This document shows, piece by piece, positions 1 to 64,000 of a DNA stretch of 64,000 nt; position 1 is the stretch's first letter, and every line of letters starts with the position of its first letter. The stretch comes from Haloprofundus halophilus. GTDB taxonomy: Archaea; Halobacteriota; Halobacteria; Halobacteriales; Haloferacaceae. The notes beneath the pieces were generated by a model that made no database searches, was not told the origin of the DNA, and saw only the letters and a list, made by a program, of their open reading frames with translations. Made by a program: the position numbers and the translations under genes. The DNA lies in assembly GCF_003439925.1 (NCBI RefSeq), contig NZ_QQRR01000002.1:620001-684000 (forward strand). Reading direction: 5' to 3'.

Positions 1-177
1 GTGAACCGACTCGCCGTACACGGCGAGAAGGTAGGCGACCGGTCGCCCGTCGGCGGTCGACACCAACACGTTCCCGGCGTCGACGGCCCAGTGAAGCAGT
101 TCCGGGTTCGGTTCCGCCAGCGACGTCTGTATCGACGCGAGCGCGGGGTACTCCGCGGTTCGGGCCGGTCGAATCAC
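1..177 (-). CDS. GNAT-family N-acetyltransferase, N-terminal fragment
   Basis: Only the first 59 codons lie in the window; the gene runs off the left edge. It begins with GTG at 177, two bases after the TAA of the DUF92 gene on the same strand, so the two are probably co-transcribed. The translation opens IRPARTAEYPALASIQ and continues to a strand-turn-strand ending RPVAYLLAVYGE, the usual beta1-alpha1 then beta2-beta3 start of GNAT acetyltransferases such as RimI. The acetyl-CoA-binding motif would lie outside the window, so family is likely but substrate unknown. Confidence 0.6.
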   Translation of the reverse strand, partial: MIRPARTAEYPALASIQTSLAEPNPELLHWAVDAGNVLVSTADGRPVAYLLAVYGESVH

Positions 178-179
178 GG

Positions 180-1493
180 TTACAGAAGCAGGAGCGCGGC
201 GAGCGCGATGCTCACGACCGCACCCGAAAGCGTCGCCAGAAAGTTCACGGCCTGGTTGCCGACACGGTTCCCCTCGACCGTCGCCCCGAGGAGGCTGTCG
301 ACCGTCATCCCACCGACGCCGCCGAGCGTGACGATGACCGCGCCAACGAGCGGCGGAGCCAACGGTAACGTGAGCGCAGCGACGGCGGCGACGAGGACGG
401 CCCCGAGGAGTCCGGCGAGTTCGCCCTGCCAGGTCACCGCGCCGTCGGTCCCCGGTTCGACCTCTCGGAGCGTGGTGATGAGTCGCGGCGTGTCGAACAG
501 GCCGCCGACTTCGCTCGACAGCGTGTCGCTCATCGCCGTCGCCAGCGACCCGGCGAACGCGAACAGAAACAGCAACTCGACGCCCGCTTGCTCGGTCGCG
601 GCGTAGCCGAGCACGGCCGCCATCGCGACGGCGGCGTTGCCGAGCACGTTCCCGCTTCCGCGCGCGCCGTCGTTCTCCTCGGCGACGCCGCGTCGGCGCT
701 TGGACTCGTACTTGAACTTCGTCGAGAGCGCGCCGACGCCGAAGAACGTGATGAGGACGGCGAACCAGCCGAACCCGCCGAGAACGATAGTGAGGACGCC
801 CAGAAGGATGCCGGTGAGCATCCCCGCGACCGACGCCGTGCCGAGCGCGTACGAGACGTAGCCGAGGACGACAGTCAGCGCGAGCGCGGCGGCGACCTCC
901 AGCGGCGAGACGTCGATAGGGAGTTCGTGGAACAGCCACAGCAGCAGCCCGGTCGAGACGAGCACCAGCGGGTCGTCGTGTTTGAGCAGTACCTCGCGGA
1001 GCAGCGCGGCGACGAACACACCGACGGCCGCCAGAAACGTGAGTTTCGGAACCGTGAGCGCCTCGTTCGTCGCGGACACGACGAGCGCCTGTCCGCCGAC
1101 GGCCGCCAGAAAGCCGGCGACAGTGAAACCCGCGACGGCGTGAAACGCCCCGTCGTTCCAGCGGGAGGCGAGCTGCTCGCCGAGGTTGCCGTAGGCGACG
1201 ACGACGACGGCGGCGACGAACGCGCTGACGGGCAGCCGCGTCTCCGGAACCGTCGCCAGCACCGCCAGCGCCGCCGCGGCGAGCGCGAAACCCAGTAGGC
1301 CGGTCAGCCGGCCGTCCTGTCGGTCGCCCGGGCAGGCGAACAACTCGAAGAGACGGCCGTCCTCGCCGACGAACGCGGCGACGGCGGCGACGACGGCGAA
1401 CGGAACCGCCGCTGCGATGCCGAGAACCGGCGTGGCGAACGCGAGGGACCCGACGGCGGCGAACCCGGCCGCCCGTCGGAGAGTCGAAGTCAC
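180..1493 (-). CDS. DUF92 integral membrane protein (VTE6/TMEM19-type, possible prenyl-phosphate kinase)
   Basis: 437 residues with about ten hydrophobic helices. The family signature is in the second half: GVGALSTKFKYESKRR, then AEENDGARGSGNVLGNA, then a membrane-proximal AMSDTLSSEVGG. DUF92 includes the plant/cyanobacterial phytyl-phosphate kinase VTE6, so a prenyl-phosphate substrate is plausible here but inferred. The GTG at 1493 (VTSTLRR) is chosen because upstream in-frame sequence is non-membrane and antisense to the neighbouring gene. It is divergent from a cis-prenyltransferase homologue across 162 bases, with UppS just beyond, which suggests a role in dolichyl/polyprenyl phosphate metabolism. 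Confidence 0.85.
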   Translation of the reverse strand: MTSTLRRAAGFAAVGSLAFATPVLGIAAAVPFAVVAAVAAFVGEDGRLFELFACPGDRQDGRLTGLLGFALAAAALAVLATVPETRLPVSAFVAAVVVVAYGNLGEQLASRWNDGAFHAVAGFTVAGFLAAVGGQALVVSATNEALTVPKLTFLAAVGVFVAALLREVLLKHDDPLVLVSTGLLLWLFHELPIDVSPLEVAAALALTVVLGYVSYALGTASVAGMLTGILLGVLTIVLGGFGWFAVLITFFGVGALSTKFKYESKRRRGVAEENDGARGSGNVLGNAAVAMAAVLGYAATEQAGVELLFLFAFAGSLATAMSDTLSSEVGGLFDTPRLITTLREVEPGTDGAVTWQGELAGLLGAVLVAAVAALTLPLAPPLVGAVIVTLGGVGGMTVDSLLGATVEGNRVGNQAVNFLATLSGAVVSIALAALLLL

Positions 1494-1623
1494 ACCACTC
1501 GGTATCCCCGATGACCACTTAACCCTCCCGACATCGCGGACTTTGCTCCGTCTCGGCTCGCCGGAGGCGACCGAATCAACTCTCGCGCGTTCGGCTCCCG
1601 GACGGGAGGGACGCCAGAGAGAT

Positions 1624-1634
1624 GGGCTTTTGAG
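1624..1634 (+). promoter_or_regulatory. TATA-like box of the short cis-prenyltransferase gene
   Basis: A T-rich run (GGCTTTTGAGG) in GC-rich DNA about 27 bases before the GTG at 1656 fits a haloarchaeal TATA box for a leaderless transcript and supports that GTG as the start. Confidence 0.45.
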
Positions 1635-1655
1635 GTCCGGCGACGACTCTCGGAC

Positions 1656-2264
1656 GTGGCCCTGTACGACACGTATCTCGCGCTTCGTCACCGCCGTTCG
1701 ACGGCGGAGTCCCCCCGACACGTCGCCGTCGTCATCACCGAGCGCGACCTGTTGGAGAAAGGCGCGTACGAGACGCTCGAACGGTTCCTCGAGTGGGCGT
1801 TCGAGTACGGAGCCGAACGCGTCACCATCTCCGTGAGCGTGCTCGACCCAGCGGTCGTGGCGACGCTCGAACGCGAACTGCGCGGCGTGGACGCCCCCCG
1901 CTCGCTGGTCGTCCGCGGCCCCGACGACACCGAACGCGCCGACGCGCCCATCCAGGTGAGTATCGGCCTCGGCGGCAAACACGAGTTCGCCGAGGCGGTC
2001 CGCTCGCTCGCCCGCGAAGTCGAGGCGGGAGAACTCGACCCCGAGGACATCGACGAGGACGACATCGAGGGCCGTCTCGTCTTCCCCGACGAACCGGACC
2101 TGGTGCTCAAGACGGGCGCCGAACGGCTCTCGGACTTCATGATCTGGCAGTCGGTGTACTCGGAGCTGTACTTCACCGACGTGAACTGGCGGGACTTCCG
2201 CAAGCGCGACTACCTCCGCGCGGTGCTGGATTACCAGGACCGAAAGCGGCGGTTTGGACGCTGA
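1656..2264 (+). CDS. Cis-prenyltransferase-like protein lacking the catalytic Asp (candidate NgBR-like subunit)
   Basis: 202 residues, clearly homologous to the UppS encoded next door: both share a segment of the type AGEL(D/S)PEDID followed by a (K/R)TG...S(D/N)F..W motif. Where UppS has HVAIIQDGNRR, this protein has HVAVVITERDL (residues 22-32), so the catalytic Asp and phosphate-binding Arg residues are gone. It does keep a C-terminal RFG (residues 199-201), the RxG motif of NgBR/Nus1 and of homodimeric bacterial enzymes. Inference: a non-catalytic partner that completes the active site of UppS. It is convergent with uppS (53-base gap) and divergent from DUF92. Family membership is firm; the subunit role is a hypothesis. 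Confidence 0.8.
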   Translation: MALYDTYLALRHRRSTAESPRHVAVVITERDLLEKGAYETLERFLEWAFEYGAERVTISVSVLDPAVVATLERELRGVDAPRSLVVRGPDDTERADAPIQVSIGLGGKHEFAEAVRSLAREVEAGELDPEDIDEDDIEGRLVFPDEPDLVLKTGAERLSDFMIWQSVYSELYFTDVNWRDFRKRDYLRAVLDYQDRKRRFGR

Positions 2265-2317
2265 GAAGCAGCGAAGCGCCCAAACGTCGCCGCGGCAGTG
2301 GTATCTTCTCGACCGTC

Positions 2318-3247
2318 TCAGTCGGCCGGTTCCGTCTCGTGGTTCGCCAGCGCCTCGTCTATCTCGGCGGCACCGGCGCTCGTCAGTTGGTCGCGGAGTC
2401 GTTTGGCGACGGTCTTGGCCTCCGCCAGTTCCACCTCGGCGAGCGACCGCACCAGCGCGACGGCCCGGTTGGTGCGGTGGCGCTGCCACGACGCCTCACG
2501 GGACTCGTACGTCCGGATACCGCGGAGGAAGTCGACCTTCGAGAACTCCGGCCAGTAGGGCGCACAGAAGAACACCGCCGCCTCGTTACCGTTGGCGTGC
2601 CACGGCAGGAAGTTCGAGGTTCGCTCGTCGCCGCCGGTTCGGATGATGAGGTCGACGTCGCGGACGGGCCGGCGGTAGAGGCGGCTCTCGACCGCTTCCA
2701 CGTCGATGTCCTCCGGCGAGAGGTCGCCGGCGTCGACGTCGCGGGCGACGTCGCGGGCGGCCTCCAGCAGTTCGGCCCGGCCGCCGTACGCCAGCGCGAT
2801 GTTCAGCGTGAACCGGTCGTAGCCGCGCGTCCGCCGTTCGGCGTACTCGACGGCGTCCCTCACCCGCTCGGGCAGCCGTTCGATAGCGCCGATGGCGCGG
2901 ATGCACACCTCGTTGTCGTGGACGCGGTCGGCGTCGGCGAACTCGTACAGCTTCGCTTCGATGAGGTCGAACAGCGGTTCGCGCTCCTCGGGCGGCCGCG
3001 CGAAGTTCTCCGTCGAGAACGCGTACAGCGTCAGTTCGGCGATGCCGAGCTCCTGACACCAGTCGAGGACGCGCTCGGTGGTCTCTGCGCCCGCCTGGTG
3101 ACCGTCCGGCGCGTCGTCGCCGTTCCGCCTTGCGTACCGGCGGTTACCGTCCTGGATGATGGCGACGTGCGTGGGTCCCTCGCCGACTTCACCGCGTAGC
3201 AACCGCTCGTATCCCGATGCGAACTCCTGGCGGACCCGCCGAAACAT
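2318..3247 (-). CDS. uppS: Cis-polyprenyl diphosphate synthase (undecaprenyl diphosphate synthase family)
   Basis: 309 residues from the ATG at 3247. It adds isopentenyl units in cis to an allylic diphosphate, making the long polyprenyl lipid that carries glycans in archaeal N-glycosylation. Visible motifs: HVAIIQDGNRR with catalytic Asp33; YAFSTENFAR (75-84); NIALAYGGRAE (149-159); RTGGDERTSNFLPW (203-216); FFCAPYWPEFSKVDF after it. The C-terminal RxG present in E. coli UppS and in NgBR is missing: the equivalent stretch reads SREASWQRHR. Upstream in-frame ATGs exist (MWCERDD and earlier), but family alignment favours MFRRVRQ. Confidence 0.93.
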   Translation of the reverse strand: MFRRVRQEFASGYERLLRGEVGEGPTHVAIIQDGNRRYARRNGDDAPDGHQAGAETTERVLDWCQELGIAELTLYAFSTENFARPPEEREPLFDLIEAKLYEFADADRVHDNEVCIRAIGAIERLPERVRDAVEYAERRTRGYDRFTLNIALAYGGRAELLEAARDVARDVDAGDLSPEDIDVEAVESRLYRRPVRDVDLIIRTGGDERTSNFLPWHANGNEAAVFFCAPYWPEFSKVDFLRGIRTYESREASWQRHRTNRAVALVRSLAEVELAEAKTVAKRLRDQLTSAGAAEIDEALANHETEPAD

Positions 3248-3456
3248 GTACGCATCGTCACGCTCGCACCACATGTGTCTTGTGCCCTGTTTCGCCGGCT
3301 TCGACCGCGCTACGCCGACACACAGCACGGTCGGCGCTGCACTCGCGCGCTGGCACTCGTCGGCGCTGCGCCCGCGCGCCGACGCTTGTCGACGACGCCA
3401 TCGAGTCGCCCGCGCGAACCGTGAGGGGTTTATCCGGGCCCCCCGACGGTGTTGCC

Positions 3457-3855
3457 ATGAGCGAGACGCTCGACGACGACCTCTACAAGCGGACGAAAGC
3501 GCTGCTGGAACCGGGCGAGATTCAACTCAACGGCGTCATCGTCCACACCGACCTCTCCGGACAGGAGGACCTGGAGATGCACGAACTCACCGTCGACCTG
3601 AACGACGTCATCGCCGAGCACGCCGGGAAGGGCGAGGCGTACATCTACGCCGGCAACGACGACACCGACTTCGCCTCGAACCAGTTCCAGGGGCTGACCC
3701 TGGAGGACGACGAGTTCGTCTGGGAGTGCCAGCAACTGCTGCGAAACGGCGCGTTCAACCTCGTGTTCTACTACGAGGCCGACGCCGACCACGAGGCGAT
3801 AATCGAGGAGATCGAGGAGATGGGCTACCGCGTGACCGGCGTCCGCGGCGACTGA
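3457..3855 (+). CDS. DUF5778 family haloarchaeal protein
   Basis: 132 residues, acidic, no signal or membrane segment. It resembles the haloarchaea-restricted DUF5778 family; no biochemical function is known to me. The sequence alternates beta strands and helices and ends EEIEEMGYRVTGVRGD. The ATG at 3457 is supported by a TATA-like GTTTATCC about 25 bases upstream. It is a single gene facing away from uppS and convergent with the rhodanese lipoprotein gene. Confidence 0.75.
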   Translation: MSETLDDDLYKRTKALLEPGEIQLNGVIVHTDLSGQEDLEMHELTVDLNDVIAEHAGKGEAYIYAGNDDTDFASNQFQGLTLEDDEFVWECQQLLRNGAFNLVFYYEADADHEAIIEEIEEMGYRVTGVRGD

Positions 3856-3876
3856 CCCGCGGTCGACACCCGACTC

Positions 3877-4599
3877 TCAGCGTTCGACGTCCGTGACGAC
3901 GGTTTCCGCGAGCTCGCCGAGCGGCCGCTCGATGCGGTACTCGGGCGTCTCGACGACGATGGGCGAGGACTCGGTCACGTCGTAGAAGTGCAGCACGAGC
4001 TCGAAACTGCCGTCGTCGGCGATGGGCCCGGCCTCGCGCTGCTCGGACTGCTCGTGTCGCGCCCAGGCGTTCTTCCCGGCGAGCGACGCGTCGGTCCGGC
4101 CGCGAACCGTGTACGACGGCGGTTCCACGTCGACCTCGGCGCCCTGTAGCGGGTAGCCGCGGTCGCGCCACTCGAAGAACCCCTCGTCGAGCGCGAACAC
4201 CTCCGTGTACCCCGAGTCGATGAGCGACGCGGCGCGCATCGACGAGAGGTGGTGCGGACAACCGCAGTAGGTGACGATGCGCTGGGATTCGTCCCACGCG
4301 CCCGTCGGGTCGTTCGCCCGGCCGTCGGGCGCGGGCGAGAGCACCGCCCCCTCGATGTGGGAGGCGTCGTACTGTCGCTGTCCGCGGGCGTCGGCGAACT
4401 TCGCCGACCCGTCCTGGAACCACTGGTGGACGTCTTCTATCGGCGCGAGCGGGACCTGCGCGTTCGACCCGTCGACGGTCAGGGTCTCGTAGCCGTTGGT
4501 GTTGTTGTCCGGCGTCCCGGACGACGACGAGTTCGAACAGCCGGCGAGTGCCGCTGCTCCGGCGGTACCGGCGGCTGCGAGGAACGTGCGACGCTGCAT
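3877..4599 (-). CDS. Tat-exported lipoprotein with rhodanese domain
   Basis: 240 residues. The N-terminus is a twin-arginine lipoprotein signal (MQRRTFLAAAGTAGAAALAGC) with lipobox LAGC, followed by a Ser/Asn-rich tether, so the protein should be anchored outside the membrane. A rhodanese fold follows: FADARGQRQYDASHIEGA, then the active-site loop IVTYCGCPHHLSS with the catalytic Cys, then GYTEVFALDEGFFEW. The C-terminal ~90 residues are an extra strand-rich region of unknown role. Sulfur transfer or redox work on the cell surface is likely; the substrate is unknown. The gene is divergent from the siroheme decarboxylase gene, but that does not prove a link. Confidence 0.85.
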   Translation of the reverse strand: MQRRTFLAAAGTAGAAALAGCSNSSSSGTPDNNTNGYETLTVDGSNAQVPLAPIEDVHQWFQDGSAKFADARGQRQYDASHIEGAVLSPAPDGRANDPTGAWDESQRIVTYCGCPHHLSSMRAASLIDSGYTEVFALDEGFFEWRDRGYPLQGAEVDVEPPSYTVRGRTDASLAGKNAWARHEQSEQREAGPIADDGSFELVLHFYDVTESSPIVVETPEYRIERPLGELAETVVTDVER

Positions 4600-4726
4600 T
4601 TTCGGACGAAGATAACTATCGGACGGATAAAACCGTGTCGCCACGTCGGAGTCGCTCCCGTGGTTCGACCGTCGAACGCGTCCCGGCTTCGAGACGCTTA
4701 TTCTTCCTCCGTTCGGAGTGTCGCTC

Positions 4727-5797
4727 ATGAGACAGGCGGACGCGGACGCGACGCTGTCGGAACTCGACCGCGCCATCATCAACGCGTTTCAGGGCGGGTT
4801 TCCGGTCGTCGAACGTCCGTTCGACCCGGCGGCGGCCGCGCTGCGCGAACGCGGCGTCGACGTGACGGCGGACGAACTTCTCGCACGCGTGCAGACGCTC
4901 GACGAGGAGGGCGTCCTCACGCGCTTCGGCGCGCTCGTCAACGCCGAGAACATCGGCGGCGCGGCGACGCTCGTCGCCATGCACGCCCCGCCCGAGCGCT
5001 TCGAGGAAGTCGCGGAGTTGGTGAACGCCCACCGCGAAGTCGCGCACAACTACGAGCGCGAGCATCCGCACCTCAACATGTGGTTCGTCGTCAGCGTGGC
5101 CGATGAGAGCCGCGTCGACGAGGTGCTCGCGGAGATCGAGGCCGAGACGGGCCAGGAGACGTACAACCTGCCGAAGATGAACGAGTTCCGCGTCGAGGCC
5201 AAGTTCATGCTCGACGGGCCGGTTCCCGACGGCGACGTGGACCTCTCACACCTCGGCCCCGACGTGGAACCCTCGGGCAGGCCGACGCTCACGCCGGACG
5301 AGCGCGACCTGGTCGTCGAGATACAGGGTGGGCTCCCGATAACGGCGACGCCGTACGCCGACGTCGCCGACGCGATAGGCGCGGAGACCGAGTGGGTCGT
5401 CGAGACCGTCAAGCGGTTCGACCTGGAGGGGAAGGTCCGCCGCGTCGGCGTCATCCCGAACCACTACGCGCTCGGCTACACCGAGAACGGGATGACCGTC
5501 TGGAACGTCCCCGACGAGGTGGTCGAGACGGTCGGTCCCGCCGTCGCCTCGCTCGACTTCGTCACTCACTGCTACCGTCGCCCCCGCCACGAGGGCGTCT
5601 GGCCGTACAACTTCTTCGCGATGACCCACGGCCGGAGCGAGGAGGAGAGTCAGCGCCGCATCCAGGAGGTCCGCGAGACGATGAGCGAGTACTGGGAGGT
5701 CGGCGACGACGACTGGGACTCGCTGTTCTCGACGCGCATTCTGAAGAAGACCGGAATCAGGCTGGCCGAACGCGCGGAGGCGAACACCAGTGAGTGA
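4727..5797 (+). CDS. ahb: Siroheme decarboxylase, fused AhbA/AhbB-type
   Basis: 356 residues made of two homologous halves, each a winged helix plus Lrp/AsnC-like ferredoxin fold. The first opens LDRAIINAFQGGFPVVERPF, the second ERDLVVEIQGGLPITATPY. In organisms with the alternative heme pathway, AhbA and AhbB together decarboxylate siroheme to didecarboxysiroheme; here both are one chain. The ATG at 4727 fits a TATA-like CGCTTATTC about 27 bases upstream; a GTG at 4718 would add three residues. It leads a cluster with precorrin-2 dehydrogenase and HemA, which strongly supports a heme/siroheme role over transcriptional regulation. Confidence 0.88.
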   Translation: MRQADADATLSELDRAIINAFQGGFPVVERPFDPAAAALRERGVDVTADELLARVQTLDEEGVLTRFGALVNAENIGGAATLVAMHAPPERFEEVAELVNAHREVAHNYEREHPHLNMWFVVSVADESRVDEVLAEIEAETGQETYNLPKMNEFRVEAKFMLDGPVPDGDVDLSHLGPDVEPSGRPTLTPDERDLVVEIQGGLPITATPYADVADAIGAETEWVVETVKRFDLEGKVRRVGVIPNHYALGYTENGMTVWNVPDEVVETVGPAVASLDFVTHCYRRPRHEGVWPYNFFAMTHGRSEEESQRRIQEVRETMSEYWEVGDDDWDSLFSTRILKKTGIRLAERAEANTSE

Positions 5798-5866
5798 GGA
5801 ACTCGCGGAGGTCTTCACTCGGTACGCGGTGTGCCGAGTGGGCTCACGGGAGCGCGGCTACGCGAG

Positions 5867-6532
5867 ATGATTCCGCTGTTTCACGACTTCGCGGACGAGA
5901 CGGTGCTCGTCTTCGGCGGCGGCGCAGTCGGTGCGCGGAAGGCGCGACGCTTCGCCGACGAAGCCCGCGTCGTCGTCGTCAGCCCCGAGTTCGGAGGCGA
6001 CGGCGGCGATGCCGACACCGACGAGTTCGGCGGCGCGGAACTGGTCCGCGCCGCTCCCGCCCCCGACGAGATCGTCGACTGGGTCGATCGGTTCGACCCG
6101 GCGCTCGTCGTCGCGGCGACGAACGACGAGACGGTGAACGAGGCGGTCGAGACGGCGGCGAAGGACGCCGGGGCGCTGGTCAACCGGACCGACCGCGCGG
6201 GAAGCCGCGACGCCCGCAGCGTCGTCGTCCCCGCGACCGTCGACGACGACCCCGTCACCGTCGCCATCTCGACGGGCGGACGGAGTCCGGCGCTCTCGAA
6301 ACACCTCCGCGAGCGAATCGAGGCGGAACTCGACGGTGCGGGTGCGATGGCCGAACTGACCGGAGAGATTCGCGCGGGACTGAAAGCCGAGGGCGTCGAC
6401 CCGACCGAGCGACGCGAGGCGGTTCGAGCGGTCGTCGGCTCGTCTCCCGTTTGGAAGGCTTTACGTACGGGCGAATCCAACGCCCGGAGAGAGGCCCAGC
6501 GCGTGATACGGAACAGAGGTGAGTCCCCGTGA
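5867..6532 (+). CDS. Precorrin-2 dehydrogenase / sirohydrochlorin ferrochelatase-like (CysG-N/Met8 type)
   Basis: 221 residues from ATG 5867 (MIPLFHDFADETVLVFGGG). The N-terminal Rossmann motif VLVFGGGAVGARKARRF binds NAD, followed by VVAATNDETVNEAV and NRTDRAGSRDARSVVVPATV, all typical of the bifunctional CysG N-terminal domain that oxidises precorrin-2 and may insert iron to make siroheme. This supplies the substrate of the upstream decarboxylase. The stop overlaps the start of hemA by one base (TGATG), indicating translational coupling. A GTG at 5831 would extend the N-terminus by 12 residues without adding conserved sequence. Confidence 0.88.
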   Translation: MIPLFHDFADETVLVFGGGAVGARKARRFADEARVVVVSPEFGGDGGDADTDEFGGAELVRAAPAPDEIVDWVDRFDPALVVAATNDETVNEAVETAAKDAGALVNRTDRAGSRDARSVVVPATVDDDPVTVAISTGGRSPALSKHLRERIEAELDGAGAMAELTGEIRAGLKAEGVDPTERREAVRAVVGSSPVWKALRTGESNARREAQRVIRNRGESP

Positions 6533-7878
6533 TGGAAGAAACCGGCGTCATCTCCGGCGTGAGCGTCTCGCACGTCAACGCGACCGTCGACGAGGTCGGA
6601 GCGGCCTGCCACGACGACGTCCGGGCGACCATCTCGGCCCTCCTCGACCGCGACGGCGTCGAAGAGGCGTACGTCCTCCAGACGTGCAACCGCGCGGAGG
6701 CGTACGTCGTCACCGAGCGACCCGCCCTCGGGGCGGCGGCGCTGGCCGACTTCGCCCCCGACGTCCGCGACGGTGCGGTCGTGACGCTCGACCACGAGGA
6801 GAGTCTGCGCCACCTCATGCGCGTCGCCGCCGGACTGGAGTCGCTCGTCCTCGGTGAGGATCAGATTCTCGGCCAACTCCGCCGCGCGGAGTCCGAGGCC
6901 CGCGCCGTCGACGCCGTCGGAACGATGCTCGAAGACGCCCTCCGCAAGGCGATTCACGTCGGCGAGCGCGCGCGCGCAGAGACGAAGATAAACGAGGGCG
7001 TGGTGTCGCTCGGCAGCGCCGCCGTCCGCCTCGCCGAGACCGAGACGGCCGTCGAGGGCTCGACGGCGCTCGTCGTCGGCGCGGGCGAGATGGGCGCGCT
7101 CGCGGCGCGAGCGCTCGATTCGGCGAACGTGGACCGACTGCTCGTCGCCAACCGGACCGTTCCCCACGCCGAACACATCGCGGCCGAAGTCGCCGCCGAC
7201 GCGTCGGCCGTCGCGCTCGACGCCGCCGCCGCCGCCGCGGGCGAAGCCGACGTGGTCGTCACCGCGACCAGCAGCACCGACTACGTCCTCGACGCCGAAG
7301 CGCTCGCCGGGGCGGGCGAGACGGTGCTCATCGACATCGCCCAACCCCGCGACGTCGACCCCGCGGCCGACGAGCTCCCGGACGTGGTCGTCCGCGACAT
7401 CGACGCCCTCGAAACCGTCACCGCCGAGACGCGCGAACGCCGCCGCTCGGAGACCGACGTGGTCGAGGCGATGATCGACGACGAGCTCGCGCGCCTGCTC
7501 GACGCGTACAAACGGAAGCGCGCCGACGACGCGATCAGCGCGATGTACGAGAGCGCCGAAGCGGTCAAACGCCGGGAGTTACAGACCGCGCTGTCGAAGC
7601 TCGACGCGCAGGGCGAGATGACCGACGAACAGCGAGAGACCGTCGAGGCGCTCGCGGACGCGCTCGTCGGCCAGCTGCTCGCCGCGCCGACGAAGTCGCT
7701 GCGCGACGCCGCCGCCGACGACGACTGGACGACCATCCAGACGGCGATGCAGCTGTTCGACCCCTCCTTCGGCGACCGCGACCGCGCGACCCCCGACGCG
7801 CCGGCGTTCGAGGCGAGCGAGGCGTCCGACGAGGAGGACGCACCGCCGCACGTCTTCGAGCAGTGCTCCGACGACTGA
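6532..7878 (+). CDS. hemA: Glutamyl-tRNA reductase
   Basis: 448 residues. It reduces glutamyl-tRNA(Glu) to glutamate-1-semialdehyde, the first committed step of C5-pathway tetrapyrrole synthesis. The catalytic Cys52 lies in LQTCNRAE, followed by GLESLVLGEDQILGQ, the NADPH-binding ALVVGAGEMG, and NRTVPHAEHIAAE. The C-terminal helical dimerisation domain is followed by an acidic tail of about 45 residues (ASDEEDAPPHVF...), common in haloarchaea. The ATG shares its first base with the upstream TGA. It is last in a three-gene tetrapyrrole operon that couples the entry step to siroheme-dependent heme synthesis. Confidence 0.96.
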   Translation: MEETGVISGVSVSHVNATVDEVGAACHDDVRATISALLDRDGVEEAYVLQTCNRAEAYVVTERPALGAAALADFAPDVRDGAVVTLDHEESLRHLMRVAAGLESLVLGEDQILGQLRRAESEARAVDAVGTMLEDALRKAIHVGERARAETKINEGVVSLGSAAVRLAETETAVEGSTALVVGAGEMGALAARALDSANVDRLLVANRTVPHAEHIAAEVAADASAVALDAAAAAAGEADVVVTATSSTDYVLDAEALAGAGETVLIDIAQPRDVDPAADELPDVVVRDIDALETVTAETRERRRSETDVVEAMIDDELARLLDAYKRKRADDAISAMYESAEAVKRRELQTALSKLDAQGEMTDEQRETVEALADALVGQLLAAPTKSLRDAAADDDWTTIQTAMQLFDPSFGDRDRATPDAPAFEASEASDEEDAPPHVFEQCSDD

Positions 7879-7948
7879 CCGCTATTTTCGGTTCCGTCGA
7901 CTGCGAACGCGGGTAAACGTTAACCAGCCGCCGGACGACTTCCAGCGC

Positions 7949-8224
7949 ATGGCCGAACGACTGGACGACGACGAGATCGAGCGCCAACTACCCGACGGCT
8001 GGGAACGCGACGACGACGAAATCGTCCGCGTCTACGAGTTCGACGACTACCTCGCGGGCGTGCAGTTCGCCACGCAGGTCGCCGAAGTCGCCGACGAGGA
8101 GTTCCACCACCCGGAGATGATCGTTCGCTACGACGAGGTCGAAGTCCGCCTCACCAGCCACGAGGCCGGCGGCATCACCGACCAGGATATGCGCGTCGCC
8201 TCGCTGTTCGACGACGAGTACTGA
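7949..8224 (+). CDS. 4a-hydroxytetrahydrobiopterin (pterin-4a-carbinolamine) dehydratase, PCD/DCoH family
   Basis: 91 residues, the full family length. The conserved core EEFHHPEMIVRYDEVEVRLTSHE carries the paired His residues of the pterin site, and the protein ends with the usual GGITDQDM helix. Family members dehydrate 4a-carbinolamine pterins; in archaea without aromatic amino acid hydroxylases the real role is unclear, with molybdopterin or other pterin metabolism possible. Two moeA genes lie 2-5 kb downstream on the other strand. The stop overlaps the next start (TGATG), so it is coupled to the LWR-salt gene. Confidence 0.88.
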   Translation: MAERLDDDEIERQLPDGWERDDDEIVRVYEFDDYLAGVQFATQVAEVADEEFHHPEMIVRYDEVEVRLTSHEAGGITDQDMRVASLFDDEY

Positions 8225-8586
8225 TGGACGCGGCGTACGTGTTCCGGGTTCGGTTCCGACTCGAGCCGTCGGCAGTCACGGCCGCGCCCGACGAGTTCGA
8301 GACGGTCGTCCGCAAACCCGCCTCCGCACCGGGCGACGACGACTGGCTGTTCTTCTTTCACAACTTGTGGCGCGGCGACGTCAACGACGACCGACACGCC
8401 CGCTCGCTCGCCGAGTCGTGGCTCTCGGTTCCCGTCGTCGACGTCAGCTTCAGCGAACTCGACACCGACGGGGCGTACCTCGACGCGCTGAAGCGCGAGA
8501 TCGCCGCCGACCTCGGGCGATTCAACGCCGACAACGTGAGCGAAGTCCTGCACAAGTATCTCGGCAGTTCGATTCGCGTCCGGTGA
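8224..8586 (+). CDS. LWR-salt family protein
   Basis: 120 residues, acidic, soluble. The motif HNLWRGDVND in the middle is the hallmark of the haloarchaeal LWR-salt family, whose function is not known. The N-terminus (AYVFRVRFRLEP) and KREIAADLGRFNADNVSEVLHKYLGSSIRV look like a small alpha/beta domain. Its ATG overlaps the stop of the PCD gene by one base, so the two products are probably made together. That is the only functional hint. Confidence 0.8.
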   Translation: MDAAYVFRVRFRLEPSAVTAAPDEFETVVRKPASAPGDDDWLFFFHNLWRGDVNDDRHARSLAESWLSVPVVDVSFSELDTDGAYLDALKREIAADLGRFNADNVSEVLHKYLGSSIRVR

Positions 8587-8620
8587 GCGGCCGCCAACGA
8601 CAGCACACGCCGTCGGTCAT

Positions 8621-8715
8621 CGTTGCCGCCGTCGACCGTCGTTACCGCCGTTGACCGTCATTGTCGTCGTTGACCGTCGTTGCCGCCATCGACCGCCGTT
8701 GCCGCCTCGTTGCTG
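8621..8715. repeat. 19-bp imperfect tandem repeat, four to five copies
   Basis: Four consecutive 19-base units start at 8621, 8640, 8659 and 8678, with a degenerate fifth from 8697; consensus CGTTGCCGCCGTYGACCGT. They fill the non-coding space between the LWR-salt gene and the HAD gene. No protein-coding or structural-RNA role is apparent. Confidence 0.75.
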
Positions 8716-8803
8716 TCGGACTTCGGTTCGAACCGAACGTTCGAGAGGTGGTGACGCTCGCCGGAACCGTTTTATCCGCGAATCGGGTAGATAATCGTCT
8801 GAT

Positions 8804-9439
8804 ATGGGCACCGACGTCTACGACTTCTGGCTGTTCGACCTCGACGGAACGCTCATCGACGCCGACTGGGGGTACACGCGACGGACGTTCGACCGGGTCG
8901 GCGAGCGTCTCGGCCGGACGTTCTCCGACCGAGAAGCGGAGATTCTGTGGCACGGCCTCGGGGGTGCGCGCGACGCACAGCTCCGCGAGTGGGGCATCGA
9001 CCCGGCGGAGTTTTGGCCCGCGTTCCACGCCGTCGAAGACCCGCAGGCCCGCGCGGAGGCGACGTACCTCCACCCGGACGCGGCGTTCGTCGCCGACCTC
9101 GACGCGCCGGTCGGACTGGTGACGCACTGTCAGCAGTTTCTCGCCGACCCGGTGCTGGAGCGACTCGACATCCGCGACTGGTTCGACGCCGTCGTCTGCT
9201 GTACCGACGACACCGGCTGGAAACCCGACCCCGGCCCGGTGACGCACGCGATGTCTGAACTCGGCGTCGGCGAGTCCGACCGCGGCGTCCTCGCCGGCGA
9301 CGGCGCCAACGACGTGGGCGCGGCCTGGAACGCCGGCCTCGACGGGATTCACGTCGAGCGACACGACCCCGAGCGTCGCGGCCAGTGCGTGCTCGCCGAC
9401 CGTCGCATCCGCTCGTTCGAGGAACTGTCGGGGAAGTAG
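8804..9439 (+). CDS. HAD-superfamily hydrolase (phosphoglycolate-phosphatase-like)
   Basis: 211 residues. Motif I is FDLDGTLID with the nucleophile Asp near residue 11; motif II region is GLVTHCQQF; motif III Lys is in GWKPDPGPV; motif IV is LAGDGANDVGAA. The inserted four-helix cap between motifs I and II makes it subclass I, like phosphoglycolate phosphatase and related house-cleaning phosphatases. Substrate cannot be read from sequence. A TATA-like GTTTTATCC about 30 bases before the ATG supports this start and a separate promoter. Confidence 0.85.
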   Translation: MGTDVYDFWLFDLDGTLIDADWGYTRRTFDRVGERLGRTFSDREAEILWHGLGGARDAQLREWGIDPAEFWPAFHAVEDPQARAEATYLHPDAAFVADLDAPVGLVTHCQQFLADPVLERLDIRDWFDAVVCCTDDTGWKPDPGPVTHAMSELGVGESDRGVLAGDGANDVGAAWNAGLDGIHVERHDPERRGQCVLADRRIRSFEELSGK

Positions 9440-9450
9440 ACCGGCCCTGA

Positions 9451-10098
9451 TTACTGCGGGCGGACGAGAACGCGCCCGTCGCAGAACAGCGCGAACACGA
9501 GGCCCCGGTACGAGAATCGGACGGACACCGACTCGTGGTGGCTCCCGTCGGCGGCGGGTCCGAGCAGCCCTTCGAGCGCGTCGGGGTCGACGGCTTCGAA
9601 CAGCGGCGCGCCCTCCGTCGCGGCCACGCCGCTGTACGTCTCCAGTGCGGAGGCGATGGTCGTCACCAACTCCTGGGTTCCGTCCCAGTCGTGGTGTGCG
9701 AGTAGTTCCCAGCCGTCGTCGGCCAGGAGCAGCGACTCGTCGACGACGCGTTCGAGGCGTTCGAAACTCTCGACGCCGGCCTTCTGTACGTAGCCGCTCG
9801 CGTCGGTCCGCCGCGCTTCGTCGAGAATCGCGGCGTTGGACTTGCCCGAGAACAACACCAGCGGTAGCGACGCGTCCCTCTCGCGGACGACCGAGGCGAA
9901 CAGCCGCCCGTCTGGAAGCGTCACCGAGTCGCTGACGACACAGTCGAACTCGCCGTCTTCGAGCAGCTCCAATCCCTCCTCACCGCTCTCCGCGTTCGTC
10001 AGTTCGAGCCGGTCTCCCTCCGGGTCGAGCAAACGGTTCGTGAGCTCCGTGACGTCCGGGTCGTCGTCGACGTGAAGAACCCTCGCCCTGTTTGACAT
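9451..10098 (-). CDS. Response regulator: receiver domain plus HalOD1 output domain
   Basis: 215 residues. The N-terminal receiver starts VLHVDDDPDVTELTNR (acidic pocket) with the phospho-acceptor Asp in FDCVVSDSVTLPDG; the Lys of the active site is in SGYVQKAG. The C-terminal ~90 residues beginning HHDWDGTQELVTTIASAL match HalOD1, a haloarchaeal output domain of unknown activity. No cognate histidine kinase is adjacent. The ATG at 10098 lies about 27 bases from a TATA-like element on the minus strand (around 10124-10132), with an imperfect inverted repeat just upstream of it. Confidence 0.85.
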   Translation of the reverse strand: MSNRARVLHVDDDPDVTELTNRLLDPEGDRLELTNAESGEEGLELLEDGEFDCVVSDSVTLPDGRLFASVVRERDASLPLVLFSGKSNAAILDEARRTDASGYVQKAGVESFERLERVVDESLLLADDGWELLAHHDWDGTQELVTTIASALETYSGVAATEGAPLFEAVDPDALEGLLGPAADGSHHESVSVRFSYRGLVFALFCDGRVLVRPQ

Positions 10099-10217
10099 AG
10101 CCCGCCTTTTCGGGAGTGAGCTGAAATACGTTTCTGCTATTCTCACTGTGTGAATAACTAACCTGTTTTGATATGTGAGGGTACGACGCGGAAAACTACC
10201 CCGCGACGCGCCCGTGG

Positions 10218-12107
10218 CTACGACATCTCGTAGCCGGAGAGAGCGTCCGTACGGTCGTCCGTTTCGTCGAGGACCGCTCGGAAGGCGTCGACGCTCGGCT
10301 TCCCCGTTCGCTCGGGGTTGGCGCGGACGCGAACGTCCTGCCACCCCAGCGAGACGAACCCGAGACCGAGTCGGTCGGCGGTCGTCCGCAACCCGACACC
10401 GGCGTCGGCGTCGCCGGCGAGCACGCGTCGGGCCGGGCTCTCGGAGGCCTTCACCGAACGGTCGAAGCCGTCGATCTCGGAGACGAGGTCGCGACGCGAG
10501 ACGCCGCGTTCGTCGGCGAGGTCGGCGACCTGGTCGCCCAAACTGGCTCGGAGTCCGGAGTTCGAGTCCCGGTTGACGAACCGGAGGTCGTCGTCGACGA
10601 GCGACGAGACGCCGGTGACGCCCGCGGGGTTGCCGTCGGGGACGACGAGTCCCCACTCGCGTCGCCAGCCGCCGAGGTCGACGGAGTCGACGTCTCGGTC
10701 GTCCGGACCGGCGACGACGGCGACGTCCGGGACGCCGTCGCGGAGGCGTCGAAGCCCCTCCCGACTCCCGACCGGGAGATACCGCGGCGCGCCGAGGCGG
10801 TCGAGTAGACGGTTCAAAAGCGGGTCGTCCTCGCCGACGCCGAGAAGCGACGGCGGGCGCACGTCCGGCGAGAACAGCATCACGTCGACCGCCTCACCTT
10901 CGCCGAGATACTCGGTGTCGGGGTGGACTTCGACGATGCCGTCGGCCTCGACGAGGCTCGTCGTCGCGCCGCTACCTTTGTCGACGGGGTAGACGAGCGT
11001 CTCGCCGGCCTCGTCCTCCAACAGGCCGACCGGCATCAGTCGCATCCGCCCCTCGCCGTACCGCTCGCGGACGGCCATCTTCCCGCTCACCGTCGCCGTC
11101 TGCGGTTCCGGGACGCCCGCCGCGCGGCGAACCGCGGGCGCGACGAACGTCCGGAAGATGGTGAGCGCCGAGACGGGGTAGCCGGGGAGGCCGACGTAGG
11201 CGCTGTCGTCCAACCGCCCGACGAGCATCGGTTTCCCGGGTTTGACCGCGACGCCGTGGAGCAACAGTTCGCCCCTGTCCTCGATGACGCGGTAGATGAC
11301 GTCGACCGCAGACGCCGAGGTCGACCCCGACGAGAGCACCAAATCGCACTCCTCGGAGGCCCGCAGGAGCAACCGCTCCATCTCGTCGTAGTCGTCGCCG
11401 GCGTGCGGGTAGAGCACGGCCTCGCCGCCGGCCTCCTCGACGCCCGCGGCGATGGTGTAGCTGTTCACGTCGTAAATCTGGCCGCGGGCGCTCTGCAGCG
11501 TCTCACCCGGTCGAACCAGTTCGTCGCCGGTCGAGACGATTCCCACTCGGGGACGGCCGCGGACGGGGACCTCGTCTCGACCGAGCGCCGACAGCAGACC
11601 GATTTCGCGCGGCGTCAGGAGCGTCCCCGGGCCGAGCGCCCGCGCGCCGGCGGCGATGTCCGCCCCGGCGAACATCACGCTGTCGCCGGGGGCGACGGCG
11701 GTTCGAATCTCGATCTCGTTCTCCCCCCGCTCCTCCGTCCGCTCGACGATGACGACGGCGTCCGCGCCCGGCGGCATCACGGCACCGGTCGATATCTCGG
11801 CGCAGGTCCCCGGTTCGACGGTCACGTCCGGTTCCGCGCCCGCGTGGACTTCGCCTACGAGTTCGAGCGTCTCGGGGTCGGCCTCGTCCGCGCCGAAGGT
11901 GTCCTTCGCGCGGACCGCGTAGCCGTCCATCGACGCCCGGTCGAAGCCGGGGACGTCGAGTTCGGCGTCGACGCGCGCTGCGAGTACACGTCCGCGCGCC
12001 TCCGCGAGCGGGACCGACTCCGGTTCGGGTTCGAGGTCTAAAGAGGCGATGGCGGCGTGGGCTTCCTCGGGCTCTGCGAGGTCGCGGAACTCCTTGCGTT
12101 CTGTCAT
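10218..12107 (-). CDS. moeA: Molybdopterin molybdotransferase MoeA fused to a periplasmic-binding-protein-like domain
   Basis: 629 residues. Residues ~1-400 are MoeA: DVPGFDRASMDGYAVRA, EISTGAVMPPGADAVV, VGIVSTGDELV, LVLSSGSTSASAVD and VGLPGYPVSAL. MoeA inserts molybdate or tungstate into adenylated molybdopterin. The C-terminal ~210 residues, from about LLNRLLDRLGAPRYLPVGS, resemble the LysR/PBP substrate-binding fold, a fusion seen in archaeal MoeA proteins; it may sense or bring the oxyanion, but that is inference. It follows a second moeA on the same strand after 79 bases. Confidence 0.93.
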   Translation of the reverse strand: MTERKEFRDLAEPEEAHAAIASLDLEPEPESVPLAEARGRVLAARVDAELDVPGFDRASMDGYAVRAKDTFGADEADPETLELVGEVHAGAEPDVTVEPGTCAEISTGAVMPPGADAVVIVERTEERGENEIEIRTAVAPGDSVMFAGADIAAGARALGPGTLLTPREIGLLSALGRDEVPVRGRPRVGIVSTGDELVRPGETLQSARGQIYDVNSYTIAAGVEEAGGEAVLYPHAGDDYDEMERLLLRASEECDLVLSSGSTSASAVDVIYRVIEDRGELLLHGVAVKPGKPMLVGRLDDSAYVGLPGYPVSALTIFRTFVAPAVRRAAGVPEPQTATVSGKMAVRERYGEGRMRLMPVGLLEDEAGETLVYPVDKGSGATTSLVEADGIVEVHPDTEYLGEGEAVDVMLFSPDVRPPSLLGVGEDDPLLNRLLDRLGAPRYLPVGSREGLRRLRDGVPDVAVVAGPDDRDVDSVDLGGWRREWGLVVPDGNPAGVTGVSSLVDDDLRFVNRDSNSGLRASLGDQVADLADERGVSRRDLVSEIDGFDRSVKASESPARRVLAGDADAGVGLRTTADRLGLGFVSLGWQDVRVRANPERTGKPSVDAFRAVLDETDDRTDALSGYEMS

Positions 12108-12186
12108 GCGAGCTCACCTCGCAGGACAGAGCTCGGAAGTCGCAGCCCGCGCACCGAAGGGAGCAGGAACGTCTTCCGGTGTCCGC

Positions 12187-13443
12187 TCACGCCGACCACT
12201 CCCAGTTCTCGACGGCGACGGTCGCACCCGCTTCGAGCCCTTCGCGCTCCTCGGGGACGACGACCCAGCCGTCGGCGAGCGCGACGCTCGAGAGGATTCC
12301 CGACCCGCTGGCGCGCGTCGGCGTCGCTTCGAGGCCCTCCCCGTCGTCGCTCGTCTCCGTGCGGACGCGAGCGAACGTCCGAACACCGGGTTCGCTCGGA
12401 ACCTTCCGAGCGAGCGTCGCCTCCCGGGTCGGGAAGGGGTCGTCGGGTAGGTGACCCGCGCGTTTGACCGCCGGGCGGAGGAACTGGACGGCGTTGATGA
12501 CGCAGGCGACGGGGTAACCGGGGAGCATCACGACCGCCGTGCCGTCGACCGCACCGAGCGCGACGGGATGCCCGGGTTTCAGCGCGACGCCGTGGACGAA
12601 CACCTCGCCGAGGTCGTCGACGACTTCGTACGTCAGGTCGCGTTCGCCGACCGACGAGCCGCCCGTGGTCACCACCACGTCGTGGTCGAGGTTCGACTCG
12701 ACGGCCTCGCGGAGCGCGGCCTCGTCGTCGGTCACCACGTCGCGATAGCTGGCGTCGCCGCCCCACCGCTCGACGAGTTTCGAGACGGTGAGCCCGTTGG
12801 TCTCGACGACCTGTCCGGGTTCGGGGTCGCGCTGGACGAGCTCCTCGCCCGTCGGAATCACGGCGACCCGAGGCCGCTCGTACGTTTCGACTTCGCGGAC
12901 GCCCACCGACTTCAGGAGGCCGAGGTCCGACGGTCGGAGTCGGTGGCCGGTGTCGTACAGCGACTGGCCCTCCGCGACGTCCTCGTCGGCGTCGCCGACG
13001 TTCTCGCCCTCCGCGAGGGCGTCGAACACCTCGACTTCGTCGCCGACCCGCTCGGTCTGTTCGACCATCACGACGGCGTCGGCACCGTCGGGCAGTTCGC
13101 TTCCGGTGTGGACGCGGACGGCCTCGCCGGGGTTCACGGGCGTCTCGTCGCTTTCGTCGCCCCCGTCGTCGGCTGCGACGAGTCGGAGGACGGTGGGTGA
13201 GCGCCCGGACGCGCCGAAAGTATCCTCGGCGCGGACCGCGTAGCCGTCCATCGCCGCGCGGTCGTAGCCGGGGACGTCGCGGGCGGCGGTGACCGTCTCG
13301 GCCAGCGCTCGGCCGTCGGCCGCTTCGAGCGCCAACCGCTCGGTTCGCTCGTGCGGGGAGACTGCCGCGAGCAGTCGCTCGCGGGCGTCGGCGACGCGCG
13401 TCCGGTCTTTGAATCCGGCGCGCCGCAGGTCGTCGTGGCTCAT
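12187..13443 (-). CDS. moeA: Molybdopterin molybdotransferase MoeA, stand-alone
   Basis: 418 residues, the normal MoeA length without a fused domain. It has DVPGYDRAAMDGYAVRA, TGSELPDGADAVVMVEQ, VAVIPTGEELV, VVTTGGSSVGERD and VMLPGYPVACV. Its GGSSVG motif is canonical, whereas the fused paralogue has SSGSTSAS, so the two have diverged at the cofactor site. Organisms with several MoeA copies may separate Mo from W, or different enzyme targets; which applies here cannot be seen. Head of a two-gene moeA cluster. Confidence 0.93.
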   Translation of the reverse strand: MSHDDLRRAGFKDRTRVADARERLLAAVSPHERTERLALEAADGRALAETVTAARDVPGYDRAAMDGYAVRAEDTFGASGRSPTVLRLVAADDGGDESDETPVNPGEAVRVHTGSELPDGADAVVMVEQTERVGDEVEVFDALAEGENVGDADEDVAEGQSLYDTGHRLRPSDLGLLKSVGVREVETYERPRVAVIPTGEELVQRDPEPGQVVETNGLTVSKLVERWGGDASYRDVVTDDEAALREAVESNLDHDVVVTTGGSSVGERDLTYEVVDDLGEVFVHGVALKPGHPVALGAVDGTAVVMLPGYPVACVINAVQFLRPAVKRAGHLPDDPFPTREATLARKVPSEPGVRTFARVRTETSDDGEGLEATPTRASGSGILSSVALADGWVVVPEEREGLEAGATVAVENWEWSA

Positions 13444-13599
13444 ACGCCTCGTTGTAACCGGGGGGACAAAAGCCTCAACCTACGGGCGGTCGACGCGCCT
13501 CGCCCGCTCGTCGAGCGTCAGCGGCGAGCCAGCGCCGTTCGCCGCGTCCCCGGGGGTTCGACCGCCGGGTTTTTCGACCCCCGACCCGTAGCTACGTCC

Positions 13600-13965
13600 A
13601 TGTCAGCGCTGCGCGACTCGTTGCGGGAACTGCCCAAAGCGGTGTTCGCCGACCTGTTGGAGAGCGACGAGGCGTACCTGCTCGTCGTCGATTTACCCGG
13701 CGTGACCGCCGAGACGGCTGACGTGCGATTCGAGGACGGTCGTATCGTCATCGAGGCCCGACGCGAGAAGAGCCTCCCACAGGAGTTCCGCTACCTCCGA
13801 GAGGACCGGTCGCTGTTCCTCGACGCGGAGCTCCCCCTCCCGCCGGACGCCTCGGGCGACGGTGCCGAGGCGTCGATGGACCGCGGCGTTCTCGAACTCC
13901 GCCTCCCCAAGCGGACGGCCGCTCCCGAGCGGTCGATTCCGATAACGGACGACTCCGCGGAGTAG
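13600..13965 (+). CDS. Hsp20 / small heat-shock protein family
   Basis: 121 residues. An alpha-crystallin-like domain is recognisable: LLVVDLPGVTAETADVRFEDGRIVIEARRE, then FRYLREDRSLFLDAELPLPP and GVLELRLPKR. It is short and lacks a clear C-terminal IxI anchor, though RSIPIT near the end could serve. Its TAG stop is directly followed by the GTG of the UbiB-family gene with no spacing, so the two are coupled. Confidence 0.82.
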   Translation: MSALRDSLRELPKAVFADLLESDEAYLLVVDLPGVTAETADVRFEDGRIVIEARREKSLPQEFRYLREDRSLFLDAELPLPPDASGDGAEASMDRGVLELRLPKRTAAPERSIPITDDSAE

Positions 13966-15642
13966 GTGATCACACTGGTCAATCTGCGGGCATACTGGCG
14001 GTTCTTCGTCGTCTTTCGCCGATTCCTTCCGCTCATCGTCGCCTACACGAGAGACCGGAATCGGTTTCTCCTGTTCGGACGGTCACGGCAGGTCACAGCC
14101 GAGATGCAGGTCGAACGAGCGGAGGTGCTGCTCGACACGCTGTTGACGCTCGGGCCGACGTTCATCAAACTCGGACAACTGCTGTCGACGCGCCCGGACA
14201 TCCTCCCGCCCGCCTACATCGACGTGCTGTCGAGTCTGCAGGACGACGTGCCGCCCGCGCCGTGGGAGGAGTCCCGGGTCGTCATCGAGGACGAACTCGG
14301 GCCCGTCGACGAGGCGTTCGACGCCTTCGAGCGCGACTCCATCAGCGGCGCGAGCCTCGGACAGGTGTATCTCGCCGAGTACGAGGGCGAACGCGTCGCC
14401 GTCAAGGTTCGCCGTCCGGGTATCGAAGCTCTGGTCGACGCCGACCTCCGGGTCATCAAGTGGTCGATTCCGCTCGTCTCGCGGTTCGTCGGCGAGGGTC
14501 AGGCGTTCTCGCTCGACAGCCTCGCCGACGAGTTCGCCAAGACGATTCGAGAGGAGATGGACTACGGCCGCGAACGCGACATGCTCGTCCAGATCCGTTC
14601 GAACTTCGAGGAGAACCGCGACATCGTCATCCCGCGGCCGATAGACGACGTCTCGGGTCCGCGCGTGCTCACGATGGAGTACGAGCCGGGCGTGAAGATA
14701 AGCGACGTCGAGCGGCTCGACGAGATGGGTATCGACCGCCACGAGTTGGCGGTCAAGCTCCAGGAGATCTACCTCCAGATGATAATCGAAGACGGCGTCT
14801 TCCACGCCGACCCCCATCCCGGAAACCTGGCCGTCGACGAGACGGGGTCGATCATCTTCTACGACTTCGGGATGAGCGGCACGGTCGACGCGTACATCCA
14901 GGACAAGATCGTCGAGTTCTACGTCGCCGTCGCCAACCAGGACATCGACGGTATCCTCGATTCGCTCGTCGAGATGGGGACCCTCTCGCCGGAGGCCGAC
15001 CGCGAGGTGATGGCGAACGTGATGGAGCTGGCTATCGCCGACGTACGCGGCGAGAACATCGAACAGTACCGCGTCCAGCAGGTCATCCAGCAGGTCGAGG
15101 ACACCATCTACGAGTTCCCGCTTCGTCTCCCCCAAAATATGGCGCTGGTGCTCCGGGTCGCCACCGTCGTCGAGGGCGTCTGCGTGACGCTCGACCCCGA
15201 CTTCGACTTCATCGAGGTCGCGACCAACTACCTCTCGGAGACCGGCTATCGAGAGGAGACGGCCAAACAGCTGGTTCAGGACGCCGGGCGACAGCTGCAG
15301 CTGACCTCGGAGGCGCTCGTCACCGTCCCGCCGAAACTCGACCGCACGCTCGACCAACTCGAACGCGATAACGTCACCGTCAACGTCCGAATCGAGGACA
15401 AAAACGACGTGTTCGACCGCCTCTCCCGACGCATCGCCTACAGCCTCCTCTTCTCGGTCGGCTTGCTCTCGGCGTCGATTCTCTACTCGTTCGGCAACGA
15501 CTGGCGTTTCGCCGCCGCCGCCCTCGGCATCACCCTGCCGGTAGGGTTCCTGTTGTACCGGTCGCTGCGCAAGCGTCGCAAGGGAATTCGCGCTCGGCCG
15601 CAGTTCACCCGGCAGAGTATGCGCGAACGGCGCGGCGACTGA
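13966..15642 (+). CDS. ABC1/UbiB (ADCK) atypical kinase-like membrane protein
   Basis: 558 residues starting with GTG immediately after the Hsp20 stop. The family-specific KxGQ motif is FIKLGQLLSTRPDILPP; SGASLGQVYLAEYEGERVAVKVRRPG has the Ala-rich loop and ATP-binding Lys; FHADPHPGNL and IIFYDFGMSG are the catalytic and metal-binding loops. Two hydrophobic segments near the C-terminus (YSLLFSVGLLSASILYSF and FAAAALGITLPVGFLLY) anchor it. UbiB/ADCK proteins support isoprenoid quinone synthesis or lipid handling; menaquinone is the likely quinone in haloarchaea. Confidence 0.92.
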   Translation: MITLVNLRAYWRFFVVFRRFLPLIVAYTRDRNRFLLFGRSRQVTAEMQVERAEVLLDTLLTLGPTFIKLGQLLSTRPDILPPAYIDVLSSLQDDVPPAPWEESRVVIEDELGPVDEAFDAFERDSISGASLGQVYLAEYEGERVAVKVRRPGIEALVDADLRVIKWSIPLVSRFVGEGQAFSLDSLADEFAKTIREEMDYGRERDMLVQIRSNFEENRDIVIPRPIDDVSGPRVLTMEYEPGVKISDVERLDEMGIDRHELAVKLQEIYLQMIIEDGVFHADPHPGNLAVDETGSIIFYDFGMSGTVDAYIQDKIVEFYVAVANQDIDGILDSLVEMGTLSPEADREVMANVMELAIADVRGENIEQYRVQQVIQQVEDTIYEFPLRLPQNMALVLRVATVVEGVCVTLDPDFDFIEVATNYLSETGYREETAKQLVQDAGRQLQLTSEALVTVPPKLDRTLDQLERDNVTVNVRIEDKNDVFDRLSRRIAYSLLFSVGLLSASILYSFGNDWRFAAAALGITLPVGFLLYRSLRKRRKGIRARPQFTRQSMRERRGD

Positions 15643-15650
15643 GACGAGTG

Positions 15651-15758
15651 TCGTCGCGACCGGTCCGGGTTGACGACCGAACCGTATCGTCGCGGCCGGT
15701 CCGGGTTCACGACCGAACCGTATCGTCGCGACCGGTCCGGGTTCGCGGCCGAACTGTG
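15651..15758. repeat. 36-bp tandem repeat, three contiguous copies
   Basis: Units 15651-15686, 15687-15722 and 15723-15758 are near-identical in the first two and about 80% in the third. The core is CGACCGGTCCGGGTT followed by GACGACCGAACCGTA. They sit between the UbiB stop and the eIF5A promoter. There are no spacers, so this is not a CRISPR. Confidence 0.85.
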
Positions 15759-15828
15759 TCACGCGTTATCGTCGCCAAACCGCCTCTCGCGGCGAAGATA
15801 CCCGTCCTCACGATTCGTTTCCAAACCG

Positions 15829-15835
15829 TTTATAC
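15829..15835 (+). promoter_or_regulatory. TATA box of the eIF5A-agmatinase operon
   Basis: TTTATAC preceded by an A/C-rich BRE-like CCAAACCG, centred 27 bases before the ATG at 15859, a textbook haloarchaeal leaderless promoter. Confidence 0.75.
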
Positions 15836-15858
15836 CGGCGCCTCGGTAACTCCGTGGT

Positions 15859-16233
15859 ATGGCGAAACAGCAGAAACAGGTTCGCGAACTGCAGGAAGGC
15901 AGCTACGTCATGATGGACGGCGCCCCCTGTAAAATCAACCACTACAGCACCGCCAAGCCCGGTAAGCACGGCAGTGCGAAAGCCCGCGTCGAGGGCCGCG
16001 GCGTCTTCGACGGGAAGAAACGCAGTCTCAGCCAGCCTGTCGACGCGAAGGTCTGGGTCCCGATCATCGACCGGAAACAGGGTCAGGTCGTCTCCGTCAC
16101 CGGCGACGACGCGCAGGTGATGGACCTCGACACCTACGAGACGTTCACGATGCGCATCCCCGACGGCGAGGACTTCTCGCCGGAGAGCGAAATCGAGTAC
16201 CTCGAGTACGAAGGCAACCGAAAGGTCGTGTGA
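15859..16233 (+). CDS. eif5A: Translation factor aIF5A (hypusine-containing)
   Basis: 124 residues: an N-terminal SH3-like domain and a C-terminal OB fold. The hypusination loop is [12 protein letters not shown], with the modified lysine expected at Lys36. The factor relieves ribosome stalling and is essential in archaea. It is driven by a clear promoter and overlaps the next gene by one base (TGATG), which encodes an agmatinase-family protein proposed to act on the modified lysine. Confidence 0.97.
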
Positions 16234-17042
16234 TGTTCCCCGGGGCGACCGCCGAACGCAGTGACGCGAACTTCGTCATCGTCGGTGCGCCCCTGGACAT
16301 CTCCACGAGCTTTCAGCCAGGGGCCCGTTTCGGCCCCGACCGCATCAGGCGGTTCGCCGAAACGTTCGACGACTTCGACCGTCGAACCGACCAGTTCTTT
16401 TCGGACCTCTCGGTCCACGACGCGGGCGACCTCCACGCATGGAGCGACGTCGCCGAGTACGTCGAGTTCCTGAGCGGCGAACTCGGCGACGCGGTCCGCG
16501 ACGGCGCCGTGCCGATCACCCTCGGCGGCGAGCACACCGTCACCGCCGCGGGCGTCCGCGCCGTCGACCCGGACGTGTTCGTCTGTCTCGACGCCCACCT
16601 CGACCTCAGAAGCGAGTACGCCGGCGACGAGTGGAGCCACGCCTGCGTCACCAGACGCGTCCTCGACACCGCCGACGAGGCGGTCATCCTCGGGGCGCGA
16701 ACCGGCTCTCCCGAGGAGTGGGAGCGCGCAGAGAGCGACGACGTGACCGTCGTCGCACCCGAGGACGTCGCCGACTGGGAACCCGCGTTCGACGCCGACA
16801 CCTCCGTCTACCTGAGCGTCGACATCGACGGCGCGGATCCCGGTTTCGCGCCCGGAACGGGGACGATGGAACCGTTCGGACTGACGCCGCGCGAGATGCG
16901 CGACGTGGTTCGAGCGGTGGCTCCGGCCACCGACGGCTTCGACGTAGTCGAAGTGAACGACCGAGACGACGGCCAAGCCGCGTCGCTCGCCGGAAAACTG
17001 CTCAGAGAGTTCGTCTACGAGCACGCGGTGACGAGCGAGTAG
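16233..17042 (+). CDS. speB: Agmatinase/ureohydrolase family protein, linked to eIF5A
   Basis: 269 residues. Mn-binding motifs of the arginase/agmatinase fold are intact: LGGEHTVT, CLDAHLDLRSEY and SVDIDGADPGFAPGTG. The family cleaves a guanidino group, releasing urea. In haloarchaea, agmatine rather than spermidine has been proposed as aminobutyl donor for eIF5A, with an agmatinase homologue then removing urea from agmatinyl-lysine to leave deoxyhypusine. The TGATG overlap with eIF5A fits that role better than free putrescine synthesis, but both remain possible. Confidence 0.92.
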   Translation: MFPGATAERSDANFVIVGAPLDISTSFQPGARFGPDRIRRFAETFDDFDRRTDQFFSDLSVHDAGDLHAWSDVAEYVEFLSGELGDAVRDGAVPITLGGEHTVTAAGVRAVDPDVFVCLDAHLDLRSEYAGDEWSHACVTRRVLDTADEAVILGARTGSPEEWERAESDDVTVVAPEDVADWEPAFDADTSVYLSVDIDGADPGFAPGTGTMEPFGLTPREMRDVVRAVAPATDGFDVVEVNDRDDGQAASLAGKLLREFVYEHAVTSE

Positions 17043-17089
17043 CCGTCGCTCGCCCGTCGGTCTGTAGAAACGCGAGCGACGCCGCCGTC

Positions 17090-17188
17090 TCAGCGGCGAA
17101 GCACGCGTCGCATCTTGCGCGTGATACTGCGTTTGGTTCGACGCGGTAATCGACGCCAGACGCGAAGCGCACTGCGGAACTTACTCAT
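17090..17188 (-). CDS. Arg-rich 32-residue microprotein (candidate)
   Basis: A 33-codon frame starting MSKFRSALRVWRRLPRRTKR and ending MRRVLRR then TGA. Seven to eight bases before the ATG is GAGGTGAC, a good match to the haloarchaeal anti-Shine-Dalgarno, unusual in a genome where most starts look leaderless. About 14 of 32 residues are Arg or Lys, opposite to the acidic haloarchaeal norm, suggesting RNA/ribosome or DNA contact. It lies alone in a 350-base gap between agmatinase and nif3; the rest of that gap shows nothing else. Not recognised as any named family. Confidence 0.5.
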   Translation of the reverse strand: MSKFRSALRVWRRLPRRTKRSITRKMRRVLRR

Positions 17189-17392
17189 AGTAAGTCACCT
17201 CGTGTTTCGCTCGCAGTAGCGTGTTCGCGAGACAGTCGGATAATCGCGGTGGCTGCACTTGCAAGTCGGACGGTCGCCGTCGGAGTTGATCTCTATGGCC
17301 TCCGGATGCTATCCGATGCGACCTCGGAGTACGACTGCGGGCGGCGCTCTCGTAGCGAGGGATACAAGCGACCGGCCGTTCTCGGTTCCGGT

Positions 17393-18160
17393 ATGCGCCT
17401 CTCGACGCTCACCGACCGACTCGACGAGATTCTTCGAACCGACGCGTACGCGGATATCGACGCGAGCGCGAACGGCCTCCAAGTCGGGCCCGAGGAAGCG
17501 GAGGTAACCCGCGCGGCCGTCGCCGTCGACGCCGCAGTCGCCACTGTCGACGCCGCTGCGGCGGCAGATGCGGACCTCCTTGTCACGCACCACGGACTCT
17601 CGTGGGGCGGCATCGAACGCGTAACGGGCGGACAGTACCGACGAATCGCACCGCTCGTCGACAACGACGTCGCGCTGTACGTCTCGCACCTGCCGCTGGA
17701 CGGTCACCAGGAACTGGGCAACGCCGCCGGCGTCGCCGACGTACTCGGTCTCGTCGAGCGTGAACCGTTCGGCGCGCTCGGCCCCGAACACATCGGCCAG
17801 CGCGGGCGCACGAGCGACCCGCTGGACCCGACCGACGTGGCGACAGCGCTCGACGCCGAACTCGACACCGGCGGCCGCGGCGTGCAGGTGCTCGATTTCG
17901 GCCCCGAGGAGATCGAAGACGTCGCGGTCGTCACCGGCAGCGGCGTCGACTGGTTGGACGAAGCCGTCGACGCGGGCGTCGACGCGCTCGTGACGGGCGA
18001 AGGGAAACAGAAGGCGTACCACGAGGCTCGGGAAGCTGGAATCCACGTATTTCTCGCCGGACACTACGCGACGGAGACGTTCGGCGTGCGTGCGCTCTCG
18101 GAGCGACTCGACGAGTGGGGCGTCGAGACGACGTTCGTCGACCACCCGACCGGGCTCTGA
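17393..18160 (+). CDS. Nif3-like dinuclear metal-centre protein
   Basis: 255 residues, full length for the NIF3/DUF34 family. Conserved metal ligands are visible in LLVTHHGLSWGG, VSHLPLDGHQELGN and the C-terminal FLAGHYATETFGV. Members form toroidal hexamers; some are called GTP cyclohydrolase I type 2, but the true role is unsettled. The ATG at 17393 follows a TATA-like GATACAA about 30 bases upstream; a longer in-frame extension lacks conserved residues. Confidence 0.9.
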   Translation: MRLSTLTDRLDEILRTDAYADIDASANGLQVGPEEAEVTRAAVAVDAAVATVDAAAAADADLLVTHHGLSWGGIERVTGGQYRRIAPLVDNDVALYVSHLPLDGHQELGNAAGVADVLGLVEREPFGALGPEHIGQRGRTSDPLDPTDVATALDAELDTGGRGVQVLDFGPEEIEDVAVVTGSGVDWLDEAVDAGVDALVTGEGKQKAYHEAREAGIHVFLAGHYATETFGVRALSERLDEWGVETTFVDHPTGL

Positions 18161-18327
18161 GCATCGGCGTGTAGCGAACAGACGACGGAGAATCGAACGC
18201 GGCCGGGTCGTCGTACACCCGCGCTGCCCGGACCGCGTCGGCGTTCAGGTCACGCGGCGGAGTGGCCCCGTCTTCGGGGATAAACTCTCGCAGCGGAGAC
18301 ACACGTTCGCAGCGGACGAACGCGACG

Positions 18328-19038
18328 TCAGCCGTACGTCGAGGTCAGATACGACAGAATCTCGTCGACGAACTCCCCGTCGTAGGTCCAGAACCCGCGG
18401 AACAGTCCGTCTTCGACCTCCTCGGCGATGAGTCCGCAGGCGGCTTTCGTGTACGTACTCCCGTCGAAGACGACGAACCACGTCCGTCCGATCTCGGCGG
18501 TCGATTCGAGGTGAAACCGGACGCCGTCGACCGTCGTCGGCCCTCGGTCGCCGGCGACGTAGACGTGAACTTCGAGGTCGGTCTCGTCGACGAGTCGGGA
18601 GTAGACGGTCCGCTGCTTTCTGAGCGCATCCGCCGACTGGAACCCGCACCTGAGCGTTCCGTGCCCGACGCGCCACGCTCGCTCTTCGATTTCGCGCGAC
18701 GCCGCGACCATCTGCCGTTTGTCGAAGGAGGCGAAGACGGCGTTGTCGAGAATCTCGAACAGCGGTCGGAAACTGCTCTCGGACTCGGCGGACCACGGCC
18801 GACGAATCGGCGGCGTCACGAGGTGCCGAAGTTCCTCCAGTCCGAGCGACCCCGCGAACCCGCTCTCGTCGCGGATGACGACGAACCCGGGCGGTCCGTC
18901 GGCCGGGAGCGGCCGCCGCTCGACGGTGACGTTGCGCGTCTCGAACTGCTCTACGGGAACCGACGCATCGGCGGCCGCGTAGACGATGAGCTGTTTACGC
19001 TCTGCGGCCACCGCGGAGATAAACTGTCTGAGTGTCAT
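18328..19038 (-). CDS. DICT sensory domain-containing protein
   Basis: 236 residues. The pattern RQFISAVAAERKQLIVYAA at the N-terminus, FEILDNAVFASFDKRQMVAASREIEERAWRVGHGTL in the middle and WFVVFDGSTYTKAACGLIAEE later matches the DICT domain, a putative light or ligand sensor usually found with diguanylate cyclases, two-component proteins or DNA-binding partners. No effector domain is fused. It lies 55 bases downstream of a DUF7344 regulator on the same strand, a common haloarchaeal pairing suggesting a sensor-regulator pair. Confidence 0.75.
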   Translation of the reverse strand: MTLRQFISAVAAERKQLIVYAAADASVPVEQFETRNVTVERRPLPADGPPGFVVIRDESGFAGSLGLEELRHLVTPPIRRPWSAESESSFRPLFEILDNAVFASFDKRQMVAASREIEERAWRVGHGTLRCGFQSADALRKQRTVYSRLVDETDLEVHVYVAGDRGPTTVDGVRFHLESTAEIGRTWFVVFDGSTYTKAACGLIAEEVEDGLFRGFWTYDGEFVDEILSYLTSTYG

Positions 19039-19093
19039 CTGTGCCTCCGGTCCGGGAAGCGACACCGGTAGCGTCGTCTCGGGCCGGCGCCGG

Positions 19094-19567
19094 CTACTTC
19101 GTCTCGTCGGAGTCGTCGGCCGCATCGCTACCGCCGTTCTGGTCGGAGTCCTCCGCCTCCGACGGCGTCGTTCGGTCCCCTGAGACGCTTCCCCCTTCGT
19201 GCGCCCGAGCGTACGTCAGGAGGTCGTACAGCGACGCGGGAAGCGAGTCGAGAACGAGCTCGTCGCTCTCGTCGTCGTACTCCACGTATCCGGCGGCTTC
19301 GAGTTTCGGAACGTGGACGTGTCGAAGCACCAGCATCACGTCGTCGCGCTCTTCCGGCGTGACGGGGCGCCAGTCGGCGGCGTTCGTCCACCCGGCGACG
19401 ATGTCGGCGAGTTCCTCGAACGACAACTGCTGGAACTGCAGGAGCGCGTAGAGCACGAACCGGCGGTGCGTGTCCGAGAGCGTCGCAAACATCTCGTCGT
19501 CGACAGTCGTCGCTTCTCGGACGAGGGAGATGTCCGCGCTCCTGTGACTGTTGTCGACGTTCCCCAC
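19094..19567 (-). CDS. DUF7344 winged-helix-like regulator
   Basis: 157 residues from GTG 19567 (VGNVDNSHRS). The segment MFATLSDTHRRFVLYALL, then SFEELADIVAGW and VLRHVHVPKLEAAGYVEYD, is the ArsR-like winged helix of the haloarchaeal DUF7344 family. The last ~35 residues are an acidic Ser/Asp tail. The GTG fits a leaderless start about 28 bases after a TATA-like ACTTACACG. An in-frame ATG further upstream would put about 66 basic, unconserved residues in front. Probably a transcription factor; targets unknown. Confidence 0.75.
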   Translation of the reverse strand: MGNVDNSHRSADISLVREATTVDDEMFATLSDTHRRFVLYALLQFQQLSFEELADIVAGWTNAADWRPVTPEERDDVMLVLRHVHVPKLEAAGYVEYDDESDELVLDSLPASLYDLLTYARAHEGGSVSGDRTTPSEAEDSDQNGGSDAADDSDETK

Positions 19568-19773
19568 AGTCGTGGGTAGACGAAGCGCGTGTAAGTCCTT
19601 TTCGTGCGACTGGACGGAGATTCTTCGGTGATGACGTGCGAGGCGACGTCGAAGCCCACCGTTCGGCGTCGTCACCCGCTCCGACAGACCGCGTGCGTCA
19701 ACAATCCCGGGTTGGGTGACCCGTGGAATCCTGCCTCGAACCTTTGAAACCGTCCCCCGACGCATCGAGGTGT

Positions 19774-20862
19774 ATGAGCGACGACGGTCACGATCACAGC
19801 GACGACGAAGCCCACGACGACCACAGCGACAACGAAGCCCACGACGACCACGCCGAGTGGCACCCGCCGCACCGCGAGGAGTTCGACCCCGACCCCGTCG
19901 GTCACACCGAGGTCCGCGCCGGGATGACCGTCTCGGAACTCGTCGACGAGTACGGCAAGGCGGGCATCGGCGCGGCCGCGGTCCACGAAGCGGTCGACGT
20001 GTACGCCGAGATGCTGGTCGACGACGACTGTACGGTCTTTCTCTCGCTCGCGGGCGCGATGGTGCCGACGGGGATGCGAAAAGTCGTCTCCGACCTCGTC
20101 CGCGACGGCCACGTCGACGCGCTCGTGACGACGGGCGCGAACCTCACCCACGACTCCATCGAGGCCATCGGCGGGAAACACCACCACGGCGCGGAACACG
20201 CCGAGGGGAAGACGCCCCGCGAGCACGACGAGACGCTGCGCGACGAGGAGGTCGACCGAATCTACAACGTGTACCTGCCGCAGGAACACTTCGCGCTGTT
20301 CGAGTCGCACCTCCGCGCGGAGGTGTTCCCGCCGCTGGAGGAGGAGGGAAGCGTCGGCATCGAACGCCTCTGCCGTGAACTCGGCCGTGCGAACAGCGAG
20401 GTGAACGAGCGCGAGGGCATCGAGGAAGACGCCGGCGTCGCCGCTGCGGCCTACGAGTCGGACGTGCCTATCTACTGCCCGGCCGTGCAGGACTCCGTCT
20501 TCGGTCTGCAGGCGTGGATGTACTCGCAGACCTCCGACTTCACGCTCGACGCGCTGAAGGACATGACGCCGCTGACGGACCTCGCCTACCACGCCGACAA
20601 GGCGGGCTGCCTGCTCGTCGGCGGCGGCGTGCCGAAGAACTTCACGCTCCAGACGATGCTCGTCACGCCCGGCGCGTACGACTACGCGGTCCAGATTACG
20701 ATGGACCCGGCGTCGACGGGCGGGCTCTCGGGGGCGACGCTGGACGAGGCACGCTCGTGGGGGAAGCTGACGAAGGAGGCGCGGAACGTCACCGTGCAGG
20801 GCGACGCGACGGTGTTCCTGCCGCTTCTCGTCGCGGCGGCGCGAGAGCGAATCGAAGGGTAG
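19774..20862 (+). CDS. dhs: Deoxyhypusine synthase
   Basis: 362 residues. It transfers an aminobutyl-type group to the eIF5A lysine with NAD as cofactor. Recognisable motifs: VFLSLAGAMVPTGMRKVV, VDALVTTGANLTHD, VPIYCPAVQDSVFG, LLVGGGVPKNF and the active-site Lys segment DEARSWGKLTKEA. The first ~35 residues are an unusual His/Asp-rich stretch with a 9-residue tandem duplication (SDDEAHDDH then SDNEAHDDH). ATG 19774 lies about 28 bases after a TATA-like CCTTTGAAACC. eIF5A and its agmatinase are 3-4 kb away on the same strand. Confidence 0.95.
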   Translation: MSDDGHDHSDDEAHDDHSDNEAHDDHAEWHPPHREEFDPDPVGHTEVRAGMTVSELVDEYGKAGIGAAAVHEAVDVYAEMLVDDDCTVFLSLAGAMVPTGMRKVVSDLVRDGHVDALVTTGANLTHDSIEAIGGKHHHGAEHAEGKTPREHDETLRDEEVDRIYNVYLPQEHFALFESHLRAEVFPPLEEEGSVGIERLCRELGRANSEVNEREGIEEDAGVAAAAYESDVPIYCPAVQDSVFGLQAWMYSQTSDFTLDALKDMTPLTDLAYHADKAGCLLVGGGVPKNFTLQTMLVTPGAYDYAVQITMDPASTGGLSGATLDEARSWGKLTKEARNVTVQGDATVFLPLLVAAARERIEG

Positions 20863-20958
20863 CGGTCCGAGATTCAACGGGCTTCGAAGACGCCCTGATG
20901 GTCATTTCCCGTCACTGATATCAAAGAACACATCACTGGACGGTGAGTTCACGGAGCG

Positions 20959-21423
20959 ATGAAACGCCGCCGACTCCTCCAACTCACTGGCGGGTGTGCA
21001 CTCGTCCCGTTCGCTGGCTGTTCGGCGCTATCGAGCGCTCCCGACAGCCCGCCTAATTCCGCGCGCGCGGTGAGCGTTGTCGAAGCCACCTGCGAAGATG
21101 CACCGAGCCACGTCACCCACGCGACGTTTCTTCCGAAAAAGCACGAAGTCGTCGTCACCGGGTCGATAGTCGGCCGCGCGCCGTGCGAATCGCTCGGGCT
21201 CCGTGTGTTGACGGCTGAGTCGTCAGAACACGCCGACGATGTCGGAATCCGGGTCGTTCCACAGGGAGATATCGACGGCTGTGAACCGTGCTCCGCGCGC
21301 CTCGATTACGTCGGAACCGTCACCTTCGACGCGGACGCCTACCCCACGTCGGTGGATTTGGCCCACATGGACAAGCCCACCGGACGGCCAGTCTACGGCG
21401 AATCGTTCGAGCGGCAGTCGTGA
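20959..21423 (+). CDS. Small Tat-type lipoprotein, function unknown
   Basis: 154 residues with an N-terminal signal MKRRRLLQLTGGCALVPFAGC: a twin/triple Arg, short hydrophobic core and lipobox FAGC. The mature part has four further cysteines (ATCEDAP, APCES and GCEPC), which could form disulfides outside the cell. No domain recognised. It is a lone gene convergent with the Kelch pair. Confidence 0.75.
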   Translation: MKRRRLLQLTGGCALVPFAGCSALSSAPDSPPNSARAVSVVEATCEDAPSHVTHATFLPKKHEVVVTGSIVGRAPCESLGLRVLTAESSEHADDVGIRVVPQGDIDGCEPCSARLDYVGTVTFDADAYPTSVDLAHMDKPTGRPVYGESFERQS

Positions 21424-21453
21424 CGCGACGCGGGTTCTGGTTTCCGCGTCTCT

Positions 21454-23265
21454 TCACGGCAGGAACGACGACGCGACGGTCGTACAGTCGTGGTATCCCT
21501 GCTCGTCGTACAGCTTCACGTGACCGCCCGTAACGTACAACCGGCCGTCGATGACGCCGTCGACGCAGCCGACCCGGGGCGTCCCCTCGTCCGGGAGCGA
21601 GGTGTCGAACTCGTCGGCCTCGGGGTCGTAGCGGTGACAGAACGACCGGAACGAGTCGACAGACAACGACTCGTCATTTTCTCGAAATAGTCCGTGTGAA
21701 AGATACAGTTGGTTGTCGACGACGGGGTCGTTCGTCGTCGCGTAGTGGCCCGGGATGGGCGTCGGGGCGGCTTCCTCCCACTCGTCGTCGATAGGGTCGT
21801 AGCGGAAGTTCGAGTCGGTCGACCCGGCGGTACTCTTGACGCCGCCGAGCGCGTGAATCTTGGTCCGGCCGTCGACGACGACGCGCGCTACAGTGGGCCA
21901 ACGCTTGGCTTCGGGTATCTGTGCGAGGCTGTCGTCGACGACTTCCTCGGCTTCGGGGTCGAACGCCCACAGGCGATGTTCGTCGAACGACCAGTGGGTC
22001 GTCCCGCCGGTGCCGTGGTCCGTTGCGGTGTCCGACTCCGTATCTCCCGTCCCGCCGCCGACGCAGTAGATGTATCCGCTCTCGGGGTCGTAGACGCCGC
22101 CCATCGCCCACGTCGTGTACGGGCACCGAACGCCCGACTCGGCGGTGAGGTTTCGCCATCCGTCACCGGGTTCGTACACGAAGATGTCGTCCGTCGGGAC
22201 GTTGTCGCCCTCCGCGGGAGTGAGCACGCCGCCGAAACTGAACACTCGGCCATTCGCGCTGACGCCGCAGGGTCCCCACACAGCTTTCGGCATGTCCTCG
22301 ACGCGAGTCCACGCGCCGCTCCCTCCCTCGGCGGGGTCGTAGAGGAACGTTCGCGTTCGCGCGTTCAGTTCGACCCCGGAGTCGAAGCCGCCGAAGTATA
22401 GCAGTTTCCCGTCGACGACGCCACCGCCGGCGTCGCTCTGTTCGACGGGCACCGACGTCTCGGTACGCCACTTCGGCCCCGTCTCCGGCGGTGGTTCGGT
22501 TGACGTTTCGGTGGGTGTGGAGGTCTGCGTCGGCGTCTCCGTCGGGGTTTGTGTTGGCGTTGCGGTGGAGGTCGGTGTCGGAGTTTCGACCGGCGTCGAC
22601 GTCTGCGTCGGCGTTTCCGCGGGGGTCTGCGACGGTGTCTCGGTCGGCGGTTCGGTCGTGGTCTCGGTCGGGGCCTCCGTGGACGTCTCGGTGGGGGTCG
22701 CCGTCTGCCCCGCGTTCTCCGTGGGCGGTTGTGTCGTCGGTTCGCTCGTCGTCTCGGTCTCTACTGTCGTTTCGGTCGGCGATTGCGCGGTCTCGGTCGA
22801 CGGGTCGCCTCCCGACGACCCGTCCGACCCGCCTGCACTCGACGACCCGTCCGACCCGCCTGCGCTCGACGACCCGTCCGACCCACCGGCGTCGCTCGGC
22901 GCGTCCGACGGGTCGGCGGTTTCGGAGTCGCCGGCCCCGTCGGTGTCTGTCGATACCTGCGTTCCGACAGGTGTCGCCGTCGCCGTCGTCTCGAACAGTC
23001 CGGAACTCGTCGCCACCGTAGACGGAGGCGGTTCGGTTCCGGTCGTCTCCGGTCGTCCCGTCGTCTCGGTCGCCGACGCCTCGATAGTGCTGTCCGCTTC
23101 GCCCTCGTCGGGAGTGTCGCTGAGCGCCGCCGTCCCGAGACCGATTCCGACGGTCCCCGCTGCCAGCAGTGCTAACACACCACGTCTGGAACGGTTTCCG
23201 GGCGACTGCTCGTCCGCCGCGACCGACTCCTCACGCTCGTCGCCTCGGCCACCGTTCTCTCTCAC
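21454..23265 (-). CDS. Tat-exported Kelch-repeat protein with S/T/P-rich linker (copy 1)
   Basis: 603 residues from GTG 23265, chosen because it aligns with the paralogue's MGENDD start and lies ~27 bases after a TATA-like element. The N-terminus has a twin-arginine signal (SRRGVLALLAAGTVG, RR at 27-28). Residues ~45-290 are low complexity, first Gly/Ser blocks then runs of PTET/PTQT, probably an O-glycosylated stalk. The C-terminal ~310 residues are Kelch-like blades: KLLYFGGFDSGV, GRVFSFGGVLTPAEG, GYIYCVGGGTGD, KIHALGGVKSTAG and LYVTGGHVKLYD. A surface protein, perhaps adhesive or carbohydrate-binding; ligand unknown. Confidence 0.85.
   Translation of the reverse strand: MRENGGRGDEREESVAADEQSPGNRSRRGVLALLAAGTVGIGLGTAALSDTPDEGEADSTIEASATETTGRPETTGTEPPPSTVATSSGLFETTATATPVGTQVSTDTDGAGDSETADPSDAPSDAGGSDGSSSAGGSDGSSSAGGSDGSSGGDPSTETAQSPTETTVETETTSEPTTQPPTENAGQTATPTETSTEAPTETTTEPPTETPSQTPAETPTQTSTPVETPTPTSTATPTQTPTETPTQTSTPTETSTEPPPETGPKWRTETSVPVEQSDAGGGVVDGKLLYFGGFDSGVELNARTRTFLYDPAEGGSGAWTRVEDMPKAVWGPCGVSANGRVFSFGGVLTPAEGDNVPTDDIFVYEPGDGWRNLTAESGVRCPYTTWAMGGVYDPESGYIYCVGGGTGDTESDTATDHGTGGTTHWSFDEHRLWAFDPEAEEVVDDSLAQIPEAKRWPTVARVVVDGRTKIHALGGVKSTAGSTDSNFRYDPIDDEWEEAAPTPIPGHYATTNDPVVDNQLYLSHGLFRENDESLSVDSFRSFCHRYDPEADEFDTSLPDEGTPRVGCVDGVIDGRLYVTGGHVKLYDEQGYHDCTTVASSFLP
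22814..22894 (-). repeat. 27-bp tandem repeat, three copies, inside Kelch copy 1 linker
   Basis: Units at 22814-22840, 22841-22867 and 22868-22894 encode the nonapeptide GGSDGSSSA three times on the minus strand. The paralogue lacks this block, so it arose by recent replication slippage in the stalk. Confidence 0.85.
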
Positions 23266-23376
23266 ATCTGACGGTTCGATTTCAAGAACGATATGAGTTT
23301 GTGCGAATCTCAACTGTCGCAACGCGCTGACGGTCGAGGCCGGACACTCCGGTCCGCCTGGGTTATCCGGCCCGTC

Positions 23377-25005
23377 TCACGGTTCGAACGAGGAGGAGAC
23401 GCTCATACAGTCGTGGTACCCCTGCTGGTCGTAGCGTTTGACGTGACCCGCCACCGTATAGAGACGGCCGTCGATGACGGCGTCGACGCAGCCGACTCGG
23501 GGCGTTCCTTCGTCGGGCAACGAGGTATCGAACTCGTCGGCGACGGGGTCGTAGCGGTGACAGAACGACCGGAAGGAGTCGACAGACAACGATTCGCCGT
23601 TCTCGCGGAACAACCCGTGTGAGAGGTACAGTTGGTTGTCGATGACCGGATTGTCGGTCGTCGCGTAGTGTCCCGGAATGGGCGTCGGCGTCGCCGCTTC
23701 CCACTCGTCGTCGACCGGGTCGTAGCGGAAGTTCGAATCGGTCGACCCCGCGGTGCTCTTGACGCCGCCGAGGGCGTGAATCTTCGTTCGGCCGTCGACG
23801 ACGACGCGGGCGACGGTCGGCCAGCGTTTCGCTTCGGGGAGCTGTGCGAGGCTGTCGTCGACGACTTCCTCGGCCTCGGGGTCGAACGTCCACAGTCGGT
23901 GTTCGTCGAACGACCAGTGAGTCGTCCCGCCGGTGCCGTGGTTCGTCGCCGTCTCGGCGTCGGTGTCGCCGGTTCCGCCGCCGACGCAGTAGACGAGTCG
24001 GCTTTCGGGGTCGTAGATGCCGCCCATCGCCCAGTTCGGGTAGGGACAGCGCACGCCCGACTCGGCGGTGAGGTTTCGCCACCCCTCCCCGGACTCGTAA
24101 ACGAAGATATCGTCCGTCGGTTCGTTCTCGCCTTCGGCGGGGTTGGAGACGCCGCCGAAGCTGTACACGCGGTTCTCGACGGTGACGCCGCAGGGACCCC
24201 ACACCGCCTTCGGCAGGTCCTCGACGCGCGTCCACGTTCCCTCGCCCGCTTCGGCGGGTTCGTACGTGAAGGTCTGAGCGACCGCGTTCGTATCGACCCC
24301 GGAGTCGAAGCCGCCGAAGTACAGCAGTCTCCCGTCGACGACGCCGCCCCCGGCGTCGCTGTGCGCCAGCGGGAGAGGGGTCTCGCTGCGCCACTGCGAC
24401 GCCGGGCCCGTCGAGGTCTCGGTATCCGTCGTCGTCGGCGTCTCGGTTCCTTCCGGTGCGTCGGTCTCCGGCGGTGCGTCGGTCGCCGCCGTCTCGGTCC
24501 CCGACTCTGCTGGCGTCGCCGTCGTCGACGCGCCTGTCTCGGTCGACGTTTCACTCTCCGTGCCGGTCTCCGACCGAGTTTCGGTGTCGGTGGCCGCTCC
24601 GGTTCCCGACGACGTGTCGGACTCCGTCGACGTTTCCGCTCCCGTCGCGTCGTCGGTCGTCGGCGTGTCGGTCTGCGACGGCGTGTCGGTCGTCGGTGTG
24701 CCGGTCTCGGTGAGACCGGACGTCGTGGCCGTCGTCGCCGACGGCTCGTCCGTTCCGGTCGTCTCCGACGGTTCGTCCGATTCGGATGCAGAGGTGTTCT
24801 CGGAGCGCTCGTCGGTCCCCGCTCCGGGCGGTGAGTCTCCCTCGCCGTCGAACCGCTCGCTGAGGGCGGCTACGCCGAGGCCGGCTCCGACGGTTCCGGC
24901 CGCGAGCAACGCCAACAGACCCCGCCGAGAGCGACCCTTCGAGGACTGCTCGCCCTCCGACATCCCTGAATCGTGTTCGCCGACCCGGTCGTCGTTCTCT
25001 CCCAT
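23377..25005 (-). CDS. Tat-exported Kelch-repeat protein with S/T/E-rich linker (copy 2)
   Basis: 542 residues with the same architecture as the downstream copy: MGENDD start, SRRGLLALLAAGTVGAGLG signal at 27-28, a low-complexity linker (residues ~45-210, rich in ETGT, DTPT and TETS) and a Kelch domain nearly identical to copy 1 over its last 300 residues. The linker differs completely in repeat type and length. The 111-base gap between the genes holds its own promoter for copy 1. Tandem duplication with strong conservation of the head and free drift of the stalk is clear. Confidence 0.85.
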   Translation of the reverse strand: MGENDDRVGEHDSGMSEGEQSSKGRSRRGLLALLAAGTVGAGLGVAALSERFDGEGDSPPGAGTDERSENTSASESDEPSETTGTDEPSATTATTSGLTETGTPTTDTPSQTDTPTTDDATGAETSTESDTSSGTGAATDTETRSETGTESETSTETGASTTATPAESGTETAATDAPPETDAPEGTETPTTTDTETSTGPASQWRSETPLPLAHSDAGGGVVDGRLLYFGGFDSGVDTNAVAQTFTYEPAEAGEGTWTRVEDLPKAVWGPCGVTVENRVYSFGGVSNPAEGENEPTDDIFVYESGEGWRNLTAESGVRCPYPNWAMGGIYDPESRLVYCVGGGTGDTDAETATNHGTGGTTHWSFDEHRLWTFDPEAEEVVDDSLAQLPEAKRWPTVARVVVDGRTKIHALGGVKSTAGSTDSNFRYDPVDDEWEAATPTPIPGHYATTDNPVIDNQLYLSHGLFRENGESLSVDSFRSFCHRYDPVADEFDTSLPDEGTPRVGCVDAVIDGRLYTVAGHVKRYDQQGYHDCMSVSSSFEP

Positions 25006-25209
25006 AGCGAACAGTACCGTTTCTGAACCACTATGAAACTATCCGTATTTTAATCGACACACGCGTAATAAATTCTCTGAAAAGTGAATATCTCCACAGA
25101 GTTCACGACTCGACATCCCCTCGTCGCTCCGGAATCCGGTCGCGCGACGGATGCGCCTCGTCGCCACCGTACTCGGAATGCCTATACGTGCTTGGCCTCT
25201 CGAACGTGT

Positions 25210-25815
25210 ATGAACTACGAGTCATCTCTCGACCGGGCGATGGACGCCACCGACTCGCGGACGACCGAGGACAAGCGACTGCGATTCCCCGACCCCGTCG
25301 GCGAGACCGACGGTGCGTTCACGCGCCTGACGAACCTCGGCGACATCGCCGACGCGCTCTCGCGGGACCCCGAACACCTCCACAGCGCGATTCAGCGTCA
25401 GTTCGCGACGAACGGCCAGTTCGACGGCCAGCGCGCCCGATACAACGGCTCGTTCAACGTCGCCGACTTCGACGCCGCCATCCGCGAGTACGCCGACGAG
25501 TTCGTCATCTGCTCGGAGTGCGGCCTGCCGGACACCGTCCTCCGGACCGAAGACGGCGTCGAGATGCTGCGCTGTGAGGCCTGCGGTGCGTTCCGGCCCG
25601 TCCAGAAGCGGACGTCCTCGCGCTCGCGCGACACGCCGACGCTCGAAGAGGGGAAAACGTACGAGTTCGAGATCACCGGCACCGGCCGGAAGGGCGACGG
25701 CGTCGCCGAAGTCGGCAAGTACACCGTCTTCGTCTCGGGCGCACAGGAGGGCCAGACGGTGCGGGCCTCCGTCTACAACATCAGCGGGTCGCTGGCGTTC
25801 GCCCGCCCCGTCTGA
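25210..25815 (+). CDS. Translation initiation factor aIF2 subunit beta with C-terminal TRAM domain
   Basis: 201 residues. The eIF2-beta/eIF5 core includes RLTNLGDIADALSRDPEHL, QFDGQRARYNGSF and a C2-C2 zinc finger (CSECGLP ... RCEACG). The last ~60 residues, from TYEFEITGTGRKGDG to SGSLAFARPV, are a TRAM RNA-binding domain, an extension seen in haloarchaeal versions. As part of aIF2 it helps deliver initiator tRNA. ATG 25210 lies about 26 bases after the TATA-like CCTATACG (25181-25188). Confidence 0.92.
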   Translation: MNYESSLDRAMDATDSRTTEDKRLRFPDPVGETDGAFTRLTNLGDIADALSRDPEHLHSAIQRQFATNGQFDGQRARYNGSFNVADFDAAIREYADEFVICSECGLPDTVLRTEDGVEMLRCEACGAFRPVQKRTSSRSRDTPTLEEGKTYEFEITGTGRKGDGVAEVGKYTVFVSGAQEGQTVRASVYNISGSLAFARPV

Positions 25816-25876
25816 ACCGCGTCGATTCGACCCGTTCGGTCGGTTCTTCGGTTTCGCCCTCTCACCGGTTCACCGA

Positions 25877-26833
25877 CTACAGCGACCGCTCCGGATTCCC
25901 GTGTAGAAGCATGTCGGAGAACATCCGCTTGAACGCCGCCTCGTCGATGGCTTCGACGACCCGCGTCCGCGGTTCGCCGTCGGTGATACCGAGTTCGTCG
26001 ACGAGGCTGTAGCCGCGGGTCATCCCCTCCCTCTCGTCGACGTCGACGAAGTACGTCTCCGCTTCGGTCACGAGCCCCGGATTCAGAAAGCAGGCGAGCG
26101 CCAGCGAGTCCGGTTGAGTGGTCGCGTCGACGCCGAGACGCTCCTTCGAGAACTCGCGGGCGTGGCGCGTGATGGTCGTGAAGAAGTCGGCGTAAGGCGT
26201 GTCGGCTTCCTCGAACGCCTCCAGTTCGTCGGCCTCGAACGACCCCTGTCGAATCGTCAACCCCCAGTCGACGAGGTTCACGTCGAGTTCGTGCATCACG
26301 ATCTTCGCGGCGTCGGGGTCGACCCAGAAGTTGAACTCCGCGGAGGGGGTGTCGTTGCCGAGCGTGTTCACCGCCCCGCCCATCACCCACACCTCGTCGA
26401 GCAACTCGTTCAGCTCGGGTTCGCGGCGGACCGCCAGCGCGACGTTAGTCAGCGGGCCGATACAGGCGAGACTCACCTCGCCCGGCGACTCGCGCGCCGC
26501 TTCGACGATTCTGTCGACGGCGTGGCCGTCGGCGGAGGGGATTCCGGTGTCGGGGTAGAGTTCGCCGCCGAGACCGCCGTCGCCGTGGACGTGGTCGACG
26601 TGCTCGAACTCCTTGACGAGCGGCCGGCGCGACCCCTCGTACACCGGTACCTCGTCGGCGGCGTCAGCGAGGTCGAGGGTGTACTTGGCGTTCTCGACCT
26701 CGTAGTCGAACTCGACGTTTCCGGCGACGATGGTGAGCGCCTCCAGTTCGATAGAATCGGCCAGCGCGGCCATCAGGATGGCCTGCGTGTCGTCGCCCGC
26801 GGTGTCCGTGTCGACGATGAGTCGGCGTGCCAT
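25877..26833 (-). CDS. Inosine/uridine-preferring nucleoside hydrolase family
   Basis: 318 residues. The Ca-binding N-terminal signature is VDTDTAGDDTQAI, a variant of DTDPGxDD; further conserved blocks are PVYEGSRRPL, HVHGDGGLGG, LACIGPLTNVALAV, VWVMGGAVNTLGN and AEFNFWVDPDAA. The family hydrolyses ribonucleosides to base and ribose for salvage. Base preference cannot be told. It is divergent from the fructosamine-kinase-like gene with a 50-base gap. Confidence 0.92.
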   Translation of the reverse strand: MARRLIVDTDTAGDDTQAILMAALADSIELEALTIVAGNVEFDYEVENAKYTLDLADAADEVPVYEGSRRPLVKEFEHVDHVHGDGGLGGELYPDTGIPSADGHAVDRIVEAARESPGEVSLACIGPLTNVALAVRREPELNELLDEVWVMGGAVNTLGNDTPSAEFNFWVDPDAAKIVMHELDVNLVDWGLTIRQGSFEADELEAFEEADTPYADFFTTITRHAREFSKERLGVDATTQPDSLALACFLNPGLVTEAETYFVDVDEREGMTRGYSLVDELGITDGEPRTRVVEAIDEAAFKRMFSDMLLHGNPERSL

Positions 26834-26883
26834 GTCGGCGAGTCGGTCGGTGGGACCTTAACGCTCCCGCGACATCGAGCGCT

Positions 26884-27732
26884 ATGGACCCGGAGCTCGT
26901 CGACCGGCTGGCCGCCGAACTCGGCGCGGAACCAGTCGAACTGACCGAACTCGACGGAGGCATGATCGGCTCGGTGTCCCGCGTCGACCTCGACGACGGT
27001 CGGACCGTCGTCGCCAAGGTCGGCGACACCCCGCTCGACGTGGAGGCGTTCATGCTCCGCTATCTCGCCGAGGAGAGCGACCTCCCGGTTCCCGACGTCT
27101 CGTACGCCGACCCCGAGTTGCTGGTCCTCTCGCACGTCGACGCCGAGTCGGCGTTCTCGCCGGCGGCCGAACGCGACGCCGCCGAGCACCTCTGTCGTCT
27201 CCACGACGTGAGCGCCGACGCGTTCGGCTTCCCCCGAGACACGCTCACCGGCCCGGTGCGTCAACCGAACCCGTGGACCGACTCCTGGGCGGAGTTCTTC
27301 GGCGAACACAGGCTTCGGCACGTTGCCGACCTCGCCGTCGAGAAGGGAGCGCTCTCGGCGTCGCTGCGCGAGCGCGTCGGCGCGGTCGTCGACGACCTCG
27401 ACTCGCTTCTGACCGAACCCGAGGGACCGTCGCTGATTCACGGCGACGTGTGGACGACGAACCTGCTCGCCTGCGACGGCGAGATTCGGGCGTTCCTCGA
27501 CCCGGCGTGCTACTACGCACATCCGGAGGTCGAGTTGGCGTACGTCGACTGGACGGACACGTTCGACGACGCGTTTTTCACTCGGTATCGGGAGTCTCGC
27601 GGCATCGAATCTGGCTTCTTCGAGCGTCGTCGATTCGTCTATCGGCTCTACCCGCTGTTGGTCCACGTCCACCTGTTCGGCGGACGGTATCCGACCGAGT
27701 TGGCGGAGACGCTCGAGCGACTGGGGTACTGA
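26884..27732 (+). CDS. Fructosamine kinase / aminoglycoside phosphotransferase-fold protein
   Basis: 282 residues. Small-kinase features: LDGGMIGSVSRVDLDDGRTVVAKVG (N-lobe with Lys), catalytic HGDVWTTNLL and metal-binding DPACYYAHPEVELAYVDW, the form typical of FN3K-type ketoamine kinases, which phosphorylate ribulosamines or fructosamines so that glycated proteins can be repaired. Substrate is inferred from the family only. Its end marks the last ordinary high-GC gene before the AT-richer island. Confidence 0.87.
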   Translation: MDPELVDRLAAELGAEPVELTELDGGMIGSVSRVDLDDGRTVVAKVGDTPLDVEAFMLRYLAEESDLPVPDVSYADPELLVLSHVDAESAFSPAAERDAAEHLCRLHDVSADAFGFPRDTLTGPVRQPNPWTDSWAEFFGEHRLRHVADLAVEKGALSASLRERVGAVVDDLDSLLTEPEGPSLIHGDVWTTNLLACDGEIRAFLDPACYYAHPEVELAYVDWTDTFDDAFFTRYRESRGIESGFFERRRFVYRLYPLLVHVHLFGGRYPTELAETLERLGY

Positions 27733-27982
27733 GCGGGGACGGAGGGTAACAGACTTCTATCGCCGTCGGGTAGCTTCGAACGGCCGATGACGACGGCACC
27801 GTTCCGAGTCGGGGTGGCACCCGACGGTGACGAACCCTATGAGTGCCGAGGCCGCCGTTTTGACGGTAGAAAGTGTCTCTCTAAAGGAATTTTGTTGTGG
27901 CCACAGTAGACATAGGCCCCGGTCAGGTTCTCGCCGATTAGGCAAACACGGATTCAACAACGTTGCCGAGCAATCGTATAGT

Positions 27983-28261
27983 ATGGCCGCCGAAATCTCC
28001 GACTGGGTTCGAGAAATTGCTGAAGCCCACGGCCTTCCGGAGATCGAAGTGTTCGGGCGGGCACTCGAGCGCGATCTCGAAGACCTGTGGGAGGGCCTCA
28101 TTCTCACACGATACCTCGACGGCGAACTCGACTGCGAGGAAGCAATCGAACGTATCAGTCGGACAAAAGTCAAGTCAGAGAGATTCCTAATCTCCGAAAT
28201 CGATTCAGAGCCGCGAAGAACACTGCTCGAAGCATATCGGATACCTATCCACCGTTCATAA
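27983..28261 (+). CDS. VapB-type antitoxin-like protein, orphan
   Basis: 92 residues from ATG 27983, mostly helical and acidic: AEISDWVREIAEAHGLPE, then EVFGRALERDLEDLWEGLIL and DGELDCEEAIERISRTKVKS. This pattern resembles small haloarchaeal proteins annotated as VapB-like antitoxins that pair with PIN toxins. No PIN-domain gene follows: the next 1.3 kb holds no intact frame. The C-terminus (DSEPRRTLLEAYRIPIHRS) looks unlike the usual family end, so the gene may be truncated. An in-frame ATG at 27827 would add unconserved sequence. Confidence 0.5.
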   Translation: MAAEISDWVREIAEAHGLPEIEVFGRALERDLEDLWEGLILTRYLDGELDCEEAIERISRTKVKSERFLISEIDSEPRRTLLEAYRIPIHRS

Positions 28262-28306
28262 TCGGCACAAACCCCCGGAAGAACCACTCTCAGACCGATT
28301 GAGAAC

Positions 28307-28720
28307 CCGATTATGACTCCGAACGATTAGCCTCTCTACGGACCGTGTTATGGTGAGAATTGGCTTCAGAGGACTCAAGACATCGGTTTTCAAATCGTGA
28401 TTTGACTAGCTACCCATCTTCTTAGCCATCGGTTATCGAAAACCGATAGAATGCGACCGATTATGAAAATATGTGGACCCATGCAATCGAATGTAGAACA
28501 GAGCTCTTATTCCACCAACACCCTCTCTGGGACGGCCCTGAAGCTCCCTCTGGGCAGACTACTGGTACTGCACCCACTTACGAGTGGGCCCGTATCACCA
28601 TCGAGCTTGGTTTTGCGTCTCTCTTGCGGAGGCTGTGACCGATTATGAAGTTGAAGATGAGGGTTCACCGGAGACGAGACCTCCAGATAACCAATTCTCG
28701 GTCGTCCGGCTCGATTATGA
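28307..28720 (+). repeat. Four dispersed copies of CCGATTATGA
   Basis: Exact CCGATTATGA at 28307-28316, 28457-28466 and 28639-28648, plus TCGATTATGA at 28711-28720, all on the same strand. A 10-mer with this composition should be rare in this GC-rich genome, so four in 414 bases is unlikely by chance. Confidence 0.6.
28391..28447. promoter_or_regulatory. Two palindromic elements in the island
   Basis: CAAATC-GT-GATTTG (28391-28404) and ATCGGTT-ATCGAA-AACCGAT (28428-28447) are perfect inverted repeats 23 bases apart, ending 9 bases before one CCGATTATGA copy. They could be operators or remnants of a mobile-element end. Confidence 0.45.
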
Positions 28721-29627
28721 ATACTGCGAAGATTTCGGGAGACGAGGAGTGCAAGTTTCAAAACGACGTCGCGCTCATCAACCTGTCGAGCGTCAACCTC
28801 CCCCCAAGCGACTCTTCGCGGACGCACTCACCGTCTATCACGGTGCGTCGGTTCGATTCCTTACCGCCGTGGACGAAGGCGCACCCGAAGAATAGGTGAG
28901 TGTGACGACCGACTACCACCAGGGGGTAGAACGGCTGTGTGAGGCACCTACGTCCAGTGAGGTCGTTTGTACTGCAGATATCGTTGATGGTCTCGTCTTC
29001 GCGGCGTCCGACATCGACTTCCCCATTGTCGGCATAGTTACCTACTCACGGATCCACGAGTTCTCCCTCGGCGACTCTGCGACCCAACTCAGCGTCCGAT
29101 TGGAGACGACCATCTTCTTCGCGCATTCCAGGGGCTTGCATAGTGGAAGTCTTGTTCGCAGGCTCGTTGAAAAGCCTCTGTTCTGACGCGAAAGTGTCGC
29201 TCCGGTGCTTTCAATGAGGAAGATTCGACGAAGGCGAACACTGTGTCCAGTGCGGTCGCAACGAGTTTCGACGGCTCTCCTCCTTCCCGAGGATAGCCGG
29301 TGAAGGTTTCTGACAGTACAGAATAGAGCCGCTTCCTGTGAACTTCAAAGCTTATTCCCCGAACGAAACTTGTTCGACAGCCGTAACCGAGCGACGATTT
29401 CGATGTGTCCACGACGTCAACTCAACACGGCTCTTCGCCAGAGATCGCTCAAGCTGTGGCGACTCTGGCGGTCTCATTCACACGCTCACTCGACCGTTGG
29501 AAGTAGCCGTAGACGGCTCTGTCGACAAATCGTACGGTGACCACGTTCGACTTTCAGGCAGTCATGGGATACTGTCTCGTTGTCTCTTTGCACGGCGGTT
29601 TATGGTCCGGTCGCTCGTCGGGAGGGT

Positions 29628-30530
29628 ATGGAGACCCGACCACTCGGCGAGACGGGACACGACTCGAGCATCCTCACCTTCGGCGCCATCGCCCTCGACC
29701 CACTCGACCAGGAGGCGGCCGACGAGATGGTCGCGGACGTTCTCGACGCAGGCGTCAATCATTTCGACGTCGCGCCGACGTACGGCGATGCGGAACTGAA
29801 ACTCGCGCCGACGCTGGAAGAGCGACGCGAGGAGATCTTCCTGGGCTGTAAGACCCAGGAGCGAACGTACTACGGCGCGTGGGGCGAACTCCACCGTTCG
29901 CTGGAACGGCTCGGTACGGACTCCATCGACCTCTACCAGTTCCACGCGCTCACTCGGTACGACGAACTCGAGGCGATTACGGGCGAGTACAGCCCCGAGA
30001 TGGCACAGGGTGACCACGACCCCGGCGCGCTTCAGGCGTTCAGAGAGGCGAAATCGGAGGGGCTGATCGATCACATCGGCCTGACGAGCCACGGAGACCC
30101 GTCGCTGATTCGCGCCGCGATACGGCAGATCCCGGAGCTCGAGACCGTGATGTTCCCGTTCAACTTCACGCTCGCGGCCAAGGAGGGACCGGAGTACGAC
30201 TACGGCTCGGTACTGAAGCTCGCCTCCGAGAGAGGGCTCGGAACACTCTGTATCAAGGGGTTCGCGAAGGGCCGCTGGCCGGAGTCTCTCTCCGAGGAAG
30301 AGCGCCCCTACAGCACGTGGTACGAGCCGTACGACACCGAAACCGAACTCACCGAGTGCCTGCGGTTCGCGCTCTCACACGGGATGACGTCGATTCCGAA
30401 CGCGGGCGACCCCGCACTCGTCCCGGCGATTCTCGACGCAGCAGCCGCCTACGAGCCGATGAGCGAAGCGGAACGAGAAGAACTGAAACGACGCGCTCGC
30501 GATGCCGATTCGCCCGTTCCGGCACCCTGA
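29628..30530 (+). CDS. Aldo/keto reductase
   Basis: 300 residues from ATG 29628, about 26 bases after a TATA-like GTTTATGG. TIM-barrel AKR motifs: FDVAPTYGDAE (Asp and Tyr of the catalytic tetrad), FLGCK (Lys) and IDLYQFHAL (His), followed by GLIDHIGLTSHGDPS. NADPH-linked reduction of an aldehyde or ketone is expected; substrate unknown. The gene sits directly after the AT-rich island. Confidence 0.88.
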   Translation: METRPLGETGHDSSILTFGAIALDPLDQEAADEMVADVLDAGVNHFDVAPTYGDAELKLAPTLEERREEIFLGCKTQERTYYGAWGELHRSLERLGTDSIDLYQFHALTRYDELEAITGEYSPEMAQGDHDPGALQAFREAKSEGLIDHIGLTSHGDPSLIRAAIRQIPELETVMFPFNFTLAAKEGPEYDYGSVLKLASERGLGTLCIKGFAKGRWPESLSEEERPYSTWYEPYDTETELTECLRFALSHGMTSIPNAGDPALVPAILDAAAAYEPMSEAEREELKRRARDADSPVPAP

Positions 30531-30769
30531 GGGGGACTCGACGTGTCCGGTGGACGAAACGGACTTCGAGCTCCTCCAGCAGTATCGAATCGGACGAACA
30601 GACCCCCGTCTTCGTGACGTTCGAACGGCTTCACAGTCACGACGAACGCGACAGGTCCGGAATTTTGCGTCGCGATGGCCTCGATCTTCTGAACGACGTC
30701 ACCGTCCCCGAACCGTGAATACTCGCTCACTATCCTCTAATACCTCTGGGGTCGTTAAGAGACGGGAAA

Positions 30770-32140
30770 ATGACGCCGAACGCATTCAGAAACGACACAT
30801 CGACTGCGGCCGGTTCGTCGATGCTGATCGACCGGTACCTCCCCGAGTACGACGTCACGGCGGTTCGACACACGGTCGTGAACGCCGATCCTGAGACGAC
30901 CTACGAGGCGATGCTCGCGGCCGACCTGATGGACTTGGGACCGACCGTCCGCGCCCTCGGACAACTGCGAGACGTCCCGCGACTACTTCTGGAGCGTAAC
31001 GGAGCTGCCCCGGAGCAGCCGCCGCCCAAGCAGTTACGGTTCGCCGATGTCCCGGAGACAGCGGAGTGGACGCTGCTCGACGAAGCGCCGGGTGAAGAGT
31101 TCGTCTTCGGTGCGGTCGGCAAGTTCTGGCGACCCGAAATCGAGTGGCTGCAGGTCGACGCGGAGGAGTTCGCGGAGTTCGACGAACCGGGTAACGCGAA
31201 ACTCGCGATAAGCCTCTCCGTCCGCCCGTACGGCGAGCGGCGGACGCTCCTCTCCTACGAGGCGCGCACGGTGACGACGTCCGAGCGTGCCCGCAGGAAC
31301 TTCCGACTGTACTGGCGGGTGATCGGTCCGTTCGCGGGCTACCTGATGTCTCAGGCGCTCGAACGCATCGAGGCCGACGCGGAGGCGCAGCCACGTCGGG
31401 AACCCACGACGGATTTACACGTTGACAGTAGTGTAGAAGGCCGTTCGAAGTGGACCGACAGACGAACCCTCGCAGCCTTCGTACTCGGTCTTGTGGGCGC
31501 GTACCACTTCGCGATACGGCCCTGGCACCGTCAGTGGGGAGCGACGAACGGGGAAGCGCGCGCTACCATGCCAGGTGACGACCTGCTCTCGGATGCGACC
31601 GCGCAGGTCACCCACGCGATCGAGATCGACGCCCCCACCGAGGCCGTGTGGCCGTGGCTCGTCCAGATTGGACAGGGTCGCGGCGGTTTCTATAGCTACG
31701 ACTGGATAGAGAACGCTATCGGTGCCGACATCCACAACGTGGATCGGATCGTCCCGGAGTACCAGGAACTCGAGGAAGGGGACGTCATCAGGTTGGCGCC
31801 TAAAGACTATCCCGTCTCGTCTCCCGAATCTGCGCCGGAAGTCGTCCACCTCGACCCCGAGCGTGCGCTCGTCCTGAGTCCTCCGGGGGAGTCGCCCGCG
31901 TGGACCTGGGCATTCGTCCTCGTTCCGCTCGGCGAGGGCACAACGCGGCTTCTCGCCCGTATGCGGTCGAACCCGCGGCGGTCCTCTCTCGGACCGCTGG
32001 CGGGGCATCCGACGCTCCTCGGAGCGGTCGACTACCTCTTCTGGGAACCCGCGCACTTCCTCATGGAGCGAAAGATGCTCACGGGAATCAAACGACGTGC
32101 CGAACGGGCGGTACGGACAGATTCGCCCTCGACAGCGTGA
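30770..32140 (+). CDS. Double SRPBCC-domain protein
   Basis: 456 residues. Residues ~30-210 form one SRPBCC/START-like domain (HTVVNADPETTYEAM ... FVFGAVGKFWRP ... YGERRTLLSYEART). A hydrophobic helix (TLAAFVLGLVGAYHFAI, about 230-246) separates it from a second, THAIEIDAPTEAVWPWLVQIGQGRGGFYSYDWIEN, to the end. Such cavities bind lipids or other hydrophobic ligands. The single helix may anchor it to the membrane. ATG 30770 follows a TATA-like TAATACC; an ATG at 30821 is also possible. Confidence 0.75.
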   Translation: MTPNAFRNDTSTAAGSSMLIDRYLPEYDVTAVRHTVVNADPETTYEAMLAADLMDLGPTVRALGQLRDVPRLLLERNGAAPEQPPPKQLRFADVPETAEWTLLDEAPGEEFVFGAVGKFWRPEIEWLQVDAEEFAEFDEPGNAKLAISLSVRPYGERRTLLSYEARTVTTSERARRNFRLYWRVIGPFAGYLMSQALERIEADAEAQPRREPTTDLHVDSSVEGRSKWTDRRTLAAFVLGLVGAYHFAIRPWHRQWGATNGEARATMPGDDLLSDATAQVTHAIEIDAPTEAVWPWLVQIGQGRGGFYSYDWIENAIGADIHNVDRIVPEYQELEEGDVIRLAPKDYPVSSPESAPEVVHLDPERALVLSPPGESPAWTWAFVLVPLGEGTTRLLARMRSNPRRSSLGPLAGHPTLLGAVDYLFWEPAHFLMERKMLTGIKRRAERAVRTDSPSTA

Positions 32141-32386
32141 CGAGTCGGTAGTCGACGAGTGAAGTCCGACCGGGCCTGCGGACACGGGTCCTGACCCCGA
32201 TAACCAGCCGTGACTGCCTTCGGTGACCGCCGCTCGTTTCGACGCGGCGTCGGGCCCGCGTCCGGGCGTGTCAGATAGTGTAGCAGAGACGGCTACGCTC
32301 GGCACAAGGTACAAACCTCTCGCTGACAAAAGTTCATAAACTCGATAGTGTTCTTGGCCAGCAGCGAAGATTTCCTTACCGAATAG

Positions 32387-34615
<2,229 letters not shown>

Positions 34616-35024
34616 GCCGAGCGGCGAGCCGCCGGGTCGGCGACCGCGGACGACGGTTCGGTACCGTGTCGTCGCGGTCCGTCCTCGGACTCGCACGCAG
34701 TTCGTGAAGACGGGTCGAAGAGTGGAGCTGCGACGGTTCCGCTCGTCCACTTCTCGTCGATACCTGCCGGGCGCTGTTTTCCGTCCGATTACCGCGTTAC
34801 GCTACACGTCCCGGTTCCGGCCGTCGGTTACCGAAGTTGAGAACCGGAGATACTACGGAAGCCATTACCCGTTGTGACGAATCGAATACCGTTTCGAGTT
34901 CGGACCGCATAGGTGGTCGAACGGCTACAAAACTGGGGAACTACGAAACACTCGACTCCATTCGAGGTTCTTCGGAGGACGAATGCCAACCCTTATCCGT
35001 GTGCTCCGGTTGTGTTTGGTCGTA
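34616..35024. other. Intergenic region between katG and cspA
   Basis: 409 bases. The only supported element is the cspA promoter at the right end (CCTTATCC, 34991-34998). No convincing gene, RNA or repeat was seen in the rest. Confidence 0.5.
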
Positions 35025-35219
35025 ATGGCAAACGGTACGGTTGACTTCTTCAACGACACGGGCGGTTACGGTTTCATCACGACTGAGGACTCCGACGAGG
35101 ACGTGTTCTTCCACATGGAAGACGTTGGCGGCGAGGACCTTACGGAAGGAACTGAGATCGAATTCGACATCGAACAGGCCCCGAAAGGTCCGCGCGCGAC
35201 GAACGTCGTCCGCAACTAA
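35025..35219 (+). CDS. cspA: Cold-shock protein CspA family
   Basis: 64 residues, a single cold-shock domain: GTVDFFNDTGGYGFIT carries RNP1 and DVFFHMED carries RNP2; it ends GPRATNVVRN. It binds single-stranded nucleic acid, likely as an RNA chaperone. The ATG is about 30 bases after a TATA-like CCTTATCC, as expected for a leaderless mRNA. Confidence 0.95.
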   Translation: MANGTVDFFNDTGGYGFITTEDSDEDVFFHMEDVGGEDLTEGTEIEFDIEQAPKGPRATNVVRN

Positions 35220-35372
35220 CGAGGGTTTCACGCCGCCGACGAGGCGGTATAACTGACTTCACTTCTTTCGACGCTCCGCTCGGCGAGCGACTGCTCCGTG
35301 CGGACTCGGCGCGCTTCGACGGACCCGACTATCGGTGCGGAGCCTTTTGGACGCGCGACGCCAACGAAGACC

Positions 35373-35651
35373 ATGAGTGACGCGAACGACGAACTGGAGT
35401 TCGAACGCGTAAAACAGCAGGCGGCGGCGGCCGTCCGCGAGACCGACGCCGTCTCGCTCTACGTCGGCCTCGTCGGCGACGGAGAGAACGAGTTCTACTT
35501 CGCCAACGACGTCGACGAGGAGCGACTGCAGGAGATGGCCAGCCAGCAGCTCGGCATGCTGACGCGCGTGCTCGCCGAACAGTCCGACGCGAGCATCGAC
35601 CAGGTCGCGGAACACGCCGCGGAGACGGCCAGACAGATGAACTTACGGTGA
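35373..35651 (+). CDS. Conserved haloarchaeal small protein, unknown function
   Basis: 92 residues, acidic. A helix (ELEFERVKQQAAAAVRET) is followed by a strand-turn-strand (VSLYVGLVGDGENEFYFAND) and a longer helical part (EERLQEMASQQLGMLTRV...). No named family recognised. The ATG at 35373 is supported by a TATA-like GCCTTTTGG about 28 bases upstream, so it is very probably a real gene. Confidence 0.7.
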   Translation: MSDANDELEFERVKQQAAAAVRETDAVSLYVGLVGDGENEFYFANDVDEERLQEMASQQLGMLTRVLAEQSDASIDQVAEHAAETARQMNLR

Positions 35652-35688
35652 CGTGCCGTCGTCCTCGCTACCGCCGAACGACCGCTCG

Positions 35689-37341
35689 CTACTGCCGCCG
35701 AACCGAGGCGGCGACCGGTAGTACCGAGGGCGTCTGCACGCCGGCCGCGTACCGTCCCGGGCCGCTCGCGACGAGAGACGGCGTCTCGTTCGAGGACCCC
35801 GACTCGTTCGACTGTTGAATCACGTACCGCTGGCCGACCATCGGGTCCAGCAGACTGTCGACGGGTGCACGGTCGTCGCGCAGCACGGGTACGTCGCCCG
35901 TCTCGGTCGTCCGCTGGTAGTTCCGAATCTCGCTTTCGAGGTCGATACCGATGTTCCTCCGGTCGTTTCGCGCGAGCAGTTGTTCTTCGGTGACGACAGA
36001 GTCGTTCTTCGTGGCGACGACCTCGATGTTCTGGACGACTCCGCTCCCGGCCGTCGGGAAGCTGTACACGTGCGGGAACACCTGTGACATCGTCTTGTAC
36101 TCCGCGCGGTAGAACTTCGACGCCGGGCCGGTGGGTGCGGAGATGACGTTGGCGAACAGGACGCCGTCCTCCGAGAGCCGACTGTCCGCGAGTCGCATGA
36201 ACTCCTCGGTGGTCAACTCGAACGGCACCTTGTCCTTCTGGTAGGCGTCGAGGACGATGAGGTCGTACGTGCGATTCGTCTCCTGGAGATACTGCCGCCC
36301 CCCGGTGTTGTAGACGTTCAGGTTCTCGGACTCCTCGACGTCGAAGTACCGCTCGGCGGCGTCGATGACCTCGGGGTCGATTTCGGCCACGTCGACGGTG
36401 ACGTCATAGTCCTCGGCGAACCGCTTCGGACCGGTGAACCCACCGCCGCCGACGAACAGCACGCGGTCGACGTCGTCGGTCATCAGGAGCGGGAGGTGAA
36501 AGTACCGGGTGTAGTCGAAGACGTGACGGTCGGGGTCGCTCTTGTCCATCGCGCTGTGTCGCTGGCCGTCGAGATACAGCGTCCGCGTGTCGCCGAGGTC
36601 GACGACCTGAAGCTCCTGATACGGCGTCTGCGTCTCGTAGACGACGCGGCCCTCGACGGAGAGTCCGGCCGCCCCGCTTCCGATGGCGGCGAGGAGGAGA
36701 ACGACGACGAACCCGCTCGCTACGGCTTGGTCCCGACCGACACCGGGACGGGCGAGGACGACCGCCGTCGCCACCGAGAGCAGTCCGAAGATGAGCGCTA
36801 TCTGCTCGACGCCGAGCGACGGAATGAGAAAGTACGTCGTCGCGAACGCACCGACGATGCTCCCGATGGTCCCGAGCGCGTAGACGTGGCCCGACGCCTC
36901 TCCCAGGCTCTCTTTCGCCGAGAGTTCGGCCGCGTACGGGCTGATGTAGCCGAGCAGATACGTCGGCGGGCCGAACAGCAGCGTGATGGCCGGCAGCGAG
37001 GCGAACCGGCTCGGCAGCGGAAATCCGGACGTCGCCCGCAACAGCAGGTCTCCGAGGAAGATGAGCCCGGCGACGTACGCCGCCGTCAGCAGAAACACGC
37101 GCGCCATGCGGTCGTTCGTCGCCTGCCGGGCCGCGAGCTTCCCCCCGCGGTGGTAGCCGTAGCTGAGTGCGGCGAGGAAGACGCCGATGATACCGCCCCA
37201 CGTGTAGATGCTGCTGCCGAACTGCGGTGCGATCATCCGTCCGGCGAGAATCTCCAGCCCCATACTGGCGACTCCGGAGACGAACACCGCCAGTTCCGGC
37301 TTCGAGAGTCGGAGAGAGTCGAAGGAGCGAGACGTGCTCAT
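35689..37341 (-). CDS. Membrane-fused spermidine-synthase-like protein
   Basis: 550 residues. The N-terminal ~230 residues contain about six to seven membrane helices (VFVSGVASMGLEILAGRMIAP, GGIIGVFLAALSYGYH, ITLLFGPPTYLLGYISPYAAEL). The rest is a SpeE-like aminopropyltransferase fold: YQELQVVD, RTLYLDGQRHSAM, VLFVGGGGFTGPKRFAE, VDVAEIDPEVIDAAERYF and YDLIVLDAYQKDKVP. Such fusions are common in bacteria and haloarchaea; whether they make polyamines is doubtful in organisms low in polyamines. Start MSTSRS at 37341 is chosen over a further nine residues upstream. Confidence 0.85.
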   Translation of the reverse strand: MSTSRSFDSLRLSKPELAVFVSGVASMGLEILAGRMIAPQFGSSIYTWGGIIGVFLAALSYGYHRGGKLAARQATNDRMARVFLLTAAYVAGLIFLGDLLLRATSGFPLPSRFASLPAITLLFGPPTYLLGYISPYAAELSAKESLGEASGHVYALGTIGSIVGAFATTYFLIPSLGVEQIALIFGLLSVATAVVLARPGVGRDQAVASGFVVVLLLAAIGSGAAGLSVEGRVVYETQTPYQELQVVDLGDTRTLYLDGQRHSAMDKSDPDRHVFDYTRYFHLPLLMTDDVDRVLFVGGGGFTGPKRFAEDYDVTVDVAEIDPEVIDAAERYFDVEESENLNVYNTGGRQYLQETNRTYDLIVLDAYQKDKVPFELTTEEFMRLADSRLSEDGVLFANVISAPTGPASKFYRAEYKTMSQVFPHVYSFPTAGSGVVQNIEVVATKNDSVVTEEQLLARNDRRNIGIDLESEIRNYQRTTETGDVPVLRDDRAPVDSLLDPMVGQRYVIQQSNESGSSNETPSLVASGPGRYAAGVQTPSVLPVAASVRRQ

Positions 37342-37490
37342 GACACACCGAAAGGAGCGCGTCGCCATAACTGTTCGACGGATACGTCCGCGGACAGCCC
37401 GAACCCGAACGCGGTCACAGACTGACGAACACGGTCGCCGACGCTCGTGCGACCCCCGCGCTTACCTCTCGCGAGACCGTACACACGGCG

Positions 37491-38531
37491 ATGACCGACA
37501 CCACGCGACTGGAGACGCTGTCGACGCTGCTCGGCGAACTCTCCGCAGACCGCCGCGAAGCGGTCGACGACGCGGTGAGAGAATCGACCGACGCCGCCGA
37601 CCTCCGAGCCCGACTCGTCGAACTCTCCATCCGACAGGGAGAGCGACCCGGAATCTCCGAGCTCGACGACGACGAGGAGGTCGTCCCGGTGACGCTCGGC
37701 TCCGACGACGGCGGCGCGGTCGACCGCCTCCAGTCGACGGTCGGCGGCCTCCGAAATCGGGTCACGAGCGGACTCGGCGCGGTCGGGTCCTCGATGCCGT
37801 CAGCCGACCGCGGCGACGACCCGCCCGTAGAGACGACCGACGAGACGGCCGCCGACGTCGACGACGACGCGCCTCTCCCGACGCGGAGCGCCGACACGAC
37901 CGGACGGCCGCTCGCTCGCGTTCGCGGACGCGCCCGGTCGGGGGTGGCCGAACTGAAGTACACCGCGCGAAACGCCGACCCGAAGCAGGCGGCGTTGTGG
38001 GGCCTGGCGACCGGTGTAACGCTCGCCAATCCCGCGCTCACCGCCGGCTACTCGACGGCCGTCCTGCTCTCGGGTGCGGTGCTGGGCGGTGGCGCCGTCG
38101 GCGCGTACGCGAGCAGTCACGAGAACACCGTTTTCGACGACGTCGACCCGTTGGAGATGGCTCGTCGCTCTCGCGGGATGGCGGCGGCGAACGCGCACCG
38201 GACGAACCTCGACGGTGCCGCACTCGGCAGTCTACTCGGCGCGTCGACGTACCTCGCCGAGACGCTGACCCCCGAGGAGTACGCCCACTGGCTCGCGGGT
38301 GTCGACGCCGACCTCGTCGCCCGCGGAGCCGAGCTGGGGGCGGGTCGTGCGACGGACGACGACCTCGGCCTCGGAACGTCCCGGACCGGCGCGATTCTGG
38401 GCGGCGGGTTCGGCCTCGCGTACGGGCTGGCGGGAGGAGACGACGAGGCCGACGAGGGAGCACTGCGGGAGCTCCTCGACGACGACCTGTACGAGGAGTA
38501 CAGCCGAGCGCTCGACGAGAGCAAAGAGTAG
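37491..38531 (+). CDS. Haloarchaeal protein of unknown function with Gly/Ala-rich hydrophobic core
   Basis: 346 residues. The N-terminal ~150 are acidic and helical or disordered (TLSTLLGELSADRREAVDDA ... TTDETAADVDDDAP). Residues ~165-205 are hydrophobic and glycine-rich (LWGLATGVTLANPALTAGY, AVLLSGAVLGGGAVGAYAS), a likely membrane hairpin. A second glycine patch (GAILGGGFGLAYGLAGG) is near the end. No named domain recognised. The frame is intact with haloarchaeal codon use, so it is a real gene. Confidence 0.65.
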   Translation: MTDTTRLETLSTLLGELSADRREAVDDAVRESTDAADLRARLVELSIRQGERPGISELDDDEEVVPVTLGSDDGGAVDRLQSTVGGLRNRVTSGLGAVGSSMPSADRGDDPPVETTDETAADVDDDAPLPTRSADTTGRPLARVRGRARSGVAELKYTARNADPKQAALWGLATGVTLANPALTAGYSTAVLLSGAVLGGGAVGAYASSHENTVFDDVDPLEMARRSRGMAAANAHRTNLDGAALGSLLGASTYLAETLTPEEYAHWLAGVDADLVARGAELGAGRATDDDLGLGTSRTGAILGGGFGLAYGLAGGDDEADEGALRELLDDDLYEEYSRALDESKE

Positions 38532-38551
38532 CCCGAGGTGGCCGGATTCGG

Positions 38552-39520
38552 TCAGTCGCCGGCCTGTCCGACCGACGACGTCTCGGGTCTCGGACCGAGC
38601 AACTCCGCGGTCGCCCCGTACAGTTCGATGTCCTCGCCGAGCGTCGTGAGTTCCACCGGCGGAGGGTCTGCGGCGAGGACGTAGTCGTCGAGGTGCTCTC
38701 GGATTCCAGAGAGCATCCACTCGGCGTTCTCGAGCGCCACGGAGCCGCCGAGCGTCACGACCCCCGGGTCGTACGCGTTGACGAGCGTGCCGACACCCGC
38801 GGCGTTGTAGCGGGCGATCCGGTCGAGCAGCATCTCGGCCACGTTGTCGCCGTCGTCCGCGGCGGCGAACACGTCCGGCGCGGTTATCTCGTCGAGTTCG
38901 CGCAACGACGACGCCTCTCCGCCTTCGGCGAGCAGTTGCCGGGCGAAGTTCGGAATCCCCCGCCCCGAGCAGTACGCTTCCCACGCGCCGCGGACGCCCG
39001 TGCTCGACAACTCACCGTCGGCGCGAATGGAGAACAACCCGACTTCGGCGGCGTAACCCCGCTCGCCACGTATCGGTCGACCGTCTTCGACGACCCCCGC
39101 GCCGATACCGGTTCCGAAGGTGACGTGTGCGACGGAGTCGTAGCCGCGGCCCTCCCCGAACCGGTACTCGCCCAGCGCGGCGGCGGTACAGTCGTTCTGG
39201 ACGGCCGTCGGCAGGCCGAACGCGTCCTCGACGGCCTCGGCCAGCCGAACGTCGTATCTTCTCGTCCCGTCGTTGGCGTCGAACTCGGCGATGACGCCGC
39301 GCTCGGCGTCGACGAGCCCCGTCGTCGAGACCGAGACGCCCTGAATCGGTCCAGGAGACCGAGCACGAACGTCCTCGACGGCGACGAGCAACTGCTCGGT
39401 CAGCGCGTCGGCGCGGGTCGGTTCCGCGCGAACCGCCACGGGACCTCTCTCCGTCCCCCTGCCGTATCGTAGACGCGTACTCCCGATGTCGACGACGACG
39501 AGGTTGGTCGCTGAACTCAC
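38552..39520 (-). CDS. ROK-family protein with altered sugar-binding motif
   Basis: 322 residues from GTG 39520. ROK/ASKHA features: VVVDIGSTRLRYG (phosphate 1), SVSTTGLVD, the catalytic-Asp segment VQNDCTAAALGE (Asp110), and HVTFGTGIGAGVVEDG (137-142, phosphate 2). The sugar-contact motif ExGH of ROK glucokinases reads E159-V-G-L162, so the His is lost, and the ROK Cys-rich zinc motif is absent. It may phosphorylate a different substrate. No sugar-utilisation genes are nearby. Confidence 0.8.
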   Translation of the reverse strand: MSSATNLVVVDIGSTRLRYGRGTERGPVAVRAEPTRADALTEQLLVAVEDVRARSPGPIQGVSVSTTGLVDAERGVIAEFDANDGTRRYDVRLAEAVEDAFGLPTAVQNDCTAAALGEYRFGEGRGYDSVAHVTFGTGIGAGVVEDGRPIRGERGYAAEVGLFSIRADGELSSTGVRGAWEAYCSGRGIPNFARQLLAEGGEASSLRELDEITAPDVFAAADDGDNVAEMLLDRIARYNAAGVGTLVNAYDPGVVTLGGSVALENAEWMLSGIREHLDDYVLAADPPPVELTTLGEDIELYGATAELLGPRPETSSVGQAGD

Positions 39521-39792
39521 TACTTCGACTGCAACGCACGTCCGTTTCAGTATGCGCAACTTATCGCCGGGAAGGGGGAGGTTTCTCGGACGAGTGCGGG
39601 TACCTTTCCCCCAGCGAGGCGAGAGACGGCCGGTCGAAAGCGGACCACCAAATTGGTATCGCAGAATGGGCTGTATACGGCCTACCGTGTGCCGCCCGCT
39701 CCTTCGCGTCGGTGCGGCAGAGGCGTCGGACTGCCACGTCCGGACTCCGAAGGTCAACTCTCCGTCACGCTCTGGAGAGCGTCACGGTCAGC

Positions 39793-41040
39793 ATGAACTG
39801 TTATCACCCACTGCTGGGTACCAACCGCATGCGCGTTCACTTCTCGGACCCGACGTTCGACTATCAGACGCTCCGGACGATGGCGTACGCGACGTACCGC
39901 GGGGCCGAGCCGGGCGAGTGCCTGGCGACCGTCGAACGAATCGACGGCACCGACTTCGAGGCGTGGTACACGGAGTGGCGACGGACCGCGGACCGCGTCG
40001 CCGTCGCCGGCGAGTACGCCGAGGCGCAGGACCACGACGAGACGGCCCGAGACGCGTTTCTGCGGGCGCAGAACTACTACCGGACGGCGGAGTTCTTTCT
40101 GGACGGCGACGACGCTCGTCGCGTCCCGGCGTACGAACGCGGTCGGAAGGCGTTTCGACGCGCGCTCGACTATCTCGACACGCCGGTCGAACAGGTCGAG
40201 ATACCGTTCGAGGGGACGACGCTGCCGGGCTACCTGTTCGCGCCCGAACAGTCGACCGACGACCACGATACCGACGCCGAACGGCCGACCGTCGTCTGTC
40301 TCGGCGGTTTCGACTCGCTCGCCGAAGAGCTGTACTTTCTCTGCGGCGTCCCGGCCGCGCTCGAACGCGGGTACGCCTGTCTCATCTTCGACGGCCCAGG
40401 CCAGGGCGCGCCGCTCCGCCTGGAGAACCTGAAAGCGCGATCCGACTGGGAGAACGTTCTCGGCCCGGTTCTCGACGCGCTCGTCGACGACCCGCGCGTC
40501 GACGCCGACCGAATCGGCGTCGTCGGCGCGAGCATGGGCGGCTACTACGCGCCGCGGGCGGCGGCGTTCGACGACCGAATCGCCGCGGTGGTCGCCTTCG
40601 ACCACTGTTTCGACCTCTGGGCGGCGGCGGCGGACGGCCAGGAACGACTCGCCGCGCTCGTCGACTACGCCCCCGGGACGCTCGTCAACGCGATGGCGTC
40701 GCTCGGCGCGCGCTTCGACGCCGGTTCGCGCTGGCGGATGGAGAACTCTCGGTGGGTGTTCGGTACCGACGCCGCGAACCTCCGGCGGACGCTCCGGGAG
40801 TACTCGCTGCGCGACGTCGCCGACCGAATCACCTGCCCGACGCTCGCGCTCGCGGGCGAGGACGACCACCTGATACCGCTGTCGCTCGTCTACGAGTTCG
40901 CCGACGCCGTCGCCGGGCCGACGACGACGCGGGTGTTCACCACCGAGGAAGGTGCGGGTGAACACTGCCAGGTCGGAAATCTCTCGCTTGCACACGGCGA
41001 ACTGTACGACTGGCTCGACGAGACGCTCGACAACGAGTGA
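39793..41040 (+). CDS. Alpha/beta hydrolase (FrsA/DUF1100-like esterase)
   Basis: 415 residues. An N-terminal helical cap (RTMAYATYRGAEPGECLATV ... AFLRAQNYYRTAEFFL) precedes the hydrolase fold: IPFEGTTLPGYLFAPE, VVCLGGFDSLAEEL, nucleophile elbow GVVGASMGGYYAP, Asp in LALAGEDDHLIPL and His in EGAGEHCQVGN. This cap-plus-core layout occurs in FrsA-like esterases and C-C hydrolases. ATG 39793 (MNCYHPLLG) is preferred; a GCTCT-GG-AGAGC inverted repeat ends 12 bases before it. Confidence 0.85.
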   Translation: MNCYHPLLGTNRMRVHFSDPTFDYQTLRTMAYATYRGAEPGECLATVERIDGTDFEAWYTEWRRTADRVAVAGEYAEAQDHDETARDAFLRAQNYYRTAEFFLDGDDARRVPAYERGRKAFRRALDYLDTPVEQVEIPFEGTTLPGYLFAPEQSTDDHDTDAERPTVVCLGGFDSLAEELYFLCGVPAALERGYACLIFDGPGQGAPLRLENLKARSDWENVLGPVLDALVDDPRVDADRIGVVGASMGGYYAPRAAAFDDRIAAVVAFDHCFDLWAAAADGQERLAALVDYAPGTLVNAMASLGARFDAGSRWRMENSRWVFGTDAANLRRTLREYSLRDVADRITCPTLALAGEDDHLIPLSLVYEFADAVAGPTTTRVFTTEEGAGEHCQVGNLSLAHGELYDWLDETLDNE

Positions 41041-41076
41041 GAGACGCGCACCCGCGACGAACCGAGACGTACCGCT

Positions 41077-42036
41077 CTACGCCCCATCGCTCGGCTCGTC
41101 CGCGGACTCGTCGACGACCTCGCCGACAGCGTCGTCGAACGCGTCGAGGGTCACGTCGTCGCGGGGTGCTTCGACGAGTTCCTCGACCGGTGCACCCTCT
41201 CGGTTACCGCCGAGCGCCGAGAGTCGTTCGACGGTGAGCACTGCGAATCCGAGGGCGAGAACGAAGGACACACCCCCGAGCGCTGCCTCCAGCGTCGACC
41301 CGCCGACGGCCGCCTCGCTGCCGAGCATCGTCCCGAACGGAACCCCTTCGACGAAGATGCCGACAGCGACCCCCGTGACGGTCCACCCGACGGCGACGGC
41401 GGCGAGCCCCATCGCGGCCGTGCGCTGTCGCCGCGAGACGACCCGGGGGTCGTCTCTCGCCAACAAGTCGGTGTAGAGCAGTCCCGCCTCTTTGACCCGG
41501 GGGTAGAGCAGGTACAGAAGCGGCGGTCCCAGCAGCGCGACGGCGACGAAGTTGTTGAGCGTGATGATGACCGCCAACACCGAGAACGGGACGAGTCCGA
41601 GCAGGTCGACGCCCCACGCGATGATAGCCGCCGTCAGCGCCGAGGCGGCGAACGCTATCAGGAGGAACTCGACGAGCTGTCCCCCCGAGCGCATCGTCGG
41701 CTCCTCGCCGCTGGAGAGTTGCCCGAGGTTCCCCCAGAGACGGTAGGCGACGAAGCCGTAGAAGAAGTTCCCGACGAACCCGAACGCCGACCCCCAGGTG
41801 AGCGTGCCGCTGAACGCGTCGCTGAAGAGATTGCCGAACGCCGACCCCCACGCGGCCGCCGGGCCGAACAGCAGGCTGAACACGACCGGGAAGACGTTCC
41901 CCGGTCGGACCGTCGTCAGGTGCGGGACGATGACGAACCCCTGCGACGGAATCAGCGCCGCCGCGTACACCGCCGCGACGACGACGGTCAGCATCACCAT
42001 CCGCACGTCTTTCCACATCTCGATTATATCGTCCAT
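41077..42036 (-). CDS. ECF-transporter S-component-like membrane protein
   Basis: 319 residues with about six membrane helices plus a cytoplasmic acidic tail of ~50 residues. The first half, VVAAVYAAALIPSQGFVIVPHL, TTVRPGNVFPVVFSLLFGPAAAW and GSAFGNLFSDAFSGTLTWGSAFGF, resembles QueT/BioY-like substrate-binding subunits of energy-coupling-factor transporters. No ECF ATPase or T component is adjacent, so it would share a module encoded elsewhere. Substrate unknown. Confidence 0.7.
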   Translation of the reverse strand: MDDIIEMWKDVRMVMLTVVVAAVYAAALIPSQGFVIVPHLTTVRPGNVFPVVFSLLFGPAAAWGSAFGNLFSDAFSGTLTWGSAFGFVGNFFYGFVAYRLWGNLGQLSSGEEPTMRSGGQLVEFLLIAFAASALTAAIIAWGVDLLGLVPFSVLAVIITLNNFVAVALLGPPLLYLLYPRVKEAGLLYTDLLARDDPRVVSRRQRTAAMGLAAVAVGWTVTGVAVGIFVEGVPFGTMLGSEAAVGGSTLEAALGGVSFVLALGFAVLTVERLSALGGNREGAPVEELVEAPRDDVTLDAFDDAVGEVVDESADEPSDGA

Positions 42037-42132
42037 CTCGAATCACTCTCGTCGTCCGCGTTCGTTCTGCGCTCGTTCCACACCCTTCTGCACTCGTTTC
42101 GCACCTCTCTCGCCGCGCCACGCTCGCCGCCT

Positions 42133-43365
42133 TCACGCCTTCACCCCCGTCGGAGTCGTTTTTCGCCCCGGTTGGCGCTCCTCGAAGACGACGGCGGCGA
42201 CGTAGACGAGCGAAATGACGGCGACGAGGACGACCGGCGCGAACATCTCGCCGACGAGGACGAGCGCACAGAGTACCGCCGTCATCCCGACTCGCGCTCT
42301 GAACACTCGACTGTCTATCGCGGACGGCGTCGCGCGGTGGCAGACGCCGCTCCCGAGCATGAACGCCGCCGTCCCGAGACAGAGCGCGAGGAGGCCACCG
42401 AGGCCGAACGCGTGGTGGTGTATCGTCGCCTCGATGGCGGCACCGACCCCCACCCCCGCCGCGACGATGCCCGCGTGGACGAAGTAGTGGCTGAAAACGT
42501 AGACGAGGCCGCGCTCTCTCGCCCGGAGCCAGTCGTCGGACTCGGTCCGCAGGAGGCGGTCGATGAGGCGTTCGTCGAAGTGGCGGAAGTAGAGCCACCA
42601 CGCGCTGACCGAGATGGAGAAGCCGAAGGCGGCGATGATTACGCCCATCGGGTTGAACCCGGCGACGGTCGTCCGGAGGTCGGTGCCGACCGACACCGCG
42701 ATGATGGTCTCGCCGAGGACCAGTATCGTCATGAGTCCCAGTCGCTCCGGGAAGTGCGACACTTGCACGAGCACCGCGTTGAACCCGAGGTAGACGACGA
42801 ACACGCCCGCGATACTGATGACGAACGAGGCGATCCAGAGCCCGTAGCGCCCCGGCGGCGGGACGAGAAGCGAGAGCCCCCAGACGAGGGTCGTCAGCGC
42901 GTCGGACGCGATCCAGTAGTTGTGAAACGTCTTCGCCTCGATGTCCATGCTGCGCGCGCGGAGGTAGAGCCCCGTCAGGAACAGCCGCAGGAGGAAGATG
43001 GCGAGCGCGAACGTGAACGACCCGCCGTGGAGTCCGCCGGGGACCGTCTCCGACAGGAAGATGACGAGGAACATCGCGACGATCATCGCCAGCCGCGAGA
43101 ACGTGTCGGTCGTGTCGTAGAGGTCCGCGTAGTAGCTGTACGCCAACCACACCCACCAGACGAGCAGGAACTGCATGGCGAAGTGACCGACCTCCAGCGG
43201 CGTCAGGTTCGAGTGGAGGTGTCTCGCCAACTCGGCGATGGCGACGACGAAGACGAGGTCGAAGAACAGTTCGAGCCACGTCGCGTGCCGCACCGGCTCG
43301 CCCTCGTCGGTGTACACTGAGAGCGGCCGCCCCAGTCCCCGCGAGAACGAGAATTTCGTCTTCAT
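42133..43365 (-). CDS. Low temperature requirement protein A (LtrA) family
   Basis: 410 residues, about ten membrane helices. The opening VRHATWLELFFDLVFVVAIAELARHL is the LtrA signature, followed by FLLVWWVWLAYSYYADLYDTTD and HFPERLGLMTILVLGETIIAV. First linked to growth of Listeria at low temperature; the molecular activity is not known. About 100 bases separate it from the ECF-like gene downstream, so co-transcription is possible. Confidence 0.9.
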   Translation of the reverse strand: MKTKFSFSRGLGRPLSVYTDEGEPVRHATWLELFFDLVFVVAIAELARHLHSNLTPLEVGHFAMQFLLVWWVWLAYSYYADLYDTTDTFSRLAMIVAMFLVIFLSETVPGGLHGGSFTFALAIFLLRLFLTGLYLRARSMDIEAKTFHNYWIASDALTTLVWGLSLLVPPPGRYGLWIASFVISIAGVFVVYLGFNAVLVQVSHFPERLGLMTILVLGETIIAVSVGTDLRTTVAGFNPMGVIIAAFGFSISVSAWWLYFRHFDERLIDRLLRTESDDWLRARERGLVYVFSHYFVHAGIVAAGVGVGAAIEATIHHHAFGLGGLLALCLGTAAFMLGSGVCHRATPSAIDSRVFRARVGMTAVLCALVLVGEMFAPVVLVAVISLVYVAAVVFEERQPGRKTTPTGVKA

Positions 43366-43596
43366 GGCTGTCCGGAGTCCAGCGATTTTCGACTAACGTC
43401 TAGAGTCTACCGACCGAGATAACCGTGTCGTAGGCTACCGCGGGGGACACTCACACCATCGCGATTGCTCTCGAAGGCGGCAAACGCCCACGCGCGGGCT
43501 CGCCCTCCGCCAGTGGTCCGCCAATCCCGCCGGCAGCCGTTCCGCGTCGGCGTCTCTCTCCCAGAACTCCGTTCGCCCTCGGCGTTCCCTCCCTCC

Positions 43597-43986
43597 TCAG
43601 TACGACTCGTACGTCGTCGTTCCGATGTCGATACGAACGAGCGTGTTCCCGGACCACGCGTCCGGTTCCGCCCCGTACTTCGGATTGATACGACGCGCCG
43701 CGGCGGCGGTCTCCTCGTCGTCGTCGACCACCGTCGCCGTGCCGAGGAGCGTGACGCGCCATTTCGCCTCGCCGGCGTCGTCCTCCTGTATCGAGACGGC
43801 GACGCGCGGATTTCGCCGGACGTTTTCGAGCTTCTTGCCCGTCGTCAGCAGTTCGAGCGCTCCGTCGTCGTAGTGGTACCAGACGGGTGCGACGTGCGGT
43901 CGTCCGTCGACGCAGGTCGCGACGTGCGCCATCGTCGGCTTCGCGGTGATCCGTTCCTCGACTTCCGGCGGAACCGTATCGCTCAT
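43597..43986 (-). CDS. Pyridoxamine 5'-phosphate oxidase-like FMN-binding split barrel protein
   Basis: 129 residues. The fold is visible in MAHVATCVDGRPHVAPVWYHYDDGALELLTTGKKLENVRRNPRVAVSI, the usual FMN-contact region, and WRVTLLGTATVVDD. Members include F420- or flavin-dependent reductases and heme-degrading enzymes; small size and archaeal setting make an F420- or FMN-linked reductase likely. Substrate unknown. The 231-base gap upstream shows nothing clear. Confidence 0.85.
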   Translation of the reverse strand: MSDTVPPEVEERITAKPTMAHVATCVDGRPHVAPVWYHYDDGALELLTTGKKLENVRRNPRVAVSIQEDDAGEAKWRVTLLGTATVVDDDEETAAAARRINPKYGAEPDAWSGNTLVRIDIGTTTYESY

Positions 43987-44036
43987 ACCGGCGATAGGTG
44001 CGCCACCGAGAAAACAGTCCGTCGTCGCGTGCCGCT

Positions 44037-44092
44037 CTCAGTTGTTCGTGACGGTGACGTTCTCCTCAGTTGTCCGCGACGGTGACGTTCTC
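44037..44092. repeat. 28-bp tandem duplication across the end of the beta-helix gene
   Basis: Two 28-base units (44037-44064 and 44065-44092) differ at a few positions. Read on the minus strand each gives GAGAACGTCACCGTC...AACTGA, so the terminal ENVTVADN-stop is followed by a second ENVTV-like stretch and a second TGA. Confidence 0.8.
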
Positions 44093-45127
44093 GCTTCCGC
44101 GGCGGACGACGACGCCCCGTTCGTTGCCGGCCAGCGTGTTCTCCACGACACGGCCGTCGTCCGACGACAGGAGCGTGACGGCGCGACTGTTGTTCCGCAG
44201 GTCGTTACGGGCGACGAGCGAGGCGTCGCTCTCGATGAGGAGGACGCCGTCGCGGTTGTTCCGGACGTCGTTGTTCAGCACTCGGTTGCGGTCGCTGTCG
44301 CGCAGTCGAACTCCGACGGCGTTGCCGACGACGGTGTTGCCGTCGAGCGTCGTCTCGGTGGTCCCGTCGGCCAGCGCGACGCCGTACAGTCGGTTCGTCA
44401 GCGTCGTGTTCGTCACGCGCGTCCCCCGCGCGGCTGAACTCCAGATACCGGCGACGCGGTTCGAGACGGCGCGACTGTCTCGAATCGTCGTGTTCCGACT
44501 CCCGACGAGGGCGACTCCGTGGTCGTTTCGCGCCGTCAGCACGCCCGTCAGCGTCGTGTTCGTCGCGTCGCCGACGAGGTGGACGCCGAACAGCGCGTTC
44601 TCGGTCGCGGTGACGTTTCGCAGTCGGTTCGAACGGCTTCGGTCCGACAGCGAGACGCCGTAAACGCTGTTCCGCGTCGCCGTCGCGGACGAGACGACGC
44701 TCTCGGTGACCGCCCGAAGCGCGAACCCGACCCGACTCTCCCGCGCCACGACGCCGTCGACGCGCAGGTTCGAGACCCGAGTCGCGCGAACCGAGTCGTC
44801 CCAGTTCGCGACGGCGAGATTCCGCACGGTGACGTTTCTCGTCTGTCGCTCCCACGACCCGACGACGACGCCCGCGGTGCCGAACCGGCCCTCGCCGCGC
44901 ACCGCGTGGCCGCCGCCGTCGACGACGACGTCGCTCGCGGTGACGACGAGACACTGTCCGACGTCGGTCGTGAGGTTCCGCGTCAGTTCGTACCGTCCCG
45001 GTTCGTCGAGTTGCCTACAGTCGCTAATCGGCGTCGCGCCCGAATCGACCTGCGTCGGACCGACGCCGAGACACGCCTGCGAGAGACAGACGACGGCGAC
45101 GGCGAGAACGACTTTGCTAGTCGCCAC
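44066..45127 (-). CDS. Secreted NosD-like right-handed beta-helix protein
   Basis: 353 residues. An N-terminal hydrophobic signal (VVLAVAVVCLSQACLG) is followed by a regular run of ~22-24-residue coils such as NVTVRNLAVANWDDSV, TTLTGVLTARNDHGVALVG and NRVLNNDVRNNRDGVLLIES, the Asn-ladder pattern of NosD/pectate-lyase-type helices. In NosD such a protein helps build nitrous oxide reductase; here no nos genes are near, so a cell-surface or carbohydrate role is as likely. The 3' end carries a 28-bp duplication. Confidence 0.85.
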   Translation of the reverse strand: MATSKVVLAVAVVCLSQACLGVGPTQVDSGATPISDCRQLDEPGRYELTRNLTTDVGQCLVVTASDVVVDGGGHAVRGEGRFGTAGVVVGSWERQTRNVTVRNLAVANWDDSVRATRVSNLRVDGVVARESRVGFALRAVTESVVSSATATRNSVYGVSLSDRSRSNRLRNVTATENALFGVHLVGDATNTTLTGVLTARNDHGVALVGSRNTTIRDSRAVSNRVAGIWSSAARGTRVTNTTLTNRLYGVALADGTTETTLDGNTVVGNAVGVRLRDSDRNRVLNNDVRNNRDGVLLIESDASLVARNDLRNNSRAVTLLSSDDGRVVENTLAGNERGVVVRRGSENVTVADN

Positions 45128-45191
45128 TGCGGCGCCGACCCCCGGTCATACGCTCTGGTCTACGACGGGGAAAAAGAGTGTTGGCCCGTCG

Positions 45192-45515
45192 TCAGTGGCC
45201 CGCGCCGCTCGCTTGCAGACCGACGACGCCGAGAACGATGAGCCCGACGAAGCCGACGCGCGCGGCGGTGAACGGTTCGTCGAACAGGTAGATGCCCGCG
45301 ATGGCGGTGCCGGCCGCGCCGACGCCGGTCCAGACGGCGTAGGCGGTGCCGACGGGGAGGTTCTCGACGGCCTGTGCGAGCAGGTAGACGCTCACTCCCA
45401 TGGCCGCGAGAGTGCCGACGCTCGGCCAGAACTCGGTGAATCCGTCGGTGTACTTCAGTCCGAGCGCCCACACTATCTCGAACGCACCCGCGACGAGGAG
45501 CAACAACCAAGACAT
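45192..45515 (-). CDS. SMR-family exporter, Gdx/SugE (guanidinium) type
   Basis: 107 residues, four membrane helices. Glu13 in AGAFEIVWALGLKYTDGFTEFW is the proton/substrate-coupling residue, and GLKYTDGF matches the SugE/Gdx subgroup rather than the EmrE polyaromatic-drug group. Gdx proteins export guanidinium. No guanidine riboswitch is visible upstream. The ATG at 45515 gives a start matching family members (MSWLLLLVAG). Confidence 0.9.
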   Translation of the reverse strand: MSWLLLLVAGAFEIVWALGLKYTDGFTEFWPSVGTLAAMGVSVYLLAQAVENLPVGTAYAVWTGVGAAGTAIAGIYLFDEPFTAARVGFVGLIVLGVVGLQASGAGH

Positions 45516-45606
45516 GCGTCTATCTCCGACCGAACGGCACATGACGCTGACGTTCGCGGCTCGTCGTCGCGCTCGTCGGTCTCCGTCGACGACGCTCTCT
45601 CTTCGC

Positions 45607-46002
45607 TCAGGCGTCGAGCGGCTCGGAGACGTGTACGGCCCGCGTGTCGACGATAGTCACCTCGCGGCCGTAAGCTCGAAAGGAGAGTAGTCGGTCGGTC
45701 GGTAAGTCGTCTCTCGTCGGTCGGAACACCGCGTCGAGCGCGTCCGGGTCGACCCAGTCGTACAGCGGTTCGTGGAGGTCGAGCGGCGAGCAACCCTCCG
45801 CTTCGGCGACGGCCGAGACGACGGCCTCACTCAGCGTCTGCCCGTCGTGTATCTCGTACTCGACGGCGGTCGTCGGCGGTTTGTCGACGCTCGCCGCTGC
45901 ACCGTAGCCGGACTCGCCGAGGAAGGAGTTCGGCGGGCCGTCGTTCCCGCCGTGTCCTCCGGACGACTGGGTGATGTTCGGTTCGTCGTCGGGTGGCGTC
46001 AT
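45607..46002 (-). CDS. Stand-alone HalOD1 output-domain protein
   Basis: 131 residues. After an acidic Gly/Asn-rich N-terminus, the core VEYEIHDGQTLSEAVVSAVAEAEGCSPLDLHEPLYDWVDPDALDAVF is a HalOD1 domain, also seen in the response regulator at 9451-10098. Without a receiver it may be a partner of, or competitor for, such regulators. It is 96 bases downstream of a Bat-type regulator on the same strand. Confidence 0.8.
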   Translation of the reverse strand: MTPPDDEPNITQSSGGHGGNDGPPNSFLGESGYGAAASVDKPPTTAVEYEIHDGQTLSEAVVSAVAEAEGCSPLDLHEPLYDWVDPDALDAVFRPTRDDLPTDRLLSFRAYGREVTIVDTRAVHVSEPLDA

Positions 46003-46098
46003 CGTCGCTCGAAGGTAAGCGTCGAACCCGGTTGGAGTTGGTCATTCACTCGTGAAGCCATTTATACGTGTGGCCGGGAAACTGGCTGGGTCCCCCGC

Positions 46099-46764
46099 CT
46101 ACGCCCGGTTCGTCCGAGTGTCGTCGGCGAGCCCCGTCGCTTCGATGAGTTTCGCCTGTCCGCGTCGGAGCCGTCCCGCGACGGCGCGCGGCGAGATGCC
46201 GAACTTCGCCGCGAGTTCGTCGAGCGTGACTCGCCGAGGCTCGTCGAAGTAGCCGGCGCGGTAGGCGACGGCCATCGCCTCGCGCTGTTCGGCCGTCATC
46301 TCGCTGAGGGGGTCGCTCCGTCGGTCGGCGGCGGCCGAGACGCGCGTGAGCGAGATGGGAACCTCGTTCTCGCGGCAGAACTGCCTGAACGCGGCCGCGT
46401 CGTCGCCTCCGTCGAACCGAACCGAGAAGTGCCACTCGGCATGGTTGGCTCGCGCCTCGAGGAGCGTCCCGTCGGTCTGTACGATGCCGCGGAGCGTCCC
46501 TGCGGCTCCGTGGTTCCAGCGCGCGCTCAGCAGCGCTCCCTCGTCCACCCGGTCGACGACGCTGATCCGGTCGATAGCCGGTTCGTCTCGCGCCGACGAC
46601 GTGAACGCGTCGCAGTCGCCGTCGAGCAGCCAGAAGAAGGGTATTACCGTGTCCCCCGTCGGAACGATTCTGTCGATTTCGATGCGCGTTCCCGGGTCGT
46701 CGCCGATCGAACGCCCCAACGCGCAAGCGGCCGTGGGAACGGTGAACGTGACGTTCACACTCAT
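46099..46764 (-). CDS. Bacterio-opsin-activator-type HTH regulator
   Basis: 221 residues. The N-terminal ~150 are the Bat-associated sensor-like region (VNVTFTVPTAACALGRSI, RISVVDRVDEGALLSARWN, EWHFSVRFDGGDDAAAFRQFC); the C-terminal HTH_10 domain reads LSEMTAEQREAMAVAYRAGYFDEPR and LDELAAKFGISPRAVAGRLRRGQAKLI. A transcription factor of the large haloarchaeal Bat-like group; target unknown. Starts at ATG 46764. Confidence 0.87.
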   Translation of the reverse strand: MSVNVTFTVPTAACALGRSIGDDPGTRIEIDRIVPTGDTVIPFFWLLDGDCDAFTSSARDEPAIDRISVVDRVDEGALLSARWNHGAAGTLRGIVQTDGTLLEARANHAEWHFSVRFDGGDDAAAFRQFCRENEVPISLTRVSAAADRRSDPLSEMTAEQREAMAVAYRAGYFDEPRRVTLDELAAKFGISPRAVAGRLRRGQAKLIEATGLADDTRTNRA

Positions 46765-46888
46765 ACCCGTCGGGTAGACCCGCGGGTAGATACCGTTGTC
46801 TGTTCTCCCTGATATCTGACAGTCTCCGGGCCGAACCGAACGGCGGTCAGGGCGACGATTGACGGCTCTCGGCGTCGTGTCCCGACAC

Positions 46889-47236
46889 ATGAAAGCGGTG
46901 ACGAAGGACGGGCGCGAGGTAGAGTGCGCCGAGGTCAGAGAGCACGACCACGGGGTGATGTTGTACGACGGCGACGACCGGCAGGTGGGGTACGTCCCGT
47001 ACGACGGTCTCAAGCACGTCGTGCGGACGCGCCTGCCGGTGAGTTCGAGCAGTCTGCGGAGCGTCGGCTACGACGAGGAGGCCGGCGCGCTCGAACTGGC
47101 GTTTCACAGCGGCGGCGTCTACCGGTACGAGAGCGTTGCCGAGGAGACGTACGAGGAACTGCTCCGCGCGTCCTCTCGCGGACGGTACTTCCACGACAAC
47201 ATCCGAGGTGAGTACGATTACCGTCGGATTCTGTAG
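46889..47236 (+). CDS. KTSC-domain protein
   Basis: 115 residues. The C-terminal ~65 residues (SSLRSVGYDEEAGALELAFHSGGVYRYESV, then YEELLRASSRGRYFHDNIRG) match the KTSC domain, named for a lysyl-tRNA-synthetase-associated motif and of unknown function. The N-terminal half (GREVECAEVREHDHGVMLYDGDDRQVGYVPY) is a small beta-rich extension common in haloarchaea. Confidence 0.78.
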   Translation: MKAVTKDGREVECAEVREHDHGVMLYDGDDRQVGYVPYDGLKHVVRTRLPVSSSSLRSVGYDEEAGALELAFHSGGVYRYESVAEETYEELLRASSRGRYFHDNIRGEYDYRRIL

Positions 47237-47276
47237 GTGAGCGGCCTCACGGTCGACTCGTCGCGACCCGGGTCGA

Positions 47277-47501
47277 CTACTTCATCCGCTTGCGGAGGCT
47301 GTCGAGCGTCAGCGCACCCTGTATCGCGTACGAGAGCTTTCGGCTCTTCCGCGCGATGGTCGCGGCACCCAAGAGCAGTCCCGCGCGCTTCTTGTTACCG
47401 CGCTTCCACGCCAGTCCCGCCTGCGCGAGCAGCGACAGGAGGTTGAGTCGGTCGAATCTGCTTCCGCCTCTCTTCCCGTCGGTTGGATTGTCGTCCGACA
47501 T
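47277..47501 (-). CDS. Small basic protein of unknown function
   Basis: 74 residues. After a polar N-terminus, residues ~17-65 are helical and rich in Lys and Ala (LLSLLAQAGLAWKRGNKKRAGLLLGAATIARKSRKLSYAIQG), with no clear membrane span. It is basic, unlike most haloarchaeal proteins. No family recognised; start ATG 47501. Confidence 0.6.
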   Translation of the reverse strand: MSDDNPTDGKRGGSRFDRLNLLSLLAQAGLAWKRGNKKRAGLLLGAATIARKSRKLSYAIQGALTLDSLRKRMK

Positions 47502-47573
47502 ACGACAGGATAGGGCCTCCAGCCACGTAAGCGACGGGGCCGGACGGCGGTCGCCTCCGCGTCTCCGCGGCCC

Positions 47574-48878
47574 TCAGGCGTGCTCCTCTTCGGCGTGCGG
47601 ACCGCGGTTCCGGGCCGCGATGCGGTCCGAGACCCAGTCGACGGCCGGCGTCGCCGTCACGCCGTGGACGACCACGGAGACGAGCACGATACAGCCGACG
47701 AGCGCCCACAGCCTCGACTCCTCGGGGAACGCGGCGCTCTCCATCGCGTACGCGAGGTAGTAGAACGACCCGATACCGCGGATGCCGAAGAACGCGATGG
47801 CGGCGCGCTCGCGCCAGTCGCGGCTGAACCCGAGGAGACCGACGACACCGGCCAGCGGGCGGACGAGCAGGACGACCACCAGTGCGACGGCGACGTCGAC
47901 GAGCGTGAGCGGGTCGAGCAGTCCCGTGACGAGCGCGCCGCCGAACAGCACCATGATGACGGTCATCATCGCTTGTTCGCCCTTCTCGGCGACGCTGTGT
48001 AGCGTGTCGTTGTAGTCGTGGCGACGCTCGACGCCTCGGAGCACCAGCGCCGCGACGAAGACGGCGAGGAAGCCGTACCCGCCGACCAACTCGGTGACGC
48101 CGTAGGCGAGGAGCGTCCCGCCGAGCGCTTCGAGTCCCTCGACGCTCTGGGCGAGTCGCGTCTCGGCGGTGACGCGGAAGACGAGCGTCGCGAGGAGGTA
48201 GCCGACGACTACGCCGCCGAGCAGCCCCACGACGATTCGGTAGGCGACGTCGACGGCGAGCCAGTCGCCGAACCAGTTCTCGGGTGCGAGTCCCTTCGTC
48301 GCCAGCGCGATGGCGAGGTAGGTGAAGGGGAAGGCGAAGCTGTCGTTGAGCCCCGCCTCGGAGGTGAGCGCGAACCGGACTTCGTCGGCCTTTCCCGGTT
48401 GCCCCTCGGCCATCTCTGCCTCGTCGCTCTCGCCGGGCGGTTCGACCTGCACTTCCGAGGCGAGAACGGGGTCGGTCGGCGCGACGACTGCTCCGAGCAG
48501 CGCGGCCGTCGGAATCGCGAAGCCGGCGACGCCCCACCCGAGCAACGCGGCGGCGGCGATGGACAGCGGCATCGTGACGGCGAGCAGTCGCCACGTCGAC
48601 GCCCATCCCCTGAGAGTCGGCGCGCGGTCGAGTTTCAGCCCGGCGCTCATCAGCGCGAGGACGACGCCGAGTTCGGTGAGTTTCTCCGCGACGGTGCCGT
48701 ACGCCAGCGGGTCGGGTGCGGGTAACCCGACCGGAAGCGAGAACACGACCGCACCCAAGACGACGTAGAACATCGGCAGCGATACCGGCCGCTCGGAGAC
48801 GACTCTGGGCATGACGGCGACGCCGAGCAACGCGAGTCCGAGAACGGTGACCGCGACGACGTACGGTTCGACGGCCAT
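47574..48878 (-). CDS. Cation/proton antiporter, CPA1 (NhaP) family
   Basis: 434 residues, about twelve helices. Key motifs are LLGAVVAPTDPVLASEV (the TDP motif of CPA1) and LTSEAGLNDSFAFPFTYL with the ion-binding Asn-Asp pair; later GYGFLAVFVAALVLRG and AFFGIRGIGSFYYLAYA. It exchanges Na+ (or K+) for H+, which matters for haloarchaeal pH and salt balance. A cytoplasmic loop (PPGESDEAEMAEGQPGK) is inserted between helices. Confidence 0.93.
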   Translation of the reverse strand: MAVEPYVVAVTVLGLALLGVAVMPRVVSERPVSLPMFYVVLGAVVFSLPVGLPAPDPLAYGTVAEKLTELGVVLALMSAGLKLDRAPTLRGWASTWRLLAVTMPLSIAAAALLGWGVAGFAIPTAALLGAVVAPTDPVLASEVQVEPPGESDEAEMAEGQPGKADEVRFALTSEAGLNDSFAFPFTYLAIALATKGLAPENWFGDWLAVDVAYRIVVGLLGGVVVGYLLATLVFRVTAETRLAQSVEGLEALGGTLLAYGVTELVGGYGFLAVFVAALVLRGVERRHDYNDTLHSVAEKGEQAMMTVIMVLFGGALVTGLLDPLTLVDVAVALVVVLLVRPLAGVVGLLGFSRDWRERAAIAFFGIRGIGSFYYLAYAMESAAFPEESRLWALVGCIVLVSVVVHGVTATPAVDWVSDRIAARNRGPHAEEEHA

Positions 48879-48993
48879 AGCCCTCCGTACATCGAGCAGG
48901 ACGAAAACAGATGGGGTCGGTCGCTCGAAGGGTGGCGAGTGTCGAAAGGTGCGTCGAAAAGTTCGTCGAAAGGTGCGTCGAAGCCGCCCGCGC

Positions 48994-50133
48994 TCACTCG
49001 CCGCTGACGTCGGCGTCCGTCTCCGGACTCGACCCGAGAGCGTCCATCGTCGTCTCGGGGGACACCGACTCGCCGTGGAGCAGTTCGGCGAAGGCGATAC
49101 GAATCAACTGCAGCGACAGTACCAACACGAGCGGGCCGAGGAACAGTCCGTACCACCCGAACAGCATCGTCCCCATGATGTACGAGAACATCACGAGGCC
49201 GGTGTGGATCTTCCGCCCGGAGATGTACGGCCGGAGGACGGTCTGCGGGAGGATGTCGAGAAGCAGAAACGAGACGACGAGGAGGCCGAGCGGGTAGACG
49301 ACGAGGTTGCCTGACGCCTGAAACGCCCGGACGAGAAGCGCCAACACGAGCGGGATGTAGACGAGCTTGCCGACGACGATGGGAACGAGCGTCGCGAGCC
49401 CGGTCAGGAGCGCGAGAAGCGCCGCGAGCGGAATCGTGACCGGGTCCGGTGCGACGAGGTTGTACGCGTAGTAGACGCCCGTCGCCAGCACCGCGACGAC
49501 GAAGATGAGCAGGATGTTGCCGAAGTACAGCGTCTCCAGATCCCTGTCAACGGCGGTCACGTAGCCGTACGCCGCCGTCCCGGGTTCGGCGACGTCCGAG
49601 CGGAACCAGTCGGCGACCTGGTCGCCGTCGCGGAGCAGAAAGTACCCGATGGCGAAGGAGAGCGAGAGGTGGAGCAACCCGTTCGCGGCCGCGCCCAGCA
49701 CGCCGACGCTCGTGGTGAGCATCCCCTGGACCTGTCCGCCGCGGACGGCGTCGACGACCCGTCTCGGCTGGTCGAGCATCGACTGCAACTGCGCTTGGTT
49801 CTGATTCCCCGGGAGCGCTTGCAGCAGCGCCTCCATCTGCCCGCCGGTGACCGAACTGAGTTCGTTGAGTCCGACGACGGCGACGACGGCGACGACGAGA
49901 AACAGCGGTAACAGCGTGAGCAGCAGCGTCGAGATGGCCGCCAGTCCGTCGGACGGCGTCACCGTTCGAACGCGTCGGTACAGCGGGCGCGTCCCGTAGT
50001 ACGCGAACAGACCGAGAACGAGCGTCCCGACGAACGAGTACGCGACGAACGCCAGCATCGCCGCGAGCGCGAGCGTCAGTAACCACCACCCGACGGTAGT
50101 CCGCGAGAGCGACGTGTCGATATCGGCGAACAT
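48994..50133 (-). CDS. AI-2E family transporter
   Basis: 379 residues with about seven to eight helices. The pattern FVGTLVLGLFAYYGTRPLYRRV, LHLSLSFAIGYFLLRDGDQV, ALLALLTGLATLVPIVVGKLVYIP and LGPLVLVLSLQLIRI is typical of the AI-2E/YdiK/PerM family. Some members export autoinducer-2, others act as Na+/H+ antiporters; in archaea the role is open. It follows the same direction as NhaP. Start ATG 50133. Confidence 0.88.
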   Translation of the reverse strand: MFADIDTSLSRTTVGWWLLTLALAAMLAFVAYSFVGTLVLGLFAYYGTRPLYRRVRTVTPSDGLAAISTLLLTLLPLFLVVAVVAVVGLNELSSVTGGQMEALLQALPGNQNQAQLQSMLDQPRRVVDAVRGGQVQGMLTTSVGVLGAAANGLLHLSLSFAIGYFLLRDGDQVADWFRSDVAEPGTAAYGYVTAVDRDLETLYFGNILLIFVVAVLATGVYYAYNLVAPDPVTIPLAALLALLTGLATLVPIVVGKLVYIPLVLALLVRAFQASGNLVVYPLGLLVVSFLLLDILPQTVLRPYISGRKIHTGLVMFSYIMGTMLFGWYGLFLGPLVLVLSLQLIRIAFAELLHGESVSPETTMDALGSSPETDADVSGE

Positions 50134-50205
50134 ACCCCGAATACGACGCCGAGGTTGAAACCGGTGGGGGTGAGATTTTATCCTTTCGCCCCCAACGACG
50201 TCCCG

Positions 50206-51219
50206 ATGGCATCGTTGACGGGCGTCCGCGGCGCGATATACTTCCCGGCGCGCTCGCACAACCACTACCAGTCGTGGGCCGCCTACGACCCGCGGGTCGC
50301 CGCGAACGACCTCGACTACGCGAAACGACTGAACCTCAACGCCGTTCGCGTCGTCCTCAGTTACCACTGGTGGCGGGAGAACCGCCGCGCCTTCGCGGAC
50401 GCGTTCGACGACTTCCTCCTCCGGGCGGAGAACCGCGGTATCCGGGTGCTTCCGGTTCTGTTCGAGAGCATCGGCGAGCAGCCGACGAACGCTCGCCGAC
50501 GGCCGACTGGTGACGCCCCGGCGCTGAAATCGCCCTCGGGGGCGACGGTTCGGCGGCCGTGGCGGTGGGACGGACCCCGGGAGTTCACCCGCTGGGTCGC
50601 GAACCGCTGCACCGACCCCGACGTCGTGCTCGCGCTCGAAATCATGAACGAGCCCGGCGAGTACGAACCGCGGGTGAAGTTCGTCCGCGAGATGCTGCGG
50701 GTCGCGGACCGAGCGGCTCCCGCCGTTCCGCTCACCGTCGGCTGTAAGGACGTCCGACTCAACACGCAGTTTTCGGACCCGGAACTCGACGTCTACCAGT
50801 TCCACATGAACCTGCCGCCGACCGAGCAACGGGCGCGCAGAAAGATTCGAGACGCCGTGACGTTCGCTCGAACGCACGGCAAACCCGTGTGGCTCACCGA
50901 GTGGCAGCGACTCCGACGGAGTCCGCGCTCGAAGCTCCGCCCGGACTACGCCTCGCTCGCGCCGATAATCCGCGAGAGCGCGCTCGACGGCGACTTCTTC
51001 TGGCAACTGATGCTCAAACCGGCGTACATGCGGAAACAGCGTGAGAAGGGTCGCATCAACGGGCTGTTCCACGCCGACGGCGCGGTGTTCTCCGCCGCGG
51101 ACGCGAACGCACTCGCAAAGCTTCCACAGTCGGAGTCACGCGGCGACACCGTCCCCGAGTCGGTCGAGTGGACCGAGCGGCAGAAACCACCGAAGGGGTT
51201 CGACGCGGGCGGCAACTGA
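50206..51219 (+). CDS. Glycoside hydrolase family 5-like (cellulase-fold) protein
   Basis: 337 residues. A TIM-barrel glycosidase: RLNLNAVRVVLSYHWWRENR, RGIRVLPVLFESI, VLALEIMNEPGEYEP with the acid/base Glu, VYQFHMNLPP and KPVWLTEWQRLRR with the nucleophile Glu. It lacks a signal peptide, so an intracellular substrate is likely unless export is unconventional. ATG 50206 follows a TATA-like GATTTTATCC by about 30 bases. Confidence 0.8.
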   Translation: MASLTGVRGAIYFPARSHNHYQSWAAYDPRVAANDLDYAKRLNLNAVRVVLSYHWWRENRRAFADAFDDFLLRAENRGIRVLPVLFESIGEQPTNARRRPTGDAPALKSPSGATVRRPWRWDGPREFTRWVANRCTDPDVVLALEIMNEPGEYEPRVKFVREMLRVADRAAPAVPLTVGCKDVRLNTQFSDPELDVYQFHMNLPPTEQRARRKIRDAVTFARTHGKPVWLTEWQRLRRSPRSKLRPDYASLAPIIRESALDGDFFWQLMLKPAYMRKQREKGRINGLFHADGAVFSAADANALAKLPQSESRGDTVPESVEWTERQKPPKGFDAGGN

Positions 51220-51228
51220 CCGAACCGC

Positions 51229-51633
51229 TCAGTCGTTCTCCTCGAAGTCGAGCGCGACGGAGTTGATACAGAACCGCTTCCCGGTCGGCTGCGGACCGTC
51301 CGAGAAGACGTGACCGAGGTGGCCGTCGCAGTTCGCACAGCGGACCTCGATGCGGCGCATCCCGTGGCTGGTGTCCTCCAGTTTCGTTATCTTCTCCTCG
51401 TCGGCGGCGTAGAAACTCGGCCACCCGCACGAGGAGTCGTACTTCGTCTCCGAGTCGAACAGCACCTCGCCGCAGCCGGCACATTTGTAGACGCCGTCGT
51501 CGTCGCGGTCGACGTGTTCGCCGCTGAACCTGGGTTCGGTGCCGCTCTCGCGGAGGATGTGGTACTGCTCGTCGGTGAGTCGCTCGCGCCACTCGTCGTC
51601 CGATTCGGGGAGGTCTGACTGTTGCTCGCTCAT
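51229..51633 (-). CDS. msrB: Peptide-methionine (R)-S-oxide reductase
   Basis: 134 residues, full length. It repairs R-methionine sulfoxide. Zinc ligands are the two pairs in KCAGCGE and VRCANCDGHLGHVF; the catalytic Cys is in GKRFCINSVALDF (about residue 122). SSCGWPSFY supplies the substrate pocket. It lies 25 bases upstream of the MazG-like gene's end on the same strand, in a probable operon. Confidence 0.95.
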   Translation of the reverse strand: MSEQQSDLPESDDEWRERLTDEQYHILRESGTEPRFSGEHVDRDDDGVYKCAGCGEVLFDSETKYDSSCGWPSFYAADEEKITKLEDTSHGMRRIEVRCANCDGHLGHVFSDGPQPTGKRFCINSVALDFEEND

Positions 51634-51658
51634 GATTTGGAGTAAGGGACGACGCCGG

Positions 51659-52042
51659 TTAGGGGTTCTGCTCGCGGGTCTCGCAGGCACCGGAGGGTTC
51701 GACCCGCTCCAGCACGACACCCGCCTCGAACCCACCGCACGCCTCGCGTTTCTCGCGCCGCAGGCGCTCCAACTCGTCCGCGTCGACGCCCAACTGCCTC
51801 CGAACCGCCGCCACGACTTCGAGCACGTCGGCCAGTTCCTCGGCATCGCGACTTTCGGCGAACTCCTCGGCCTCCTCGACCAACTTCTCGGCGAGTCGTT
51901 CCCGGTACTCCCCGCCCTCGGCGACGTGCGTCACCGGACGTTCGCCGCTCTCGCGGATTATCGCCGGGATGTCGTCGCGGACGAGTTTGTCGTACTGGCG
52001 ACTGGCGTCTTCTCCGCCGGTTTCCTCGCGTTCGTCGCCCAT
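51659..52042 (-). CDS. MazG-like / phosphoribosyl-ATP pyrophosphohydrolase-like protein
   Basis: 127 residues. The opening YDKLVRDDIPAIIRESGE and LAEKLVEEAEEFAESRDAEELADVLEVV show the EExxE...ExxD metal site of all-alpha NTP pyrophosphatases. It is the short group often labelled phosphoribosyl-ATP pyrophosphohydrolase but without a link to his genes here, so nucleotide house-cleaning is a fair guess. The aldo/keto reductase stop is 5 bases upstream, so it is part of one operon. Confidence 0.85.
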   Translation of the reverse strand: MGDEREETGGEDASRQYDKLVRDDIPAIIRESGERPVTHVAEGGEYRERLAEKLVEEAEEFAESRDAEELADVLEVVAAVRRQLGVDADELERLRREKREACGGFEAGVVLERVEPSGACETREQNP

Positions 52043-52046
52043 CGAC

Positions 52047-52841
52047 TCACTCCGGGAACAGCTCTTCCTCGCGTTCTATCGACTCTATCTTCCGTACGTC
52101 CTCGTCGTCCAGTTCGAGGTCGGCGGCCGCGAGGTTCGCCCGCATATGGTCCTCGCCGCTCGCTTTCGGAATCGTGACGACGTTCTCCTTGCCCGCCAGC
52201 CACGCGACGCTCACCGCCGCCTCGTCGGCGTCGTGCTTCTCCGCGATTTCGCTCAGTTCCGGAACGTCGAACACCTTTCCGGCGGAGAGCGGCGAGTACG
52301 CGACGAGATAGTAGTCGTGTTCCTGCGCGTGGGAGACGAGCTCCGGGTCGTAGAACAGCGGGTGCAACTCGGTCTGGTGGGCGAAAAGCGGCGCGTCGAG
52401 CAGGTCGAGCGCCTCGTCGAGTTCCGAGAGCGAGAAGTTGCTCACGCCGACGTGGCGAGTCCGACCCGAGTCGACGAGTTCGTCGAACGCCGCGAGCGTC
52501 CGCTTCGGGTCGTACGCGTCGATGGGTCGGTGGACGTACACGAGGTCCGCGCAGTCGATTTGCAGCCGTTCGAGGCTCTCGGTCGTGCTCGCCAGCGCGT
52601 CGTGGTAGCCGAGTTTGTCGGCCCACACCTTCGTGGCGACGACGACGTCCTCGCGGGGGACGTCGCTCTCGGCGAGCCCCCGGCCGACGACGGCCTCGTT
52701 GTCGTAGATTTGGGCCGTATCGAGGTGGCGATAGCCCATCTCGACTGCGGTTCGGACGCTCTTGACGCCCGACTCGCCGTCGAGGCCCATCGTCCCGAGA
52801 CCGACCGACGGGAGCGTCGTGTTCGCCTCGCGGTCGCTCAC
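52047..52841 (-). CDS. Aldo/keto reductase
   Basis: 264 residues starting with GTG. AKR5-type motifs: YRHLDTAQIYDNEAVVGRGL (Asp, Tyr), VVVATKVW (Lys), LVYVHRP (His), RHVGVSNFSLSELDEAL and VVTIPKASGEDHMRANL (NADPH 2'-phosphate clamp). The start overlaps the stop of the upstream HAD gene by 4 bases (GTGA), so the two are coupled. Substrate unknown. Confidence 0.92.
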   Translation of the reverse strand: MSDREANTTLPSVGLGTMGLDGESGVKSVRTAVEMGYRHLDTAQIYDNEAVVGRGLAESDVPREDVVVATKVWADKLGYHDALASTTESLERLQIDCADLVYVHRPIDAYDPKRTLAAFDELVDSGRTRHVGVSNFSLSELDEALDLLDAPLFAHQTELHPLFYDPELVSHAQEHDYYLVAYSPLSAGKVFDVPELSEIAEKHDADEAAVSVAWLAGKENVVTIPKASGEDHMRANLAAADLELDDEDVRKIESIEREEELFPE

Positions 52842-53548
52842 GCGTCGGCACCTCCCTCGGGGGTCGAACCACCCGGAGCCGGGTCGCGGACCGAGACGCC
52901 GTCGATGTCGAGCAGACCCGCGAGCGTCTCGATCTCGTACGTCGGGTCGACGTCGAGGGGATACTCGGCGCGGTGTTCGCGGCGGATGAACGCCGAGTCG
53001 AGGCCGGCGTTGTGCGCGGCGAGCACGTCGGTGTCGCTGTCGCCGACGAACAGCGCGTGGTCGGCGTCGAGGTCGGCGAGGGCTCTGTCGACGTAGTAGG
53101 TGCTCGGCTTCTTGCGCGTCACGCTCTCGGGGATGGGTTCGCGGCCGTAGGCCGTCTCGAACAGGTCCGTCACTCCGAAGTGCGAGAGGACGAAGTCGAC
53201 CGTCTCCTGCTGGTTCGAGGAGACGATACCGAGCGGGTGGTCGAGCGAGCGCACCGCGTCGAAGTCGTCGTACAGCGCCTTCCGACCGGCGCGAATCTCG
53301 GCCTGCTGGGCGCGGGAGGCGATGCGGTCGCGGGCGGCGAAGAACGTCTCGGCGTCGAAGCCGTACGCGTCGGCGACGCGCGTCAGGCTCTCCGGCGTCA
53401 CGCCGAGGGTCATCGCGTCCACGTGGTCTTCGCGGGGGTCGTCGACGCCGCAGTCGACGAACGCCTCACGGGCCGCGCGTTCGAGCACGGCGAACTCGAC
53501 GAGGTTCACCAGCACGCCGTCGTTGTCGAAGATGATTGCGTCGTACAC
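52838..53548 (-). CDS. HAD-superfamily phosphatase
   Basis: 236 residues. Motif I IIFDNDGVLVN, motif II LGIVSSNQQE, motif III KKPSTYYVDRAL, motif IV ALFVGDSDTDVLAAHNAG. The helical cap between I and II puts it in subclass I, as phosphoglycolate-phosphatase-like enzymes. First gene of an operon running HAD, aldo/keto reductase, MazG-like, MsrB; a housekeeping/damage-repair theme is possible. Confidence 0.87.
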   Translation of the reverse strand: MYDAIIFDNDGVLVNLVEFAVLERAAREAFVDCGVDDPREDHVDAMTLGVTPESLTRVADAYGFDAETFFAARDRIASRAQQAEIRAGRKALYDDFDAVRSLDHPLGIVSSNQQETVDFVLSHFGVTDLFETAYGREPIPESVTRKKPSTYYVDRALADLDADHALFVGDSDTDVLAAHNAGLDSAFIRREHRAEYPLDVDPTYEIETLAGLLDIDGVSVRDPAPGGSTPEGGADA

Positions 53549-53634
53549 TGTCGTGAACTGACGAGCGAGGTGTCAAAAAGCACTCGCCGTTCGGAGGCGA
53601 GACGGGTCGCCGTCGAACTCACCGTCAAACGAAT

Positions 53635-53641
53635 CTTTTAG
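53635..53641 (+). promoter_or_regulatory. TATA box upstream of a mini-ORF and the flavoprotein gene
   Basis: CTTTTAG, centred about 29 bases before the ATG at 53667. This spacing predicts transcription starting at that ATG, not at the GTG of the flavoprotein at 53708. Confidence 0.5.
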
Positions 53642-53666
53642 CGCCTCGCGGCCGACCGTTCTCGCA

Positions 53667-53711
53667 ATGGCGGAGTCCACAACGGTCGACACCGACTGGG
53701 AGGGACGGTGA
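53667..53711 (+). CDS. 14-residue upstream ORF (leader peptide candidate)
   Basis: ATG to TGA encodes MAESTTVDTDWEGR. Its stop overlaps the GTG of the flavoprotein gene as GTGA. With the TATA box 29 bases before the ATG, the mRNA would begin at this ORF, so the main gene would be reached by termination-reinitiation. Confidence 0.4.
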   Translation: MAESTTVDTDWEGR

Positions 53712-54772
53712 CCCGAACCGTCGGTATCGTCGGCGCGGGCGCGGCGGGCGTCGGCGCGGCGTACGCGTTTCGAGATTCCGACGTAGACGTGACGATTTTC
53801 GAGAAGAGCCGCGGCGTCTGCGGCCGCGCGGCGACGCGCCGCCGGAACGACTGTCGGTACGACCACGGCGCGAACTACCTGAAAGACGCCGACGAGCGCA
53901 CCGTCGAACTCGTCGAGGAACTCGGTGACGACGGCCTCGTCGCCTTCGACGACCCGGTGTGGACGTTCGACGCCGACGGGGAGGTGACCGAGTCCGACCG
54001 CGACCCGGAGACGAAGTACACGTGGGAGGACGGAATCACGCAGCTCGCCGAGCGACTGCTCGCGCGGACGGACGCGACGGTCCACCGGGAGACCAGAATC
54101 GAGCGCATCCAGCGGGGGAGCGGCCGCGAACACGTCGACGAGGACGCCAGCGGCGACCGATGGTATCTCGTCGCCGCCGACGGCGAGGCGCACGGTCCGT
54201 TCGACGCGGTGGTGCTGACACCGCCCGCGCCGCAGACCGCCGCGCTCCTCACGGAGACGAAGTGGCACAGCGAACATCTCCCGGCGCTGCGCGAAGTCGT
54301 CGGCGCAGTTCGCTACCGGACGGTCCGCTCGGTGATGTTACACTACCCCTTCGAGGTCGACGTGCCGTACTACGCGCTCGTCAACACCGATAGAGAACAC
54401 GATGTCGGGTGGCTCTCGCGCGAGGAGTGCAAGCGGGGGCACGTCCCCGACGGCGAGAGCCTCCTCGTCGTCCAGATGGCTCCGCACTGGTCCGAGGAGC
54501 ACTACGACGACCCGCTAGAGGAGACCGCCGAGACGGTGGCCGGGAAGGTCGCCGAACTGGTGGGCGACGACCGGCTCGCCGAGTTCGACTGGAGCGACGA
54601 CCAGGGGTGGCGCTACGCGCAACCGAACTCCGGGGCGAACGAGGAGATTCTCCGCCGCGGCGAGGACGACGGCCTCTTCTTCGCTGGCGACTGGGTCGGC
54701 GGCGAGGGGCGCGTCCACCTGGCGCTGTGGAACGGCGTCGAGGTGGGCGAGCGGATTTCGGCGGCGTTCTGA
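53708..54772 (+). CDS. FAD-dependent amine-oxidase/renalase-like protein
   Basis: 354 residues. The dinucleotide-binding motif VGIVGAGAAGVGAAYAF opens the protein, followed by VTIFEKSRGVCGRAATRR and YDHGANYLKDAD, all typical of renalase-like oxidoreductases; the C-terminal FAD motif is LFFAGDWVGGEGRVHLALWNGVEVG. Substrate unknown; renalase-type enzymes oxidise abnormal NAD(P)H isomers. GTG 53708 overlaps the upstream mini-ORF, which affects translation. Confidence 0.88.
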   Translation: MTRTVGIVGAGAAGVGAAYAFRDSDVDVTIFEKSRGVCGRAATRRRNDCRYDHGANYLKDADERTVELVEELGDDGLVAFDDPVWTFDADGEVTESDRDPETKYTWEDGITQLAERLLARTDATVHRETRIERIQRGSGREHVDEDASGDRWYLVAADGEAHGPFDAVVLTPPAPQTAALLTETKWHSEHLPALREVVGAVRYRTVRSVMLHYPFEVDVPYYALVNTDREHDVGWLSREECKRGHVPDGESLLVVQMAPHWSEEHYDDPLEETAETVAGKVAELVGDDRLAEFDWSDDQGWRYAQPNSGANEEILRRGEDDGLFFAGDWVGGEGRVHLALWNGVEVGERISAAF

Positions 54773-54787
54773 GCGGACGCGGCCGGG

Positions 54788-56557
54788 TCAGTCTCCGCCC
54801 ACCCCCTCGTGGATCCTCTCGCCGCGCTGTAGCCGCGAAGCGATAGTGAACGTCTGCTCGCGCTCGCGGCGCGTCGGGAAGTGCGCCGCCAGGTAGCGCG
54901 CGACGGCGACGACGAGCGTCCGAACTTCCTCGGGCGAGCTCTCGCGCTCGGCCATCTGCGCGAAGCCCGCTTCGAGCGCCTGGTACGTGTGAAACCCGGC
55001 GTCCTCGCGGAGCAGCGCCTCGCCCAACCGCTCCCGCAGCGTCGACAACTCGCCGCCGGCGTCGAGGTAGTGTGCGGCGGCGCGGCCGGCGTCGTTCACC
55101 TCGCCCTCCATCTCGAACGTCATCCGGAGGTCGCCGAGCAGTTCGTCGGGGTCGGCGTCTTCGGCTCCCGTCTCTGGAATCGGCGCGGCGGGCGTGTTGA
55201 GGAATCGGTCGAGGTAGACGTTCACCGCCGCATCGAACACTCCTCTGTAGAGTTCCGGCGCGTCGGTGCGCTGGCTCGCCTGGTGGACCGCGTTCGCGTA
55301 GGTGAACGTGTGGTGGACGGTGTTCCAATCGGAGAACTCGTTGGCCGTCGAGAACTGCGCGACGCGCGTCGCGGCGGCGTAAGCGACCGCCCGAGCCAGC
55401 TGTTCGACCGTCGCACCCCCCCGAATCGCGTCTTCGAGCGCCGAGACGACGCGCTCGGGGTCGTCGTCGCGGAGCGTCTCGGTGAACCCGTCGGGTTCGG
55501 TCCACACCTCGCCCTCGCCCTCCGCTCGGAGGTCGTCTAGACGGGCGAAGGAGTCGTCGAGCAGCCCGGCGAGGTCGATGGGCTGCCGCCACGAGGACTG
55601 CTCCTCACTCCGCGCGGCGGTGGCGAGTCCGTCGACGAGACTCGGGAGGACGTGCTCGGCGTGGTCCCACCCGACGTGGTCGAGCGACTCGCAGGCCTTG
55701 TTGACGAAATCCATCGCGTGGCCCGCGTCGAGGTAGCGGTGGTCCGTCGCCGCCGAGACGAGCACGTCGGTCAGTTCCGCCTGCGACGCGCCGGAAGCGA
55801 TGGCCGTCCGGAGACAGCGCTCGGCGCCGTCGGCGTCGCGGACCTCGATGCAGTCGCGGAACCACGACTTCAGCCGCGAGTGGGGGAGGTCGCGGGCCTC
55901 GAACGACTCCTGGTCGAACTTCGGCGGTTGGTCCGCGCAGTCGCCGGCGACGTGGACGAGACCCTGGTACAGCGCGCGCTTCTCGTCCTCGTCGCGGAGG
56001 TTCGGAAGCACGTTCGCCATCGCCGTCAGAATCGTGAGTCCGGAACTCCACCCGCCCTCGCGGTAGCGCGTGCCGAACAGGACGCCCGTCTCCACCTGCT
56101 CGCTCGGGTCGACGCCCGCGTCGACGAGGCCGATCGCGGACTTGGCGAGCACGAGTCGGAGGTTCTGTTCGAGGCCGTCCTCCAGTCGGTTCGCCCAGCG
56201 CTCGGCGGGCGGTTCGTCGCGCGTCGGTCGCGGGTCGACGTACACCGTCCCGTCGCGCAGTTCGACGGGGTAGCTCTCTACGTCGTCGGCCCAGGGGTCG
56301 AACGTGTCGCCGCAGGAGAGTTCGAACCGAGCGTGATGCCAGTGGCACGTGAGGATACCGTCGTCGACGCTGCCCTCGGTCAGCGGAAAGCCCATGTGCG
56401 GACAGCGGTTGTCGACGGCGCGTACCTCGCCCTCGTGGTGGAACAGGGCGATGGCCCGTCCCCGCACGTTCACGAGTTTTCGCCCCGTCTCGGCCAGTTC
56501 GCGTTCGCTTCCGACTTCGACGAGTTCGGACCCGGCGTCCGGCGTGTCGGTGCTCAT
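54788..56557 (-). CDS. Rieske [2Fe-2S] domain fused to a large helical domain
   Basis: 589 residues. Residues ~10-110 are a Rieske ferredoxin domain with C52-P-H54 (CPHMG) and C71-H-W-H74 (CHWHH) as cluster ligands. The remaining ~470 residues are almost all helical, with repeated His- and Asp-bearing helices (AATDHRYLDAGHAMDFVNKA, WNTVHHTFTYANAVHQAS, AAAHYLDAGGELSTL). I do not recognise this part as a named family, and it lacks the mononuclear-iron 2-His-1-Asp pattern of ring-hydroxylating oxygenases. No signal peptide: cytoplasmic electron transfer is likely. Confidence 0.8.
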   Translation of the reverse strand: MSTDTPDAGSELVEVGSERELAETGRKLVNVRGRAIALFHHEGEVRAVDNRCPHMGFPLTEGSVDDGILTCHWHHARFELSCGDTFDPWADDVESYPVELRDGTVYVDPRPTRDEPPAERWANRLEDGLEQNLRLVLAKSAIGLVDAGVDPSEQVETGVLFGTRYREGGWSSGLTILTAMANVLPNLRDEDEKRALYQGLVHVAGDCADQPPKFDQESFEARDLPHSRLKSWFRDCIEVRDADGAERCLRTAIASGASQAELTDVLVSAATDHRYLDAGHAMDFVNKACESLDHVGWDHAEHVLPSLVDGLATAARSEEQSSWRQPIDLAGLLDDSFARLDDLRAEGEGEVWTEPDGFTETLRDDDPERVVSALEDAIRGGATVEQLARAVAYAAATRVAQFSTANEFSDWNTVHHTFTYANAVHQASQRTDAPELYRGVFDAAVNVYLDRFLNTPAAPIPETGAEDADPDELLGDLRMTFEMEGEVNDAGRAAAHYLDAGGELSTLRERLGEALLREDAGFHTYQALEAGFAQMAERESSPEEVRTLVVAVARYLAAHFPTRREREQTFTIASRLQRGERIHEGVGGD

Positions 56558-56743
56558 GGGAGACGGTGACGAGTGGCAGACACAAAACCGTTCGCTGGAG
56601 CGGATTTTTGCAACGAATCTGTCACGAATCTGCTGCGGTGAATCGGACCGAGAGACGGCTTAGCGTGCCGCAGACCGGTTCGGTGTCCGAGACTGTTCGG
56701 CGACGCGATGATTTATATGCCCGCGCGCGTAGTTCCTATAACC

Positions 56744-57736
56744 GTGTCGCTCACCCTCCACATCGACCCGCACGTCCACTCCGAGGCGTCGTACGACGCG
56801 ACCGACCCGGTCGAGCTCATACTGGAGCAGGCGGCCGAGATCGGTCTCGACGCGGTGGTCATCACCGACCACGACGTCATCGAGGAGTCGCTCCGCGCGG
56901 CCGAACTCGCCCCGTTGTACGGCCTCGTCGGCATCCCCGGCGTCGAAGTCTCTACCGCCGAGGGACACCTTCTCGCCGTCGGCGTCGAGGAGATGCCGCC
57001 CAAACGTCGGCCCTACGGCGAGACCATCGAGTGGGTCCACGACCACGGCGGCGTCGCCATCGTCCCGCACCCGTTCCAGCGGAGTCGCCACGGCGTCAGA
57101 AAACGGGCTCTCGACGCCCTCCTCGCGGCCGACGACGACCCGGGAGCGTCGACCGAAGCGGGCGACCCCGCCGACGCCGAGGCGGTCACCGCCGACGGCG
57201 GCGCCGACGAGGAGGCGCTGGCGGTTCGGACGCCTGACGCCGTCGAGGTGTACAACTCGTGGCTGTTCACCGGCTACAAGAATCGCCGCGCGCGGCGGTT
57301 CGCGGACGCCCACGGCTACCCCGGCGTCGCCGCCAGCGACGCGCACTCGCTGTCGCTCGTCGGGCGGGCGTACACCGAACTCACTATCCCGGACGCGACG
57401 CGCGCGGACCTTGACGCCTCGTTGATTCTCGACGCGATCCGCGGCGGGTCGACGGAGGTGCAGGGGCGGCGAACGCCGATTCCCGTCTCCGCGCGCCACT
57501 ACGCCATCGGTGCGGCCAGACAGAGCGGCTACTACGCCAAACTCGGTGCGCTCCGCAGCGGGAAGGCGGCGAAGGCGGGGGCGATGCTCAGCGGGAAGGT
57601 GGCGAAAACCGGCGCGCTGCTCGGCGGTCGGGCGGCGAAGACGAGCGCCGCGCTCGGCAGGCGCTACGCCGTTCTCGGCGCGATGCGAGGTGCGCGCCTG
57701 CTCTCGAATCTCTCACCGCTCTCGCGGTCGCTGTGA
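56744..57736 (+). CDS. PHP-domain phosphoesterase with C-terminal 11-residue repeats
   Basis: 330 residues from GTG 56744, about 29 bases after a TATA-like ATTTATATG (56711-56719). PHP metal motifs: HIDPHVHSEAS, VVITDHDVIEE, GIPGVEVSTAEGH, AIVPHPFQRSRHG and GVAASDAHSLSLVG. The domain usually hydrolyses phosphoesters or nucleotides. An acidic insert (about residues 130-160) interrupts it. The last ~45 residues hold three 11-residue repeats (SGKAAKAGAML, SGKVAKTGALL, GGRAAKTSAAL), predicting a basic amphipathic helix that may bind the membrane. Confidence 0.85.
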   Translation: MSLTLHIDPHVHSEASYDATDPVELILEQAAEIGLDAVVITDHDVIEESLRAAELAPLYGLVGIPGVEVSTAEGHLLAVGVEEMPPKRRPYGETIEWVHDHGGVAIVPHPFQRSRHGVRKRALDALLAADDDPGASTEAGDPADAEAVTADGGADEEALAVRTPDAVEVYNSWLFTGYKNRRARRFADAHGYPGVAASDAHSLSLVGRAYTELTIPDATRADLDASLILDAIRGGSTEVQGRRTPIPVSARHYAIGAARQSGYYAKLGALRSGKAAKAGAMLSGKVAKTGALLGGRAAKTSAALGRRYAVLGAMRGARLLSNLSPLSRSL

Positions 57737-57817
57737 CGCCCCCGGCGAGTCGCCGAGCGTCGGCGTCGTCGCAGGGACGGAATCGCCCTCCTCGACTGAC
57801 CGGGCGCGCGTCGACGC

Positions 57818-58087
57818 TCACGACTCGATCTTTTCGACGATTCGCTTCGCCTCGTTGCGCGCGGTATCCTCGCCGGCTTGCTTCTTGATCAGGACGCTTT
57901 CGACCTCCCACTCGTCGCTGTTCTCCCGTTTTCCGGTTCGGACTTCGCTCCCTTCGGCGACCGACCGGGCGGCGTTCGCCGCCCAGTCGGGCGTTCTGAT
58001 CTCGTCGAACTCGTCGGGGTCGCGGAAGCGGACGTGGTAGTAGTCGTCGCCCGATTCGACGGTCTGAATCTCGGGTGCGTCGGCCAT
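57818..58087 (-). CDS. Small conserved haloarchaeal protein, unknown function
   Basis: 89 residues: IQTVESGDDYYHVRFRDPDEFDEIRTPDWAANAAR then GSEVRTGKRENSDEWEVESVLIKK, and a helical end. Strand-rich with a conserved-looking acidic loop. No named family recognised. Start ATG 58087; an earlier in-frame start would add five residues. Confidence 0.65.
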   Translation of the reverse strand: MADAPEIQTVESGDDYYHVRFRDPDEFDEIRTPDWAANAARSVAEGSEVRTGKRENSDEWEVESVLIKKQAGEDTARNEAKRIVEKIES

Positions 58088-58193
58088 CGACGTGGGTACC
58101 ACGACGAGCTGTTAAAAAGGAACGCCTGAATCGACGTGCGAGGGGTTCGACGCCGTCCGTTCGAGCGCGAAAGAGAAGTCGCGAGGCTCGGTT

Positions 58194-59264
58194 TTAATCG
58201 GCGGCGAGCCGGTGTTTCCCGGCGGTCTCGCCGAGTTCGAGCACGTCGTCGAAGAAGCCCAGCGAGTCGTTCGGGCCGGGGTTCGCCTCGGGGTGGTACT
58301 GGCGGGTGACGACGTTCAGTTCCGCGTTGGCCAACCCCTCTGCGGTGTCGTCGTTGACGTTCACCTGCGTCACGTCGAGGTCACCGGGGTCGGCGACGGT
58401 GTAGCCGTGGTTCTGCGTCGTCATCACGACTTTCCCGCTCTGGAGGTCGCGGACCGGTTGGTTGACGCCGCGGTGGCCGAACGCCATCTTCTCGGTGTCG
58501 CCGCCGAGCGCGCGGGCGACGATCTGCTGGCCGAGACAGATACCGGCGACGGCGACGCCGTCGTTCTCGACGAACGCTTCGACGAGCGACTGCGCGTTCG
58601 AGAAGTTCGCCGGGTCGCCCGGGCCGTTCGAGATGAACAGCACGTCGGGGTCGATGGCCGCGACGTCGCCCTCGGAGACGTCGTACGGGAGCACGTGGAC
58701 GTCCGCGCCGCGTTCGCGCAGCGAGGAGACGATGGAACCTTTCGCTCCGCAGTCGACGAGCGCGACGGTCGGACCGTCGCCCTCGTAGTGGCGCGCTTCG
58801 GGGACGGTGACCTGCGAGCCGATGTCGGTGTGCTCGCTCATTCCTTTGCACTTCTCCAGTTCCGCGCGGGCGTCCTCGGCCGTGGCGTCCGGGCCGACGG
58901 CGATGCCGCATTTCATCGCCCCCTCCTCGCGGACCGTCGTGACGAGGTCGCGCGTGTCGAGGTGGTCGATGGCGGGGACGCCCTCGGCGGTGAGCCAGTC
59001 GGCTACGTCGTCGGTGAACTCCCGAGCGAGCGCCGCGCGCGGGTGAACGCGAGAGGACTCGAATCGCTCTCGCCGGACGCCGTAGTTTCCGATGAGGGGG
59101 TACGAGAAGGTGAGAACCTGTTCCTCGTAGGAGGGGTCGGTGAGGCTCTCTTCGTATCCTGTGTAGGCGGTCGTGAACACCAGTTCTCCGCGGGCGCGTC
59201 CTGGCGCACGACCGCGTCCTTTCACGACGCGTCCGTCGGCCAGCGCGATGTAGGCGTCCGACAT
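58194..59264 (-). CDS. carA: Carbamoyl-phosphate synthase small subunit
   Basis: 356 residues. It hydrolyses glutamine and passes ammonia to CarB for arginine and pyrimidine synthesis. The N-terminal domain has VFTTAYTGYEESLTDPSYEEQ and SYPLIGNYG; the class I amidotransferase triad is in VAGICLGQQIVARALGG (Cys) and TRQYHPEANPGP (His, Glu), with FISNGPGDPANF between. ATG 59264 lies about 29 bases from a minus-strand TATA-like element (59289-59297). carB is not in the window. It is divergent from an Lrp-type gene across a 97-base region with an inverted repeat. Confidence 0.96.
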   Translation of the reverse strand: MSDAYIALADGRVVKGRGRAPGRARGELVFTTAYTGYEESLTDPSYEEQVLTFSYPLIGNYGVRRERFESSRVHPRAALAREFTDDVADWLTAEGVPAIDHLDTRDLVTTVREEGAMKCGIAVGPDATAEDARAELEKCKGMSEHTDIGSQVTVPEARHYEGDGPTVALVDCGAKGSIVSSLRERGADVHVLPYDVSEGDVAAIDPDVLFISNGPGDPANFSNAQSLVEAFVENDGVAVAGICLGQQIVARALGGDTEKMAFGHRGVNQPVRDLQSGKVVMTTQNHGYTVADPGDLDVTQVNVNDDTAEGLANAELNVVTRQYHPEANPGPNDSLGFFDDVLELGETAGKHRLAAD

Positions 59265-59303
59265 TACGAGAAACACATGGGACCATGGGTAATAAGTGCT
59301 TCT

Positions 59304-59329
59304 TTCGTAGCGAGACTACGAATTTCGTA
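59304..59329. promoter_or_regulatory. Operator-like repeat between carA and the Lrp gene
   Basis: Half-sites TTCGTAG (59304-59310), CTACGAA (59316-59322) and TTCGTA (59324-59329) give TTCGTAG-CGAGA-CTACGAA and the overlapping palindrome TACGAA-T-TTCGTA. They lie between the carA TATA (59289-59297) and the regulator's TATA (59333-59341), well placed to control both. Confidence 0.6.
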
Positions 59330-59361
59330 ATCGGTTTAAGGCCACCAGTACACGTCCGTGT

Positions 59362-59781
59362 ATGGACGACCTGGACCGCCGCATCCTGAACGTGCTCCGA
59401 CGGGATGCACGAACGCCCTACACCGAGATCGCCGAGCGAGTCGGCACCTCCGAGGGGACGATTCGGAACCGCGTCGAGCGGATGACCACGGAGGGAGTCA
59501 TCGAACGGTTCACCGTCTCCACCCGGACGGGCAACATCAAGGCGATGGTCGAGATTTCGGTGGAGATGAACGTCAACACGAGCGAAGTTTCGGAGCAACT
59601 CGCGGACTGGGAGACGGTCGACTTCGTCTGGCAGGTCTCCGGCGAGGAGGACATCGTCCTCATCGTCGACGCCGCCGACACGCGCGCGGTGAACGACCTC
59701 ATCACGCGAGCCCGCGAGATGGAGGAGATAAAGAGCACCAAGACGCGGCTCATCCTCGACGAACGTCTCGGGCAGGGGTGA
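59362..59781 (+). CDS. Lrp/AsnC-family transcriptional regulator
   Basis: 139 residues. The N-terminal winged helix is LDRRILNVLRRDARTPYTEIAERVGTSEGTIRNRVERM; the RAM/AsnC ligand domain follows with VWQVSGEEDIVLIVDA. Lrp-type regulators bind amino acids. ATG 59362 is 25 bases after TTTAAGG and leaderless. Position and the operator-like repeat suggest it regulates itself and carA, perhaps in response to arginine, glutamine or another amino acid; the ligand is inferred. Confidence 0.93.
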   Translation: MDDLDRRILNVLRRDARTPYTEIAERVGTSEGTIRNRVERMTTEGVIERFTVSTRTGNIKAMVEISVEMNVNTSEVSEQLADWETVDFVWQVSGEEDIVLIVDAADTRAVNDLITRAREMEEIKSTKTRLILDERLGQG

Positions 59782-59828
59782 CGGCCCCTAACGTTTTCGC
59801 GCTCGCTGGCGTATCGTCCGTCGAACCC

Positions 59829-61040
59829 ATGCCGCCCTCAGACAGTCCACGTTCGCCGCCGTCGACAGTCGAGACCGACGACCGGTGCGTCCGAACAGAC
59901 GGCGGTGCGCGAAGTGACGGTGGTGAGTCGGACGGAGTGAGACGACCCTCGTCACGAACGAAGCGAAGTGACGGTGGTGAGTCGAACGGAGTGAGGCGAA
60001 CCTCGTCGCAAGCAACGCGCAGCGACGGTGGCCACCCCACACACAGCGACCGGACGCTCGTCTTGCACCCCGAGAGCGGAAACGGCGAACACGCCCCCGA
60101 AGTCCGACGCTTGGCGACCGAACACGGGTTTTCGATCCGCGAGACCGACGCCGCTGGCGACGCGATTCGGTTCGCCCGCGACGCCGCCGAGAACGGAGCC
60201 GAGTTCGTCGCCGCCGCCGGAGGCGACGGGACCCTCAACGAGGTCGTCGAGGGCATCCGTCGCGCCGACGGCTTCGAGCGGGTCACCTTCGGCGTCGTCC
60301 CCTGCGGGACGGGTAACAACTTCGCCGAGAACGTCGGCATCGAGAGCATCGAACACGCCTTCGAGCTGTTCGAGTCGGGCGAGCGACGACGAATCGACCT
60401 CGGTATCGTCGAGTGGGGGGGCGACGAGCCGTCGTGGGCGCGAGAGTCGAAGGAACCCTCCGCGGCCCGCGGGGTGGTGGTCGAGAGCGGCGAAACGGGG
60501 GAGGACAGCGGCACCCGAGCGTTCCTCAACTCCTGCGTCGGCGGATTCACCGCCGAGGCCAGCGGCGAGACGTCTTCGGAGATGAAAGAGCGATTCGGCG
60601 TCGTCGCCTACGTCGTCAGTACGCTCCGAGTGATGACGGAGTTCGACGGCGTTCGGATGCACATCGCAACCCACGGCCGCCACGAACCGTGGTCCGGTGA
60701 CGCCGTCTCGGTGCTCGTCGGTAACGGCCGTCGCTTCCCCGTCGAGGGACGAACGCAGGCGGACATGGAGGACGGGCAGTTGGACGTCACCGTGGTCGAG
60801 GAGCGACCGACCGTCGACCTGATGGGGCAGGCGGCCGCCTCCAGGCTGTTCGGCCGCGACACCGAACACATCGACCGCTTCGAGACGCCCGCGATGCACC
60901 TCGACGTGCTCTCTGAGGAGCCGCTCCGGTTCAGCCTCGACGGCGAGATGATAGAGACGGCGTCGCTGACGATCGAAACGTTGAGCGGAGTCGTCGAGAT
61001 TCCCGTCGGAGACGCCTACGAACCCGACCCCGACGACTGA
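59829..61040 (+). CDS. Diacylglycerol/sphingosine-kinase-fold lipid kinase (YegS/LCB5-like)
   Basis: 403 residues. The catalytic domain, from about residue 75, has TLVLHPESGNGEH, AEFVAAAGGDGTLNEVVEGI and VVPCGTGNNFAENVGI, and a C-terminal beta sandwich (SLDGEMIETASLTIETL). It probably phosphorylates a lipid alcohol using ATP. The N-terminal ~70 residues contain an 18-residue repeat (RSDGGES...GVRR) not expected in this family and probably disordered; the ATG at 59829 is the first in frame, but a later start just before the kinase domain cannot be excluded. Confidence 0.87.
   Translation: MPPSDSPRSPPSTVETDDRCVRTDGGARSDGGESDGVRRPSSRTKRSDGGESNGVRRTSSQATRSDGGHPTHSDRTLVLHPESGNGEHAPEVRRLATEHGFSIRETDAAGDAIRFARDAAENGAEFVAAAGGDGTLNEVVEGIRRADGFERVTFGVVPCGTGNNFAENVGIESIEHAFELFESGERRRIDLGIVEWGGDEPSWARESKEPSAARGVVVESGETGEDSGTRAFLNSCVGGFTAEASGETSSEMKERFGVVAYVVSTLRVMTEFDGVRMHIATHGRHEPWSGDAVSVLVGNGRRFPVEGRTQADMEDGQLDVTVVEERPTVDLMGQAAASRLFGRDTEHIDRFETPAMHLDVLSEEPLRFSLDGEMIETASLTIETLSGVVEIPVGDAYEPDPDD
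59909..60033 (+). repeat. 54-bp tandem repeat (2.3 copies) in the lipid-kinase 5' region
   Basis: Units start at 59909, 59963 and 60017 (partial). Each encodes RSDGGES(D/N)GVRR followed by six variable residues. The third copy stops after RSDGGHP. Confidence 0.8.
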
Positions 61041-61070
61041 GTCTACGGCGAACGGTGCCGCATTCGCGGC

Positions 61071-61766
61071 TCAGTCGTCGGATTTCCCGCTGGTGGCAGT
61101 CGGCGTCCTGTCCGCGGGGTCGAGCCACTTCTTGCGCGCGTGGATGCGGCTGTACGCCTCGGCCAGCAGTTTGTCGAGCGGACTGAGCTTCACCACCGGT
61201 TCGACCCGCCCGTCGCGGATGGCGGCGGCGACCGACTCCGGCGAGAGGTCGGGGGCGTCGATCTCGGTGTACGCCCGGCCGACCTCGATGGGGTAGTGGG
61301 CGTCGCTGCCGCCGACCAGCGGTAGGTCGAGTTCCTCCGCGAGTCGACGCGTCCGCGCGATGTGCTCGGTGTTCTTCCCGTTGAGTTCGACCGCGTCGAA
61401 CTCGGCACCGGAGTCGCGCGCGGAACTGTTGCGGAACGGGTGCGCGAGAATCGTCGCGCAGCCGCGGTCGTGAGCCAAATCGACCAACTCGCCCGGCGTG
61501 AGCGCGTTCGGTTCGGTCCGACTCGGCGGGTTCGGCCCGACGACGAGGACGTGGCCTTCCGTCGTCGTCACCTCGTTTCCCGGTATCGTCGGAAAGCTTC
61601 CCTCCGCGGAGTAGGTGTAGTCGTGGTTCGTCACGGCGAACCCGTCGAGTCCCCGGAGTCGGGCGAACACCGCGTGTAATCTCAGCCCGAGCGGGTCGTA
61701 GCGAGTCGCGCGTCCGCGCCACCCGTGGAAAAACCGGCTGTGTGAGTGCAGGTCGACGGAGAACAC
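61071..61766 (-). CDS. PHP-domain phosphoesterase
   Basis: 231 residues if started at GTG 61766 (VFSVDLHSHSRF), 246 from GTG 61811. PHP motifs are FSVDLHSHSRFF, GFAVTNHDYTY, PGNEVTTTEGHVLVVG, CATILAHPFRN and LVGGSDAHYPIEVG. It also has the family helix ALTPGELVDLAHDRG. The C-terminal tail is basic and polar. A distant cousin of the PHP protein at 56744-57736, but without its 11-residue repeats. Confidence 0.85.
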   Translation of the reverse strand: MFSVDLHSHSRFFHGWRGRATRYDPLGLRLHAVFARLRGLDGFAVTNHDYTYSAEGSFPTIPGNEVTTTEGHVLVVGPNPPSRTEPNALTPGELVDLAHDRGCATILAHPFRNSSARDSGAEFDAVELNGKNTEHIARTRRLAEELDLPLVGGSDAHYPIEVGRAYTEIDAPDLSPESVAAAIRDGRVEPVVKLSPLDKLLAEAYSRIHARKKWLDPADRTPTATSGKSDD

Positions 61767-61940
61767 ACTGTATAACGTCGCTACAGACCCTTTGTTCTTC
61801 CCCCGGGTCACGCCCTGCCGTCGACTCGCGGCGACGACCCGACCCCGTCACCCGCCCGTAGTCTGGAGGGTGCGGCGCGCGCCGTGTGCGGGGCCGAACG
61901 CATCGAAGAGTCCTTGACCCCTGTCGCAGATGGAACACGT

Positions 61941-62543
61941 ATGAGTTCGAATTCGAGCGGCACGGGGTCGGAAGCGACCACCGCCGAAGACGAGGTTCAC
62001 AAGAACGCCCGCCAGAACGTCGTCGCGGTCGACGAGAACGACGAGAGACGGGAGGTCGTCAATCGCCTCACCGCACACACCGGCGACGGTATCCGCCACC
62101 GGGCGTTCACCGCGCTCGTCTTCGACCACCAGGGCCGCATCCTCCTCGGTCAGCGCGCACCTACGAAACGCCTCTGGGACACTCACTGGGACGGCACCGT
62201 CGCCTCCCACCCCGAGGACGGTCAGAGCCAAGAGGAGGCGACCCGCCAGCGCCTCGAAGAGGAACTCGGCATCACGCCCGACCAGTACTCGGACCTCCGC
62301 GTGACGGACAAGTTCGAGTACAAGCGCTACTACCCCTCGGTCTCCGGTGCCGACGGCGTCGAGTGGGAGGTCTGCTCGGTACTGAAGGTGACGCTCGACG
62401 ACGTCTCGCTCGACCCCGACGAGGACGAGATAGCCGGCCTGCTCTGGGTCGACTACGAACACCTCCACGACCACCCCGACTGGTACCGCCAACTCCGGCT
62501 CTGCCCGTGGTTCGAGATCGCCATGCGCCGGGACCTCGACTGA
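61941..62543 (+). CDS. Isopentenyl-diphosphate isomerase type 1-like Nudix protein
   Basis: 200 residues. Nudix/IDI features: HRAFTALVFDHQGRILLGQRAPTKRLWDTHWDGT, EEATRQRLEEELGI (Nudix helix), FEYKRYY, WEVCSVLKV with the second catalytic Glu region, and CPWFEIAMR. The type 1 active-site Cys (NSxCxHP in E. coli, Cys67) reads V87-A88-S89-H90-P91 here, so the Cys is Ala. It may still isomerise IPP or have another prenyl-diphosphate role. Six bases upstream of the JAMM gene, so probably one operon. Confidence 0.85.
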   Translation: MSSNSSGTGSEATTAEDEVHKNARQNVVAVDENDERREVVNRLTAHTGDGIRHRAFTALVFDHQGRILLGQRAPTKRLWDTHWDGTVASHPEDGQSQEEATRQRLEEELGITPDQYSDLRVTDKFEYKRYYPSVSGADGVEWEVCSVLKVTLDDVSLDPDEDEIAGLLWVDYEHLHDHPDWYRQLRLCPWFEIAMRRDLD

Positions 62544-62549
62544 ACGCCG

Positions 62550-62987
62550 ATGCCGTCGTCGCGCCTCCTTCTGTCGACGACGGCCGCCGAATCGATTCTC
62601 TCGCACGCTCGCGACGGCGCGAGTCACGACGGCGGACCGCGAGAGGTGTGCGGCGTGCTGGTCGGCGACCGAGGCGACGGAACCGCGCCCGACGCCGCGA
62701 CCGATATCCGCCGGGTGCCGAACGCCGCCTCGGAGCCACGAGCGCGGTACGAACTCGACCCGGAGGCGACGCTCGCGGCCATCGAGGCGGCCGAAGCGGC
62801 GGGAGACGACGTGATCGGCTTCTACCACTCCCATCCGGAGAGTCGGGCGCGGCCGAGCGAGACCGACAGGAGGGAGGCGACGTGGGAGGGGTACGTCTAC
62901 CTCATCGTCTCGCCGGCGTACGACGAACTGCGCGCGTGGCGCTGGACCGGCGAGCGGTTCGACCCGCTCGACGTCGACATCGGCTGA
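62550..62987 (+). CDS. JAMM/MPN+ metalloprotease, HvJAMM1-type desampylase
   Basis: 145 residues. The complete JAMM zinc site is present: Glu32 in REVCGVLVG, then H92-S-H94 and Asp105 in GFYHSHPESRARPSETD. HvJAMM1 of Haloferax removes ubiquitin-like SAMP proteins from conjugates and from the molybdopterin-synthase small subunit. The protein has the expected size and haloarchaeal style. No SAMP gene is in the window, though two moeA genes are. Confidence 0.92.
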   Translation: MPSSRLLLSTTAAESILSHARDGASHDGGPREVCGVLVGDRGDGTAPDAATDIRRVPNAASEPRARYELDPEATLAAIEAAEAAGDDVIGFYHSHPESRARPSETDRREATWEGYVYLIVSPAYDELRAWRWTGERFDPLDVDIG

Positions 62988-63028
62988 CCGGCGGAGAGAG
63001 ATTCGCTCCGAGCGGACCGGGTCTCGAC

Positions 63029-63072
63029 GGGGCTCGGAACCGTTCGCGGCGGGGCTCGGAACCGTTCGCGGC
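63029..63072. repeat. 22-bp direct repeat, two contiguous copies
   Basis: GGGGCTCGGAACCGTTCGCG plus GC, at 63029-63050 and again at 63051-63072, in the intergenic region before the SDR gene. Confidence 0.8.
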
Positions 63073-63118
63073 GGGGATTCGAAAACCCCTAACCGCGCGT
63101 GCGACCAAGCGCCGGTAG

Positions 63119-63823
63119 ATGACCCCCGACCCCGAGCTGTACGACTCGCTCGACGGACAGGTAGCGCTCGTCACCGGCGCGAACCGCGGTATCGGCCGGG
63201 AGATCGCCGCTCGGCTCACCGACCTCGGCGCGACGGTGTACGCCGGCGTCCGGAGCGTGAGCCACGACGTTCCCGACGGCCAGCGCCGCGTGCTGCTGGA
63301 CGTGACTCAGGAGGGCGACGTCCACGAGGCGATGGCGACCATCGACGACGACGAGGGGCGACTCGACGTCCTCGTGAACAACGCCGGAATCAGCGGCCCC
63401 GGCGAGTCGCTGGCGGCGTCGCGGACGCCCGAACTCGACCGGACGCTCGCGACGAACCTCCGCGGACCGATGCTCGTCACGAAGTACGCGCTGCCCGCGC
63501 TCACCGCCGAACCCGGCGGCCGCGTCGTCAACGTCTCCTCGGGGATGGGCGCGCTCGGTGAACCGCAGTCGGGCGGGTCACCCGCCTACCGCATCTCGAA
63601 GACGGGACTGAACGGCCTGACGGCGTACCTCCACGGCGAGTACGGCGACGACGGACTGCTGGCGAACTCGGTCTGTCCCGGGTGGGTTCGGACCGATATG
63701 GGCGGCGAGAACGCGAGTCGACCCGTAGAGGAGGGCGCGGAGACGCCGCTGTGGCTCTGTCGCTTCCGCCCGGGGAGTCCCGCCGGGAAGTTCTGGCGCG
63801 ACAAGGAGGTTATCGACTGGTAG
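63119..63823 (+). CDS. Short-chain dehydrogenase/reductase
   Basis: 234 residues. Classical SDR motifs: ALVTGANRGIGREIA (cofactor Gly motif), VLVNNAGISG, the catalytic Ser in VVNVSSGMGALG, YRISKTG (Tyr-x-x-x-Lys) and NSVCPGWVRTDMGG. NAD(P)-linked oxidoreductase with unknown substrate. ATG 63119 is chosen. Confidence 0.92.
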   Translation: MTPDPELYDSLDGQVALVTGANRGIGREIAARLTDLGATVYAGVRSVSHDVPDGQRRVLLDVTQEGDVHEAMATIDDDEGRLDVLVNNAGISGPGESLAASRTPELDRTLATNLRGPMLVTKYALPALTAEPGGRVVNVSSGMGALGEPQSGGSPAYRISKTGLNGLTAYLHGEYGDDGLLANSVCPGWVRTDMGGENASRPVEEGAETPLWLCRFRPGSPAGKFWRDKEVIDW

Positions 63824-63848
63824 TCGGACGGTGCGACGCCGTCGCCGC

Positions 63849-64000
63849 CTACTCGGCGAGGAACTCTTTCAGCAACTCGCTGACGCGGACTGGTTCCTCG
63901 TGCTGGACCCAGTGGGTGGCGTCGTCGAGCATCACCAACCGACCGCGCTCGCACATGTCGACGCTCTCGCGGGCCATCGACTTCTTGAGGAACTGGTCCT
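63849..64000 (-). CDS. Alpha/beta hydrolase, C-terminal fragment
   Basis: Only the last 49 codons are in the window; the gene continues past the right edge. The translation is DQFLKKSMARESVDMCERG, then RLVMLDDATHWVQHEEPVRVSELLKEF and LAE-stop. ATHWVQHEEP with its His is the end of epoxide-hydrolase/haloalkane-dehalogenase-like alpha/beta hydrolases. Convergent with the SDR gene. Confidence 0.75.
   Translation of the reverse strand, partial: DQFLKKSMARESVDMCERGRLVMLDDATHWVQHEEPVRVSELLKEFLAE

Follow-up and report, generated by a model that had tools for sequence, protein, structure and literature searches.

The window (a 64,000-nucleotide stretch of Haloprofundus halophilus contig NZ_QQRR01000002.1) carries 2 neighboring genes for proteins related to the cis-prenyltransferase (cPT) UppS, and the question is whether these are an enzyme with an unneeded relative or 2 parts of one enzyme. 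They are the only PF01255 genes in their genome. An initial annotation, made from the letters alone, nominated the second possibility, and both open reading frames are found where it placed them. The features are collected in Table 1. We favor, with a probability of roughly 0.9, the reading that the 2 genes encode one heteromeric cPT, with an active site that is completed by the tail of the small subunit.

Table 1. Features around the cPT gene pair (window positions)
Feature	Position	Strand	Basis
DUF92 integral membrane protein (PF01940), sole copy in the genome, proposed isoprenoid kinase	180..1493	-	Pfam; prediction of PMC5898192
Divergent intergenic region between DUF92 and small-subunit genes, 162 bp	1494..1655		ORF coordinates
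Putative small cPT subunit (NgBR-like, non-catalytic), 202 aa, GTG start	1656..2264	+	ORF list, Pfam, alignments
Codons of HVAVVITERDLL, small-subunit residues 22-33, replaced catalytic loop	1719..1754	+	Profile-profile alignment
Codons of terminal R-F-G-R (residues 199-202), RxG-x-COOH tail	2250..2261	+	Alignments; tail role in NgBR from PMC7573591
Gap between convergent stop codons, 53 bp	2265..2317		ORF coordinates
Putative large cPT subunit (DHDDS-like, catalytic), 309 aa, ATG start	2318..3247	-	ORF list, Pfam, alignments, AF2
Codons of HVAIIQDGNRRYA, large-subunit residues 27-39, catalytic Asp loop	3131..3169	-	Translation; conserved 61/61

The large protein keeps the HVAIIQDGNRR motif with D33, together with R84, R203, R209 and S211, and is without RxG; the small protein has ITERDLL in the place of the catalytic loop and the C-terminus RRFGR. 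Profile-profile alignment of the 2 families (probability 100%, E = 1.7 × 10−46) lays small HVAVVITERDL along large HVAIIQDGNRR, with T28 on D33 and ERDL on GNRR, and puts RFG (199-201) on S253-W254-Q255 of the large protein. The complementary losses that the initial annotation read in this pair are therefore real, down to the residue numbers it cited, and the PEDID and (K/R)TG..F..W segments by which it joined the 2 proteins are indeed common to both. In a set of one locus per genus from about 60 haloarchaeal genera, all 61 large proteins have D33-G-N-R-R and none has RxG, and all 45 small proteins are without the catalytic loop and end in R-(F/Y)-G-x, a regularity indicating that the complementary losses are not due to chance. 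A heteromeric cPT is recognized by a subunit with the Asp loop and arginines but no RxG, a homologous subunit with RxG, and co-occurrence of the 2 genes, all of which are found here; both motifs on one chain, the mark of a homodimeric UppS, are found on neither protein.

The large protein covers the full PF01255 profile (E = 3.4 × 10−68, 229.9 bits against a Pfam cut-off of 27), and its core can be aligned with UppS of E. coli over 231 columns of the profile. The columns invariant in its family are D33, R36, R37, E80, N81, R84, R203, R209 and S211, matching DHDDS D34, R37, R38, R85, R205, R211 and S213 (DHDDS residues as given in PMC7573591). After about residue 250, there is a helical C-terminal extension, with AF2 helices at 237-272, 274-285 and 290-304 in a model of pLDDT 88. 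Foldseek gives human DHDDS as the closest match to this model, over more than 300 columns that include the C-terminal helices, with an rmsd that is high over the whole length, and in phmmer searches DHDDS is the only match for which the alignment reaches into the tail. A helical tail on the catalytic subunit is thus found both in DHDDS and in the haloarchaeal large subunit, but it is variable among methanogen large subunits and mostly absent in Methanomicrobiales, so that a DHDDS-like tetramer is no more than a possibility in the halophiles. As a separate observation, a methanogen catalytic subunit (L103) ends in RRFGGQKYK where its relatives have RRYSSQKYK, either a reappeared, partner-independent RxG or a chance resemblance.

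The PF01255 match of the small protein is confined to profile columns 109-219 (E = 1.8 × 10−26, 93.5 bits, same cut-off), and alignment finds its family to be without the P-loop and the R84 region. With the entire first half of the Pfam profile gone, one might take the small protein to be a functionless, decaying duplicate, a proposal to which we give next to no credence. The protein has 64% to 96% identity to its counterparts in other haloarchaeal genera (and 95% to that of Haloprofundus marisrubri), 53 columns are invariant in 24 haloarchaeal rows, E29, D31, L32 and L33 of the replaced loop are invariant in those rows as well, the losses are non-random, and the small type is kept phylum-wide. 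The AF2 model of the small subunit has pLDDT 84, with low confidence at residues 161-167 and 199-202. Foldseek with this model has UppS and DHDDS chains on top and no NUS1 chain among the best 50 matches listed, a ranking partly explained by the low-confidence residues and hence not used to choose between families. The small protein as a single sequence did not reach NUS1 by phmmer, whereas the small-family profile matches NUS1 over its full length, and profile-profile comparison agrees, with an hhalign probability of 96.8 and E = 2.4 × 10−10 for NgBR.

PF01255 is present in 291 of the 293 genomes of the order, and 286 have at least 2 cPT genes; among the 7 with fewer than 2 copies, a single genome is more than 90% complete. 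Genomes keeping one gene without the other were to count against the heteromeric reading, and among the order's 255 well-assembled genomes this occurs once, in the one just mentioned, a 120-contig draft having the small gene only. At least 2 cPT genes are present in 150 of the 158 genomes of a phylum sample, and the small-subunit profile matches 33 of 34 phylum representatives; one family of the sample (5 genomes, 75% to 91% complete) had no match to PF01255 or to the large-subunit profile in any of its 5 genomes. A scan of named contigs, which did not extend to Asgard archaea, finds the small type in Methanosarcina, Methanoperedens, Methanothrix, ANME-1, Syntrophoarchaeum, Methanomicrobiales and halophiles. 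Its matches in Thermoplasmata, Methanomassiliicoccaceae and Methanosphaera have DGNRR together with a terminal RxG, with one cPT per genome where checked. The same scan has a contig labelled as a Lachnospiraceae bacterium that encodes a methanogen-type small subunit, probably by binning contamination. Some haloarchaeal genomes (G168, G065 and G040) have an extra catalytic-type cPT distant from the small gene, possibly a second enzyme using the same small subunit.

A joint alignment across the phylum has 314 distinct sequences, 156 large, 149 small and 9 single-copy. D33 and R84 are present in 156/156 of the large type, with an aligned RxG in 0/156. The small type has a terminal RxG in 147/149, KFG in the other 2, and neither R84 nor the DGNRR loop in any (0/149 for each). 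All 9 single-copy archaeal cPTs, from Thermoplasmata, Methanosphaera and one unclassified archaeon, have both motifs, with tails RR(F/Y)GK or similar. The split of the active site is general across the phylum, and near-absolute. An Asp letter does stand at the D33 column in 12 of the 149 small subunits, mainly relatives of ANME-1 and Syntrophoarchaeum, with no GNRR after it, and these mostly read LLVLDE(S/T)DLL. The form LLV(L/M)DE(S/T)DLL is seen at 6 ANME-1/Syntrophoarchaeum loci, and may be an intermediate stage of the loss.

In the window, the small and large genes lie tail to tail, and the small gene has DUF92 on its upstream side, in divergent orientation. Being convergent, the 2 cPT genes cannot share a transcript, which makes an operon impossible. 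Where the pair is linked, it is convergent in 44/44 haloarchaeal cases, in 13/13 from other lineages and in 39/39 named loci, these sets being overlapping. The stop-to-stop gap of the haloarchaeal linked pairs ranges from 8 to 2639 bp, and in some methanogens the ends of the 2 open frames overlap. The small gene is away from the large one in 16 of 60 haloarchaeal loci. Downstream ORFs at window positions 4718-7878 resemble, by their translations, haem biosynthesis genes, namely an AsnC/Lrp-type sirohaem decarboxylase pair fused in one frame, sirohaem synthase and glutamyl-tRNA reductase.

uppS has been described as the only conserved neighbor of DUF92, for which a kinase-like step in isoprenoid synthesis was predicted (PMC5898192). 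The neighbor here is the small gene: DUF92 diverges from it in 41/41 haloarchaeal loci, and in several methanogen lineages it lies near the small gene even with the large gene elsewhere. These positions could be taken to mean that the small protein works with DUF92, as a tether or by feeding it product, its cPT role being secondary. We consider that unlikely as a replacement for the heteromeric enzyme, for it accounts neither for the RxG tail nor for the single-gene versus two-gene pattern, although a DUF92 partnership may hold alongside it. The compact dolichyl-phosphate module, DUF92 included, that the initial annotation had in mind is a prediction from conserved position alone.

A heteromeric cPT is already known in one archaeon, Methanosarcina mazei, where MM_0618 and MM_1083 form an enzyme with C45-50 products (Emi et al. 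2019, as cited in PMC8131916), so the methanogen precedent named in the initial annotation exists. We take genome G432 to be M. mazei, one of its cPTs matching MM_0014 at 199/200 residues. It has exactly 2 further PF01255 genes, one of the large type and one of the small type ending in RRYGK, which by elimination are MM_0618 and MM_1083. The tree groups the large proteins in one clade (100/95) and the small proteins in another (85/83), each M. mazei subunit falling in the clade of the corresponding window protein; by elimination and tree together, the window pair is orthologous to MM_0618/MM_1083. The 2 pairs are alike in type, a catalytic subunit without RxG and a small subunit without the loop. 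They differ in arrangement, the M. mazei genes being far apart (at about 279 kb and 831 kb in G432) and the halophile pair usually tail to tail beside DUF92, and in what is known of them, heteromery being reported for the M. mazei orthologues and predicted for the haloarchaeal pair. Precedent, orthology and co-occurrence thus speak for the heteromeric reading with which the initial annotation began.

The main competitor says that the large protein is an RxG-less homodimer and the small one a regulator or scaffold outside the active site. MM_0014, a PF01255 protein without RxG like the large subunit, is active as a homodimer (PMC8131916), and human DHDDS without its partner, as a homodimer, has low activity (PMC7573591), so the absence of RxG is no proof that a partner is needed; the haloarchaea in which the 2 genes are only loosely linked also speak for this competitor. 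Enzymes of the MM_0014/MA1831 type are homodimers that are not strict about the acceptor; they occur as a third paralogue in some genomes of Methanosarcina and resemble the large subunit only distantly. A small protein outside the active site leaves unexplained why RxG is so strict and why the chain ends right after it (147/149), and both genes co-occur in nearly all genomes, and for the M. mazei orthologues a single heteromeric enzyme is reported (PMC8131916). We consider the homodimer very unlikely.

How the 2 chains of a heteromeric enzyme would be configured is suggested by human cPT. There, NgBR extends its tail, R290-L-G292-K293, across the interface: the phosphate of the IPP site is bound by the backbone nitrogens of L291 and G292, the carboxylate at the end of K293 touches R37 and R85, and an NgBR lengthened by one C-terminal residue gives lower activity (PMC7573591). 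DHDDS and NgBR divide the labor in the same way as the types described here, and the non-catalytic human subunit also ends one residue past RxG. By analogy, the tunnel for the substrate, Asp33 for Mg binding and the arginines that bind pyrophosphate would all belong to the large subunit. The small subunit would have kept the dimerization fold, with these features and the greater part of the tunnel region lost. The R-F-G-R-COOH tail of the small subunit would cross the interface as in NgBR and complete the active site of the large subunit, its backbone reaching the IPP-site phosphate and its terminal carboxylate the catalytic arginines. From a short allylic diphosphate and IPP, such a complex would build a polyprenyl diphosphate of about C50-60, the presumed precursor of the dolichyl phosphate that carries surface sugars in N-glycosylation. 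Homodimeric UppS of E. coli and other bacteria, and the single-copy archaeal cPTs, have the same fold and active-site chemistry, but with the Asp loop and RxG on one chain where the window pair has them on 2. The pair most likely arose from a duplicated homodimeric archaeal cPT followed by complementary loss.

Whether the human split has the same origin is a separate matter. The former catalytic loop has VITE in NgBR as it does in the small subunit of halophiles, and with the full-length profile match this suggests that a common origin is worth testing; many archaeal small subunits are without VITE, and the 202-aa small subunit is unlike NgBR in having no N-terminal membrane anchor and about 19% overall identity. 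For the tree, each residue of human NUS1 and DHDDS was compared with PDB chains, and the E. coli UppS sequence agrees with the stretch in the phmmer output. NUS1, whose branch is very long, comes out basal to the small clade (85/71), and the alternative of NUS1 with DHDDS is not rejected. The tree does not decide between DHDDS with the large clade and NUS1 with DHDDS (AU p 0.44 and 0.47), nor on large plus small as one clade apart from the single-copy cPTs (AU p 0.38), and no date is put on the duplication. That NgBR and the archaeal small subunit come from one non-catalytic ancestor, eukaryotes having inherited the split enzyme from archaea, is a tentative idea that we doubt.

To the M. mazei enzyme, these findings add a phylum-wide reach, broader than the literature we found describes, the contrast between one-gene and two-gene archaea, and the conservation of the tail-to-tail order. 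A single methanogen result becomes a phylum-wide rule, and the presence of 2 UppS-like genes in haloarchaeal genomes is explained, with catalysis possible for just one of them. One-cPT archaea with both active-site halves on one chain, beside two-cPT archaea in which they are split, amount to a natural experiment, by which the origin of split cPTs, including one versus two origins of DHDDS/NgBR, becomes testable on soluble proteins of a halophile that is open to genetics. The orphan DUF92 membrane family is tied more firmly to lipid-carrier synthesis.
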